Source: Methanobrevibacter sp.
GTDB taxonomy: Archaea > Methanobacteriota > Methanobacteria > Methanobacteriales > Methanobacteriaceae
Length of the DNA: 53,524 nucleotides
Direction of reading: 5' to 3'
NCBI RefSeq assembly: GCF_017940815.1
Contig: NZ_JAGAXX010000022.1
Span: 1 to 53,524 of the forward strand
Part shown: piece by piece, positions 1 to 53,524 of the stretch
Layout of the letters: every line of letters starts with the position of its first letter
How positions within the stretch are numbered: the first letter of the stretch is position 1
Position numbers and translations under genes: made by a program
Notes under the pieces: generated by a model
Databases searched by the model: none
Told to the model about the DNA's origin: nothing
Seen by the model: only the letters and a program-made list of their open reading frames with translations

Positions 1-223
1 ATTTAAGTAATTTACTATTTTTTAACCATTTATTTTCAAATTAAAGAAAAATTAGAACGAATTTTTATCGAAGTGAAATTTCAAGTGTAAAAAAATAAAA
101 TTTGAAAGAAGCCTATAAAATTTTACAGACTCATTTTTTTTAGTAAATTTTATATGCCATTCTTTTCATAAATTATTAATGAACTTTTTTAAAGTATAAT
201 TTATTTTTTATAGGGGTATTTAC

Positions 224-3200
224 TTGAAAAATTATAAAGTTTTGATTATTTTATTGATTGGGTTAATATCAATGTCTGCAGTAACTGCAGCTAATTTTAA
301 TGAAAATAGTAATTTAACCCATATGGAAGATGATTCTAGTTATTCTGCTAGTCCATCTGCAATATATGTTGATGATGTCAATGGGGATGATGAAAATGAT
401 GGCAGTTCCCAAGATTCATCATTTAAAACATTCCATAAGGCTTTAGATGAAGCTAATGATAATGATACAATTTATTTGTCCGATGGGGTGTACAGTGGAT
501 TGGACAATACTAAGATACTCATTGAAAAATCAGTTAATGTTGTCGGGTCAGGCAACACCGCTTTTGATGGATTATATGAAAACTATATTTTTTTAATTAA
601 TGGCAATGTGACAGTCACATTTAAAAATATCAAATTCATCAACGCATATAAGACAGAACCCGACATGGACTTGGTTGATGATTATGAACTTGAAGGAATT
701 TATGGATCTGCATTGGATATCAAAAATGCAACCGTTACATTGGATAATTGTTATTTTAAAGATAATATGGTTAACTATGGGGATGACGAAAGTCAATTTT
801 CCTATGGTGGGGCAATAAGCAACTTCGGAGATTTAACAATTTTAAATTCCTATCTTTATGGAAATGCAATAGGTGCCACAACTGACGTTTATGGCTATGG
901 TGGAGCATTGTATAATAAGGGAAAGGTATACATTGATAATTCATCATTCATAAATTGTAGGGGAAGCACTTACAGTTTTGGAGGTTCCATATACAATGAC
1001 GGCGAGCTTCTTATGAATAACAGTGTCATTTCAAATTCCTATTGTTGGGAAGAATCCAAAGGTGGAGCAATTTTTAACAATGGAAGGTTCATTCTTTTAA
1101 ATTCAATCATCGAAAATAATACAATTGAAAGGACAAACTACAACTATATTTACGGAAATATCTTTAACTCAGGAACATTCGTAGCAACCGGAAATATTTT
1201 CAGAAACAACACAGGATTTTATAAGCAACCTAACTCCCAGTATGTTGGAGGAGCTACAATATACAATGTAGGCAACCTTGACTTGTCATACAATGCATTC
1301 ATTGACAATATAGGCTTTAATCAGGTTTTCACAGACATTTATCTGAATGGAGGAACTGACGTTAAAATAGATAATAACTGGTGGCAGACTAATGAAAATC
1401 CATCCACATTAAATAAGATTAGTCAAGACAAGGCAGCTTCCTGGATAATATGGGATTTAAGTCCTGCATATTCATCTTTAAAGATTAATGACACTATAGA
1501 TATTCTTGCATCATGGAAATTAAGCAATGGTGAGGAATTCAAAGAGGATATATTGCCTGTATTCAAAATAACCTTATTCACAATTGTTGACGGAAATAAT
1601 GTCACTCACACTTATCTAACTAATGAAACAATAAAATTCAACTTTAACAACACCAAACAAAATGGTGTTTATCAAGTTACAGCTGTTATGGGTTCATTCA
1701 CTACAAAAGCAACCATCGACGTTGGAAAATCCCAGTCCCACATCAATTTCAATGTAAATGATGTGACTTACTATAATGAAACAATTCTTTTAGACATTTC
1801 ATTATTTGATGATTATAACAATCCTATTTCAGACAATGTGACTGTCACATTAAATAATAAAGTGTACTCCGTTGAAATCAAGCAAGGAAAAGGAACAATC
1901 AAATTTAACAACACTCTACCTGGAAATTATACTTTAAAATTAACTTATGATGGAAACGGATTATATTCAAAAGCCAGTAACCAGACAGAAATATCCGTAA
2001 AAAGAATTCCTGTCAAACTATCAATTGATGAAGTGGGAGATATAAAAACAAGCGATGAGTTAAACTTGACTGTTTGGTTAGATGGAAATGTTGAAGGAAT
2101 TGCATATCTTTATATGAACGGTGCATTTAAACAAAAAATTTATCTAAACAAGGGAAACTCTTCATTCAAATTCTCTTACTTTGATGAAGGACAATATAAC
2201 ATTACAATAATATTCCCAGAAGACTCAATTCATGAATCTGCAAATGCAAGTGTTTTCGTAAATGTTGGAAAATCATCAGCTTCAATTAAAGTTTCAGCTG
2301 TTAATATAACATCAGGCAGTGATGAGACAATAACTATAGAGGTTTCACCGGAAAACTTCAAAAGTGAAGTGATTCTTTGCATTAATGGTGTAAACAATAC
2401 AGTATTTTTAAAAGATAAGATCAATAACATTACCGTTTCAGGATTGACAAATGGAACTTACAATGTTTCAGTGATATTCAATGGAAATGACAGGTTCTTC
2501 AAAACAAATGCTTCAACATCATTCACAGTATCACAATCAAAATCTAGCCTGGACGTTACAATCGATAAGAATAACATGACTGGAACTATTGTGGTTAGTG
2601 CAATTCCGAATAAATGTACTGGAATGGTTTATCTCTTTGTAAATCAAAGAAATTATACTGCATATCTCAATAAGGGAAAAGCTAGTTTTAAGGTGGAATT
2701 CGATAAGGGAACAAATTATATTTATGCAATATACAATGGTGATTTGTTCTATGCAGGATCAACATGGAATACTTCAATAGGAGAACCTGAAGATATTTTC
2801 ATCACAGCTAATAATCAAACATGCTATGGATACAATGACTTTAACTATACTGTAATATTATTTGAGGAAAATGGCTATGCTGTGCCGAATAAAAACGTTT
2901 CAATTGAGTTTTTAGGAAAAGTCTATTCTGTTGCAACAAATAATCAGGGTATCGCTAGTTTGGCATTAAATCTAAAACCTGGAACTTATGATATTAAATC
3001 CACTTATGGGAACAAAACGGTGTCAAATAAAATCACCGTTAAAGAGATTAAGTTCAGTTTAATGTCTGATGATATCGTTTACGGTGAAACTGAAAGTATA
3101 AAAGTAATATTTGAAGACAACATTACTGGAAAAATCAAATTTAACTTTTCCGGCAATGAGGTGTTTGTCAAAGAGATTAATGGAAATGAAATATCTCTTG

Positions 3201-5407
3201 ATTTGTCAAGCTTAAATGCAGGCAGTTATGATGTTGAAGCTACATACTTCAATGATTTATTCAATTCCTCCACTGAAAGAACTGCTTTCAATGTTAAAAA
3301 GGCAGATGTGTCTCTTGATGTTAGCATAACTGGAATGGAAAAAGGAAAAACTGGTGTCATTTCAGTTTCCTTGCCTAATGCTACTGGAAAAATCATCTTT
3401 AAAATCGATGATGACATTCATGAAAAGGTCATTGATGGTCAAACAGTAATACTATCCGTGACTGACTTATCCGAGGGAAGTCATAATCTCTCTATTGTCT
3501 ATTCAGGAGATGTAAATTTCAATACTGCAAGCTTAAACACTACATTCTCAGTTAAAAGCGTTAAAACAGAAATGTCATTGTCAATTGGAGATGCATCTTA
3601 TGGCGAATATTTAAAAGTTATTGCAACATTAAACGAAAATGCCACAGGTAATGTCAAATTCAGCATAAATAATAAGATCAATTCAGTTCCAATAAGTGAT
3701 GGAAAGGCCACTTGGACTTTTAATGGACTGGATGTAGGCAATTATAAAATAACTGCCGTATATGATGGTGATGATACCTTCTTATCAGTTGACAACGAAA
3801 CTTCATTCAATGTATTGAAGGCAAATTCCACCATTACATTATATGTCAAGGAGGTCTGCTTGGATGAGAATATTAGGATTTACGCATCATTAAGTCCGAA
3901 TGCAACAGGAACAGTTTCATTTGAAATGCCGGGATATTACACTCCTAGGAATAAAAATGTTGTCAATTCCGCAAGTAGCTGGTACATTTCCCCATTAAAG
4001 TACGGACAATATAAGGTCATTGCCAATTACAGCGGTGATAAAAATTACAATCCTTCAAGCACTACTTTCGTTTTGGATGTAAGTCAGCGCAAGTCAATCT
4101 TGGATGTTGTAATCAATGATGTATTTGTTGAAAATAGGGTTGTCGTCAATGTTAAGTTGACTTCCGATAAAGGGGAAGGAATAAGTGGCACTGTTGTCTT
4201 AAAGCTCAATTCCAAAACATACAACATCAAGGTCACCAACGGTAAAGGCTCATTGAATGTGGGTAAATTCAACATAGGAGAATATTCATATTCAGCCACC
4301 TATGATGGAAATGAGGAATACGCTAAAAGCACTGATGACGGTAAATTTAAGGTTGTTGACAGTCTCATAAAAACCGATTTGCTTTATACAAACGTTACAA
4401 AACATGTTGGCGGCAGCGAAAAGCTAATCATATCATTGGTCGACTCTAGCGGAAAAGGACTTTCAGGCTATGAAATCAATGTCAATTTGAATAATAAAAA
4501 TTATGCTCTTGTAAGTGATGAAAACGGTGACGTTTCATTGGACATTAATCTAAAACCAGGAATTTACAAGGCATATGTTAAATTTAATGGTGCAAACAGT
4601 TACAACGGAACTGACGCTAATGTCACTATTGAAGTTTTATCCACAATCCAATCAACAGACCTTACAAAATTGTATGGTACCGGAGGACAGTATTTTGCAA
4701 TATTCTGCGATTCCAATGGAAAAGCGTTGGGAAACACTCCAGTCACATTCACTATAGGATCCAACTCTTACACATTTAACACTGCTCCTAATGGTATCGC
4801 CAGGGTAAACATTAACCTTAAGCCTGGAGTTTACACAATTATTGCTAAAAATCCTTCCACCGGTGAGGAGGCCAGGAATAAAATAACTATTTTCGCATAT
4901 ATTATGGGAAATAATGACTTAACTAAATATTTTGGAGCAAATAAGGATTATACTGTACGTATCTATGATGATAATGGTAAGCCTGTTGGTGCTGGCAAGA
5001 TTGTGATATTCACAATAAACGGCAAAACATATAAAATAAAAACCGACAAGAACGGTTATGCTACATGTAAGATTAATTTAAAACCTAATTCCTATGTGAT
5101 AACCGCATCCTATAAAGGATTTAAGGTTTCAAATAAGGTTGTCATTAAACCTGTCTTGACCACTAATGTCAAATTTGTTAAGAAAGGAAAAGTACTTAAA
5201 GCCAAGGCAAAATTGGTCAATGTTAACGGAAAGGCAGTTAAAGGCAAAAAAATTACTTTCAAATTTAAAGGCAAGAAATATAAAGTCAAAACAAACAAAA
5301 AGGGCATTGCAACTTTAAAATTGAAACCTAAACTTAAGGTCGGCACCCATAAGCTTGTTTCAAAATACGGAAAATCAAAGTTTATAAACACAATAAAAAT
5401 CAAATAA
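224..5407 (+). CDS. Adhesin-like protein, secreted, beta-helix plus Ig-like repeats (1727 aa)
   Basis: Large secreted surface protein. The start is a TTG with an AGGGG ribosome site about 6 bases upstream. Residues 1-23 form a signal peptide (KNYK, hydrophobic run, cut near AVTAA). Residues about 50-390 look like a right-handed parallel beta-helix, opening with IYVDDVNGDDENDGSS and holding many NNGG/GGAIxN turns. From about residue 400 onward there are a dozen or more Ig-like repeats of about 80-95 residues, with recurring YNGD/YDGN and LKPGxYxI motifs (Big_1/Big_3-like). The last 75 residues are very basic (repeated KGKK and TNKKGIA) and resemble the C-terminus of the protein at 6235-7806. 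There is no C-terminal membrane anchor or sortase-like signal. Methanobrevibacter species carry many such proteins, thought to mediate contact with host or partner cells. The ligand is unknown. Confidence 0.88.
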   Translation: MKNYKVLIILLIGLISMSAVTAANFNENSNLTHMEDDSSYSASPSAIYVDDVNGDDENDGSSQDSSFKTFHKALDEANDNDTIYLSDGVYSGLDNTKILIEKSVNVVGSGNTAFDGLYENYIFLINGNVTVTFKNIKFINAYKTEPDMDLVDDYELEGIYGSALDIKNATVTLDNCYFKDNMVNYGDDESQFSYGGAISNFGDLTILNSYLYGNAIGATTDVYGYGGALYNKGKVYIDNSSFINCRGSTYSFGGSIYNDGELLMNNSVISNSYCWEESKGGAIFNNGRFILLNSIIENNTIERTNYNYIYGNIFNSGTFVATGNIFRNNTGFYKQPNSQYVGGATIYNVGNLDLSYNAFIDNIGFNQVFTDIYLNGGTDVKIDNNWWQTNENPSTLNKISQDKAASWIIWDLSPAYSSLKINDTIDILASWKLSNGEEFKEDILPVFKITLFTIVDGNNVTHTYLTNETIKFNFNNTKQNGVYQVTAVMGSFTTKATIDVGKSQSHINFNVNDVTYYNETILLDISLFDDYNNPISDNVTVTLNNKVYSVEIKQGKGTIKFNNTLPGNYTLKLTYDGNGLYSKASNQTEISVKRIPVKLSIDEVGDIKTSDELNLTVWLDGNVEGIAYLYMNGAFKQKIYLNKGNSSFKFSYFDEGQYNITIIFPEDSIHESANASVFVNVGKSSASIKVSAVNITSGSDETITIEVSPENFKSEVILCINGVNNTVFLKDKINNITVSGLTNGTYNVSVIFNGNDRFFKTNASTSFTVSQSKSSLDVTIDKNNMTGTIVVSAIPNKCTGMVYLFVNQRNYTAYLNKGKASFKVEFDKGTNYIYAIYNGDLFYAGSTWNTSIGEPEDIFITANNQTCYGYNDFNYTVILFEENGYAVPNKNVSIEFLGKVYSVATNNQGIASLALNLKPGTYDIKSTYGNKTVSNKITVKEIKFSLMSDDIVYGETESIKVIFEDNITGKIKFNFSGNEVFVKEINGNEISLDLSSLNAGSYDVEATYFNDLFNSSTERTAFNVKKADVSLDVSITGMEKGKTGVISVSLPNATGKIIFKIDDDIHEKVIDGQTVILSVTDLSEGSHNLSIVYSGDVNFNTASLNTTFSVKSVKTEMSLSIGDASYGEYLKVIATLNENATGNVKFSINNKINSVPISDGKATWTFNGLDVGNYKITAVYDGDDTFLSVDNETSFNVLKANSTITLYVKEVCLDENIRIYASLSPNATGTVSFEMPGYYTPRNKNVVNSASSWYISPLKYGQYKVIANYSGDKNYNPSSTTFVLDVSQRKSILDVVINDVFVENRVVVNVKLTSDKGEGISGTVVLKLNSKTYNIKVTNGKGSLNVGKFNIGEYSYSATYDGNEEYAKSTDDGKFKVVDSLIKTDLLYTNVTKHVGGSEKLIISLVDSSGKGLSGYEINVNLNNKNYALVSDENGDVSLDINLKPGIYKAYVKFNGANSYNGTDANVTIEVLSTIQSTDLTKLYGTGGQYFAIFCDSNGKALGNTPVTFTIGSNSYTFNTAPNGIARVNINLKPGVYTIIAKNPSTGEEARNKITIFAYIMGNNDLTKYFGANKDYTVRIYDDNGKPVGAGKIVIFTINGKTYKIKTDKNGYATCKINLKPNSYVITASYKGFKVSNKVVIKPVLTTNVKFVKKGKVLKAKAKLVNVNGKAVKGKKITFKFKGKKYKVKTNKKGIATLKLKPKLKVGTHKLVSKYGKSKFINTIKIK

Positions 5408-5409
5408 TG

Positions 5410-5443
5410 GAAGTTTTCATTAACTTCTATCTTTTTTTATTTT
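5410..5443 (+). terminator. Hairpin plus T-tract terminator after the first adhesin
   Basis: A 6-bp stem, GAAGTT at 5410-5415 and AACTTC at 5422-5427 with a 6-base loop, is followed at once by two T-runs (5432-5438 and 5440-5445). It starts two bases after the stop codon of the adhesin gene, as expected for transcription termination. Confidence 0.5.
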
Positions 5444-5614
5444 TTCATGTAGATTTCCTAATTCAACATTTGTTGTTTCTACACTCTTTTTTAAATTTTT
5501 AAATTTACCAGTTATAATTTTATTTCATTGCAGTTAAACCATTTAAAATATTAATCGTTTCTTTTATTAAATTCAATGAAAACTTTTATTAATTTTCCAC
5601 TCTAAATTATATTT

Positions 5615-6028
5615 ATGATTTTCAAACTTAAAAGCAAAGGCCATAAGAATGTGACCTCACTTCACAAGTCCACATTTGAGGTGACAAAGGATGTTGAAAT
5701 TGGCCCAACTGCGGACTGTATTGTTGGAACTTCTGCAGATAAGTCAATGCTGAACTTTCCTGAGGAGTTTAAGGACAAGATTGCCGATTCAAACACTAAA
5801 ATAACTGTAATTCTTGATACTGAAAACGGTCATGATGAAATCAACGGATATGGTCATGAGAATTTGACATTGACTCATCCGACAGACATCGTTTGCAGAA
5901 CCAGTGACTACACCTGCTCACGCACATTGATGATTAATGCCGATAAGGCTGCACGTGATCTTGACAGTGACCTGATTGAGGATTTAAAAAATGAAAAAAT
6001 CATGGAAGTCACCATAAAATTATGCTAA
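5615..6028 (+). CDS. DUF371 family protein
   Basis: Conserved archaeal protein of 137 aa matching the DUF371 family by recalled pattern: N-terminal GHKNVTSLHKSTFEVTKD, then CIVGTSADKS, and RTLMINADKAARDL near the end. Its function is unknown. No Shine-Dalgarno site precedes the ATG. An AT-rich TATA-like element (TTTATTAAT, about 5585-5593) lies about 25 bases upstream, so the transcript could be leaderless. It stands alone between the adhesin gene and tRNA-Leu, with no operon partner. Confidence 0.8.
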   Translation: MIFKLKSKGHKNVTSLHKSTFEVTKDVEIGPTADCIVGTSADKSMLNFPEEFKDKIADSNTKITVILDTENGHDEINGYGHENLTLTHPTDIVCRTSDYTCSRTLMINADKAARDLDSDLIEDLKNEKIMEVTIKLC

Positions 6029-6039
6029 AAATAGTTAAC

Positions 6040-6047
6040 TTTATATA
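6040..6047 (+). promoter_or_regulatory. TATA box of tRNA-Leu
   Basis: TTTATATA at 6040-6047 lies about 45 bases before the mature tRNA 5' end. This predicts a transcription start near 6070 and a short 5' leader removed by RNase P. Inference from archaeal promoter spacing only. Confidence 0.45.
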
Positions 6048-6087
6048 AGTTGAAAAATATATTCATTAATAACTACTTTTGTTTTAT

Positions 6088-6174
<87 letters not shown>

Positions 6175-6234
6175 TTTAATAAAATCTTTTTTTAGAAGTA
6201 ATTTTTATATTATATTTCTTCCATAACTATTATC

Positions 6235-7806
6235 ATGAATCAAATTGCTCAGAATTTTTTTAAAAGCAAACTTATATTCTTTTTGTTATTGTTCCTGGCA
6301 TTCATGACAGTGGCAACTGTCAGCGCTGGGGAAAATATCACTGCTGATTCTGATGCCATGGATGTACCATCTTTTGATGATTTGTCATTAAAAATTAATC
6401 AAAGTGAGGATACATTGACATTGGATTCAGATTATGAATATAAGAACGGTACAAATAAGGGAATTGTCATCTCAAAACCGATAACAATCGATGGTGCAGG
6501 ACATACTCTTGACGGTAAGAAATCCTCAAGGATATTCAATATCACTGCAGACAATGTCGTTCTTAAAAACATCAAGTTTGTCAATGGAAACATTTTGGGA
6601 AGATACTACAGCTCTAACATTGGTGGGGGAGCCATCTACTGGAGCGGAGCAAACGGTATTCTGGAAAACTGTACTTTCATTAACAATACTGGCAGTGGAG
6701 TTGAAGACGATCCATTTGATAAGGAAGAAACAATCGTTAATGAGGACGGATCAATAATGCACATTGTCAGAGTTCGCCCAATGGGTGTCCGCATTAATGA
6801 GGGAGGAGCAATTCTCTGGGCTGGTGACAGAGGTACTGTTGCAAACTGTAGCTTTTTTGATAATAGTGTAGGCTATCCAGATGGAGGCGGTGCAATTTGT
6901 TGGAGAGGCAATGACGGTAAGGTTATTGACTCCTTATTCATGGATAATGGAGCATGGGCAGGTTCAGCTATTGAATGGAGAGGTGCTAACGGATTAATTG
7001 ATTCCTCTAAGTTTTACAATTGTGGAATAAGCGATAACGGAATCTTTTGGGACGGTAAAAACGGCACCATAAAACATTCAATCTTATTGTCTCCTGATGG
7101 AAGAAGAGTTGTCAACTACTATGGCGGCACTCTGAACGCTAACTATAACTATTGGGGTGATTCAATTGATCAACCAAATCTATACCTAAAACCGGATGAT
7201 GTCGATTATTGGTATGTATCCACTGAAGACGTAACATCTTTTGATGATTTGGAATTGAATGACTCATTTGTTTTAATAAAAACTGTTGAAAAGCTTTCTA
7301 ATAAAATTGTATCAAAAGACTTGAATGCCTATTACAAGTCAGGTACCTTCAAAATCAAGGTTTATGATAAATATGGTGATTTGGCCAGATATCAGGACAT
7401 TACCTTTTTCATTAACAATCATGAGTACTTTGCAATGACTGATTCTGATGGTGTTGCAACCTTAAAAATCAAGGAAAAACCTGGAAAATATACAATATTT
7501 TCACAATATGGTGATGCAATTGTCAAGAATAAAATTACTGTGAAAAATGTTTTATTCACTAAAAATATATCCAAAAAGGTAAAAAAATCTGCCAAATTCA
7601 AGGTTAAAGTATTGAATTCCAAAGGAAAAGCTTATAAAAACCAAGTTGTCAAAATTCAATTTAAAGGCAAGACCTATAAACTCAAAACAAACAAAAAAGG
7701 CATTGCTACATTTAAAGTTCCTAAAAAATTGAAAGTTGGAAAATATGCTATTAAAACAACTTATAAAGGCTTGACAAATTCAAATAAAATTGTAGTTAAA
7801 AAATAA
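6235..7806 (+). CDS. Adhesin-like protein, secreted (523 aa)
   Basis: Secreted surface protein, shorter relative of the one at 224-5407. Residues about 12-32 are a hydrophobic signal segment ending AVSAG-like (VATVSAGEN). Residues about 45-320 are a parallel beta-helix with repeated GGAIxW and NCTF/NCSFF turns, typical of carbohydrate-binding or lyase-like folds. Residues about 370-523 contain two Ig-like modules and a basic C-terminus with TNKKGIATFKV, nearly the same block as in the larger adhesin. There is no ribosome site before ATG 6235. A TATA-like TTTTATATTAT about 25 bases upstream suggests leaderless expression. No anchor domain is visible, so attachment may depend on the basic tail (inference). 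Confidence 0.86.
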   Translation: MNQIAQNFFKSKLIFFLLLFLAFMTVATVSAGENITADSDAMDVPSFDDLSLKINQSEDTLTLDSDYEYKNGTNKGIVISKPITIDGAGHTLDGKKSSRIFNITADNVVLKNIKFVNGNILGRYYSSNIGGGAIYWSGANGILENCTFINNTGSGVEDDPFDKEETIVNEDGSIMHIVRVRPMGVRINEGGAILWAGDRGTVANCSFFDNSVGYPDGGGAICWRGNDGKVIDSLFMDNGAWAGSAIEWRGANGLIDSSKFYNCGISDNGIFWDGKNGTIKHSILLSPDGRRVVNYYGGTLNANYNYWGDSIDQPNLYLKPDDVDYWYVSTEDVTSFDDLELNDSFVLIKTVEKLSNKIVSKDLNAYYKSGTFKIKVYDKYGDLARYQDITFFINNHEYFAMTDSDGVATLKIKEKPGKYTIFSQYGDAIVKNKITVKNVLFTKNISKKVKKSAKFKVKVLNSKGKAYKNQVVKIQFKGKTYKLKTNKKGIATFKVPKKLKVGKYAIKTTYKGLTNSNKIVVKK

Positions 7807-7895
7807 CTACATTTATCTTCTTTTTTTCAATTAATAATTTATTTATAATATCTAAACCAAAGATTATATTAATAAAATTTTTATGGTGATAATTT

Positions 7896-8747
7896 ATGAA
7901 AGCTGTAATTCCAGCAGCAGGTTTCGGAACCAGATTCTTGCCTGCTACTAAAGCACAACCTAAGGAAATGTTGCCTGTTTATGACAAGCCAACTATCCAA
8001 TATGTTATTGAAGAGGCTGTGGCTTCAGGCATTGATGATATTTTGATTGTAACTGGTAGAAATAAAAGGTCCATTGAAGACCATTTTGACAAATCATTTG
8101 AGCTCGAACAAACCTTGCAAAGTGCTGGCAAGGATGACAGATTAAAACAAGTTCGTGCAATCACTGACCTTGCAGACATTTGCTATGTAAGGCAAAAAGA
8201 GCAAAAAGGTCTTGGAGATGCAATCTACTGCGCTAAAAAACACGTTGGTGGAGAGCCATTCGCTGTTCTTTTGGGAGATTCAATCACTAAAGGACCTACT
8301 CCATGTACTAAACAATTGATGGATGTTTATGAAAAGTATGACGCTTCAGCAATTTCCCTTGAAGCTGTTCCAAGAGAAAAAGTGGAAAGGTATGGAATCA
8401 TTAAGGGAACTGAAGTTGAAAATAACGTTTACAATATCGAGAAGTTAGTGGAAAAACCATTGGCTCATCAAGCACCTTCCAATCTTGCAATAATGGGTCG
8501 TTACGTATTGACTCCGGACATCTTTGATAAGATTGATGAAACAGTTCCAGGTGTGGGAGGAGAAATTCAACTCACTGACGCGCTTCAAAAATTGGATGCA
8601 ATCTATGGTGTAACCTTTGAGGGCAAAACCTATGATATTGGTAACAGATTTGAATGGTTGAAGACCTCCATTGAGTTTGCAATGGATGATCCTGAATCCA
8701 AGGATGATTTAATCGATTACATGAAAGAAATGATTAGAGAAGCTTAA
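7896..8747 (+). CDS. galU: UTP--glucose-1-phosphate uridylyltransferase
   Basis: Makes UDP-glucose from UTP and glucose-1-phosphate in the cytoplasm, the activated sugar for glycan and glycolipid synthesis. The nucleotidyltransferase signature GFGTRFLPATKAQPKEMLP is at residues 9-27, followed by LLGDS (sugar-nucleotide/metal site) near residue 126 and VEKP near 188. The length of 283 aa is normal for GalU. A GGTGA ribosome site lies 8 bases upstream. galE (47355-48323) in the same window would act on its product. The aldo/keto reductase gene follows after 12 bases but shows no functional link. Confidence 0.95.
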   Translation: MKAVIPAAGFGTRFLPATKAQPKEMLPVYDKPTIQYVIEEAVASGIDDILIVTGRNKRSIEDHFDKSFELEQTLQSAGKDDRLKQVRAITDLADICYVRQKEQKGLGDAIYCAKKHVGGEPFAVLLGDSITKGPTPCTKQLMDVYEKYDASAISLEAVPREKVERYGIIKGTEVENNVYNIEKLVEKPLAHQAPSNLAIMGRYVLTPDIFDKIDETVPGVGGEIQLTDALQKLDAIYGVTFEGKTYDIGNRFEWLKTSIEFAMDDPESKDDLIDYMKEMIREA

Positions 8748-8759
8748 TTAAGATTTCAT

Positions 8760-9833
8760 ATGCAGAATAGATTAATCAAAAAGACAGGTGATGAAGTTTC
8801 CCCATTAGGTTTTGGGGCGATGAGATTGCCTTTAAAAAACGGTAAAATCGATAGGGATAAAGCACGACAGCAAATCTATTATGCAATAGATAATGGGATT
8901 AATTTCATTGACACTGCTTACCTATACGGTGACAGCGAGAAGTTTTTGGGTGAAGTCCTTCAGGGGGAGTACAAGGATAAAGTCAAGATATGTACCAAAC
9001 TCCCTTCAATTAATGTAAGAAAGTATGAAGATATGGAATACTTCTTGAATGAGCAGTTAAAGCGCCTTCAAAGGGATTGCATTGATTATTATCTTATTCA
9101 TTCAGTTGACCTGAAAACAGTCAATCGACTTCTTAAAAAGGGCTTGATTAAATTCTTAAATAAGGCTAAAAGTGAAGGAAAAATAAAGTATGTTGGGTTT
9201 TCCTATCACGGGGTTAAGGAAGAGTTTGATTTGCTGATTGACGGCTATGACTGGGATGTGGTCATGGTTCAGTATAACTACTTTGATGAGAATGTTCAGG
9301 CAGGCATTGAGGGAATTGAGTATGCCGCTTCAAAGGGAATGGGCATTTTTGTAATGGAACCTTTGAAGGGAGGAATCCTTGCAGGCAAGATGCCGAAGGA
9401 TGCTGAAGAGATTTTTAAAAAGGCTGATCCCAACAAGACCACTGCTCAATGGGCTCTGCAATGGGTTTTGAACAATCGTAATGTAAGTTGTGTATTTTCT
9501 GGAATGAACTCAATCGAGCAGATTGATGATAATATCGCCATTGCTAATGAAACCACTCCAATGTCAATGTCCTTTGAGGAATTGGAAACAATTGAGCTTG
9601 TCAAAAGGGTCATGAAGAACTCATTAAGAATCAATTGTTCCACTTGTGGATATTGCATGCCTTGTCCGAGAGATGTCAATATTCCTGAATGCTTAAAGAT
9701 TTACAATGAGAAATACTTATTTGAGCATAAGGGTTTGTTCAATGAGTCTTTCATGGATTATTATCAGTATGTCGGCGGAATTATGGGAAAAGCTGGAAAT
9801 GCAGGCCTTTGTAATGTTGTGGCAAGTGCTTGA
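8760..9833 (+). CDS. Aldo/keto reductase with C-terminal Fe-S domain, frameshifted
   Basis: NAD(P)H-dependent aldo/keto reductase of the ferredoxin-tailed family common in anaerobes. The barrel motifs are present: LGFGAMRLP, DTAYLYGDSE with the catalytic Asp/Tyr, a Lys in CTKLP, and His in YLIHSVD. The first cluster motif CSTCGYCMPCP is near residue 290. The reading frame then ends early with NVVASA. The second cluster motif and the rest of the family's tail continue in another frame (9818-9982), so one base appears to be missing near 9816-9817. With the repair the protein would be about 407 aa. Either the gene is genuinely broken or this is a sequence error. The substrate is unknown. Confidence 0.85.
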   Translation: MQNRLIKKTGDEVSPLGFGAMRLPLKNGKIDRDKARQQIYYAIDNGINFIDTAYLYGDSEKFLGEVLQGEYKDKVKICTKLPSINVRKYEDMEYFLNEQLKRLQRDCIDYYLIHSVDLKTVNRLLKKGLIKFLNKAKSEGKIKYVGFSYHGVKEEFDLLIDGYDWDVVMVQYNYFDENVQAGIEGIEYAASKGMGIFVMEPLKGGILAGKMPKDAEEIFKKADPNKTTAQWALQWVLNNRNVSCVFSGMNSIEQIDDNIAIANETTPMSMSFEELETIELVKRVMKNSLRINCSTCGYCMPCPRDVNIPECLKIYNEKYLFEHKGLFNESFMDYYQYVGGIMGKAGNAGLCNVVASA

Positions 9834-9982
9834 GAAAATGCCCTCAAAAACTTGATATTATTTCTGAACTTAAAAAAGTCAAAAAAGAATTTGAAATACC
9901 TGGATTTAAGTATATTTTGCCAATTGCTAAATATATAGGCATCCCGGTTTATAATGGAATAGTTAAACTCTTAAATCGTTGA
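9818..9982 (+). pseudogene. Out-of-frame 3' end of the aldo/keto reductase
   Basis: Read in the frame starting at 9818, this stretch gives CGKCLRKCPQKLDIISELKK and runs on to a stop at 9980-9982. That is the second Fe-S motif and C-terminal helix expected for the ferredoxin-tailed aldo/keto reductases. It has no start codon of its own. Joined to the upstream frame by one inserted base after codon AAT (9813-9815), it restores CNxCGKCLRKCP. It is therefore a continuation of the upstream gene rather than a separate one. Confidence 0.85.
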
Positions 9983-10011
9983 TTTGTTTATTTTTGAATT
10001 AGTGTATATCA

Positions 10012-10047
10012 TTATATATTTTGAAATCAAAAAATAATACTAGGTGA
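10012..10047 (+). promoter_or_regulatory. Promoter and ribosome site of the Cys-rich peptide operon
   Basis: TTATATAT at 10012-10019 is a TATA box about 40 bases before the ATG at 10052. AGGTGA at 10042-10047 is a good ribosome site. The operon therefore has its own promoter and need not be read through from the broken aldo/keto reductase. Confidence 0.5.
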
Positions 10048-10051
10048 AAAA

Positions 10052-10261
10052 ATGAAACTTGAAGAATTATTAGCACCATGTCCAAAATGTGGTTCAAAAG
10101 ATAAAGTGGCTCACAGGAAAATGTTAGACAATCACAGGGCTCACGCAGAAATGGATACTGTAAAATGTGAGGATTGTGGTTACATATTTTTCGTAAATGA
10201 GAACATGGACCCTGATGAGAAAAAAGAATTATTAAATGAATTAAATAAGATTTACGGTTAA
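10052..10261 (+). CDS. Cys-rich small protein, TIGR04165-like (putative radical SAM substrate)
   Basis: Small protein of 69 aa with two CxxC pairs, PCPKCGS (Cys10, Cys13) and KCEDCGY (Cys39, Cys42), and a charged C-terminal helix. The layout looks like a zinc ribbon. It also fits the family I recall as TIGR04165, small Cys-rich peptides of methanogens encoded beside a radical SAM enzyme of the TIGR04083 (Mhun_1560) type. The next gene, one base after its stop, is exactly such an enzyme, so the pair is almost certainly co-transcribed. Whether the peptide is modified, or is just a zinc-binding partner, cannot be told from sequence. Confidence 0.78.
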   Translation: MKLEELLAPCPKCGSKDKVAHRKMLDNHRAHAEMDTVKCEDCGYIFFVNENMDPDEKKELLNELNKIYG

Positions 10262-10262
10262 A

Positions 10263-11390
10263 ATGACATTTCATGTGATGATTATCCCTACTCTTAACTG
10301 TCCATCAAACTGCAAATATTGTTGGGGATCTGAAAATAAAAAGGAAATGATGGGCTTGGAAATAATTGACCAAATTGTCGAATGGTTAAGTGATTTTAGA
10401 GATGATAAAGTTCATTTCACATTCCATGGTGGGGAACCTTTGCTTGCGGGTTATGACTTCTATAAGTCCGCACTGGAGAAGCTTTCCATTTTAGACAATC
10501 TTGAAGGTTTTTCACTTCAAAGTAACATTTGGCTATTGACAGAAGAGCTAATCGACTTATTCTTGGAGTATAATGTCGTTGTAAGTACAAGTATTGACGG
10601 GCCAAAGGAAATCAATGATTTTCAAAGGGGAGAAGGTTACTTTGATAAAACCATGGCCAAATTTGAGCTGGCTAAAAGTAAGGGGTTAATCATTAACTTT
10701 GTTTTGACTGTTACCGACTATTCAAAAGACTTCTCCGATGAATTGTATGAATTCTTTAAGGGAGAAAAAATGAATCTGAAAATCCATGCTGCACTGCCTT
10801 CCCTTAGAGGGGATAATGCAGACCCTTGGGCGCTTGACCAGGAAGAGCATGGTAAGCTGCTCATAGATTGGCTTGACAAGTACCTTTATGATTTGGATAA
10901 GTTCACTGTAATGGATTTGGACCATATCTGTAAATCCTCACTAAGGAGAAGAGGAACCCTTTGTACATTTGCAGACTGTATTGGAACAACCTTGGCAGTG
11001 GGTTCCGACGGTTCAATCTATCCTTGCTACAGGTTTGTAGGAATGCCTGAATATGTGTTGGGAAATGTTTCCACCAATCCAAGTTTTGATGATTTGAAAT
11101 CATCTGATGCTTGGTCTAAACTCATGGAATTCAGGGATTATGTGGATGAAAACTGCAAGAAATGCAGATATGTCAAGTACTGTGAAGGAGGATGTCCTTA
11201 TAATGCCATTGTGGCTTATCAGACTCCTCAGGCTGTTGACCCACAATGCACTGCGTATAAGATGATTTTTGGAGAGGTTTCAAAAAGGATGAACAAGGAA
11301 TTCGCAAAATCTGCATTTGGAATGGGTGCTCCTGAACCTAGAAAAGAGGGTGAGGCATTCAGCATTATGGATTTGGCTATGAAGCCTTAA
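10263..11390 (+). CDS. Radical SAM/SPASM enzyme, putative peptide-modifying (TIGR04083-like)
   Basis: Radical SAM protein of 375 aa. The SAM-cluster motif CPSNCKYC (CxxxCxxC) is at residues 13-20, and FHGGEPLL near residue 58 is typical of anSME-like, SPASM-bearing peptide modifiers. The C-terminal SPASM region has Cys in TLCTFADC, PCYRF, CKKCRYVKYCEGGCPYNA and DPQCTAY, enough for two auxiliary Fe-S clusters. It starts one base after the Cys-rich peptide gene, and ribosome-site-like sequence within that gene's end may couple translation. A 41-aa Cys-containing protein gene follows 13 bases downstream. The likely role is post-translational modification of the neighbouring peptide, by analogy with this family; the chemistry is unknown. 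Confidence 0.87.
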   Translation: MTFHVMIIPTLNCPSNCKYCWGSENKKEMMGLEIIDQIVEWLSDFRDDKVHFTFHGGEPLLAGYDFYKSALEKLSILDNLEGFSLQSNIWLLTEELIDLFLEYNVVVSTSIDGPKEINDFQRGEGYFDKTMAKFELAKSKGLIINFVLTVTDYSKDFSDELYEFFKGEKMNLKIHAALPSLRGDNADPWALDQEEHGKLLIDWLDKYLYDLDKFTVMDLDHICKSSLRRRGTLCTFADCIGTTLAVGSDGSIYPCYRFVGMPEYVLGNVSTNPSFDDLKSSDAWSKLMEFRDYVDENCKKCRYVKYCEGGCPYNAIVAYQTPQAVDPQCTAYKMIFGEVSKRMNKEFAKSAFGMGAPEPRKEGEAFSIMDLAMKP

Positions 11391-11403
11391 ATTGTGTGAT
11401 AAT

Positions 11404-11529
11404 ATGATTTGTGATGATTGTAAACATTTGGAGTTAAGAAACAAATATAAGATTGTTTGTAAAGTTCATGAACATCAACTTTTGGATGTTAAGGAATGTA
11501 TGAATTATGAAAAAATTGAAGAAGAATGA
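11404..11529 (+). CDS. Small Cys-containing protein (41 aa), end of radical SAM operon
   Basis: Short gene beginning MICDDCKHLELRN and ending KIEEE, with a CxxC at residues 3-6 and two further Cys (20 and 32), giving four possible metal ligands. It begins 13 bases after the radical SAM gene and is followed by a T-rich stretch (11530-11548) that would end the transcript. No known function. Its position makes it a second candidate substrate, a scaffold or a metal-binding accessory of the radical SAM enzyme. The intact frame, ATG start and conserved-looking Cys spacing support a real gene. Confidence 0.6.
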   Translation: MICDDCKHLELRNKYKIVCKVHEHQLLDVKECMNYEKIEEE

Positions 11530-11695
11530 TTTTTTTCTTCTTTTTTTTAGTTAATAATTGAAATTATCTCTTTTTTTACACAATAATTTTTTTATATTGT
11601 TAATATGAATTTTATCTATTTTTACAGTTAATTTCATCATAAGATGGGATTTGCATTACTTTTTTTGTTATTATTTTTTAGAGGTAATGCCTTTT

Positions 11696-11810
11696 AGTAA
11701 TACTTAGTATATAAATGAATTTGAAAAAAGTAATACTTTTATATATTATGACTTTCAAATTATAATATAGTAATACTGAGTATTTAAATAAATTAAAAAA
11801 AAGTAATACT
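11696..11810 (+). promoter_or_regulatory. Duplicated promoter-operator upstream of the metal ATPase
   Basis: The 318-base gene-free stretch 11530-11847 holds a tandem duplication of about 48 bases beginning at 11696 and 11769. Each copy starts with AGTAATACT followed by TAGTAT or GAGTAT, then a TATA-like element (TATATAAAT; TTTAAATA at 11783-11790), then a second AGTAATACT exactly 33 bases after the first (11729 and 11802). AGTAATACT is a 4-1-4 palindrome. The boxes flank the TATA element and the expected start site, the usual layout for archaeal repression. The regulator is not known; metal control is an inference from the downstream gene. Confidence 0.7.
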
Positions 11811-11847
11811 TTTTACTATTAAAATAATTATTAAGAAGGTGTGTAAT

Positions 11848-13896
11848 GTGATTGATGAAATTACTGATTTTCTATTCAGCTTGAAAATGACCATTATTTC
11901 AGGTATATTTCTATTGATTGCAGTAATTTTTATGATATTTGGAATTAAAACACCTATTTACTTAGATCCCGCATGGGGAGCAGTAATAATAAGTGGTATT
12001 CCAATGTTACTTTTAGCAATGACCAGATTGATCCGTGAAAAATGGATTTCATCTGCGCTCTTGATTGCTATTGCAATGGTTGCATCACTATTGATTGGTG
12101 AAATATTTGCAGCCGGAGAAGTTGCATGGATTATGGCATTAGGTGCTCTTTTAGAAGACTGGACTGTCGAAAGAGCTAAAAAAGGTTTAAGAAACCTAAT
12201 TAACTTAACTCCACAGACCGGAAGAAAAATCGTCAACGGTGTTGAAGAGATGGTTCCTGTAGATGAGATTAAACTTGGGGACACTTTAAGGATTCTTCCT
12301 GGTGAAAGCGTACCTGTGGATGGTGAAATCATAAGCGGTACAACTTCACTTGACCAATCAATCATGACTGGTGAATCCCTACCTATAGATAAGGAAGTGG
12401 GTGATGAGGTATTCTGTGGAACAATGAATATGTACGGTGCTATTGACATTAAGGCTACAAGTCTAGGTGAAAACTCTTCACTTCAAAAATTGATTGACCT
12501 TGTTAAGGCTGCTGACGAAAAGCAAGCTCCTACCCAAAGGATTGCAGATAAATGGGCAACCTGGCTGGTTCCTGTTGCATTGATAGTTGCAATTGCTGCA
12601 TGGTTGGTAACCGGCAATATTGAAAGAGGAGTAACCGTTCTGGTTGTATTCTGCCCATGTGCATTGATACTTGCAACACCTACTGCTATCATGGCTGCAA
12701 TCGGTCAGGCAACCAAATATGGTGTATTGATCAAATCCGGTGAGGCCTTAGAAACATTAGGTGCACTTAACACTTTAGTGTTCGATAAGACCGGTACTTT
12801 GACTTACGGTAATTTAGAGGTTTCTGATGTTATCTCTTTAAATGACGATTTGACAGAATTGGATTTGCTTAAGCTCACAGCATCCTGTGAAAAGTTAAGT
12901 GAACACCCATTGGCTAAAGCCGTTGTAAATAATGCAAAAGAACTTGAAGTTGAAATCGAAGAGCCACAAGATTTCAAGATGTATCCTGGAAAAGGAGTAT
13001 CATGTATGAATTCTTATGGTAAGGTATATGCTGGAAACTCCAAATTTATCAGTGAAAACGGCATTGAATTCAATGTCGATAGCGATTTAGATAAACTTAA
13101 AAATGAAGGTAAGGCTTCAATCATCGTTGCATTGAACGGCATGGTTGTTGGTTTGGTCGGTTTGTCTGATGTGATTCGTGAGGATTCAAAGGGAATGATT
13201 GAAAACCTTCATGAATTGGGCACTGAAACCATATTGCTCACAGGAGATAACACAGAAACTGCTAATTACTTTGCTTCACAGGTTGGAATAGGCAAGGTTT
13301 TCGGTAACTTGCTTCCTGAAGAAAAGCTTTCATGGATTGAAAAGCTTAAAGGGGAAGGCAAAAAGGTATGTATGATTGGTGACGGTGTAAACGATGCGCC
13401 TGCACTCAAGACCGCTGACGTCAGTGTTGCAATGGGGTCTGTAGGAAGTGACGTTGCAATCGAGGCAGCTGACATTGCGCTTTTAGGTGACGATATCGGT
13501 AAGATTCCATACCTTAAGAAACTTTCAAATTCAACCCTATTCACAATCAAGGCAAATATTGCAATTTCAATGACAATCAATGCAGTGGCGATAATATGTT
13601 CTGTTTTAGGACTTTTAAATCCTGTAACTGGAGCTATTGTGCACAATGCAGGTTCCTGTTTGGTGGTTTTAAATGCTGCATTGCTTTATGATAGGCATTT
13701 CGACGATTCAATTAAAAAGATCGACACTGAAAATGTGGAACATTCCCACTATCACTTCCACAATGACGGTGAACACACTCACTCTCATGAAGGAATTGAA
13801 ATAATTGATGAGATTGAAACCGAAAATGGAATCAAGCATATGCACGCACACAAGCATGCATTGAACAGACAAAGTTGTGAACCGTATCACAACTAA
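11848..13896 (+). CDS. Heavy-metal P1B-type ATPase with His-rich C-terminus
   Basis: Membrane pump that moves a metal ion at the cost of ATP. Motifs in order: TGES (actuator domain), CPC at residues 269-271 in the transport helix, DKTGT with phosphorylated Asp313, HPLAKA (nucleotide domain), and GDGVNDAPAL. The last helix carries HNAGS. No N-terminal Cys-based metal domain is present; instead the last 60 residues contain many His (HSHYHFH, HTHSH, HMHAHKHA). This suits Zn, Co, Ni or Cd better than Cu, but the metal is not certain. Start GTG 11848 is chosen because AAGGTG lies 8 bases upstream; a GTG at 11839 would overlap that site. 682 aa. Confidence 0.9.
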   Translation: MIDEITDFLFSLKMTIISGIFLLIAVIFMIFGIKTPIYLDPAWGAVIISGIPMLLLAMTRLIREKWISSALLIAIAMVASLLIGEIFAAGEVAWIMALGALLEDWTVERAKKGLRNLINLTPQTGRKIVNGVEEMVPVDEIKLGDTLRILPGESVPVDGEIISGTTSLDQSIMTGESLPIDKEVGDEVFCGTMNMYGAIDIKATSLGENSSLQKLIDLVKAADEKQAPTQRIADKWATWLVPVALIVAIAAWLVTGNIERGVTVLVVFCPCALILATPTAIMAAIGQATKYGVLIKSGEALETLGALNTLVFDKTGTLTYGNLEVSDVISLNDDLTELDLLKLTASCEKLSEHPLAKAVVNNAKELEVEIEEPQDFKMYPGKGVSCMNSYGKVYAGNSKFISENGIEFNVDSDLDKLKNEGKASIIVALNGMVVGLVGLSDVIREDSKGMIENLHELGTETILLTGDNTETANYFASQVGIGKVFGNLLPEEKLSWIEKLKGEGKKVCMIGDGVNDAPALKTADVSVAMGSVGSDVAIEAADIALLGDDIGKIPYLKKLSNSTLFTIKANIAISMTINAVAIICSVLGLLNPVTGAIVHNAGSCLVVLNAALLYDRHFDDSIKKIDTENVEHSHYHFHNDGEHTHSHEGIEIIDEIETENGIKHMHAHKHALNRQSCEPYHN

Positions 13897-13992
13897 TATT
13901 TTTCTTTTTTTGTAAATTTTTTATTACTTATTTTTTTAAATTATCCAAATTATTATATATTAAAATGAATAATCTTATTTGTAGGTATTAAT

Positions 13993-14982
13993 ATGAATGG
14001 AAAAATAATTTTAGGGCTTCCAAAGGGAAGTTTGAATAATGTTAAAAGAGGTAATACTTATCAGTTGTTTGTTGATGCCGGTTATGAGGTTAAAGGATAC
14101 GAACCTGGTGATGAATCTTATGAAATTGAAATTTTAAACGATGAAGATATCGTGGCATTCCTGACCCGTCCACAATCCACACCTGTTGAGCTAAACAGAG
14201 GAATGGTTGATATTGCAATTGTTGGTGAGGACTGGATTAAAGAGGAATCTGTTTTAAGAAAAACAAATACCGTAAAGATTGGTGATTTGGATTATGGTAA
14301 GACCCGTTTGATTGTTGCTGTTCCTAAAGATTCACCATATGACAATCTATCTGATTTGTTCAGGGCAAACAAGGATAGGAAAACTCCAATATTATGCTTT
14401 ACTGAATATCCTAACTTGACCAGGAAATTCATCATGGAAAATGAGGTTTATCAAGAGTTATATGGTGATGCAGTGCCGTTCGTGCAGGTTAGAGGTTTGA
14501 CCGATGGTGACAATGAGATGGTTCAGGTCATCAACTCAGACGGTGCAACTGAAGTCTACATTGCAAAGGGTGCAGACTTGATTGTTGACAACACCCAAAC
14601 CGGAAGCAGCCTTAAAAAGGCAGGATTGAAGGAAATCGAAACAATATTGCACTCTTCAGCAGGCCTTTATGCGGGAGTTAGCTGCACTGGAGACAAGCTT
14701 GAAAAGGCAAAGATGATCTATGAGCAACTGCTTGGTGCAATCACCGCAAAAAGATTCTTTGATGTGAAATTCAACATTGCCAATAATAAGATTGAAGAGG
14801 TTTCAAACTATTTGATTGACAATAAGCTATGTGCTGATGAACCTACAATCACTCCGGGTTCCGATTTCTCACAAATCAACGTATTGATTCCTAAGGCGAA
14901 ATTCCCTGAAATGGTTGATGCAATCAAGGGATTTGACGCAACTTCAATTATAAGAAATGATTTAAAACAATTGATTGAATAA
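13993..14982 (+). CDS. hisG: ATP phosphoribosyltransferase, long form
   Basis: First step of histidine synthesis: ATP plus PRPP gives phosphoribosyl-ATP. The start of the protein, [13 protein letters not shown], is the family signature. [20 protein letters not shown] near residue 190 is the PRPP-binding region. About 90 C-terminal residues (from [15 protein letters not shown]) form the ACT-like regulatory domain of the long form, which is feedback-inhibited by histidine and needs no HisZ. The 329-aa length is somewhat above the usual 290. No other histidine genes adjoin it. A TATA-like AT-rich region precedes it, and T-runs at 14990-15010 probably end its transcript just before the inserted element. 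Confidence 0.93.
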
Positions 14983-15021
14983 TCATTTCTCTCTTTTTTT
15001 CTATTTTTTTAATAAATTATC

Positions 15022-16288
15022 AACCTTGTAGAAACCATGTTAAAATTTAAGTGAATATCGATGTTTTTTGCTTGTTTTTGTTAAAGAAGTGATATTTTCT
15101 CTTTGTTTTTGATTTTGACATGTTATTGTTCTTTTTATTTTACACTCGAATTTGTTCTTCGCAAAAAAATTTTTACTAAAATGCTTGGATTTTAATTTTA
15201 AGCGATTTTATCCTTTTAATTTTTTTACACATGAAATAATACTTCCAATTCATTGTAAAAACGAATAATAATTTATAAATAGTAGAATGGAGAATAATTA
15301 TTAATATGTACAGTAAAATAAACTATTCTCCATATTACTATTTGAATTCAAGACATTTAAACCTTTTGGATTTTGGACTTAAGATTGGTGGAAAGACTCG
15401 GAAAGAAAAACTATTTAAAATTGGTGAAAATCAAAATAGATTATTGTACTTTGTTGAATTAACATTTAACTATGCAAAATGGATATTTCCAAAGTATTCC
15501 TGTGATTATAGCAATCATATTTATAATCAACCACAATTATTCACTATTTTGGCAATGAAAACTTACTTAAAAACAACCTATCGTGAAATAATTGAAATTT
15601 TAGATGTTTCTGATAAAATAACCACATATTTGAAACTTAACAAGCTACCACACTACACAACAATTCAGAAATTCTTTATAAGAATGTCGGACACAAAACT
15701 GAAAGATTTAAACAATCTAATATTGTTCATGCATCCAATAGATTGTGAATTAGCAGCAATGGATGGAACCGGTCACACAAGTGACTATGCGGATCATTAT
15801 TACGCAAAAATAAGGGGTAAATGCAGAAAAAGCTACATTAAAAATCATATCGCAATCGATGTCGACACAAGAATGATCCTAAATTACGCAGCAAATCGAG
15901 GTCCAAAATACGATACACAATTCGCAATCGCATCAATAAGACAATTAAAACCCTACAAACCACATTACATCCTTGCAGACAGAGCATACGACACAGAAGC
16001 AATAAGAAAATGTATAAATGAAGAAGTAGGTGCATTCGACCAAATACCATTAAAAACAAGAGCAAAAACAGGATATTACAGATTGAATAGTGCAACAATC
16101 TTCTGGCACGACGTTTACACACGAAGAATGAACGTAGAAAGTGTAATTTATGTAATAAAAAGAAGATTCAACGGAGGGAACTATAGTAGAAGCACAAAAC
16201 TCCAAAATAAAGAAACAAAACTCAAAGATGTATTATACAACATCTACAGAGCAATTCAAGTATTTTAAATGAGGGTTTCTACAAGGTT
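15022..16288 (+). mobile_element. Intact insertion sequence, 1267 bp, DDE transposase
   Basis: The ends are perfect 15-bp inverted repeats: AACCTTGTAGAAACC at 15022-15036 and its reverse complement at 16274-16288, with weaker pairing further inward. Identical 8-bp target duplications lie outside. One transposase gene (15306-16268) fills the right part. The left 270 bases are non-coding and hold the transposase promoter (TTTATAAATA near 15271). IS4/IS5-superfamily elements that duplicate 8 bp include the ISH1 group, but I cannot assign the group from sequence alone. The element sits between the T-rich end of hisG and the promoter of the HTH-CBS gene and breaks no coding region. Confidence 0.95.
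15306..16268 (+). CDS. IS4/IS5-superfamily transposase
   Basis: DDE transposase of 320 aa that cuts and joins the ends of the surrounding insertion sequence. The likely catalytic residues are Asp153 (AMDGTGH), Asp225 (ILADRAYD) and Glu278. The Glu lies in the Y-x2-R-x3-E-x6-K signature (YTRRMNVESVIYVIK), which defines the IS4-like superfamily. The frame is full length with no internal stop, so the enzyme may be active. The second half is noticeably A-rich in codon use compared with neighbouring chromosomal genes, fitting an acquired element. Confidence 0.94.
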   Translation: MYSKINYSPYYYLNSRHLNLLDFGLKIGGKTRKEKLFKIGENQNRLLYFVELTFNYAKWIFPKYSCDYSNHIYNQPQLFTILAMKTYLKTTYREIIEILDVSDKITTYLKLNKLPHYTTIQKFFIRMSDTKLKDLNNLILFMHPIDCELAAMDGTGHTSDYADHYYAKIRGKCRKSYIKNHIAIDVDTRMILNYAANRGPKYDTQFAIASIRQLKPYKPHYILADRAYDTEAIRKCINEEVGAFDQIPLKTRAKTGYYRLNSATIFWHDVYTRRMNVESVIYVIKRRFNGGNYSRSTKLQNKETKLKDVLYNIYRAIQVF

Positions 16289-16372
16289 AAATTATCATTA
16301 TTTATCATTAACATTTATAAACTATACTTAACATAAATAGTAATATTATTTTAGTTTATAAGGGGATAAAAC

Positions 16373-17275
16373 ATGTTAACTTCTGTTCAAAAGGAAATCT
16401 TACAAACATTGATTAATTTATATCAATCCTCTAATGGTAAATCTATTAAGGGCGAAGACATTGCTGAGGTGATGAATAGGAACCCAGGAACAATACGTAA
16501 CCAGATGCAATCGTTAAGAAGCCTTAGTCTAGTTAAAGGTGTACCTGGACCTAGAGGAGGATATAAACCAACAATTGAAGCTTATCATGCATTAAACATT
16601 TCTGTTTCAGACAATGATTCCATAGTCCCAATCTTCAAGAATGGGAAAAAAGTGGAAGACATTTCCGTTGCAAAAATTGAATTCACAAGCGTTCCTCAGC
16701 CAGGAGAATGTGAAGCCGCAATCAAGGTATTGGGAAGCATCAAGGACTTGAACTTGGGTGATACCATAAGGATCGGCCCGACTCCAGTGAACAATTTGGG
16801 AGTTATAGGAAAGATTGTGGGCCGTGACGATATGGACAATATCCTATTGGTCGACACCACTACCATCAGAAGCATTCCTAAACAGACTGTAGGAGACATT
16901 GCAAGCAGGGATGTAATTTCATTTGCTTTGGACTGCTCAGTAAAAGAGGCTGCAAAAAAACTTGTGGATAATGGAATTGATGGTGCTCCTGTAATAAAAG
17001 ATGGAAAGGTTGTTGGAGTGTTCACACTAACAGACTTGGTCAATGCAATAGCTAATGATAATGAGGACAAGTGTGTTGGAGAATTGATGTCCAAGAATGT
17101 TGTCATTGTAAATGAGGATTTAAAGATAGCCAATGCAATTGAGGTTATGCGTAAAAAAGAAATTTCAAGATTGATTATTGCAGATAACAACCAAGTTCTA
17201 TTGGGAATCGTTACAAGAACCGACTTGATTGAAAGCATAACTAATTTAGAACAATTCCCAGTCAATACAAATTAA
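16373..17275 (+). CDS. HTH and twin CBS domain transcriptional regulator
   Basis: Predicted archaeal regulator of 300 aa. Residues about 1-70 form a winged helix (EDIAEVMNRNPGTIRNQMQSLRSL). A middle domain of about 100 residues includes GDTIRIGPTP. Two CBS repeats follow at about residues 175-290 (AAKKLVDNGIDGAPVIKDGKVVG and EVMRKKEISRLIIADNNQ). CBS pairs bind adenosine nucleotides, so it probably links gene control to energy state. GGGGAT lies 8 bases before the ATG. The deoxyhypusine synthase gene follows 15 bases later, suggesting co-transcription. Its DNA targets are unknown. The insertion sequence now sits about 85 bases upstream. Confidence 0.85.
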   Translation: MLTSVQKEILQTLINLYQSSNGKSIKGEDIAEVMNRNPGTIRNQMQSLRSLSLVKGVPGPRGGYKPTIEAYHALNISVSDNDSIVPIFKNGKKVEDISVAKIEFTSVPQPGECEAAIKVLGSIKDLNLGDTIRIGPTPVNNLGVIGKIVGRDDMDNILLVDTTTIRSIPKQTVGDIASRDVISFALDCSVKEAAKKLVDNGIDGAPVIKDGKVVGVFTLTDLVNAIANDNEDKCVGELMSKNVVIVNEDLKIANAIEVMRKKEISRLIIADNNQVLLGIVTRTDLIESITNLEQFPVNTN

Positions 17276-17290
17276 TTTTTAAGTGATTTA

Positions 17291-18214
17291 ATGAGAGTAA
17301 ACCAGATTAATGTAGACAATGGTATGAAGATAATTGACTTGATAGATCAGTTTGACCAGTCAGGCGTTTTAGGTGCAGGAAGGGTGGCACGCGCTTGCAA
17401 TGTCATGGCAGACATGATTCAGGACGAGGACATGAGCGTGTTCATGAGTCTTGGAGGGCCTCTGATACCGGGTGGAATGAGAAATGTTGTCACAAGAATG
17501 ATTAAAGAGGGACATGTCAATCTGATTATTTCAAGCGGAGCCAACATAACTCATGACCTTGTTGAAGCTTTTGGAGGAGCTCATTATCGCCACGAGGGCA
17601 AGGATGATGAGGAACTGAATGAGGAAGGAATCGGAAGAATAGCTGATATCAATGTAGGGTCAGATGATTTCACAGTCTTTGAAACAGAAATTATAAAAAT
17701 CTATGAAAAGATAGCCTCTGAAAAGCCAATAGTTTCAATTCAGGAACTGCTTTATGAGGTGGGCCTTTTGGTTGATGATGAGAACTCATTTGTGGCTGCC
17801 GCTGCAAGAAATAACATTCCAATTTTTGCTCCTGGACTAATCGATTCAATGATGGGTCTTCAGCTATGGATATTCTCACAGGACCATGAATTTGTTGTGG
17901 ATGCCGTCGCTGATATGCATTATCTCTCAGACATCGTGTTTGAATCCGAAAAGGTCGGTGCAATCCTTTTGGGAGGAGGCCTTACCAAACATTACACATT
18001 AGCATCCAATGTTATCAAGGGAGGCCTTGATGCTGCAATTCAGATTACCATGGACAGGCCTGAAGCCGGAAGCTTAGGCGGAGCTCCATTGGAGGAAGCG
18101 AAATCCTGGGCAAAAGCCAAATGCGGATCCAACCTTGCAAGTGTTGTTGGAGACGTTACAGTTATATTTCCATTAATCTATGCCGCTGCCTTGGATAAAA
18201 TTAATGGTGATTAG
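17291..18214 (+). CDS. dys: Deoxyhypusine synthase
   Basis: Transfers the aminobutyl group of spermidine to a lysine of translation factor aIF5A, the first step of hypusine formation. The NAD-binding and catalytic parts are recognisable: FMSLGGPLIPGGMRN, SSGANITHDLVEAFGG with HYRHEG, FAPGLIDSMMG, and the active-site Lys233 in GGGLTKHY. The 307-aa length is normal for archaea. GTGAT precedes the start by 5 bases. It lies between an HTH-CBS regulator and a membrane protein whose ATG follows its stop directly. Confidence 0.92.
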   Translation: MRVNQINVDNGMKIIDLIDQFDQSGVLGAGRVARACNVMADMIQDEDMSVFMSLGGPLIPGGMRNVVTRMIKEGHVNLIISSGANITHDLVEAFGGAHYRHEGKDDEELNEEGIGRIADINVGSDDFTVFETEIIKIYEKIASEKPIVSIQELLYEVGLLVDDENSFVAAAARNNIPIFAPGLIDSMMGLQLWIFSQDHEFVVDAVADMHYLSDIVFESEKVGAILLGGGLTKHYTLASNVIKGGLDAAIQITMDRPEAGSLGGAPLEEAKSWAKAKCGSNLASVVGDVTVIFPLIYAAALDKINGD

Positions 18215-18742
18215 ATGAGTTACATTATTTTAGCAATCTTATTCATATTGTCTGGATTTTTCATGAAATATTCAGATGACTTATTCGATGTTAATAATGA
18301 TTTGAAGTTTGCCACTATCTGTGGAGTTCTATGCGGAATAGCTTCAGCCGTTGCGGCAATTTATGATGCTGGTGCGGCATATATTTTCATAGCCATACCT
18401 ATAGGTAATATTCTGGCCCTAAAGGTGGATGGAACTCATCATATAGTCACATTGATAGTATTTATAGTGATTTGCCTCGCATTTGGAATTCCAGAATTGA
18501 GCCTTATAGTGCTGTTAATCTGTATCCTTGCGGCATTGGCCGATGAGGTGGGTCATGAGATGGTTTCCAAAGTGACTGAAAACAGGTTCCTTAATCTGTT
18601 CTTTGAATACAGGTTTGTGATGAAAATAGTCATTTGTCTGCTTGCAATTACAGGACAATTCAGTATCTGGATATTTGTCTGTTTCCTGCTATTTGAAATA
18701 TTCTATGTGATTGCAGGAATTTGTTTTGAAAAGTTCAATTAA
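18215..18742 (+). CDS. Integral membrane protein of unknown function
   Basis: 175-aa protein with about five hydrophobic helices and few charged residues outside loops. It contains a conserved-looking polar patch DEVGHEMVSKVTENRFLN between helices four and five and NILALKVDGTHH in the middle; His and Asp there could bind a metal, but this is not established. The ATG directly abuts the deoxyhypusine synthase stop, so the two are translated from one transcript. I do not recognise a characterised family. Confidence 0.72.
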   Translation: MSYIILAILFILSGFFMKYSDDLFDVNNDLKFATICGVLCGIASAVAAIYDAGAAYIFIAIPIGNILALKVDGTHHIVTLIVFIVICLAFGIPELSLIVLLICILAALADEVGHEMVSKVTENRFLNLFFEYRFVMKIVICLLAITGQFSIWIFVCFLLFEIFYVIAGICFEKFN

Positions 18743-18756
18743 AAAAAGAGTTAAAA

Positions 18757-18785
18757 AAAGGAATATAAAATTCCTTTCTATTTTT
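18757..18785. terminator. Bidirectional terminator between convergent genes
   Basis: A perfect 8-bp stem, AAAGGAAT at 18757-18764 and ATTCCTTT at 18770-18777 with a 5-base loop, has a T-run on the right (18780 onward) and an A-run on the left. It lies between the convergent membrane-protein genes and can serve both strands. Confidence 0.65.
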
Positions 18786-18788
18786 TAT

Positions 18789-19031
18789 TTATTCTAATTC
18801 TACGCCCATTTTACCTGCTACTCTAGCGAGGATAACGGTAACGAGTACTGCAACAATGGTTACAACAATAGCGTATACGAATAAACTTGGTAAAGCATCA
18901 CCGGTTCCAATAACACTTTCGATTAATTTTTGGATTGCATCGTTCCATGCTAAACCTGCAACGAATGCGAATGCAGTGGTAATTAATCCAAGAATAGTTT
19001 CCATGATTAATTTTGTTACTTCAGATGCCAT
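18789..19031 (-). CDS. DUF5654-like small membrane protein
   Basis: 80-aa protein beginning MASEVTKLIMETILG, with two membrane helices (about residues 10-28 and 48-70) joined by a short loop. It resembles the archaeal DUF5654 family, whose function is unknown. The start at 19031 is chosen because GGAGGTG lies 6 bases upstream; an earlier ATG at 19046 would overlap that site. Its promoter region carries a TATA-like stretch (AAATATATAAATG on the minus strand). An AGTAATACT box at 19112-19120 overlaps the pyrF stop. Confidence 0.8.
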   Translation of the reverse strand: MASEVTKLIMETILGLITTAFAFVAGLAWNDAIQKLIESVIGTGDALPSLFVYAIVVTIVAVLVTVILARVAGKMGVELE

Positions 19032-19115
19032 ACTTTTCACCTCCATTTAACCTATATGTTCCCTCTACTAAGAACATTTATATATTTATTTTTTGTTATT
19101 AAAATAATTTTAGTA

Positions 19116-19763
19116 TTACTCAAGTGATTTGATTAGATTTTCACATGCAAGTTTTGGATTTTCAGATTCGTAAATGCTTCTTCCAACAATTATTGCATTT
19201 GAGTATTCCAAGGTCTTCTTGCCGTCTCCGCCTTGCTTTCCAACGCCCGGTGAGATGATATATGCCTCATCTCCAACAATGTTTCTTATGTCTGACAGGC
19301 GGTCAAGTCTTGTTGCCGGTGCAACATAGTTTTTGATTCCCATCTCGACTCCCATTTCAGCTATTGCGTCTGCATTCTTTTGCAGAAACATCTTGGCTCC
19401 TGGGTGGGACATTTCAGTCAGTAAGAACAGTTCCTTTCCATGTTTGTTTGCCATGTCAAGACATGCCTGAACGCTGTCAGATCCGACGAATCCGTGGCAT
19501 ATTATTGCATCGGCTCCTGCCTTGAAGGTTTCGTCACATATCTTGGAGTTTGTTGCATCGATATCTGCAACCTTGAAGTCGCATATCACTTTGAATCCGA
19601 ATTTGTCCTTTAATTTATTGATGATTTCAAGACCTTCCGCAAGTGCGAGTGGGTAGCCTATTTTTATTGTGTCAATATAATCCTTAATGGAGTCACACAT
19701 GTCAATGGCTTCACTTTCACTCATTACATCGAGGGCTAAAATTAAACTATTTTTTACATTCAT
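19116..19763 (-). CDS. pyrF: Orotidine 5'-phosphate decarboxylase
   Basis: Last step of UMP synthesis: removes CO2 from OMP. Residues 5-13 SLILALDVM start the barrel. CDFKVADIDATN contains the DxKxxD catalytic network. ISPGVGKQGG and IIVGRSIYES near the end bind phosphate. 215 aa, normal for archaeal PyrF. It is transcribed away from cbiM; the shared 195-base intergenic region holds a DtxR-like palindrome 34 bases upstream of the pyrF start and an AGTATTACT box. No other pyrimidine genes adjoin. Confidence 0.95.
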   Translation of the reverse strand: MNVKNSLILALDVMSESEAIDMCDSIKDYIDTIKIGYPLALAEGLEIINKLKDKFGFKVICDFKVADIDATNSKICDETFKAGADAIICHGFVGSDSVQACLDMANKHGKELFLLTEMSHPGAKMFLQKNADAIAEMGVEMGIKNYVAPATRLDRLSDIRNIVGDEAYIISPGVGKQGGDGKKTLEYSNAIIVGRSIYESENPKLACENLIKSLE

Positions 19764-19796
19764 GGTATCTACTTTGTTATTTATTCTATTAAATTA

Positions 19797-19810
19797 TTAG
19801 GTGTGCCTAA
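19797..19810. promoter_or_regulatory. DtxR-type palindromic operator candidate
   Basis: TTAGGTGTGCCTAA is a TTAGG-N4-CCTAA palindrome, close to the operators used by DtxR/IdeR/MntR-family metal repressors in archaea. It lies between divergent pyrF and cbiM. The cbiM transporter is the more sensible target for a metal repressor, though the box is about 150 bases from its start codon and only 34 bases from pyrF. Confidence 0.5.
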
Positions 19811-19816
19811 TTTTTT

Positions 19817-19825
19817 AGTATTACT
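19817..19825. promoter_or_regulatory. AGTATTACT box upstream of cbiM
   Basis: A 4-1-4 palindrome of the class found at the metal ATPase promoter. It is seven bases from the DtxR-like palindrome and about 140 bases before cbiM. A TATA-like ATTTATATG follows at about 19837. Confidence 0.4.
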
Positions 19826-19958
19826 TTTTACTATACATTTATATGTAATAAGTGATATAATAAGATTATCAATAAAACTTTATTAAATTTTAATTATAAT
19901 TTAAATTTTTATTGAGAATTTTATCAATTCGTTTTGATATATTTGGAGGAAAAAATTT

Positions 19959-20624
19959 ATGCATATTATGGAAGGATACTTACCATTAGAATGGTGTATT
20001 GTATGGTTCGTTGTAGCAATCATCTTTGTCGCTTATGGTATTTATCAAATCAAAAAAATCGTAGATGAAACCCCTGAATCCAAGGCATTACTCGCTGTGA
20101 GTGGGGCTTTCATGTTCATCTTATCATCTTTGAAATTACCTTCTGTTACTGGAAGTTGTTCACACCCTTGTGGTAACGGATTAGGTGCAGCATTATTCGG
20201 TCCTGCTGTAACTGCAGTATTAGCAACTATTGTACTTATTTTCCAAGCATTATTACTTGCTCACGGTGGATTAACCACTTTAGGAGCAAACATTGTTTCA
20301 ATGGGTATCGTTGGACCTGTCGTAGCTTGGATTGTTTACAAAGCTTTTACCAAAGCAGGCATATCATCAACAATTGCAATATTCTTTGCAGCATTTTTAG
20401 GTGACTTGTTAACTTACGTTACAACCTCATTCCAATTAGCATTCGCATTCCCTGCACCAACATTCAGTGCAGCATTAACTAACTTCTTAGTTATCTTTGC
20501 GGTTACTCAAATCCCATTAGCTGTTGGAGAAGGTATTTTAACAGTAATCATCTGGGACAGATTAAAAGCTTACAAACCAAAATTATTAGATAAACTTGGT
20601 GCATTAGCTCCTAATGAAGCATAA
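19959..20624 (+). CDS. cbiM: Ni/Co ECF transporter, substrate-capture subunit CbiM
   Basis: Membrane S-component that binds the metal ion. The protein opens with MHIMEGYLP, in which the free N-terminus and His2 form the metal site of CbiM/NikM proteins. [30 protein letters not shown] and a further five or so helices match the family. 221 aa. A strong GGAGGA site lies 8 bases before the ATG. cbiN, cbiQ and cbiO follow closely. In a methanogen the substrate could be Ni (for F430 and hydrogenases) or Co (for corrinoids); sequence alone does not decide. Confidence 0.94.
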
Positions 20625-20634
20625 GGTGATAAAT

Positions 20635-20922
20635 ATGAAAACATCAACATTAATTATTTTAGCTATAGTTTGTATCATTATCTTCATCGCACCATTAGTG
20701 ATGTTCAGTGGTCATGGAGAAGATGACGGTTACTTTGGTGGATCCGACGATGCAGCAGGGGAAGCTGTAGAAGCATCCGGTTTCCAACCATGGGCTCAGT
20801 CTATATGGGAACCACCTAGTGGTGAAATCGAAAGTTTATTATTCGCTCTTCAAGCAGCAATAGGAGCAATCATCATTGGTTACTTCTTCGGTTACTGGAG
20901 AGGACAAGGTAAAGAAGAATAA
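20635..20922 (+). CDS. cbiN: Ni/Co ECF transporter, accessory subunit CbiN
   Basis: 95-aa protein with an N-terminal and a C-terminal membrane helix and a soluble middle part (GHGEDDGYFGGSDDAAGE, then FQPW and PPSGEIESLLFALQ) characteristic of CbiN. It works with CbiM to bring the metal ion into the binding site. The ATG at 20635 is chosen because GGTGAT lies 4 bases upstream; an upstream in-frame ATG at 20614 lies inside cbiM and has no ribosome site. The gap to cbiM is 10 bases. Confidence 0.92.
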   Translation: MKTSTLIILAIVCIIIFIAPLVMFSGHGEDDGYFGGSDDAAGEAVEASGFQPWAQSIWEPPSGEIESLLFALQAAIGAIIIGYFFGYWRGQGKEE

Positions 20923-20958
20923 ATATTCTTCTTAACTTATTTTTTTTAGTGATTTTTT

Positions 20959-21651
20959 ATGAAATTTGATATGGATTATATTGCTCATCATAATGAGTTG
21001 ACAGAAACAAATCCTTATTTTAAACTGTTCCTGACAATATTCCTGTTGATTTTAACTTTAGCTCTTGATAATCTATATTTCGACATATTCATTTTTGTAG
21101 TGATGTCCATTGTCATTTTGGCAGTGGCCAAGATAAATTTCAGATCATATCTTAAGTTCTTATCAATTCCGATGGCATTTGTAGTCATAACATGTCTGTT
21201 CCTGATATTCTTCTTTGGAAATGGAGAAGTCATATACGAAACAGGAATATTTGGCATAGTGGTCACAACTGATTCCCTTCACTATGGGGTCTATACATTC
21301 TTTAGAGTTGTTGGATGTTTGCCTTTGCTTGGATTTTTGGCATTGACCACACCAATTGCAAAGATTTTGCATTGTCTGGCCACATTGAAGGTTCCAAGAA
21401 TTGTAATTGAGATTGCACTTTTGATGTACAATTCAATTTTCATATTCCTAAATGAGATTGACACTATGCAGAAGGCACAGGAAACAAGACTTGGATATCA
21501 TTCCTATTGGAATTCATTTAAATCTCTAGGAGCACTTGCAAGTACAATTTTTCTACGATCTCTTGATAAGAGTGAAACATTACAGCATTCTCTTGATTCC
21601 AGAGGGTACACTGGTGAATTGCCAATTTATGAACCACAAAAAAGGGAGTAA
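20959..21651 (+). CDS. cbiQ: Ni/Co ECF transporter, transmembrane coupling subunit CbiQ
   Basis: T-component that links the ATPase to CbiM. About five helices are followed by the cytoplasmic coupling helices; the family's Ala-Arg-Gly type motifs appear as QETRLGY near residue 173 and DSRGYTG near residue 215, which contact the ATPase grooves. 230 aa. It sits 36 bases after cbiN and six bases before cbiO. Confidence 0.92.
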   Translation: MKFDMDYIAHHNELTETNPYFKLFLTIFLLILTLALDNLYFDIFIFVVMSIVILAVAKINFRSYLKFLSIPMAFVVITCLFLIFFFGNGEVIYETGIFGIVVTTDSLHYGVYTFFRVVGCLPLLGFLALTTPIAKILHCLATLKVPRIVIEIALLMYNSIFIFLNEIDTMQKAQETRLGYHSYWNSFKSLGALASTIFLRSLDKSETLQHSLDSRGYTGELPIYEPQKRE

Positions 21652-21657
21652 TCAATC

Positions 21658-22491
21658 ATGTTAGAAGTTAAAAATATTAAATATTCATATAATGCGGATT
21701 ATCAGGCATTGAAGGGAGTTAGCTTAAAAGTAGAAAAAGGAGAAATGGTTGCTCTTTTAGGTAAAAACGGTGCTGGAAAGTCAACATTGTTCCTGCATTT
21801 GAATGGTATTTACGAACCTGATGAAGGGCAAGTTTTCATTGACGGTGAAGAATTAAAGTATGACAAAAAGTCCCTGCTCAAGTTCAGGCAAAAGGTAGGA
21901 ATTGTATTTCAAAACCCTGATGACCAGATTTTCGCTCCAACAGTTGAGGAAGATGTAGCATTTGGGCCTTTAAACTTAGGGCTTTCTATGGAAGAGGTCC
22001 AAGATCGTGTTGAAGAGGCTCTTGCTCGTGTTGGAATGAACGGTTTTGAGAAAAAGGCACCTCATCACTTGAGTGGAGGTCAAAAGAAAAGAGTTGCTAT
22101 TGCAGGTATTCTTGCAATGAAACCTGAAATTATGGTTTTGGATGAGCCTACTGCAGGTCTTGACCCACAGGGTGTAACCAATTTAACAAAATTATTAAAA
22201 GAACTCAATGATGAAGGAATTACAATCATAATATCAACACATGAAGTTGATTTGGTTCCAGATTATGCTAAAAGAGTATTTGTTTTGGTGGATGGGTTGT
22301 TGATTGCTGAAGGAACACCTAAAGATATCTTTTCTCAACCAGAAATTTTAAAGCAAGCTAACCTTGAAGTTCCAATTGTCACTGAACTGTTCCAAAGGCT
22401 TGAAGCCGAAGGCATAGATATGGAAGATGACTATCCGTTGACAATTGACGAGGCAAAGGATAAGTTTCTAAAACTTTTAGATAAAAACTAA
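21658..22491 (+). CDS. cbiO: Ni/Co ECF transporter, ATPase subunit CbiO
   Basis: Cytoplasmic ABC ATPase that powers the transporter. Walker A GKNGAGKST is at residues 36-44, the Q-loop region VFQNPDDQIFAPTVEEDVAF is typical of ECF ATPases, the signature is LSGGQKKR, Walker B is IMVLDEPTAGLDP, and the switch His lies in STHEVD. 277 aa. It is the last gene of the cbiMNQO operon; a nine-T run at 22492-22500 directly after the stop probably ends the transcript. Confidence 0.94.
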   Translation: MLEVKNIKYSYNADYQALKGVSLKVEKGEMVALLGKNGAGKSTLFLHLNGIYEPDEGQVFIDGEELKYDKKSLLKFRQKVGIVFQNPDDQIFAPTVEEDVAFGPLNLGLSMEEVQDRVEEALARVGMNGFEKKAPHHLSGGQKKRVAIAGILAMKPEIMVLDEPTAGLDPQGVTNLTKLLKELNDEGITIIISTHEVDLVPDYAKRVFVLVDGLLIAEGTPKDIFSQPEILKQANLEVPIVTELFQRLEAEGIDMEDDYPLTIDEAKDKFLKLLDKN

Positions 22492-22531
22492 TTTTTTTTT
22501 AACTCAAAAATTTTTCATAATTCTATAGCTT

Positions 22532-22566
22532 AAAGTATTACTCGCAGTAATAAAAAATAATACTTT
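22532..22566. promoter_or_regulatory. Inverted-repeat box upstream of riboflavin synthase
   Basis: AAAGTATTA (22532-22540) and TAATACTTT (22558-22566) form a 9-bp inverted repeat around 17 bases. The left arm contains AGTATTACT (22534-22542), the palindrome class seen at the metal ATPase and cbiM. It lies about 60 bases upstream of the ribC start, before a TATA-like CTTTTATATT (about 22584-22593). Confidence 0.45.
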
Positions 22567-22621
22567 CTTATTTTTCAACTAAACTTTTATATTTTAAAAA
22601 ACATATTTTTTCATAAGGTGA

Positions 22622-23086
<465 letters not shown>

Positions 23087-23096
23087 GTGATATAAA

Positions 23097-23801
23097 ATGG
23101 AATATGAACTAACTTCAGAAGATAGAAATGCAACATTTGTTGTTCTTCCAGCATATAACGAAGCAACAAGAATACAGCCGGTAATCGAATCCATTGCAGA
23201 TAAGGGCTATAATATGGTCATTGTCAATGACGGTTCATCAGACAATACCTTGGATGTTATTCTGGATTCCAAAAGGAAATATCCGGATAAGATTCATGTA
23301 TATTCTTTAATGATAAATCGTGGTGTAGGAATCGCAACACAGACTGGTTTTGATGCAGTATTGAAATATGATCCAAAGTATGTTGTGAGCATGGACTCAG
23401 ATGGACAGCACTCAGCTGATGACTTGGATAATGTAATAACTCCACTAGTCACTGGCCAAGCTCATGCTGTAATTGGCGTTAGGCCACTTAAGGACATGCC
23501 TTTTACCAGAAATTTTGCAAATGCCATCATGAACTTGCTTACAAGAATATTTTATGGAGTTAATGTAAGTGATTCTCAAACTGGTTTTAGGGCAATAACC
23601 CAGGATGCATTGAAAAAAATCAAAATCAATGCCAGAGGATATCTCATTTCATCAGAGTTTATTCGTGAAGTCAATGACAAGAATATTCCATTTGCAGAAG
23701 TTCCAATTCAAACAATCTACACTCCTGAAACTCAAGCAAAAGGAACTAATGTCAAAGAGGCATTAAAAATTTTAATTCAAATGATAAAACATCAGTTTTA
23801 G
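23097..23801 (+). CDS. Family 2 glycosyltransferase (dolichol-phosphate type)
   Basis: GT-A fold sugar transferase. VLPAYNEATRIQPVIE at the start, NDGSSDNTLDV for nucleotide binding, and DSDGQHSADDLD as the metal-binding DxD-like region place it near dolichyl-phosphate mannose/glucose transferases. SDSQTGFRAITQDAL is also typical of this group. 234 aa with no membrane helices, so it may act at the membrane with the next gene's product (a DUF2304 membrane protein), a pairing often seen. The lipid and sugar substrates are unknown. Probably used in surface glycan or glycolipid assembly. Confidence 0.88.
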   Translation: MEYELTSEDRNATFVVLPAYNEATRIQPVIESIADKGYNMVIVNDGSSDNTLDVILDSKRKYPDKIHVYSLMINRGVGIATQTGFDAVLKYDPKYVVSMDSDGQHSADDLDNVITPLVTGQAHAVIGVRPLKDMPFTRNFANAIMNLLTRIFYGVNVSDSQTGFRAITQDALKKIKINARGYLISSEFIREVNDKNIPFAEVPIQTIYTPETQAKGTNVKEALKILIQMIKHQF

Positions 23802-23809
23802 GTGATTAA

Positions 23810-24160
23810 ATGTTATTATATTCAATATTATTTCCAATAATCTCAATATTAGCTATTCTATGGTTTGTTTATAGATACATGAAGCAAAAACAATCCTTGA
23901 TAACTGTAATACTATGGACTGTACTTTGGATGTTCGTAATATTGTTTTCAATATTTCCAAAAGCAAGTGAGAGGTTTGCAAGCCTATTCGGTATAACAAG
24001 AGGTTTGGATTTCATTATCATTGCAGTATTTTTAGTGTTATTCTACATCATATTCGGATTATTCAATAAAATAGATATTCTAAATGATGAAATCAACAAA
24101 ATAGTTAAGGAAGTGGCAATCAATAATGAAATATCTCTTGATGATGAAGAGGATGAATAA
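23810..24160 (+). CDS. DUF2304 membrane protein
   Basis: 116-aa protein with three hydrophobic helices (about residues 3-20, 33-50 and 67-87) and an acidic C-terminal tail with DDEEDE. It fits the DUF2304 family, which is usually encoded beside family 2 glycosyltransferases, as here. AGGTGA precedes the ATG. The last A of its stop is the first A of the next start (TAATG), so translation of the next gene is probably coupled. Function unknown; a membrane partner for the glycosyltransferase is a fair guess. Confidence 0.8.
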   Translation: MLLYSILFPIISILAILWFVYRYMKQKQSLITVILWTVLWMFVILFSIFPKASERFASLFGITRGLDFIIIAVFLVLFYIIFGLFNKIDILNDEINKIVKEVAINNEISLDDEEDE

Positions 24161-24831
24161 TGATTTACTTTAGAGGATGCACTGCAAGGGAAAAGGAAAC
24201 CAGCATTCAGGAAGCAACTGAAAAGCTATTGGGCCTTGCAGGTGTTGATTATCATATTTTGGATGAGGAGGCTTGCTGTGGATCAGTGCTCCTCAGAACT
24301 GGTTTTTTAAAAGATGCACAGGAACAAATCAAAAGGAACACTGAGTCTTTTAAAGATGAAACCATTTTGGTTTCATGTGCTGGATGCTATAAGACTCTTA
24401 AGGAGGATTATGAAGGCTTGGATGTGATTCACATTTCCCAATTATTAAATGATTTGATTGAAAATGGCAGTCTTAACATTTCTAAAAAGGATTTGAATGT
24501 CACTTATCACGATTCATGCCATCTGGGCCGTCATATGGAAGTTTTCGATGCCCCTAGAAATGTCATTGAAAGTGTTGCAAATCTGATTGAAATGGAAAAC
24601 ATCAGGGAAAACAGCTTATGTTGTGGAGCTGGAGGTGGGGTGAAATCCGCTTATCCTGAAATTGCTTCACAAATGGCAAGTACAAGAATTGCACAGGCTA
24701 AAGACACAGGCTGCAAAACCCTTATTACTGCATGCCCGTTCTGCAAGCTCAACTTGTCAAATGAGGAAATGGAAGTCATTGACTTAACTGAATTTTTAGT
24801 GAAATATGGTGATATGGATGAAACCCAGTGA
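24160..24831 (+). CDS. CCG-domain Fe-S oxidoreductase subunit
   Basis: 223-aa protein with two Cys-rich CCG domains, the fold of HdrB, LutA and GlpC C-termini. Cys motifs in order are FRGCTAREKE, ACCGSVLLRTG, SCAGCYKTLK, HDSCHLGRH, SLCCGAGGG and CPFCKLN. Such domains bind unusual Fe-S clusters and handle thiols or electron transfer. It overlaps the following LUD-domain gene, which supplies two 4Fe-4S clusters, so the two probably form one complex. It is distinct from the true heterodisulfide reductase genes; the substrate is unknown. Confidence 0.85.
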   Translation: MIYFRGCTAREKETSIQEATEKLLGLAGVDYHILDEEACCGSVLLRTGFLKDAQEQIKRNTESFKDETILVSCAGCYKTLKEDYEGLDVIHISQLLNDLIENGSLNISKKDLNVTYHDSCHLGRHMEVFDAPRNVIESVANLIEMENIRENSLCCGAGGGVKSAYPEIASQMASTRIAQAKDTGCKTLITACPFCKLNLSNEEMEVIDLTEFLVKYGDMDETQ

Positions 24832-26020
24832 ACTTGAAACAATGAGAAAGTCATTCAACACTGTCAAAAGCAGGTCCGATTCCATTAAGGATTCCCCATC
24901 CACAAAAAGGCTAAAAAATAGGGTTCAGGAAATCAAAAAAGAATCAATTGAAAATAACGATTACTATTTGAATCAGGCATTGGAGTCATTTAAAAGGAAT
25001 GATATTGATGTTTTAATGGCTGAAAACGCACAGGATGCATTGGACATTATTGACGAATTGCTTGATGAGTATGATGCAAAAGTTATCGCAAAGGCAAAGT
25101 CAAATACGTTGGGTGAAATAAATCTCAAGGGTCATTTGGCAGACAAGGACATTGATGTTGTTGAAACCGATTTGGGGGACAGGATTCTTCAGCTTAAAAG
25201 AACAGACAACAAGCCGGTTCATCCAACAGGTCCGGCTTCACATTTGAACGTTTCAAACATAACTGATATAGTCAACGAGTCATTGGACGTTAATGTCAAT
25301 GCGGTTCCAAGGGAAATCATGGAAGTTGTAAGGGGTGATGTTCTAAATCGCCTAAAAAATGCCAACGTAGGTATAAGTGGAGCCAATGCAATTGCCTCTG
25401 AAGAGGGGTCATGTGTAATGGTGCACAATGAGGGCAATATTTCAATAGTTTCACTAAAGGATTTGCATATAATTGTAGCTGGAATCGATAAAATAGTACC
25501 TACACTGGAAGACGCAATCTCCCTTGTGAAACTTGAAACAGTATTTGCAACAGGCAACTATGTGACTTCATATATGAATGTAATATCAGGTCCGTCAAAG
25601 ACAGCGGATATTGAGAAAAAGCTTTTGAAAAACATGTATGGTGCTGAAAGGGTTGTCTTGATTCTATTAGACAACGGAAGGAGTGAAGCAACTGAGGAAT
25701 GCCTTTACTGTATCGGATGCGGTAACTGTGTTGTTCACTGTCCGGTTTACAATGCGGTCGGAAACGAATTCGGATTCAACAACTATTTGGGTGGCCGTGG
25801 AGTTGCAATGTCAAAATTCATCGAGGATGATGAGACCTGCTTTAATTCAGGTCTTTACATGTGCACATTGTGTGGATTATGTACATTAAACTGTCCTTTG
25901 ACAATACCAACTAATGAAATCCTTGAAAACATGAGGAAATTGTCAACTGAAGTTGGGTTTTACCCTAAGGCACATGGCAAAATCAAGGATAATGTTTCCA
26001 GGAACAATTCTCCTTACTAA
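24818..26020 (+). CDS. LUD-domain protein with 4Fe-4S clusters (LutB-like)
   Basis: About 400-aa protein. Residues about 50-270 form a LUD (lactate-utilisation type) domain ([39 protein letters not shown]). The C-terminal part has two cluster motifs, [15 protein letters not shown] and [12 protein letters not shown]. It overlaps the CCG-domain gene by 14 bases and pairs with it as LutA and LutB do in bacteria. The start is chosen at ATG 24818 after GGTGAT (24808-24813); an in-frame ATG at 24806 is possible. Lactate oxidation is unlikely in this methanogen; the physiological substrate is unknown. Confidence 0.83.
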
Positions 26021-26130
26021 TTTTATTTTTTTTAATTTTTCTCTTTGATTTTCTTAAAACCAATAATATTATAAATAATAAAGAAGTAATATTATTATAT
26101 TATAAAATTATATTTTATTGGAGGAAATTT

Positions 26131-26844
26131 ATGCTTCTATTAATAAGTCCTATAAATCATGAAGAAGCTCTTGAATCAATCAAAGGTGGAGCAGATATTG
26201 TTGATGTGAAAAATCCTAAGGAAGGTTCTTTAGGCGCTAATTTCCCTTGGGTCATTAAAGAAATCAGGGAATTAACTCCTGAAGACAAGCTTGTTAGTGC
26301 AACTTTAGGTGATGTGCCTTACAAACCAGGTACAGTTTCACTTGCAGCAATGGGAGCTCACGTTTCCGGAGCAGATTATATTAAAGTTGGATTATACGGA
26401 ACAAAAAATCATGACGAAGCTGTAGAAGTCATGGAAAACGTTGTAAAAACTGTAAAAGATATTAGTGAAGATACAATTATTGTAGCTGCAGGTTATGCAG
26501 ACGCTCACCGTGTAGGTGCAGTTGACCCTATGGAAATACCAAAAGTTGCAAAAGACGCTGGATGCGACCTTGCAATGCTTGACACTGCAGTTAAAGACGG
26601 TCATACTTTATTCGATTATTTGGATATCGACCAATTGAAAGAATTTGTTGACGAAGCTCACGGATACGGTTTGAAAACCGCACTTGCAGGATCTGTTAAA
26701 AAAGACCAATTAAAACCATTACATGACATTGGTTGTGATGTTGTTGGAATCAGAGGAGCTGCTTGTGTAGGTGGAGACAGAAATACTGGTAAAATCCACC
26801 ACAGTGCTGTAGCTGAGCTCAAAGAATTATGTGATTCATTTTAA
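26131..26844 (+). CDS. mfnB: (5-formylfuran-3-yl)methyl phosphate synthase
   Basis: Makes the furan precursor of methanofuran, the C1 carrier of the first step of methanogenesis, from two molecules of glyceraldehyde-3-phosphate. The TIM-barrel protein has Lys27 in [15 protein letters not shown] and Lys85 in DYIKVGLYG, the lysines reported as catalytic in the Methanocaldococcus enzyme, plus [11 protein letters not shown] with the Asp. 237 aa. GGAGG lies 7 bases before the ATG. guaB follows 13 bases later; this pairing suggests a shared transcript but no direct pathway link. Confidence 0.93.
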
Positions 26845-26857
26845 ATAGGTGTAAATT

Positions 26858-28342
26858 ATGTCATTTTCTAAAAAAGTTCAAGAAGCAAGAATGTCTTATA
26901 CTTTTGATGATTTTCTCTTAACTCCAAATGCAAGTTATGTAGAACCAAAAGACATAGACACTACAATCGAATTAGGTAAAGGAATTAAATTAAACATCCC
27001 AGTCTTAAGTGCCGCTATGGATACAGTTACTGAAGCTGACTTGGCAGTAGCTATGGCACAAGAAGGAGGTGTTGGTGTAATTCACAGAAACATCACACTC
27101 GAAAGACAAGTTGAAGAAGTAAGAAAAGTTAAGAATGCTGAAGACTTGACCATCCGTGATGTTGTAACTATTGCTCAAGATTCCACTGTTGCTGAAGCTC
27201 AAGACATCATGCGCAATGAGCTTATCAGCGGGTTGCCTGTTGTTGACGGTGATGAAATTCTTGGTATTATCTCAAAAAGGGATATCAGACCATTCTTAAA
27301 ATCAGAACCAAAAACTGAAATTAAGGATATCATGACTTCCGATGTTGTAACTGTCGAGGAAGGGGTTACTGCTGAAGAGGCATTGAATATCGCATACGAC
27401 AATAAGGTTGAAAGACTCCCTGTTGTACGTGACGGCAAGTTAGTTGGAATCATTACTATTAAAGACATTTTAAATCAAGCACAATATCCTAATGCTGCTC
27501 GTGATAAAAACGGCGACTTTTTGGTTGCTGCAGCATGTGGTCCATTTGATTTGGACCGTGCAATGGCATTGGATCAAGCTGGTGCTGACATTATTTCCAT
27601 TGACTGTGCTCATGCACACAACATGAACGTAGTCAAATTTACAGAAACCATTAAAGATAATATTGATGCTGAATTATGTGTGGGTAACATTGCAACTGCA
27701 GAAGCTGCAGAAGACTTGATTTCCATGGGTGTTGACGCACTTAAAGTGGGTATCGGTCCGGGTTCAATGTGTACCACTCGTATTGTAGCTGGTGTTGGTG
27801 TGCCACAATTGACTGCAATTTCAGATGTTGCAGATGCCGCAGCTGACTCAGGCATTCCGGTAATTGCTGACGGAGGTATCAGATACTCTGGAGATGTTGC
27901 AAAAGCTATCGGTGCTGGAGCAGATGCAGTAATGCTAGGTAACTTACTTGCAGCTTCCCTTGAAGCTCCAGGTGACATTGTTGTCATGAACGGTAAACAA
28001 TACAAGAAATACCGTGGAATGGGATCAATGGGTGCAATGACCAGTGAATTTGATGGTGGAGCAGACAGATACTTCCAAGGACAAAAAAGTAAAATGAACC
28101 ATACTAAATATGTTCCTGAAGGAATCGAAGGTGCTGTTCCATATAAAGGAACCGTTGCAGAAATCCTGTTCCAATTAGTGGGCGGTTTGAAATCATCCAT
28201 GGGTTACTGTGGTGCTAAGGATATTGCTGCAATGCAAGAAAAAGCAAACTTCGTTAGAATTACAAGCAGTGGAATCAAAGAATCCCACCCACATGACTTG
28301 TTAATAACTAATGAAAGTCCTAACTATCCAACTCTTGACTAG
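26858..28342 (+). CDS. guaB: IMP dehydrogenase
   Basis: Oxidises IMP to XMP with NAD, committing purines to GMP. 494 aa, the full family length. The barrel is interrupted at about residues 95-205 by two CBS domains ([33 protein letters not shown]), which bind adenine or guanine nucleotides. The active-site loop [18 protein letters not shown] carries the catalytic Cys. [10 protein letters not shown] and the mobile flap follow. AGGTG precedes the ATG by 8 bases. A T-run (28358-28367) after the stop probably terminates the mfnB-guaB transcript. purF in the same window is another purine gene. Confidence 0.96.
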
Positions 28343-28436
28343 TTGGATTCATTTTAATTTTTTTTGATGGGAATTTGAATAATGGCATAGGATTTATAGG
28401 TATAACTTTTTTTCTCATCAAAAAATGTATTTTTTC

Positions 28437-28471
28437 GCTTAAAATGCTAATTTTAAGCAAACCTTTAAATA
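28437..28471. promoter_or_regulatory. 9-bp palindrome next to the L37Ae promoter
   Basis: GCTTAAAAT (28437-28445) and ATTTTAAGC (28450-28458) form a perfect 9-bp inverted repeat with a 4-base loop. It is immediately followed by a BRE-like AAACC and TATA box TTTAAATA (28464-28471). The expected transcription start is near 28495, giving a leader of about 75 bases before L37Ae. The repeat may be an operator or the foldback of the upstream guaB transcript. The rest of the 230-base gap shows nothing else clear. Confidence 0.5.
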
Positions 28472-28572
28472 TTAGATTATCTTATATTATATTATTAGAT
28501 AATTTTATGATTATTTTACATAATCAATGTAAATTCTTTAATTAAATTATTATTATTACGGAGAGAATATAA

Positions 28573-28842
28573 ATGGCAAGAACTAAAAAAGTGGGTATTA
28601 CAGGAAGGTTCGGTGCAAGATACGGAAGAAAAGCAAAAAGATCTGTAAAGATCATCGAAGAAAACATGAAAAAGAATCATGTTTGTCCTAAATGTGATAG
28701 ACCTTACGTAAAAAGAGAAGCTGCTGGAATTTGGAAATGCAGAAAATGTGGTGCAGTATTTACTGGTGGAGCATACGTTCCACAAACTCCTATGGCAAAA
28801 TCTGCAGCACGTAACATCAGAGACATTCGTGTGGAGGAATAG
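28573..28842 (+). CDS. rpl37ae: Large-subunit ribosomal protein eL43 (L37Ae)
   Basis: Ribosomal protein of 89 aa with a C4 zinc ribbon, [11 protein letters not shown] and [13 protein letters not shown], and the N-terminal [17 protein letters not shown] typical of L37Ae. GGAGAG precedes the ATG. It heads a conserved archaeal group with rpoP, a Brix protein, pcc1 and prefoldin beta. Confidence 0.97.
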
Positions 28843-28845
28843 GCC

Positions 28846-28977
28846 TTGTATAGGTGTCCACGTTGTGGAGCAGAAGTAGATCATAAAAGCTACATGGAAA
28901 ACAAATGTCCTAAGTGTAGATACAGAATCTTATTTAAAAATGTTCCAGAAACTACTAGAATTATAAAAGCAAGATAA
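28846..28977 (+). CDS. rpoP: DNA-directed RNA polymerase subunit P (Rpb12-like)
   Basis: 43-aa zinc-binding RNA polymerase subunit. The Cys pairs are YRCPRCGAEVD and NKCPKCRYRIL, and the tail TTRIIKAR is typical. It starts with TTG at 28846, three bases after the L37Ae stop, with GGAGGA 7 bases upstream inside the end of that gene, so the two are translationally linked. Family length and genomic position agree. Confidence 0.95.
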   Translation: MYRCPRCGAEVDHKSYMENKCPKCRYRILFKNVPETTRIIKAR

Positions 28978-29023
28978 ATCATTATCTTCTTTTACTAAAT
29001 TTTTTATACTATTTTTGATTTAA

Positions 29024-29509
29024 ATGTTAATTTCAACTTCTAGAAAACCTTCTCAAAAAACTAGGAAGTTTTGTAAGAATTTAGCACATGCTACCGGTTC
29101 AACCTCTGTCAATAGGGGAAAAATGAACATGCGCGAGCTATTGTTAAAGGCGTTGGAAGTTGACGAGTACAATGTAGCCGTTGTAAATGAGATTAAGGGA
29201 AATCCTAGTAGAATTTCTTTTTATTCCAATAAGGGGGAGTTGTTGTTGACAATCCTCATTGGAGCAACCCTTGACAATGAGAAAATGAATATTGCTCCAT
29301 CAAAATTGAAAGTAGTTTCCGAAGTAGACAATCTTAACGTGTTAAGCGATATTTTGGATTTTGATTTAGTGGATAAGGCTGAAGATAATTATATTTTGAT
29401 TGCTAAAAGTGATGATTCACAGGCAAGAATTCGATTCATTAACAAATTTGGAGACATGATTAATTTCCAAATCAACGTTAAAAAGATTTTAGAGGTTTCA
29501 AATGATTGA
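29024..29509 (+). CDS. Brix-domain ribosome biogenesis protein
   Basis: 161-aa archaeal Brix/IMP4-like protein. The opening MLISTSRKPSQKTRKFCKNL and VNRGKMNMRELL are the signature of this group, related to eukaryotic proteins for rRNA maturation and RNA binding. No clear ribosome site precedes the ATG. It overlaps the pcc1 gene by 8 bases. The neighbourhood (L37Ae, RpoP, Pcc1, prefoldin) is the usual archaeal one. Confidence 0.88.
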   Translation: MLISTSRKPSQKTRKFCKNLAHATGSTSVNRGKMNMRELLLKALEVDEYNVAVVNEIKGNPSRISFYSNKGELLLTILIGATLDNEKMNIAPSKLKVVSEVDNLNVLSDILDFDLVDKAEDNYILIAKSDDSQARIRFINKFGDMINFQINVKKILEVSND

Positions 29510-29768
29510 AGACACTCCTCTTGAATCTGTTAAAAGTAATATTGTTGTCGAATTCGATAGTGGTGACCAGGCTCAAATTGTATATGATTCCATAATCTTG
29601 GAGTTTGAAACCGCCCCTGATTTCAGATCATCAATGACTATTGATTTAGTCGGCTCTAGTATCCATATCAATATTGATGCAGAAGACTCTACATCTTTTA
29701 GAGCTTCCGTCAACTCCGCAATCAAGTGGATTAACTTAGCATTGCAAATAAATGATTTGACAATTTAA
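29502..29768 (+). CDS. pcc1: KEOPS complex subunit Pcc1
   Basis: 88-aa dimerisation subunit of KEOPS, which makes N6-threonylcarbamoyl-adenosine in tRNAs that read ANN codons. The pattern of a beta-strand pair, then a long helix ending in SVNSAIKWINLALQI, fits Pcc1. It overlaps the Brix gene by 8 bases, with GAGG about 8 bases before the ATG. The catalytic KEOPS subunits are not in this window. Confidence 0.85.
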   Translation: MIEDTPLESVKSNIVVEFDSGDQAQIVYDSIILEFETAPDFRSSMTIDLVGSSIHINIDAEDSTSFRASVNSAIKWINLALQINDLTI

Positions 29769-29805
29769 TGTTTATATAATAATTAAAAATTAATTAGGTG
29801 ATATT

Positions 29806-30153
29806 ATGGAGATTCCTGAAAACATTCAACAACAATTAAATCAGTTTCAACAATTACAACAACAAGCTCAAGCTGTAAGCATGCAGGTTCAAAACGTTGA
29901 AGTACAAATTCAAGAAACTGAAAAAGCATTAGAAGAGCTTAAAAAGACTGATGAAAACACTGAAGTATTCAAACAAGCAGGTACTTTACTCATTAAAGTA
30001 GAATATGCTGATGCTTTAGCTGACACTGAAGACAAATTAGAAACTCTTCAATTAAGAAAACAAACCATGACCCGTCAAGAAGAAAGAGTCATGAAAAAAC
30101 TCGAAGAAATGCAAGCAACCATTCAAGCTGCAATGCAAGGTATGGGCCAATAG
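29806..30153 (+). CDS. pfdB: Prefoldin subunit beta
   Basis: Chaperone subunit that holds unfolded proteins for the thermosome. 115 aa, mostly two long coiled-coil helices separated by a short beta-hairpin (VFKQAGTLLIKVEYADA). Starts MEIPENIQQQLNQFQQLQQQ and has the typical Gln-rich first helix. AGGTGA lies 6 bases before the ATG. Confidence 0.94.
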   Translation: MEIPENIQQQLNQFQQLQQQAQAVSMQVQNVEVQIQETEKALEELKKTDENTEVFKQAGTLLIKVEYADALADTEDKLETLQLRKQTMTRQEERVMKKLEEMQATIQAAMQGMGQ

Positions 30154-30189
30154 GCTTAGACCTTTTATCTTTTCTTTTTTTAGATTTTT

Positions 30190-30474
30190 ATGTCAAAACT
30201 TAAAGTATTAACTCAAGATGATCTGGCTGAAATTTCCGACAAGTTCGGTGAAATTTTAGAACATGAAGTTTCAAAAGCTTTGCCTAGCAAGGAAATTGAG
30301 GATTTGGACTTGGACATCGTTCTCAATTATGAAAATGAGCAATTAGATGTCGATGTCGATGTTGGAGTCATGTTCGATGAGTTATCTGAAATCACACAAG
30401 ACCAAGTAATGAAAGCTATTGATGAAGCTTATTTAGGCTTTGATTCATTCATTGATGAGAATTACAGAGTTTAA
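30190..30474 (+). CDS. DUF3194 family protein
   Basis: 94-aa acidic archaeal protein matching the DUF3194 family, which regularly follows prefoldin beta. It has an N-terminal helix, then paired strands with LDLDIVLNYENEQLDVDVDVGV, then ITQDQVMKAIDEAYLG. Function unknown; the context suggests a role in protein or RNA quality control. No ribosome site is visible. It is the last gene before a 573-base gene-free region. Confidence 0.82.
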   Translation: MSKLKVLTQDDLAEISDKFGEILEHEVSKALPSKEIEDLDLDIVLNYENEQLDVDVDVGVMFDELSEITQDQVMKAIDEAYLGFDSFIDENYRV

Positions 30475-30494
30475 TTATTTTTTTTAAATTTTTG

Positions 30495-30536
30495 AGTAAT
30501 ACTTATATTATATTTTTTATTATATTAAGTAATACT
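30495..30536. promoter_or_regulatory. Pair of AGTAATACT boxes 33 bp apart
   Basis: AGTAATACT at 30495-30503 and again at 30528-30536, start to start 33 bases. This is the same palindrome and spacing as in both promoter copies of the metal ATPase. A TATA element (TATTTATAT, 30551-30559) follows the second box. Confidence 0.55.
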
Positions 30537-30582
30537 TTTTTATAAAAAAGTATTTATATCATTAGGGCCAACTATTATATAG

Positions 30583-30685
30583 AGTTTGGAGTAATCTCAA
30601 TAGCTTAGCAATATTAGGACAAACACGTAATACTATCTTTCAAATTCCCTCTTTCAATTACTTCAAACTTCACCTATTATTTTTT
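30583..30685 (+). ncRNA. Small structured RNA candidate 1
   Basis: No protein frame. A TATA box (30551-30559) stands about 27 bases before the proposed 5' end. AGTTTGGAGTAAT (30583-30595) pairs with ATTACTTCAAACT (30657-30669) over 13 positions, with one G-U pair, closing a loop of 61 bases. A T-run (about 30679-30685) after the second arm gives a natural end. Predicted RNA of about 100 bases. I recognise no known family; the two-box operator just upstream suggests it is regulated. The strand is inferred from the promoter and T-run. Confidence 0.5.
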
Positions 30686-30919
30686 TATCAATTTAACTTT
30701 ATCAATGTCATTTTATTAAATTTGGAATATTTTTAAGTCGTTAAAATCTTGCGTTTTACGATTTTTAATTTTTATTGGACAAATGTTAATTTTTATATGT
30801 TTGATATTATGTCATGTTTAATTATTTGATTAGTTTATTAAAATTTATATATTCAAGTATACTTTAATTTTTATAAATTATAGTAACATTTATATACTAT
30901 GCAAAATAACTTAATTAAT

Positions 30920-31033
30920 AGAGGTTCATAACGTAATCGTTATCGACTTAAATTGATCATTATTTTTATACTCGAGAGGGGCTGAAAAACACGTATGTTC
31001 CTCTCACCTCCTTAAGTTTTAATACTATTTTTT
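30920..31033 (+). ncRNA. Small structured RNA candidate 2 (or 5' leader of the HisA-like gene)
   Basis: A TATA box TTTATATA (30889-30896) predicts a start near 30920. The stretch folds as a multi-branch: closing stem GAGGT (30921-30925) with ACCTC (31006-31010), hairpin ATAACG/CGTTAT (30928-30943, loop TAAT), and hairpin GAGAGG (30974-30979) with CCTCTC (31000-31005) topped by AACA/TGTT. A T-run lies at 31028-31033. The HisA-like gene starts at 31048, so this could be a regulatory leader instead. No known riboswitch class is recognised. Between the two candidates (30686-30888) I see only AT-rich sequence. Confidence 0.5.
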
Positions 31034-31047
31034 ACTAACTATTTAAT

Positions 31048-31737
31048 ATGATTAAGAAAATTCCAGTAATAGATTTAAAACAACACCAAGCCGTAAGCGG
31101 CAAGTCAGGCATGAGAGACACATATCAACCATTAAAAACAGTTTTTGCATCATCTGCAAATCCAGTTGAAATCGCACAGGGATTGAAGCTTAACGGTGCA
31201 GACGAGATGTACATTGCAGACCTTGACTTGATTGAGTCACAGGGCCACAACATAAACGACATCAAGATGGTAAACACAATAATTCCTGTAATATTTGATG
31301 GTGGAGTCAAGAACCTTGAAGGGTTCGAATTCTTCCTTGACTATGCATACAAGGTAATCGTTCCGACAGAAACATTGGAAAGCATCGATGAGCTTAGAAA
31401 AATATTCGAAAAGTATCCTAAGGAAAGGATTGTAGTGAGCGTTGACACTAAAAACAATGAACTGCTTGCAAAAAACATGGACTTGACATTGTCTGAATTC
31501 AGAGACATTCTTGTTGAGCTTGATCCAAATGACATAATCCTTTTGGACATTACTGGTGTCGGTACAGAAAAAGGCTACAATGAATATCTACTTAATGAAT
31601 TTGCTGATTTAAAAGATAAATTAATTATTGCTGGTGGTTTGAATAAAGAATCTCTAGGTGAGTTGGATTCTTTAGGTATAAAAAGAGTGTTGATAGGAAC
31701 TAGCCTACATTCTGGTGAAGTTAAACTTCTAGATTAA
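31048..31737 (+). CDS. HisA/HisF-like TIM-barrel protein
   Basis: 229-aa barrel related to phosphoribosylformimino-AICAR isomerase but distinct from true HisA (archaeal COG1411-like group). VIDLKQHQAVSG, ADEMYIADLDLI and IPVIFDGGVKN match the barrel strands, and IIAGGLNKES plus VLIGTSLHSG carry the two phosphate-binding Gly motifs. It probably acts on a sugar phosphate or related compound; the reaction is not established. No ribosome site precedes the ATG. Its upstream sequence is the structured candidate RNA 2. Confidence 0.78.
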   Translation: MIKKIPVIDLKQHQAVSGKSGMRDTYQPLKTVFASSANPVEIAQGLKLNGADEMYIADLDLIESQGHNINDIKMVNTIIPVIFDGGVKNLEGFEFFLDYAYKVIVPTETLESIDELRKIFEKYPKERIVVSVDTKNNELLAKNMDLTLSEFRDILVELDPNDIILLDITGVGTEKGYNEYLLNEFADLKDKLIIAGGLNKESLGELDSLGIKRVLIGTSLHSGEVKLLD

Positions 31738-31908
31738 AACACTTAACACTAAATAAGGGAATATGCATGCAATAACAAATAATGCTATTCCTAAACCTAA
31801 TTTCGGATTGTTGTCTTCAAGAGATCCAGAAATTATTAATATTAATGCAAAAAATCCAAAAATTACTGGTAAAATATGTGAAAATATTGTTGTTCCCATA
31901 ACTGCCAT
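31729..31908 (-). CDS. Small membrane protein (59 aa), convergent with HisA-like gene
   Basis: Starts MAVMGTTIFSHILPVIFGF and has two hydrophobic helices (about residues 8-27 and 38-58) separated by the polar turn GSLEDNNPKLG. AGTGAT lies about 5 bases before the ATG at 31908, and it ends with TAG at 31731-31729. The 3' end overlaps the HisA-like gene by 9 bases. The plus strand also has an open frame here, but with no ribosome site and no membrane-like pattern, so I take the minus strand as the gene. Function unknown. Confidence 0.62.
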   Translation of the reverse strand: MAVMGTTIFSHILPVIFGFFALILIISGSLEDNNPKLGLGIALFVIACIFPYLVLSVLI

Positions 31909-32019
31909 TTTTAATCACTACTATAATTTACTTTTTTTAATTATATAAAATTAACTTTATATTTTCTATATTGGGGAAATGATAATCTTTTTTTATAATA
32001 ACTATAAAATATTAAACCA

Positions 32020-32868
32020 ATGAGAATAGATACGCATCATCACCACAAGAAAGCTGGTGAAAATTTAGCATTTGTATTTTTTATGAATTTGGCGTTTAAT
32101 ATAATAGTGGTTATAGGAGCCCTTGCAACAAACAGTATGGCAATACTTGCGGATTTCATTCATGACGCATCAGACACAATTTCAATTGCAGTCGCATGGA
32201 TTCTGGAGCATGTTGCCCAAAGAGACTCAACAGACAATTATTCCTATGGATACCAAAGGTTTTCAATTCTTGGTGCAGTAATCATCTCCATTTTCGTAAT
32301 CATCATGGCATTTGTGATTTTATCTGAGGCAATACCAAGGCTTTTTGCACCTGAAGGTGTCGATGCAGGTAGAATGCTGGTTGTGGCCATTATAGGTATC
32401 ATTTTCAAATCAATTTCAGTGTACAGGTTGCATGATGGTGAAACATTCAACGAAAGGGCAATCCTGTTCCATCAGCTTGGGGATATTTTTGAATGGGTTG
32501 CCATTTTGATATTGAGCCTTGTGTTGATGTTTTGGGACGGTGCACAATACCTTGATCCATTCGTTTCAATTGGAATTGCATTCTGGCTGATATTCAACCT
32601 TGGAAGAAACCTCTACAAGTCAGTTGAGGTTTTGCTTCAAAAGACCCCTAACTATTTTGATGTAGATGAGTTCAAGAAATCCATTGAGGGAATTGAAGGC
32701 GTGAATGCGGTTGAGGATTTCCATGTATGGTCACTTGACGGAATAGATTCAGTCATGACCGTGAAGGTTGATGTGGACTTCGGCAAGAATGTCGAGGAAA
32801 TCAAAAAGGAAATTTACGATATTTCAGCGAAGTATCATGTTGTGGACATCACAATCGAACTTAAATAA
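32020..32868 (+). CDS. Cation diffusion facilitator transporter
   Basis: 282-aa CDF-family exporter for divalent metals (Zn, Fe, Mn or Co), working as a dimer with proton exchange. A His-rich N-terminus (THHHHKKAGE) is followed by six helices. The metal site in helix 2 is ADFIHDASDT and in helix 5 HQLGDIFEW, i.e. HxxxD-type pairs. The soluble C-terminal domain (about residues 205-282, with VEDFHVWSLDG) is present. Selectivity cannot be told with confidence. The PfkB kinase gene follows after 19 bases. Confidence 0.9.
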   Translation: MRIDTHHHHKKAGENLAFVFFMNLAFNIIVVIGALATNSMAILADFIHDASDTISIAVAWILEHVAQRDSTDNYSYGYQRFSILGAVIISIFVIIMAFVILSEAIPRLFAPEGVDAGRMLVVAIIGIIFKSISVYRLHDGETFNERAILFHQLGDIFEWVAILILSLVLMFWDGAQYLDPFVSIGIAFWLIFNLGRNLYKSVEVLLQKTPNYFDVDEFKKSIEGIEGVNAVEDFHVWSLDGIDSVMTVKVDVDFGKNVEEIKKEIYDISAKYHVVDITIELK

Positions 32869-32887
32869 TTAAAGAGGATTATCTATC

Positions 32888-33715
32888 ATGACATTGGTTG
32901 CAATAGGTCCCGTTACAAAGGATCTAATCGTCATTGGCGGAGAAAAGTCTTTCAAGGTTGGAGGAGCCACATATTATCAATCCTTCGTATTCGAGGAATT
33001 TTTCGGGGATTACTTGGCTATCGTCAATTGTGCGGATGAAAGCCTAATTAATGATTTTCCAAATTTGGACAAGGTCAGGGTAATCAAAAAAGACGACACT
33101 CATTTTTTCATTAATGACTATCCCGATAGGGATGACAGGGACACTCGCCTGCAGTTGAGCAATTTTGCAGACATCCCAATCCTGCCGTCTGATTTGGAGG
33201 AAATCCTGCCTGATGAGATTGACGGTTTTGTGATAAACCCTCTCAACAGACATGACTTTCCGGCTGAAACGGTTGAATACCTGAAAGGTTTCAATGTTCC
33301 CATATTCCTTTCGATACAGGGTTTTTTAAGGATTCCTGACGTTGAAGTAAATGAAAATTACACTCTTAAATTAGAGTACTTTGATGAGTTAAGTGGCATT
33401 TTAAACGGTGCCTCTTCAATATTTATGGATGAGTCAGAAGCAAACATCATAGGCATAGACTTTGATGTGGATGAGGTTGTCATAACTGACGGTTCTCATG
33501 GGTCAAGAATTGTGGGTGATGGTGAAATCAGGATAGATGCTGTGGGATGTGATAATGTCGTTGACACCACCGGCTGCGGAGACACCTATATGGCATCATA
33601 CATTACACAAAAATTATTGATGAAATCATCTGAAACTGCCGGAAAATTCGCATCAAGGATTGCCAGTGAAAAAATAGAAAATTTTGGACCATACAATTTA
33701 AACAGGTACTTGTAA
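32888..33715 (+). CDS. PfkB-family carbohydrate or nucleoside kinase
   Basis: 275-aa ribokinase-fold kinase. The N-terminal GGATYYQSF matches the GG substrate motif. The C-terminal DTTGCGDTYMASY is the PfkB signature 2, with the catalytic base Asp in GCGDT. VVITDGSHGSRIV is the ATP-side strand. AGAGGAT precedes the ATG. The substrate is unknown. The sequence is shorter than typical ribokinases and belongs to an archaeal subgroup. Confidence 0.84.
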   Translation: MTLVAIGPVTKDLIVIGGEKSFKVGGATYYQSFVFEEFFGDYLAIVNCADESLINDFPNLDKVRVIKKDDTHFFINDYPDRDDRDTRLQLSNFADIPILPSDLEEILPDEIDGFVINPLNRHDFPAETVEYLKGFNVPIFLSIQGFLRIPDVEVNENYTLKLEYFDELSGILNGASSIFMDESEANIIGIDFDVDEVVITDGSHGSRIVGDGEIRIDAVGCDNVVDTTGCGDTYMASYITQKLLMKSSETAGKFASRIASEKIENFGPYNLNRYL

Positions 33716-33747
33716 TTTTCATATTTTAATGAATTCTTTTAAACATT

Positions 33748-33772
33748 AATCATTTCCTATTTTTAAATGATT
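33748..33772. terminator. Inverted repeat after the PfkB kinase
   Basis: AATCATTT (33748-33755) and AAATGATT (33765-33772) form an 8-bp stem around a T-rich loop, between the kinase and the helicase gene. It may be a terminator or part of the helicase promoter region. Confidence 0.3.
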
Positions 33773-33869
33773 TAACCTAAATTTACATTGTTTAGAAAAC
33801 TTTATTAATTAACATGATTATAATTATATATGCATTTTGAATTTTTTTTAAACACTACAAAGGGTCATC

Positions 33870-36800
33870 ATGTTAAATAAATCATCAAATATAATCGAAA
33901 AGGAATTTAAAAATTTACGTAAGGAGCTATTGGATTTAACCTTAAGAAATCAACTTCTTAACTTCAAATCAAGAGCTAAAACTATCACTATAGTAAATCA
34001 ATCCCCTATAAACCTTTATCAGACATTGGTCCTGCAAGAGAACAAGATGTATTTTGTGGCCAACAAGAAGGACAAAAAGGAAGACAAGTCATCCGTATGG
34101 GATCATATTCCGTTTGACTTTTCCAAGTTTTCAGAAGGGGATAAGAAATTAGCTACCGATTTGACTCCAAAAGAGCTTCAAAAAAGATTATATTACATAA
34201 ATAACCAAGCTAAGACAATGCTTCAAGAGCAAGGTTATAACATCTTGTACTTGGCAATTGGATTCTTGCAATGGAAGGACAAATCCAAGCCAAGACAAAA
34301 GAACAATGCTCCCTTAGTGTTGATTCCGGTTTCAATGGAAAGGAAAAAGGTTGGTGAGTCATTCAACCTTGAATGGACCGGAGAAGATATTCAAACAAAC
34401 ATTTCACTTAAGGCTAAATTATTGGATGCAGGAATAGAACTTCCCGATTTCGAGTTTAAAAAGTATGGTGAAGTAATCGACCATTACATTGCCAGCGTGA
34501 GAAGGGCAGTGTCCAGAATGGACGGTTGGGAAGTGAACAATAATGTGGCTTTAGGTTTCTTTAGTTTTACAAAATTTGTCATGTACAATGACTTGAACCC
34601 TGAAGCATGGGAGGATAATGTCGACTTGACCAAAAATGAGTTGATTCAAGCTATTTTCAATCCGGCTAAAAACGATCAGGAATCATTTAAGGAAGAGGAT
34701 ATTGACTCAAGGCTTGAATATCAGAACATGTATCAGGTTCTTGATGCGGATTCATCCCAGATTGCTGCCATTCAGGATGTTAAGGCAGGACGCAATCTTG
34801 TTGTGGAAGGTCCTCCTGGAACCGGTAAGTCCCAGACAATTGTGAACTTGATAGCAGAGCTTTTGGCTGAAGGAAAATCCGTATTGTTCGTATCAGAAAA
34901 GATGGCAGCATTGGATGTTGTAAAAGACCGTTTGACTGCCGTTGGATTGGGCAAGTTTGTATTGGAATTGCATTCACACAAGACCAGACGTAAGAAATTC
35001 CTCAAGGACTTGCAAAAGGCAACTAATGTAAGGGCTCATGAGCCTTTAAACATTGACCAGACAATCAGGAAATTGGAGACATTGCGTCGCCAGCTTGATG
35101 ACTATTCACAAATCATTCACAAGCCTGTGTTTGCTGTCAACTTGTCAGCATTTCAATTGTACGGTATGAAAGAGTCTGCCGATGACCACTTTGCACGCAA
35201 AGACACTTTGATGCCTTTGGTCAGGTTTGAAAGTCCTGAAAGCGTTACCTTAAAAGACTTGGATGACATGAAGATTGCCCTTGAAAACTTGGCTGAGCTA
35301 TATCAAACCATTTCTAAGGAAAACCCTTGGAGCAAATGCGCTCCAAAAAGCCTCTTGCCGGCTGATTTGAGGGAAATTGAGATGCTTATTAATGATACTC
35401 TATTGGCATTGGACAATTTCCTGGTAGAACGTGGAAGGGTGTATGACATTTATGGAATCAAAAAGCCGGACACATTAAACGAATTCCAGAATTCATTGTC
35501 CGCTTTTGAAATTATCAAATCCCAAAATGCAGAATTGATTGACGGAAGCATCCTGAAATCAGGTGCATGGGAAGGCAATAATGATGATGCGTTCAGATTA
35601 ATCCAGGAACTTCAAAAGTATCAGAAGTATTCTGTGGCCCTAACAAAATTCAACCAAAGCATTTTCCAAGCGGATATTGACAGGTTAATCTATGAGTTAC
35701 AGCATCTTTCAACCAAAAAATTCAGGTTCTTTAACAATAAGCAGCACATTGAATTGGTCGAAAGGTATTATGCAGTTCCTGTAACCGGCAGTGTTGAAGA
35801 AATCATTAGGGACTTGCAGGAAGCGAAAGTGGTTATCCAAATCCGTAAAAATCTGGAAGCTAATGATGCTCTGGGAAGAAAATATTTCGGAGGATATTGG
35901 CATTTAAACGCTAATGTGGATGACTTGAAGACTATTGCTCGTTGGATGCATGAGTTCACTGCGCTTGTACGTGATGGAACATTTTCACAAAATACAATTG
36001 ATTTGATGAGTAAGGACCTGTTTGACATAAAGCCTGAACGTGACCTTGCAGAATACATCGATTCAGGTGAGGAATTCGTACGCGTTTTATCAAGGCTCAA
36101 GGACAAGTTAAATCCAAGAAGTAAATTAATCTTTAAAAGGGAAACCGGTGATGTGCCATTTGAAGCATGGAAAGAACAGTTGTATAATTGGAGAGGACAA
36201 CTATCAAGCCTTCACTTATGGTCCCAGTACTTAAGTACAAAGCAAGCATTAAGCGACTCTAACGCTAAAATGTTTGTAAGCTCAATCGAGAAAAGAAACA
36301 TTAAAAAAGATGACATTGCTGCATTGGTTGAAGGAAACTTTGCAGATTCACTCTTAAACATATTATTTGTTGAAAATCATGAATTGGCAACATTTGTTGG
36401 AGAATTGCATGAGAATAGAATTCGCGAATTCAAAGATTTGGACAAGAAAATACTGACTTTGAACCGTAAAAGAATTTACCATAAGTTAAACAGCAACATT
36501 CCTAAAATCTTTGGTGGAACAGAAAATCCACAGGCTAAAATATTGGCTGGGGAATTCACACGTAAAAGCGGACACATGCCGGTTAGAAAACTTCTGGAAA
36601 AAGCCGGTGGAATGATAAAGCAAATCAAACCTTGTTTCATGATGTCCCCATTGTCCATTGCACAATATCTTGACCCTACAAATGAAGAGTTGCAGTTTGA
36701 TGTTGTTATTTTTGACGAAGCAAGTCAGGTGAAACCTGAAGATGCATTAGGTGCATTCATGAGAGGTAAGACCGCTGTGGTTATGGGAGACACCCAACAA

Positions 36801-39800
36801 CTGCCTCCAACATCATTTTTCGACCAGATGTCAGATGCCGACAGCGATGAGGAGGAAGCAACCTCTTTAGATATGGAAAGTATCTTGCATTTGTGTAAGT
36901 TGTCATTCCCGGTCAAGATGCTAAAATGGCACTACCGTTCACGCCATGAATCCTTGATTACCGTATCAAACAGGGAATTTTATGATGATGACTTATTGGT
37001 TTATCCTTCACCTTCACATTCAGACCCAGAACTTGGTTTGAAGTTCCACTATAATCCTAACACCCAATATCTAAGGGGAGCATCCTCTAAAAATCCATTG
37101 GAAGCAAAGGATGTTGTGGAAGAAATATTCAATCATTTTGAAAAGTATGGGGATACCAAGAGTTTAGGTGTTGGAACATTTTCCGTTGCACAGAAAAACG
37201 CAATATTGGAAGAATTGGAAGTGAAACGTAAGGAACATCCTGAATATGAACCGTTATTCTCAGACAACAAGGAGGAACGTTTCTTTGTTAAAAACCTTGA
37301 AACAATCCAAGGGGATGAAAGGGACGTTATATTGATCAGTGTAGGATACGGTTACGACCAGGACGGAAAAATGTCACTCAACTTCGGCCCTCTAAACCAG
37401 GACGGTGGGGAAAGAAGATTGAACGTATTGATTACTCGTGCAAGGGAGAAATGTGTTGTATTTTCAAACTTTAAAGCTTATGACATGAACTTGACCGCAA
37501 ACCCTCCATATGGAGTCAAATCCCTAAAAGAATTTTTGGAATATGCTGAAAACCTGACATTGGGAACAAATGGAATTAACGAATATTCAAAAGAGCCATT
37601 TGAAGATGCTATTGCAAGCTTTTTGGAGGAAAACGGTTATACTGTAGACAGACAAATCGGTTGTGCAGGATTTAGAGTAGATTTAGCTATTGTGGATGAT
37701 GAAGATCCTGGAAAATATATTTTAGGAATAACAACCGATGGAAAAATGTATTCCTCAAGTAAAGTGGCTCGTGATAGGGACAGGTTACGTGAACAAGTGC
37801 TTACAGGACTTGGATGGAAATTATATCATTTATGGTCCACTGATTGGTATAGGAATCGTGATTTGGGACGTAAAAAACTGTTGGAATCTGTTGAAAAATC
37901 AATCAGAAAAACACGTGAAGAAGAAAAACGCAGGTCCGAAGAAGAGAAAAGATTGGCTGAAAAAAGAAGATTGGAAGCCGAGAAAAAAGCTGAAGAATTG
38001 CGTATTGCACGTGAAAAAGAGGAAGCTGAAAGAAAGGCACAGGAAGAAGCGGAATCCGATGAAATTAATCCGGAAGATATTGGTCCGGCAGACTTTGTTG
38101 AAGTTGAAAAAGCCGGTGAGGATATTTTAGAAAAACCAATTGATGTTTCTGAACTTGATCCTGATGAATTCTTTAAGGAAGTTGCAGCTGAAGAAGTAAG
38201 ACATTCCAATGATTCAATTAATGATGACAGCATTCCTCATGAGTCTGAGTTTGTTGAGGTTGAGACTCCTGAGGAAAGTGTTGATTATTCTTCTCAAGAA
38301 ATGAAATCTGATATTGAAGAAGGTCCGATTAATGAGGATGTTGTTGAATCCTCAGTTGGCGAGACTGTTGAAGAGGTCTCTTCTGCTGGAGAATCAGATG
38401 ATGCTGAAGTTCATAATGGGGTTGATGAGGAAATTTCTGAATCTGAAGAAAATCCTTCTCAAGATGACGATGCAGAAGTGTGGGAATCAGATGAAGGAGT
38501 GGCTCCTGAAGACAATGCTGAAGTTTGGGAGAATGAAAAGGACTATTCCGATGGAGAATCTTCTGAAAAACAGCACAAGTCCATTAAAGAGAGGTTCAAA
38601 TCATTTATTAATCCGGGACATTCCGAATTGGATGATTCCATAGTTGACGATGATGAAAGTGATGAAAAAGAGTCATTCTTAAGTTCTCTTAGATTCAAAA
38701 AGGATTTGGATAATGATTCTGAAGAGTTGGAAGATTCAAATGACTCTGCTGATGAAGAAATCACAGAAAATATTTCTGATAACTCTAAATCAGACAATGT
38801 TGAAACTGAAGATGAGTATGTTGATTTAGGTTCTGATGAAGATTATATTATTGTAGACCATAGCAATGATGAAGTAACAGAGGAGATTGGAGAGATTCCT
38901 AAGGCCAAATTTAAAAAACAAGTTAAAAAGCCTGTTAAAGAGGAAATGTTCGATGAGCCTGAGGTTGTTGGTGAACCTGTTAAAGAGGAAGTTGCTGATG
39001 AACCTCGTAGGGAGGAGTTTGTTGAGCCTGAGGTTGCTAGCGAACCTGTCAGGGACAAGGTAGTCGAAGAACCTATTAAACCTAAAGATGAACCTGATGA
39101 GGAAATAGTTGATTTAGGTTCCGATGATGATTATATTTATGTAGATCACAGTCATGATGATGAAAGGGTTTATCCTGAAGATGAGCCAATGGATTTCGGA
39201 TTTGAAGAGTCTGAACATGACGATAAAATGAATTTGGAGTCTGAAAATAAGGTTGATTCTCAAGATGAAATTCCTAATGAGGAAAGTACTTCTAATGATA
39301 TTGGTGAAAGAATACGCCACAAACCAAGAAGAAACAGTTTCAAGTCAATGATTTCAGATGTTGTTGGCGGTGAAACTCAACTTCAACCTAAAGAGGTGAA
39401 AACCGTCAGAGGAGAATTCATTGATGACGATGATGAGCCATTGCATAAGCCTGCTCCTAGTGATGATAATGTTGTTGAAGCCGAAATCGTAACAGGTGAT
39501 GATGAATTGAATGTCTTGAATGATGACTTTTCTGATTATTCTAATGATGAAAAGGATTATTGGGATGAAAATGATGAGGAATTGAATATTTTCAATGACA
39601 CTTTGCCTGATTTGGATAATGAAGATGATGTTTTAAACATTGTTGATAATGCCAAAAAGGATTATCTCGATGATATTTTTGAAGGCGAGGAAGTTCAAAA
39701 TCGTGTTATGGACAAAGCTCCAGTGGAGGAAAATCGTCCTGACGAAAACATTGAAGTAATCAAAAACAATCCTATTGGAAATGAATTTGAAACTAAAGAT

Positions 39801-40958
39801 GTTGAGGATAATGAACCGGTTATTCAAGATGATGAAAGTGAAGAGATAGTTGAGGAAAAAGTAATTCAAGAAGCTACACGCGATGGCGTTACATATTATC
39901 AGGGCTCAAATGATGTTACAAGTAAGCTTAGGAAAAACAATTTCTACTATGACGATGAAAAGCCAAGGTCTGTGAAGGATTCCATTAGGGGAATTAAAAA
40001 GGACATGAGATATATCAACAAGTCCCTAAAGGAAATTGAAAACCCTACTAAAATAGATTATGTTTCAGTTGTTGACAGGACTGAAGAGTATAATCCTGCT
40101 GACTATTTGAACATGCCTAGCGATGACGATTCCGATAAGATACTTGAAAAAGAGGAAGGATTGACCTTTGCTGAAAAAGAAGAGTTGAGAATTGAAGAAG
40201 AATTGAAAATGGAAGTTCTTAAAAAAGAATTGGCAAGTGATGAAGAGGTCATCATTCCTGTTCATGAGCAGTTTAGAAGGGAAGAGCTAAAAGACCAAGC
40301 CCTTGAGGACATTATTCAATCAGCAGATGAGGATTACAAGGAAATCGAAAAAGAAAGGTTCAGGCAAAACAATCAACTCAAATCATTCGATAATCATAAG
40401 TTGCCTGGCAAAAAAAGTTATGAGGATAATATAGTTAATTATGTTGAATCAACCGACATAGGGTTAGGCTCATCAGATGACTTGTACAATCAGCCAATTG
40501 ATAAGGTGTCTGATGCCGTCAAGCTAGTGGTTGATATTGAAGGCCCAATCCATGTTAGTGAAGTAACCAAAAGAGTCAAGGACAGTTGCCATATTAAACG
40601 TGCAGGATCCAAATTGAAAAAGACAGTCAATTCCGCAATTTCAAATGCTGAAAGCAAAGGGGATATAATTAAAATCGGAGACTTCTTATATGACTCTTCA
40701 AACAATGATGTGCTCATAAGAAGAAGAAATAAACCGAATATAGAATTGATTTCAGATGAGGAGATTGCAAAAAGCATAGAATTGGTATTGACTTATAATA
40801 AAAACATTACCACAAAGCAGATTCCAAAGGAAACATCACGTAATTTCGGATTCAAGTCAACTTCCAAAAAGACAGCTTCAAGAATCAACAGTGTATTGGA
40901 TTTGATGATAGCCAATAACAGAGTTAAAATAGTGAATGATTTTGTTGAACTTAAATAG
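33870..40958 (+). CDS. DUF4011/SF1 helicase-nuclease with acidic linker and DUF3320 (2362 aa)
   Basis: Giant UPF1-like superfamily 1 helicase. Residues 1-300 form the DUF4011 domain. Walker A GPPGTGKS starts at residue 314; Walker B FDEAS has Asp949 and Glu950; later helicase motifs are GDTQQLPPTSF, WHYRSRHESL, TIQGDERDVI and LNVLITRAREK. A Vsr/DUF559-like nuclease domain follows at about 1245-1340 (FRVDLAIVD, ARDRDRLREQVLTGLGWKLY, WSTDW), but the usual Glu of GIECDG reads GITTDG. Residues about 1345-1400 are a charged helix, and about 1400-2205 are a very acidic, repetitive, probably disordered linker. DUF3320 ends the protein. Related architectures occur in bacterial defence screens. uvrC starts 8 bases downstream, favouring DNA repair or genome defence. 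Confidence 0.88.
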   Translation: MLNKSSNIIEKEFKNLRKELLDLTLRNQLLNFKSRAKTITIVNQSPINLYQTLVLQENKMYFVANKKDKKEDKSSVWDHIPFDFSKFSEGDKKLATDLTPKELQKRLYYINNQAKTMLQEQGYNILYLAIGFLQWKDKSKPRQKNNAPLVLIPVSMERKKVGESFNLEWTGEDIQTNISLKAKLLDAGIELPDFEFKKYGEVIDHYIASVRRAVSRMDGWEVNNNVALGFFSFTKFVMYNDLNPEAWEDNVDLTKNELIQAIFNPAKNDQESFKEEDIDSRLEYQNMYQVLDADSSQIAAIQDVKAGRNLVVEGPPGTGKSQTIVNLIAELLAEGKSVLFVSEKMAALDVVKDRLTAVGLGKFVLELHSHKTRRKKFLKDLQKATNVRAHEPLNIDQTIRKLETLRRQLDDYSQIIHKPVFAVNLSAFQLYGMKESADDHFARKDTLMPLVRFESPESVTLKDLDDMKIALENLAELYQTISKENPWSKCAPKSLLPADLREIEMLINDTLLALDNFLVERGRVYDIYGIKKPDTLNEFQNSLSAFEIIKSQNAELIDGSILKSGAWEGNNDDAFRLIQELQKYQKYSVALTKFNQSIFQADIDRLIYELQHLSTKKFRFFNNKQHIELVERYYAVPVTGSVEEIIRDLQEAKVVIQIRKNLEANDALGRKYFGGYWHLNANVDDLKTIARWMHEFTALVRDGTFSQNTIDLMSKDLFDIKPERDLAEYIDSGEEFVRVLSRLKDKLNPRSKLIFKRETGDVPFEAWKEQLYNWRGQLSSLHLWSQYLSTKQALSDSNAKMFVSSIEKRNIKKDDIAALVEGNFADSLLNILFVENHELATFVGELHENRIREFKDLDKKILTLNRKRIYHKLNSNIPKIFGGTENPQAKILAGEFTRKSGHMPVRKLLEKAGGMIKQIKPCFMMSPLSIAQYLDPTNEELQFDVVIFDEASQVKPEDALGAFMRGKTAVVMGDTQQLPPTSFFDQMSDADSDEEEATSLDMESILHLCKLSFPVKMLKWHYRSRHESLITVSNREFYDDDLLVYPSPSHSDPELGLKFHYNPNTQYLRGASSKNPLEAKDVVEEIFNHFEKYGDTKSLGVGTFSVAQKNAILEELEVKRKEHPEYEPLFSDNKEERFFVKNLETIQGDERDVILISVGYGYDQDGKMSLNFGPLNQDGGERRLNVLITRAREKCVVFSNFKAYDMNLTANPPYGVKSLKEFLEYAENLTLGTNGINEYSKEPFEDAIASFLEENGYTVDRQIGCAGFRVDLAIVDDEDPGKYILGITTDGKMYSSSKVARDRDRLREQVLTGLGWKLYHLWSTDWYRNRDLGRKKLLESVEKSIRKTREEEKRRSEEEKRLAEKRRLEAEKKAEELRIAREKEEAERKAQEEAESDEINPEDIGPADFVEVEKAGEDILEKPIDVSELDPDEFFKEVAAEEVRHSNDSINDDSIPHESEFVEVETPEESVDYSSQEMKSDIEEGPINEDVVESSVGETVEEVSSAGESDDAEVHNGVDEEISESEENPSQDDDAEVWESDEGVAPEDNAEVWENEKDYSDGESSEKQHKSIKERFKSFINPGHSELDDSIVDDDESDEKESFLSSLRFKKDLDNDSEELEDSNDSADEEITENISDNSKSDNVETEDEYVDLGSDEDYIIVDHSNDEVTEEIGEIPKAKFKKQVKKPVKEEMFDEPEVVGEPVKEEVADEPRREEFVEPEVASEPVRDKVVEEPIKPKDEPDEEIVDLGSDDDYIYVDHSHDDERVYPEDEPMDFGFEESEHDDKMNLESENKVDSQDEIPNEESTSNDIGERIRHKPRRNSFKSMISDVVGGETQLQPKEVKTVRGEFIDDDDEPLHKPAPSDDNVVEAEIVTGDDELNVLNDDFSDYSNDEKDYWDENDEELNIFNDTLPDLDNEDDVLNIVDNAKKDYLDDIFEGEEVQNRVMDKAPVEENRPDENIEVIKNNPIGNEFETKDVEDNEPVIQDDESEEIVEEKVIQEATRDGVTYYQGSNDVTSKLRKNNFYYDDEKPRSVKDSIRGIKKDMRYINKSLKEIENPTKIDYVSVVDRTEEYNPADYLNMPSDDDSDKILEKEEGLTFAEKEELRIEEELKMEVLKKELASDEEVIIPVHEQFRREELKDQALEDIIQSADEDYKEIEKERFRQNNQLKSFDNHKLPGKKSYEDNIVNYVESTDIGLGSSDDLYNQPIDKVSDAVKLVVDIEGPIHVSEVTKRVKDSCHIKRAGSKLKKTVNSAISNAESKGDIIKIGDFLYDSSNNDVLIRRRNKPNIELISDEEIAKSIELVLTYNKNITTKQIPKETSRNFGFKSTSKKTASRINSVLDLMIANNRVKIVNDFVELK

Positions 40959-40966
40959 GGAGCGCC

Positions 40967-42718
40967 ATGTCAACCAAAGTTAAATCCCCTGATAATTTGC
41001 CGAATAAGCCTGGTGTCTACATTATGCGTGATGAAACCGACACCATTATCTACATAGGTAAGGCGAAAAATCTTATTAAACGGGTTAAATCTTATTTTAG
41101 AGAAAAACTTGACAGGCCGAAAACCCAAATATTGATGAGCCATTTCAATAGTTTGGAGTATATTGTAACCAACTCTGAAAAAGAGGCATTAATCCTGGAA
41201 GCCACATTAATCAAAAAGCACCGTCCAAGGTACAACGTTCAGCTTAAGGATGATAAAAGGTATCCGTATGTAAAGATTACCAATGAGGAATTTCCAAGGT
41301 TGGTAATCACTCGTAATGTGACAAAAAATGGTGTTTATTTTGGGCCGTTCACCGATGTGGGTTCCGTTAAGCAGACTGTCAAATTCCTAAAGTCACTGTT
41401 TAAAATAAGGACCTGCCGAAACATGAATGGTCCTTGTTTAAATTCACAGATTGATTTGTGCTATGCTCCATGTGATGGCAGGATAACCAAGGAAGAGTAT
41501 TCTGAAATAATCAATAAGATAGACTTGTTTTTCCAGGGCAAATATTCAACAATAGTTAAAAATCTCAAAAAGGAAATGATGGATGCTGCATCAAAGGAGG
41601 AATTTGAAAAGGCGGCCGTTATAAGGGATCAAATCTCATCCATTGAGGAGATTATGGAAAAGCAGTTTGTTGATTTGGTCGATGATGATTTAGACCAGGA
41701 TGTGATAGCTATCGCTCCCGGTGAAAATGAGGTTGTGGTTATCATAATGCCTATTAGAAACGGTAAAATCGTGGGGCGTGACGACTTTTTGATGAGTGCC
41801 TCTCAATATGATTCCTCATCGGAAATCATGTTTGCCTTTATTCAACAGTATTATGGTTATAATCGTCATATTCCAAAACAGATTCTTTTGGATGAGGACA
41901 TTGACGATAAGGAATTGCTTGAGGATTGGCTAAGTGATTTAAGGGGAAATAAAGTCAAGATTAAGGTGCCTCAAAAAGGAGTTAAATTAAGGCTTGTTAA
42001 AATGGCCAAGAAAAACGCCGAAATCATCAAGCATCAAAAGAAAAAGATGGAAGATGGATTGATAGAGCTTAAAAAATACCTCAAACTTGAAAAATTGCCA
42101 CGTGTAATCGAGGGATATGATATCAGTAACATTTCCGGTAAGTTTGCCGTAGGCTCAAAAGTGTCCTTTAAAGACGGCAAGCCTGATAAGAAGAAATATA
42201 AGCATTTCCGTATGGAAACTCCAGGACCAAATGACTTTGCGATGATGGAGGAATTGCTGACCCGCAGATTGAAAATGGTGGATAGGGATCCCGAGCCTGA
42301 CCTGATAGTCATTGACGGAGGTAAGGGTCAACTTGGTATGGCTTGTGGTGTATTGGAAAAATTAAATCTAACTCATATTCCTATTATTGGTCTTGCAAAA
42401 GAGTTTGAAGAGGTTTTTATTCCAAATTCTTCTCGTCCAATCATTATTCCTAGAAATAATAAGGCTTTATACTTGCTTCAACAAGTTCGTGATGAATCTC
42501 ATAGGTTTGCAATCACCTACCACAGAAAACTTCGCAGCAAGAATATACAGGCTTCTTCTCTTGATGAAATTGTTGGTGTTGGCAAAAAAAGAAAAATCGC
42601 TCTTTTAAAGGAATTTGGTAGCATTGATAATATAAAAAAGGCTTCAATCGAGGAATTGGCAAAAACTGAGGGCATGAATATGAAAACCGCTCAAAATGTC
42701 TTTAATTTTTATCACTGA
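40967..42718 (+). CDS. uvrC: Excinuclease ABC subunit C
   Basis: Dual-incision nuclease of nucleotide excision repair. The GIY-YIG domain at residues 12-90 (GVYIMRDE, IIYIGKAKNL) makes the 3' cut. The UVR motif EEFEKAAVIRDQISSIEEI is near residue 210 and binds UvrB. The RNase H-like domain (IEGYDISNISG, DLIVIDGGKGQL) makes the 5' cut. Helix-hairpin-helix repeats end the protein (GVGKKRKIALLKEFGS). 583 aa, normal. It starts 8 bases after the helicase gene with no own promoter visible. uvrA and uvrB are not in the window; methanogens carrying Uvr genes gained them from bacteria. Confidence 0.96.
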   Translation: MSTKVKSPDNLPNKPGVYIMRDETDTIIYIGKAKNLIKRVKSYFREKLDRPKTQILMSHFNSLEYIVTNSEKEALILEATLIKKHRPRYNVQLKDDKRYPYVKITNEEFPRLVITRNVTKNGVYFGPFTDVGSVKQTVKFLKSLFKIRTCRNMNGPCLNSQIDLCYAPCDGRITKEEYSEIINKIDLFFQGKYSTIVKNLKKEMMDAASKEEFEKAAVIRDQISSIEEIMEKQFVDLVDDDLDQDVIAIAPGENEVVVIIMPIRNGKIVGRDDFLMSASQYDSSSEIMFAFIQQYYGYNRHIPKQILLDEDIDDKELLEDWLSDLRGNKVKIKVPQKGVKLRLVKMAKKNAEIIKHQKKKMEDGLIELKKYLKLEKLPRVIEGYDISNISGKFAVGSKVSFKDGKPDKKKYKHFRMETPGPNDFAMMEELLTRRLKMVDRDPEPDLIVIDGGKGQLGMACGVLEKLNLTHIPIIGLAKEFEEVFIPNSSRPIIIPRNNKALYLLQQVRDESHRFAITYHRKLRSKNIQASSLDEIVGVGKKRKIALLKEFGSIDNIKKASIEELAKTEGMNMKTAQNVFNFYH

Positions 42719-42819
42719 ATTTTTATTATTTTTTGTCTAAAAAGCCCTAATTTTCAATTACATTTAAATATAAGTATTTTTATAAAGTTTTTATAACGAA
42801 AATTAAAAGGTATATAATT

Positions 42820-43362
42820 ATGGTTAAATGTCCACGATGCGGGTATGAAAATTCGCCCTCATCCGTATATTGTGATAATTGTGCCTATCGCCTAGCAGAT
42901 GCTGAGGGAAATAGGATAAATAATTCTCAGCGTCAAAGTAGTTGGAACATGGGCTTAGGTAAAAAAATTGTTATTGTATTGGGTATTATTGTCGTAGCGT
43001 TTTTATTGTTTTCTTTTGTATATAATAATACTCAGCCGTCTTATCAAGATTCATTAAATGTTATTACTGATGATGGAAGTAATTATCAGACTTCTTCTTA
43101 TCCTTATAAAGCCGTAATCAAATATGATGGTAGTTGGTACGCCGAAATGGGTGACCCTAATTACCTTGTAAAAGAGTCTGGTTATGGTAACAAATCCTTT
43201 GTTCTGGATTGTGCTGCATGGGATAAAATAGCCATTGATGCTCAAAAACAGGATTCTGGTGAAGGAAACTTAACAGTTCAACTTTTAAAAAATGGTGAAG
43301 TTGTTGATGAGAAATCAACTGCAAATGCAAGTTCTCATCTCGTGATTAATTATAACTATTAG
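42820..43362 (+). CDS. Zinc-ribbon membrane protein of unknown function
   Basis: 180 aa. Residues 4-24 form a zinc ribbon (KCPRCGYENSPSSVYCDNCAY). One membrane helix lies at about residues 48-68. An outward-facing domain follows, with AVIKYDGSWYAEMGDP and a repeat-free beta-rich pattern. Such zinc ribbon plus single helix proteins are common in methanogens, with no known function. AAAGGT lies 10 bases before the ATG. Its last four bases overlap the convergent gene on the minus strand. Confidence 0.75.
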   Translation: MVKCPRCGYENSPSSVYCDNCAYRLADAEGNRINNSQRQSSWNMGLGKKIVIVLGIIVVAFLLFSFVYNNTQPSYQDSLNVITDDGSNYQTSSYPYKAVIKYDGSWYAEMGDPNYLVKESGYGNKSFVLDCAAWDKIAIDAQKQDSGEGNLTVQLLKNGEVVDEKSTANASSHLVINYNY

Positions 43363-43652
43363 ACCTGATTCATTTTTTCTTCTAATAGTTGGATTAACTC
43401 ATCTGTTTTATAAAGTCTGATTTCCTCTTCGTCTGGTTTGAATATCTTGAGGAAGTTGATAAGATCATTGCATAATTGGTCATATTGAATACTTAGTGTG
43501 TTGTAGTTATTCAGTAGTCCGAATGCTTTTTGTTGGTCTAATTTGGGGTTGTCTATTAAAATTCTTTCCATGTTAGCAAAATGGGTTTCAATCATAATCT
43601 TTTCTTCTTCTAATGTGTTTAAGTATTCTTGGATTTTATTTTCACTAGCCAT
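43359..43652 (-). CDS. Unknown helical protein (97 aa)
   Basis: Begins MASENKIQEYLNTLEEEKI, almost entirely alpha-helical with heptad-like leucine spacing, suggesting a helical bundle or coiled coil. No recognised family. ATG 43652 is chosen over a GTG at 43661 because AAGTGAT lies 5 bases upstream of the ATG. It is convergent with the zinc-ribbon gene (4-base overlap) and divergent from the component A2-like gene. Confidence 0.66.
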   Translation of the reverse strand: MASENKIQEYLNTLEEEKIMIETHFANMERILIDNPKLDQQKAFGLLNNYNTLSIQYDQLCNDLINFLKIFKPDEEEIRLYKTDELIQLLEEKMNQV

Positions 43653-43739
43653 AGTTATCACTTATTTTTATAGTATTATAATTAAAATATAAATAGTTTC
43701 GTTGATAAAAATTGGTATGTATTAAAAGGGGCATTAAGA

Positions 43740-45443
43740 ATGATAAAAGTTGAAAATGTTAGTAAAGCTTATGAATTAGATGATGGAACTAAGGTTACTG
43801 CGCTTAATGGCGTTAGTTTTGAAGTTAAAGAAGGTGAAATTCTAGGAATCATGGGTAAAAGTGGTTCCGGTAAAACAACACTTTTAAGAGCTTTAAGAGG
43901 TGTTGAACACATTGATGACGGTTCCATCAGTGTAGGCAAGGTTAAGGTAACTTCAGAATCATCTCAATTCTATTACAATAATCTAAAAAAGGAAACTGCA
44001 ATTCATCTTCAAAGATCTTTTGGTTTATGGCCGGATACCGTACGTGAAAACGTGCTTCGTAAATTATATGCCAGAAGATACTTTGATGAAGGAGATACAA
44101 ATTTTGAAGTGGCTGAAAGTGAATTTGGTGATGAGGCCGATGAATTGTTGGAACTTGTTTCACTCACCCATAAGTCTGGCCATTACGCTTCCGTATTGAG
44201 TGGTGGTGAAAAGCAAAGACTTATCATGGCAAGACAACTCGCAAAGCGTCCTAAAGCTTTACTTCTTGATGAACCTGCAACCATGGCATGCCCTAAAACA
44301 AAACAAGAAATATTGGATGCAGTTAAAAAGATCAACAAGGAATTGAACATAACAGTTATTGTCGTCTCTCACTTGCCTGATGTACAAAAATACTTGGCAG
44401 ACAGGGTAATTCTGCTTGAAGATGGTGAAATAGTTGATGAGGGCTCACCTGAAAAGATTTGCGATGAGTTCATGAATGACATGGATGACATTGTAGATAT
44501 CCAAAATGTCGCAACCGATGATGATGTGATTGATGTTAAGGACGTTTACAAGAGATTCTACTTATTGACTGGTGGAGAAGTGCTTCAAATTGAAGACATC
44601 AACTTCAAGGTTCAAAAGGAAAACATTTTAAGCATAATCGGTCCTAGTGGTGCCGGAAAGACTGTCCTTTTAAGGATGCTTGGAGGATTGGACGATCCTG
44701 ATAAGGGGGAAGTCCTCTATAATGTTGATGGCGAATGGGCAGACATTGACATTCCTGGAATGGACCGTATGAAAATAAGGTCAAAGTTGGGTTTCATGCA
44801 CCAGGAATTTGCATTGACCCATTATGCAACAGTATTAAGTCAGTTGTCAACAAGATTGGGATATAAAAATCAGGATATTGTCAAGGAGGCTAAAGAGAGA
44901 GCTGAAAGACTTGGCCTTAGCGAGGAACTGTTGGATTCATTTTATCAATTGACCGATTTGCCTGAATCCGAAGCGAAAGAACGTTTAAGACAAGTCGGTT
45001 TGGATGGAGAAATCCTTAATGACCTTTTCCCAAGATTTCCGGAAACAGAAACCAAGAAAGCCGTTGCTGATATATTTGAAAGCCTTGACTTGGACATGGA
45101 TATATTATATCGTAAATCATATGAGCTGTCAGGTGGTCAAAAGGTACGTGTAATGCTTGCATTGATTTTAATCTCAAGACCTAAATTCCTGTTATTGGAT
45201 GAACCGTTCGGTGATTTGGATCCTGTAACCTTAAGGGATGTCACAAACGCTTTAAAAACAATCTCAAAAGATTATGGAATCACCATTGTGATGATTTCAC
45301 ACAACACTGACTTCATTAAGGAATTGTCAAACAGGGCAGTCTTCATGGATGACGGAAAAATAATTGATGACAGTGAAAACATCGATGAGATTGTGGATAA
45401 CTTCATTGACTTCTGTCATGCTGACTACCTGAAAGGTGATTAG
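43740..45443 (+). CDS. atwA: Methyl-coenzyme M reductase activation component A2-like ABC protein
   Basis: Soluble protein of 567 aa with two ABC ATPase domains and no membrane part. Domain 1: Walker A GKSGSGKTT (residues 39-47), signature LSGGEKQR, Walker B ALLLDEPATMACPKTK, where the usual GLDP is replaced. Domain 2: GPSGAGKTV, LSGGQKVR, LLLDEPFGDLDP. This layout fits component A2, which with ATP and reductant brings the Ni of F430 in methyl-CoM reductase to Ni(I). Other two-domain ABC proteins are possible, so the symbol is tentative. GGGG lies 10 bases before the ATG. The UspA gene begins two bases after the stop. Confidence 0.8.
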   Translation: MIKVENVSKAYELDDGTKVTALNGVSFEVKEGEILGIMGKSGSGKTTLLRALRGVEHIDDGSISVGKVKVTSESSQFYYNNLKKETAIHLQRSFGLWPDTVRENVLRKLYARRYFDEGDTNFEVAESEFGDEADELLELVSLTHKSGHYASVLSGGEKQRLIMARQLAKRPKALLLDEPATMACPKTKQEILDAVKKINKELNITVIVVSHLPDVQKYLADRVILLEDGEIVDEGSPEKICDEFMNDMDDIVDIQNVATDDDVIDVKDVYKRFYLLTGGEVLQIEDINFKVQKENILSIIGPSGAGKTVLLRMLGGLDDPDKGEVLYNVDGEWADIDIPGMDRMKIRSKLGFMHQEFALTHYATVLSQLSTRLGYKNQDIVKEAKERAERLGLSEELLDSFYQLTDLPESEAKERLRQVGLDGEILNDLFPRFPETETKKAVADIFESLDLDMDILYRKSYELSGGQKVRVMLALILISRPKFLLLDEPFGDLDPVTLRDVTNALKTISKDYGITIVMISHNTDFIKELSNRAVFMDDGKIIDDSENIDEIVDNFIDFCHADYLKGD

Positions 45444-45445
45444 TC

Positions 45446-45871
45446 ATGTTTGATGTGATTACCGTTCCTGTTGACGGGTCCGATTACGGTTACAAGGCGG
45501 CTGATGTTGCCATTGAAATAGCTCAGAAATTCAACTCCAAAATTGCTGCAGTTCATGTTTTGGAGGAATTCTCATTCAACAGCTATGATTCCGAGGAGGA
45601 TTCCGGTGATGCGATATTGGCAAAGATTACCGAAAAGGCAAATGCCGTTGGTGTTGAAGTGACAGAACATTTGCTCACTGCTGACCCTTTGAGAGATATG
45701 AAGTTCATCATTGACCAGACTCGCGCTGATTTGGTTGTAATTCATGCTCATGGAGCAAATAACAATAGATTTGTCTCATTTGAGGAAAATGAAGTCTCAG
45801 ACACTCAAATTGGTTCAGTTTCTGAAAGACTTTTAAGAACCTCTGAGGTTCCGGTATTGTTAGTGAAATAA
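45446..45871 (+). CDS. Universal stress protein UspA family
   Basis: 141-aa single-domain Usp. The ITVPVDGSDYG start and the C-terminal IHAHGANN with IGSVSERLLRTSEVPVLLVK include the ATP-binding pattern. Usually a dimer that binds ATP; roles are in stress and energy limitation. AAGGTGAT lies 7 bases before the ATG, inside the end of the A2-like gene, so the two are co-expressed. Confidence 0.9.
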   Translation: MFDVITVPVDGSDYGYKAADVAIEIAQKFNSKIAAVHVLEEFSFNSYDSEEDSGDAILAKITEKANAVGVEVTEHLLTADPLRDMKFIIDQTRADLVVIHAHGANNNRFVSFEENEVSDTQIGSVSERLLRTSEVPVLLVK

Positions 45872-45993
45872 TACCTAAAAACTTATTTTTTCTTTTTTTT
45901 ATTCATTTAATACTTATTTTTAACTAAACTTTTAAATATGATAAAAAACTTAGTATTCATAACATAAATGTTTATATTATAGGAGATATTTTT

Positions 45994-46161
45994 ATGATTG
46001 TAAAAGATTGGTGCTCATTCTGTGGAGAATGTGCTGGAGTTTGTCCAAGAAATTTAATTCAAGTAAGAGAATACTCATTAGTGTTCGATGATGATGACTG
46101 TAAAGATTGTGACACATGCATTAAAGCATGTCCAATTGATGCTTTAGAAAAAGAGGACTGA
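45994..46161 (+). CDS. Two-[4Fe-4S] ferredoxin
   Basis: 55-aa ferredoxin with two complete cluster motifs, CSFCGECAGVCP and CKDCDTCIKACP. AGGAGA lies 7 bases before the ATG. It ends 5 bases before the geranylgeranyl reductase gene, so it is the likely electron donor for lipid saturation, as shown for the equivalent Methanosarcina ferredoxin. A TATA-like TTTAAATA (45931-45938) upstream serves both. Confidence 0.92.
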   Translation: MIVKDWCSFCGECAGVCPRNLIQVREYSLVFDDDDCKDCDTCIKACPIDALEKED

Positions 46162-46166
46162 TTAAT

Positions 46167-47345
46167 ATGATTGAAACTGATGTAATTGTAGTAGGTTCAG
46201 GACCTGCAGGATCCAGTGCAGCAAAACACGCTGCATTAGGCGGAGCAAAAGTTATTTTGATGGATAAGAAATCCGAGATTGGATCACCAAAAAGATGTGC
46301 AGAAGGAGTTTCAATTGAAGGTTTAGAAAAATTAGGTATTGAACCTTCCCCTCGTTGGGTTACTCAAAAAATTGAAGGAGTAAGAATCCAAACCCCTGAC
46401 GGAACTGACGTATGGTTAACCGAAGACGAAGTAAAATTGCCTGAAGCAGGTTACATCTTAGAAAGAAAAGTATTCGATAAGCACATGGCAATGGATGCAG
46501 CTAGAGCAGGTGCAGAAATCAAAATCAAAACCCTAGTAACTGGTATTGAAAAAATCGATAACGGATACATTGTTGAAACCGAATGCATGGGCGAAAAAAT
46601 CGACTACAAATGTAAAATCCTAATCGCTGCTGACGGTCCTGAAGGACACGTTGCAAGATGGGCTGGTTTAAGACCTGCTGCTAAAGCTAAAGAAATGGAA
46701 TCAGGTATCCAATATGAAATGTGTAATGTTGAATTTGAAAAACCTGGAATCATTGAATTCTACTTAGGATCATGCGCACCTGGTGGATACGTATGGATTT
46801 TCCCTAAAGGTGACGACATTGCAAACGTAGGTTTAGCAATATTACCTCACAAAGCAGAAAAAACAGCAAAAGAATACTTAGATGATTTTGTTGCAACATC
46901 TCCATACTTGAAAAACGCTCAAGCTGTTGAAATGAACGTTGGTGGGGACCCAGTTGGTGGAATGACCAAAAAACTTTATGATGACAATATCATGGTTGTA
47001 GGAGACGCTGCAGGACAAGTAAACCCATTAACCGGTGGAGGAATCATCTCCGGTATGACTGGTGGAATGTGTGCAGGTCAAGTCGCAGCTCAAGCTATTA
47101 AGGAAGACTGTTCCAAAAAATTCTTAAAACAATATGACAAGATGGCTCATGCAGAGCTCGACCATGAAATCAAAAGATACAAAAAGGTACAAGAATACTT
47201 GCTAACATTATCTGATGATGAATTAAACAGTATTGCTCACGCATTTGAAGGAGAAAGCTTTGAGAAAATCTCAACCACTGAAATCGTTCAAAAATTAATC
47301 AAAGTATCTCCAAAAGCATTACTCAAATTAGGTAAATTTATCTAG
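46167..47345 (+). CDS. Digeranylgeranylglycerophospholipid reductase (geranylgeranyl reductase family)
   Basis: FAD enzyme that saturates the isoprenoid chains of archaeal membrane lipids. The Rossmann motif VVGSGPAGSSAAKHAA starts at residue 9. KRCAEGVSIEGLEKLGI is the substrate-side motif with a Cys. VVGDAAGQVNPLTGGGI is the second FAD motif. 392 aa is normal. GAGG precedes the start. The preceding ferredoxin gene is 5 bases away, matching the known use of reduced ferredoxin. Confidence 0.93.
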   Translation: MIETDVIVVGSGPAGSSAAKHAALGGAKVILMDKKSEIGSPKRCAEGVSIEGLEKLGIEPSPRWVTQKIEGVRIQTPDGTDVWLTEDEVKLPEAGYILERKVFDKHMAMDAARAGAEIKIKTLVTGIEKIDNGYIVETECMGEKIDYKCKILIAADGPEGHVARWAGLRPAAKAKEMESGIQYEMCNVEFEKPGIIEFYLGSCAPGGYVWIFPKGDDIANVGLAILPHKAEKTAKEYLDDFVATSPYLKNAQAVEMNVGGDPVGGMTKKLYDDNIMVVGDAAGQVNPLTGGGIISGMTGGMCAGQVAAQAIKEDCSKKFLKQYDKMAHAELDHEIKRYKKVQEYLLTLSDDELNSIAHAFEGESFEKISTTEIVQKLIKVSPKALLKLGKFI

Positions 47346-47354
47346 GTGTTAAAA

Positions 47355-48323
47355 TTGATTTTAATTACTGGTGGAGCGGGTTATATTGGTTCACACACCA
47401 ATAAGGCATTGCATAATGCAGGTTATGACACTGTCGTAGTTGACAATCTCTGCAAAGGTTATGAGAACTTTGTAAAATGGGGAAACTTTGAAGACTATGA
47501 CTTTGGAAGCAAGGACATAAGAGAAGTTTTTGAAAAGTACGACATTGATGGTGTTATTCACTTTGCAGCCTTTTCATCAGTAGCGGAATCAGTTGAATTT
47601 CCTCAAAAATATTTTAAAAACAATTATAAAAATACATTAAATCTTCTACAAGTCATGAGGGAATTCGGTGTGGATAAATTTATTTTATCATCTACTGCTG
47701 CGGTTTATGGAAATCCTGAAAAAGTTCCAATCACTGAAGACCAGGATCTTAAACCAATCAATCCTTATGGACACTCTAAGTTCATTACTGAAAAGGCTTT
47801 ACAAAGGGAAGCTGATAAGGGTGATTTCAATTATGTGTCCTTAAGATACTTTAATGCGGCAGGATGTGATTTTGACGGTGAGATTGGGGAATTGCATGAC
47901 CCTGAAACTCACTTGATTCCTTTAATTTTAGATGCGGCAATCGGAAAAAGGGACAGCATTTCCATTTTCGGCACCGATTATGACACTCCTGATGGAACCT
48001 GTATCCGTGATTACATTCACGTCAATGACCTTGCCGATGCACACATCAAGGCATATGAATACCTATGCAAGGAAAATGAATCAAATATATTCAACCTTGG
48101 AAATGGTGAAGGATATTCCGTTCGTGAAGTGATTGACATGTGCAAAAAGGTCACAGGTCGTGACTTTGAAGTCAAGATGGATGAACGCCGTGAAGGCGAT
48201 CCCGCTATTTTAATTGCCGATTCAACTAAGATTAAGGAAAAACTAGGCTGGACTCCACAATATGATTTGGAGCAAATCGTAGAATCCGCTTGGAATTGGC
48301 ATGAAAAAATGAATGTGATTTAG
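47355..48323 (+). CDS. galE: UDP-glucose 4-epimerase
   Basis: Interconverts UDP-glucose and UDP-galactose with bound NAD. GGAGYIGSHT at the start binds NAD. The catalytic Ser-Tyr-Lys are in STAAVYGNP and NPYGHSKF (YxxxK). RYFNAAGC is typical. 322 aa. The start is chosen as TTG 47355 with AGGTG 5 bases upstream; a GTG at 47346 directly after the previous stop has no ribosome site. With galU it supplies UDP-galactose for surface glycans. Confidence 0.93.
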   Translation: MILITGGAGYIGSHTNKALHNAGYDTVVVDNLCKGYENFVKWGNFEDYDFGSKDIREVFEKYDIDGVIHFAAFSSVAESVEFPQKYFKNNYKNTLNLLQVMREFGVDKFILSSTAAVYGNPEKVPITEDQDLKPINPYGHSKFITEKALQREADKGDFNYVSLRYFNAAGCDFDGEIGELHDPETHLIPLILDAAIGKRDSISIFGTDYDTPDGTCIRDYIHVNDLADAHIKAYEYLCKENESNIFNLGNGEGYSVREVIDMCKKVTGRDFEVKMDERREGDPAILIADSTKIKEKLGWTPQYDLEQIVESAWNWHEKMNVI

Positions 48324-48332
48324 GTAATATTC

Positions 48333-49226
48333 ATGAATCCGGAAACTCATGAATCAAAAATTGATGTTCGAATAATAGTAAATGGGTTGGATGTTGCGCA
48401 GGTCATATCAAAGGCTGTAAACAATATTCAGCTTGAAAACGATTACAATATTATAGTTTCATCTATAATACCTACAGTTGAAGTCAATATTGTTAAAAAA
48501 GTGGCTAATGGTGCCGACATTTTGCTTATTGGTGGATATGGTCATGATGAAACATTTAATATTTTATATAATGAATTAAAAACTGATTTTAACCATATTG
48601 GATTATTTGATTATAACAACATTATTATTGAAGACGAGTCAATCGACTATAAACTGGCTGAAAAGGAAATTCTCAACTCAATAATAAAATCAACATTGTC
48701 TTATTCTTTAAACTTAATTAATATCCATACTTTAGAAAATAAATTAATGAAAGTAACACATAATTATAATAATTTACTTGATGATTATAATCAACTTATC
48801 AAAGAGCAGGATGTTCTAACTCAAGAAAACAAGGAATTGAGAGAGGATATTGATGAAGTAAAAGCTGACTTTTCAGCTTTCAAGTCCCGTTATGATGATA
48901 TTTATTCAAAGGATATCCTGGAAATTTTTAACTTGAATGATTTGTGGCAGGATGTTTTCCGTCAGGAATTGGAGGATGAGGAAAGGATTGTCATTGCTAC
49001 AGACAGGTTCAGGCCTGACGACATTATTGTTGGACAGGGTTTTATTGCAGCTCAATCAAAACAAAAAGCTATCGAATGGCTTAACATTGTAAGGACTGCT
49101 TTAATATTTGTTGATGACAATAGTGATGATTTGAAAAAGGAATTGTCTAAGGAAGAGGAAGAGAAGCCTCCTGAAGTGATTGATGATTATGAAATTCCTA
49201 ACAATTTTGAAAATTTTTGGGACTAA
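48333..49226 (+). CDS. Unknown protein with central coiled coil
   Basis: 297 aa. Residues about 1-110 look like a mixed alpha/beta domain (VRIIVNGLDVAQ, GADILLIGGYGHDETF). About 125-205 is a coiled coil (LENKLMKVTHNYNNLLDDYN and following). About 225-270 is another compact domain (IVIATDRFRPDDIIVGQ). The C-terminal tail is acidic and ends NFENFWD. No known family recognised; probably limited to Methanobacteriales. AGGT lies about 8 bases before the ATG and galE ends 9 bases upstream. Confidence 0.72.
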   Translation: MNPETHESKIDVRIIVNGLDVAQVISKAVNNIQLENDYNIIVSSIIPTVEVNIVKKVANGADILLIGGYGHDETFNILYNELKTDFNHIGLFDYNNIIIEDESIDYKLAEKEILNSIIKSTLSYSLNLINIHTLENKLMKVTHNYNNLLDDYNQLIKEQDVLTQENKELREDIDEVKADFSAFKSRYDDIYSKDILEIFNLNDLWQDVFRQELEDEERIVIATDRFRPDDIIVGQGFIAAQSKQKAIEWLNIVRTALIFVDDNSDDLKKELSKEEEEKPPEVIDDYEIPNNFENFWD

Positions 49227-49288
49227 AACATTAATTTTATTATATTAGTTAAACAAAAGTATTAGTATACTATTTAGGGGTATAATAT

Positions 49289-50710
49289 ATGCAAGGTGAA
49301 ATGGAAGACAAGTGTGGTATTGTTGGATTTCATTCTAAAGATGAATCTAAGGATGTTGCATCATTAGTTTATTATTGTTTGTATGCTTTACAGCACAGAG
49401 GTCAAGAGTCAGCAGGTATGGCTACTTTTAATACTAATGTTGGTTTAAGCCATCATTGTGGAATGGGTTTAATCACTGATGTATTTGATAACGATTTAAT
49501 TCAAAATTTACCTGGACATATGGCTATTGGGCATGTAAGATATTCAACAACTGGCCAATCAAGATTAGAAAATTCACAACCTTTTGTGACTGATTTTGGT
49601 GACGGATTTATTGCAATGGCTCATAATGGGGATATTGTAAACTCCGATGAACTTAGAAATGAACTCATAAATGAAGGATTTTACTTTAAATCCGATTCCG
49701 ATTCTGAAGTGATTTGTTATTTGCTTAAAAAAGAGCATTATGACAATAAAAAGGATATTTTGGATGCTATTGAAGCTGTATGTGATAGGCTTGTAGGATC
49801 ATACGCATTGACAATATTGGTTGATGGTGAATTATATGGTGTAAGAGATCCTATGGGAATCAAACCTCTCGCTATTGCAAAAAGAGATGATGACTATATC
49901 TTAGCTTCAGAAACAGTTGCTTTTGATGTAATCAACGCAAAATATGTAAGGGATGTAGTGCCTGGAGAGGTAGTTTACTTTAAAAATGATGAAATCAATT
50001 CACACATGTTAGAAAGTGCAGGAAAATGCAAGCTTTCACATTGTATGTTTGAATACGTTTACTTTGCAAGACCTGACAGTACAATTGACGGCATTAACGT
50101 TTATGAAACCAGGGTGAATATAGGTAAGCAATTGCATGAATTATATCCTATCGATGCTGATGTAGTCATTCCAGTGCCTGATTCATCAATTCCTGCAGCT
50201 ATTGGATACTCAAGAGCTTCCGGAATACCTTATGGTGAAGGATTAATTAAAAACAGGTATGTTGGAAGGACATTTATCATGCCTACCCAGGAAGAAAGGG
50301 AATTGGCAGTTAGACTTAAATTGAATCCTATTAAGGATGCCATCAAGGGCAAAAAGATTATTTTAATTGACGACAGTATTGTAAGAGGAACCACCTCAAA
50401 ACAATTATTGGATCTTGTTAAGGAAGCTGAACCTGCTGAAATTCACTTCTTGGTAGGTTGTCCTCCTGTTATGGCTCCTTGTTATTATGGTGTAGCTATG
50501 GCTACCAAAAAAGAGTTGATTGCAGCTAATTACACTGTTGAAGAAATTCAAGAGCAACTTGAGATTGACACTTTAGGTTACATTACCTTGCCTGCTTTGG
50601 TAAAGGCTATCGGAATGCCTAAGGAAAACCTGTGTCTCGGTTGTTTAAACGAAGAGTACCCAACTGAAATTCCTGATGGACTTGAAGCTGAAACTTATTA
50701 CAAACCTTAG
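49289..50710 (+). CDS. purF: Amidophosphoribosyltransferase
   Basis: First step of purine synthesis: PRPP plus glutamine gives phosphoribosylamine. The nucleophile Cys is in CGIVGF after an eight-residue leader that would be cleaved. The PRPP motif is [14 protein letters not shown]. Cys in [20 protein letters not shown] and [10 protein letters not shown] fit the Fe-S form of the enzyme. 473 aa. AGGGG (49277-49280) supports ATG 49289; ATG 49301 with AGGTG is an alternative giving a four-residue leader. A promoter box AGTAT-TAGT-ATACT lies at 49258-49271. Confidence 0.95.
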
Positions 50711-50716
50711 ATATAT

Positions 50717-51964
50717 ATGGTTGAATTATTAGCTCCTGCGGGAAATTTCATCTCACTGCGTGCCGTTTTAGAGAACGGTGCCGATGCGGTTTACTTTGGC
50801 CTTGATGACTATAACATGAGGGCCAACGCTAAAAACTTCTCATTAAGCGACTTGAGTGAGGTTTCCAAAATCGCCAAGGATTATGGGGCTAAAACCTATT
50901 TATGTACTAATATTATTTTAAATGAAAGATTAGCTGATGAGCTAAATTCTAATTTGGAGTCAATTTCATCATCAGAAATTGACGGTCTTATTTTATCAGA
51001 TATCGGATTGATTGAGGATACCGTTTCACATGGCCTTGAAGCGCACATTAGCGTTCAGGAAAATGTCACTAATTCCTTTACTCTTAAAACCCTTAAGAAG
51101 TTAGGTGCCAAAAGGGCAATACTGTCCCGTGAATTGTCCCTAAGGGAAATCACTGAGATAACTGAAAAGTCTCCTATTGAAACTGAGGTTTTCGTTCATG
51201 GTGCAATATGCATGGCGATTTCAGGACGTTGCTTTTTAAGCTATGGATTGTATGGACGCAGTGCAAATTGTGGGGATTGTCTGCAGCCTTGCCGCAAGAA
51301 CTGGACATTGACATATGAGGAAGGTGAAGACAATGTGGTCAACTTCTCCGATGTTGAGGATGAGTCATTCATTGTCACCGGAAGTGATGACGGAAGTTAC
51401 AGAACCAACTTTTTCTCACCGAAGGACATGTGCATGATTGAATACATTCCTGAACTAATGAAAAGTGGTGTTGCATCATTCAAGATTGAGGGAAGAGCAA
51501 GAAGTCCCGATTATGGTGCAATGGTTACTGGAATCTATCGTGAGGCCATTGATGATTATGTCAGGGATCCATTGAACTATACTGTTAAGGACGAGTGGAT
51601 GGATGAGCTTACAAGTGTTTTCAACAGAGGATTTGACACAAATTTCTATTTCAACACTCCATTCGAGACAAGTGAGGACAACCAGTCAAAATACATCAAA
51701 AAAGATATTGGACAGGTTGTCAATTATTATAATAAGGTTAAGGCCGCTGAACTTAGGATATGGGATGACCTTAAAATTGGAGATAAGATTATAATTCAGG
51801 GTCAAACCACAGGATCCATCACTCATACAATCGATTCCATGCAGATTGAAGGTGAATCTGTTGACAGTGTTGGGAAGGGATGTAATGTTGCAATAGCGAT
51901 GCCTTTTAAAGTACGTGAGAATGATTTTGTTTACAAACTAGTTGAGAGGAATATCAATGATTAA
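50717..51964 (+). CDS. Peptidase U32 family protein
   Basis: 415-aa U32 (collagenase-like) protein. VELLAPAGNFISLRAVLENGADAVYFGL is the N-terminal signature (positions 2-29). The central FVHGAICMAISGRCFLS and NCGDCLQPCRKNW contain the four-Cys pattern that in related RlhA/TrhP/UbiU proteins binds a 4Fe-4S cluster. Known members hydroxylate RNA bases or ubiquinone rather than digest protein, so a tRNA or rRNA hydroxylase role is plausible. It overlaps cfbC by 8 bases. Confidence 0.87.
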   Translation: MVELLAPAGNFISLRAVLENGADAVYFGLDDYNMRANAKNFSLSDLSEVSKIAKDYGAKTYLCTNIILNERLADELNSNLESISSSEIDGLILSDIGLIEDTVSHGLEAHISVQENVTNSFTLKTLKKLGAKRAILSRELSLREITEITEKSPIETEVFVHGAICMAISGRCFLSYGLYGRSANCGDCLQPCRKNWTLTYEEGEDNVVNFSDVEDESFIVTGSDDGSYRTNFFSPKDMCMIEYIPELMKSGVASFKIEGRARSPDYGAMVTGIYREAIDDYVRDPLNYTVKDEWMDELTSVFNRGFDTNFYFNTPFETSEDNQSKYIKKDIGQVVNYYNKVKAAELRIWDDLKIGDKIIIQGQTTGSITHTIDSMQIEGESVDSVGKGCNVAIAMPFKVRENDFVYKLVERNIND

Positions 51965-52751
51965 GAAAATAGCTATTTATGGAAAAGGTGGAATTGGAAA
52001 AAGTACTACTGTAGCTAACTTGTCTGCCGTATGGGGCAGTGATGATTTGAACTGCTTGGTTATAGGTTGTGACCCAAAAGCGGACACTACACGTACTCTA
52101 TATGGAAAAAGAATTCCAACTGTTGTTAATACATTGAAGGACAACAGGAATCCTGAAAAAGAAGATTTGGTATTCACTGGTTTTAAGGATATTCAATGTG
52201 TTGAAAGCGGAGGTCCGGAGCCTGGTGTTGGATGTGCCGGACGTGGTGTCATTGTGGCCATGAAACGCCTTGAAAAACTTGGCATTTTTGACGATGATCT
52301 CGATGTCGTTGTATATGATGTGTTAGGTGATGTTGTATGTGGCGGTTTTTCTGTGCCTTTACGTGAAAAGTATGCTGATGAGGTTTTGATTGTCACTTCA
52401 GGTGAATATATGGCATTGTATGCAGCAAATAATATTGTTAAGGGTGTTAAAAAGCTTAAGGGCAATTTGAGCGGTATAGTTTGCAACTGCCGTAATGTGG
52501 ATAATGAGGAGCAAATTGTTGCAGACTTTGCAGAAAAGATAGGTACTCATGTTATTGGTACTATTCATAGAAGCAATTTGATTCAAGATGCTGAATTAGA
52601 TGCAAAAACCGTTGTAGAAAAGTACCCTGAAAGTGATGAAGCACAAGAATACAGAGACCTTGCTTCAAGCATTATGGCTAATGAAAAGATATCAACTCCA
52701 GAACCTATGGATGATGAGGAATTTGAAAAATTCTTCAAGTCATACTTATGA
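51957..52751 (+). CDS. cfbC: Ni-sirohydrochlorin a,c-diamide reductive cyclase, reductase subunit
   Basis: NifH-like ATPase (264 aa) that passes electrons to CfbD in the synthesis of coenzyme F430. P-loop YGKGGIGKSTT is at residues 6-16. The 4Fe-4S ligands are the Cys in GVGCAGRG and in LGDVVCGGF, as in NifH. In methanogens lacking nitrogenase partners beside it, this class is CfbC rather than NifH. The ATG at 51957 has GAGAGGA 6 bases upstream and overlaps the U32 gene by 8 bases. Confidence 0.88.
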   Translation: MIKKIAIYGKGGIGKSTTVANLSAVWGSDDLNCLVIGCDPKADTTRTLYGKRIPTVVNTLKDNRNPEKEDLVFTGFKDIQCVESGGPEPGVGCAGRGVIVAMKRLEKLGIFDDDLDVVVYDVLGDVVCGGFSVPLREKYADEVLIVTSGEYMALYAANNIVKGVKKLKGNLSGIVCNCRNVDNEEQIVADFAEKIGTHVIGTIHRSNLIQDAELDAKTVVEKYPESDEAQEYRDLASSIMANEKISTPEPMDDEEFEKFFKSYL

Positions 52752-53251
52752 AAATGTACTACTCAACTGACTATAACTCTCCATTGGGAGAAATGAGGAT
52801 TGTAAGTGATGGGGAATCCCTGTCTGGCATCTGGTTTTTAAACCAGAAGAATTTCCTGTCCTCAATTGAGGGGGAGCTAATGGAAAATGGCGACCTCACT
52901 ATTTTTGAAAAGGTCATCAATTGGCTTGATGCTTATTTTGATGGCAAAAATCCCGAAATCGATTTTGAACTTAATCCTGAAGGCACTGAATTCAGAAAAA
53001 AGGTATGGGCAATATTGTCTGAGATTCCATACGGGGAGACAATGACTTATGGTGAAATTGCATCAATGATTTCTCCAACAATGTCTGCCCAGGCTGTCGG
53101 AGGGGCGGTAGGTGCAAATCCCATATCAATTGTCATTCCATGCCATAGGGTGCTCGGCAAGAACGGTCAGCTGACAGGCTATGCTGCCGGGGTTGATAAA
53201 AAAATCGAATTGTTGAACTTAGAGAAAATAATTTTTAAAAATAATGAATGA
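52748..53251 (+). CDS. ogt: Methylated-DNA--protein-cysteine methyltransferase
   Basis: Suicide repair protein that takes the methyl group off O6-methylguanine. The active site IPCHRVLG has Cys132. GETMTYGEIA with the helix-turn-helix (SAQAVGGAVGANP) binds DNA. 167 aa. ATG overlaps the cfbC stop (ATGA), so translation is coupled. An internal ATG two codons later is an alternative start. Downstream, 53252-53524 is very AT-rich with no supportable gene. Confidence 0.92.
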   Translation: MKMYYSTDYNSPLGEMRIVSDGESLSGIWFLNQKNFLSSIEGELMENGDLTIFEKVINWLDAYFDGKNPEIDFELNPEGTEFRKKVWAILSEIPYGETMTYGEIASMISPTMSAQAVGGAVGANPISIVIPCHRVLGKNGQLTGYAAGVDKKIELLNLEKIIFKNNE

Positions 53252-53524
53252 TTCTTTATTTTTTCAATATTTGCTTTTTAAATATTAAATTTTTGAAAAT
53301 GAACAATGTTTATTTTTTTGTATATCGAATAAATTGTAATATATTTCATACAATAAGGAACATGATTAAAATTAGTAATTTAAATTGTATACAATTAGTA
53401 TTATATATTGTTTTTATTGATTTTTTCGTAAATTTTATATATCTTGTGTAACTTATTTATTACTGTATTAAATATATTATATATTTAATTCCTATCAAAA
53501 AATTATGTAAAAATTATTAATTGG

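Follow-up and report, generated by a model that had tools for sequence, protein, structure and literature searches.

The gap between the DUF3194 gene, which ends at 30474, and a gene of the HisA/HisF family, which starts at 31048, contains what we predict to be the gene of a trans-acting small RNA (sRNA) of ∼100 nt, specific to the genus Methanobrevibacter, that would be made at nickel limitation and block translation of frhA, the gene for the large subunit of the F420-reducing [NiFe]-hydrogenase, most likely under the control of NikR. We give this reading a probability of roughly 0.8. It stands on conservation, regulatory boxes shared with other genes, an exact antisense match and a compensatory change, all of which can be read in the DNA itself; transcription, the response to nickel, the role of NikR and a repressive effect are inferred only. 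Because the promoter boxes are common to nickel-uptake genes and the loop is antisense to frhA, the sRNA probably saves nickel when it is scarce. Coordinates refer to the window, the whole 53,524-nt stretch that was analysed, part of a genome of 2.03 Mb assembled in 88 contigs. The features concerned are:

30495–30503, + strand: upstream regulatory box AGTAATACT, the first of a pair 33 bp apart (sequence check and genome box count)
30528–30536, + strand: second AGTAATACT box (sequence check)
30528–30558, + strand: second box with a 24-bp palindrome overlapping the BRE/TATA region (AGTAATACTTTTTTATAAAAAAGTATTTATA)
30553–30558, + strand: TATA box TTTATA, within TATTTATAT at 30551–30559, conserved in the genus alignment
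30580–30687, + strand: predicted sRNA gene, conserved in the genus; start (∼25 nt past the TATA box) and end (T-run) inferred
30582–30595, + strand: left arm of the clamp stem, GAGUUUGGAGUAAU (folding and stem alignment)
30598–30611, + strand: conserved left loop CAAUAGCUUAGCAA, no function established (alignment)
30633–30645, + strand: antisense seed CUAUCUUUCAAAU, complementary at every position to AUUUGAAAGAUAG in the frhA start region
30646–30651, + strand: UCCCUC, facing the frhA Shine-Dalgarno GAGGUGA
30657–30670, + strand: right arm of the clamp stem, AUUACUUCAAACUU (folding and stem alignment)
30681–30687, + strand: T-run, presumed termination (sequence check)

A sequence-only reading of this DNA had already named TATTTATAT, the T-run and both AGTAATACT boxes, each of which lies where it had been placed, together with an inverted repeat (AGTTTGGAGTAAT, 30583–30595, with ATTACTTCAAACT, 30657–30669) that we confirmed and that here forms part of a stem of 14 pairs. 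It had also proposed a structured RNA of ∼100 nt that has a promoter and a closing stem of its own, and comparative evidence supports an unlisted, structured RNA at about 30580–30685, its independent transcription being inferred. A perfect 24-bp palindrome (AATACTTTTTTATAAAAAAGTATT, 30531–30554) overlaps the promoter. Of 60 genus genomes, 49 carry the AGTAATACTTTTTTATAAAAAAGTATTTATA promoter element, mostly in a single copy and with few exceptions 5′ of the sRNA. The intergenic region can be aligned across most of the genus, and the alignment gives the order of the conserved unit as palindromic promoter, GUUUGAAGUAAU, loop, AUUACUUCAAAC. The predicted sRNA ends in a U-rich 3′ sequence, for which no Hfq/Lsm binding data exist. 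In some relatives (loci L009, L014, L015 and L017) the stem is separated from the promoter by ∼50 additional bases (TTGTGCAA...), by which the sRNA appears to be extended at its 5′ end.

The gap had further been described as a gene-free region of 573 bases; this length is correct, but the sRNA is not alone in it. Another conserved, RNA-like element occupies about 30888–31020 (+ strand), with a strong promoter (TTTATATACTATG), an invariant AAATTGATCATTATT and a hairpin (GAGAGGGGC.../...GTTCCTCTC) whose arms co-vary across relatives, followed by an anti-Shine-Dalgarno-like CACCTCCTT. This element had no match in Rfam.

The predicted fold of the single sRNA sequence (−14.4 kcal/mol, z −2.1) was matched by 8 of 200 shuffles, only a moderate advantage over chance, and comparison across genomes was therefore needed. 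Across 29 aligned sequences the clamp stem pairs in 98.7% of cells, against 30–55% when the arms are slid by 1–3 columns. Absence of the stem from other Methanobrevibacter genomes would have refuted the proposal of an RNA; the stem proved to be conserved. Compensatory changes in it, which the sequence-only reading had named as a check, are represented by one pair altered on both sides, but covariation is otherwise slight because the stem is nearly invariant in sequence (6 of 11 pairs do not vary at all). A search with a covariance model detected the sRNA in 51 of 67 genus genomes and in none of the 84 taken from elsewhere in the order; all records with a name and an identical seed are Methanobrevibacter. 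The earlier suggestion that no known family fits was borne out: Rfam 15 gave no match in region 30450–31070 up to E = 5, and at the gathering threshold its only hit in the whole window was a tRNA elsewhere. Within the loop, the seed CUAUCUUUCAAAU is predicted to be 88% unpaired. A switch that would pair the left arm GAGUUUGAAG with CUUUCAAAUUC is possible on paper and is not favoured in that predicted ensemble. The left loop is almost invariant in the main lineage; a search for its targets gave no excess over control, and we found neither a structure nor a target that would account for its conservation.

The predicted sRNA and its promoter form an independent unit. They are missing from this locus in G007 and G025, where they adjoin nikD/nikE-like ATPases instead; G017 has them at both loci. 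Further copies occur in G011 and G034 (the latter presumably M. smithii), one of them near nikR. These displaced copies, each with its promoter, count against a cis-acting leader or riboswitch of the HisA-like gene, as do the ∼375 bases and the second promoter-like element that intervene. G011 and G034 each hold, in addition, a third RNA with the same promoter, a GUUUGAA/UUCAAAC clamp and an unrelated loop, GCUCAGCUGUGUUAUCUUGGG (L102 ∼1523–1660 and L104 ∼1516–1650).

All 13 nt of the seed, the most conserved segment of the loop, are complementary to the frhA start region (within GAGGUGACAUAUUUGAAAGAUAG), its UUG start codon included; on the 3′ side of the seed, UCCCUC lies opposite the frhA Shine-Dalgarno. 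This match was found post hoc, by reading the gene starts of nickel enzymes after a blind search with the pattern GAGGG plus seed had failed (18 matches against 18 in the control, with frhA missed), which left some freedom of choice. For this reason shuffled sequences, a background of gene starts and compensatory changes were all checked. Among 186 gene starts of the window's genome, frhA gave the longest Watson–Crick helix (13, the next being 11), and only 7 of 20,000 dinucleotide shuffles of the sRNA reached a 13-nt match to frhA. These starts come from part of the genome, so the result is not a genome-wide ranking. RNAduplex energies computed over whole loops were uninformative, ranking frhA sixth, since their scores were inflated by long interior loops; the length of contiguous helix served as the measure instead.

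The decisive point for frhA as the putative target is a compensatory change in M. smithii-type genomes. The frhA start sequence, recovered in 53 of 67 genomes, differs in G034 and G011, where it reads AAAGACAGAATAGTTATAT (in AAAGACAGAAUAGUUAUAU), and the sRNA copy on the nikR side of these genomes reads AUAUAACUAUUCUGUCUUU; the two can form 19 contiguous Watson–Crick pairs, or 22 with G–U pairs, an extent not reached by any of 5,000 shuffles. The copies in G025 and G010 pair with frhA over 16 nt and over 19 nt including G–U, respectively, and millerae-type copies form 14 pairs including G–U. Pairing is weaker in G021, G013 and M. smithii copies 1 and 3. A tentative extension, which we regard as somewhat less than an even bet, is that the sRNA belongs to a modular nickel-regulon family in which a constant promoter and clamp (GUUUGAAG.../...CUUCAAAC) would carry exchangeable antisense loops for the mRNAs of different nickel enzymes. 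If so, three members would be expected in M. smithii-type genomes, one of them fitted to frhA by 19–22 pairs and the other two to mRNAs yet to be identified.

The suggestion that the AGTAATACT pair is regulatory is supported by its occurrence in a small nickel-type regulon. Paired boxes of the form GTAWTACT-N(11–26)-GTAWTAC number 11 in the window's genome, whereas the reversed control gives 0–1; five relatives yield similar counts. All 11 exact sites fall at six promoters, named from family searches:

promoter 1: a NikA/Opp-type transporter operon
promoter 2: divergent nicotianamine-synthase-like (NAS) and GNAT genes
promoter 3: cbiM/nikM
promoter 4: hmd, for the nickel-free [Fe]-hydrogenase, with the cofactor gene hcgG
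promoter 5: a P1B heavy-metal ATPase in the window (11839–13896), with two pairs of the same boxes 5′ of it at 11697–11809, + strand
promoter 6: the sRNA itself

The nicotianamine-synthase/CntL-like gene (L156, 7151–7978, − strand) has three overlapping paired boxes at 8050–8147, and its place under the boxes suggests that the methanogen makes a nickel-chelating metallophore. The P1B ATPase has a histidine-rich tail. It is an odd member of the group: an exporter would not suit a low-nickel regulon and, if that is its role, it counts against the nickel-limitation reading. A GTATTA-N-GTAATAC-like site also lies upstream of a mer-like gene of the same genome (L158, ∼1550–1590), which we take, by eye from its sequence, to encode F420-dependent methylene-H4MPT reductase.

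NikR is most likely the protein that binds these boxes, an inference made without binding data. A search of 37 genomes found nikR in 35 of them, and GTAATAC-N14-GTATTTA at 30529–30556 fits the spacing of NikR-like half-sites, although most paired boxes are 31–33 bp apart, wider than is canonical. Published NikR signals have the form GTGTTAC-N13/14-GTAACAC, and the reversed half-site order has also been reported; the sRNA promoter resembles them in spacing, including that reversed order (PMC545781).

Two features expected of a metal-sparing trans-acting sRNA, as a functional class of the RyhB type, are present here: the promoter falls within a metal-uptake regulon, through boxes shared with nikA, NAS, cbiM/nikM, hmd/hcgG and the P1B ATPase, and the loop is complementary to the start region of the mRNA of a nickel-using enzyme, through the 13-nt frhA match and its compensatory change. 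In the mechanism we propose, low nickel would cause a metal-loaded repressor, most likely NikR, to leave the AGTAWTACT boxes overlapping the TATA box, and the sRNA would then be transcribed. Its near-invariant clamp stem would present an open loop, whose pairing with the frhA mRNA would cover both the UUG start codon and the Shine-Dalgarno and so block translation. Less F420-reducing [NiFe]-hydrogenase would be made and nickel saved, while nickel uptake, and Hmd in the genomes that have this nickel-free hydrogenase, would be induced through the same regulon. In Methanothermobacter under nickel limitation Hmd substitutes for Frh, hmd going up and frh down (PMC3087415). The presence of the sRNA shows no association with that of hmd, and at least nine fairly complete genomes have the sRNA without hmd; an exchange of Frh for Hmd therefore cannot be the sole reason for the sRNA. 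The frh change in Methanothermobacter was reported at the transcript level (PMC3087415), so control of transcription could also be involved.

Several other explanations have to be set against this one. Possible, though doubtful, is that the sRNA is nickel-regulated and trans-acting but acts on several mRNAs, frhA among them, or mainly on an mRNA other than frhA, with the left loop and CCCUC directed at ehaO, ehbN, mcrB or others. In three genomes the conserved left loop (CAAUAGCUU) finds a 9-nt match upstream of ehaO, ribosome-binding sites reading GAGGGAA are possible partners of UUCCCUC, and some sRNA copies have no good frhA match. However, 9-nt matches occur in ∼8% of background gene starts, so that the ehaO match does not go beyond chance; the left loop lacks any excess of targets, and frhA is clearly the best match for the sRNA. 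We consider it unlikely that a metal regulator other than NikR, such as a sensor of cobalt or zinc or another nickel sensor, binds the boxes, with the sRNA answering some other signal. NCBIfam names CbiM a cobalt transporter, NAS/CntL metallophores carry several metals and the box spacing of 31–33 bp differs from that of classical NikR sites; a proposal that one Methanothermobacter NikR homologue responds to zinc also lends this some weight (PMC3087415). Against this, hmd and hcgG carry the same boxes and hmd is nickel-regulated in a relative (PMC3087415), the half-sites resemble those of NikR (PMC545781), and in two genomes a copy of the sRNA lies near nikR.

The two remaining possibilities concern the sign of regulation and the existence of a transcript. 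Extended antisense can protect an mRNA, and since pairing alone leaves the sign of regulation unfixed, the sRNA might promote frhA expression, for instance by stabilizing its message. We think this very improbable: the predicted pairing spans both start codon and Shine-Dalgarno, masking of the ribosome-binding site has an archaeal precedent in sRNA162 (PMC3510493), and frh falls under nickel limitation in a relative (PMC3087415). The near-invariant stem with its slight covariation, the palindromic promoter and the changed position of the element in a few genomes would also suit a DNA element (an operator palindrome with an inverted repeat) or a mobile repeat that is not transcribed. This is barely tenable, however, since most genomes have a single copy at one locus and the conserved unpaired loop is, on one strand, exactly antisense to frhA, with a compensatory change.

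A nickel-sparing RNA that represses frhA, if this reading is correct, would be a metal-sparing sRNA in an archaeon; we found none in the open-access literature, subscription papers being outside the search. In the dominant methanogens of gut and rumen it would tie the choice of hydrogenase to nickel supply, and the drop in F420-reducing hydrogenase that has been reported at low nickel could then arise after transcription. Since the prediction specifies every base, it is open to a direct test in M. smithii, which apparently has three copies in its genome. RyhB is a Fur-regulated, iron-sparing sRNA of bacteria, with functional analogues such as IsrR. These are likewise under a metal-uptake regulon and pair near the start codons of metal-enzyme mRNAs, as predicted here; the sRNA described here differs in being archaeal, in concerning nickel rather than iron, in its closed clamp stem with an open loop, and in having no sequence relation to them, in keeping with the lack of any Rfam match. 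Nickel sRNAs reported in bacteria are NikS, controlled by NikR, and s-SodF, controlled by Nur (PMC9294342). NikS (HPnc4160) of Helicobacter pylori controls colonization and virulence factors (PMC9294342, PMC8035401); it shares with our sRNA a nickel-responsive control, here probably by NikR, but its targets do not serve the sparing of nickel enzymes, it belongs to another domain of life and we claim no homology. The s-SodF RNA of Streptomyces coelicolor is similar as a nickel-dependent RNA that represses a nickel isozyme at low nickel, but is processed from the sodF 3′ untranslated region within the Nur regulon, whereas the sRNA here would be a free-standing gene with its own promoter. Methanosarcina mazei sRNA162 is, like ours, an archaeal trans-acting RNA, in which a single-stranded region masks a ribosome-binding site, but it is tied to the switch between methanol and methylamine and differs in structure, genus and targets (PMC3510493). 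Our best reading is that the sRNA functions like RyhB or NikS and belongs to no described family.
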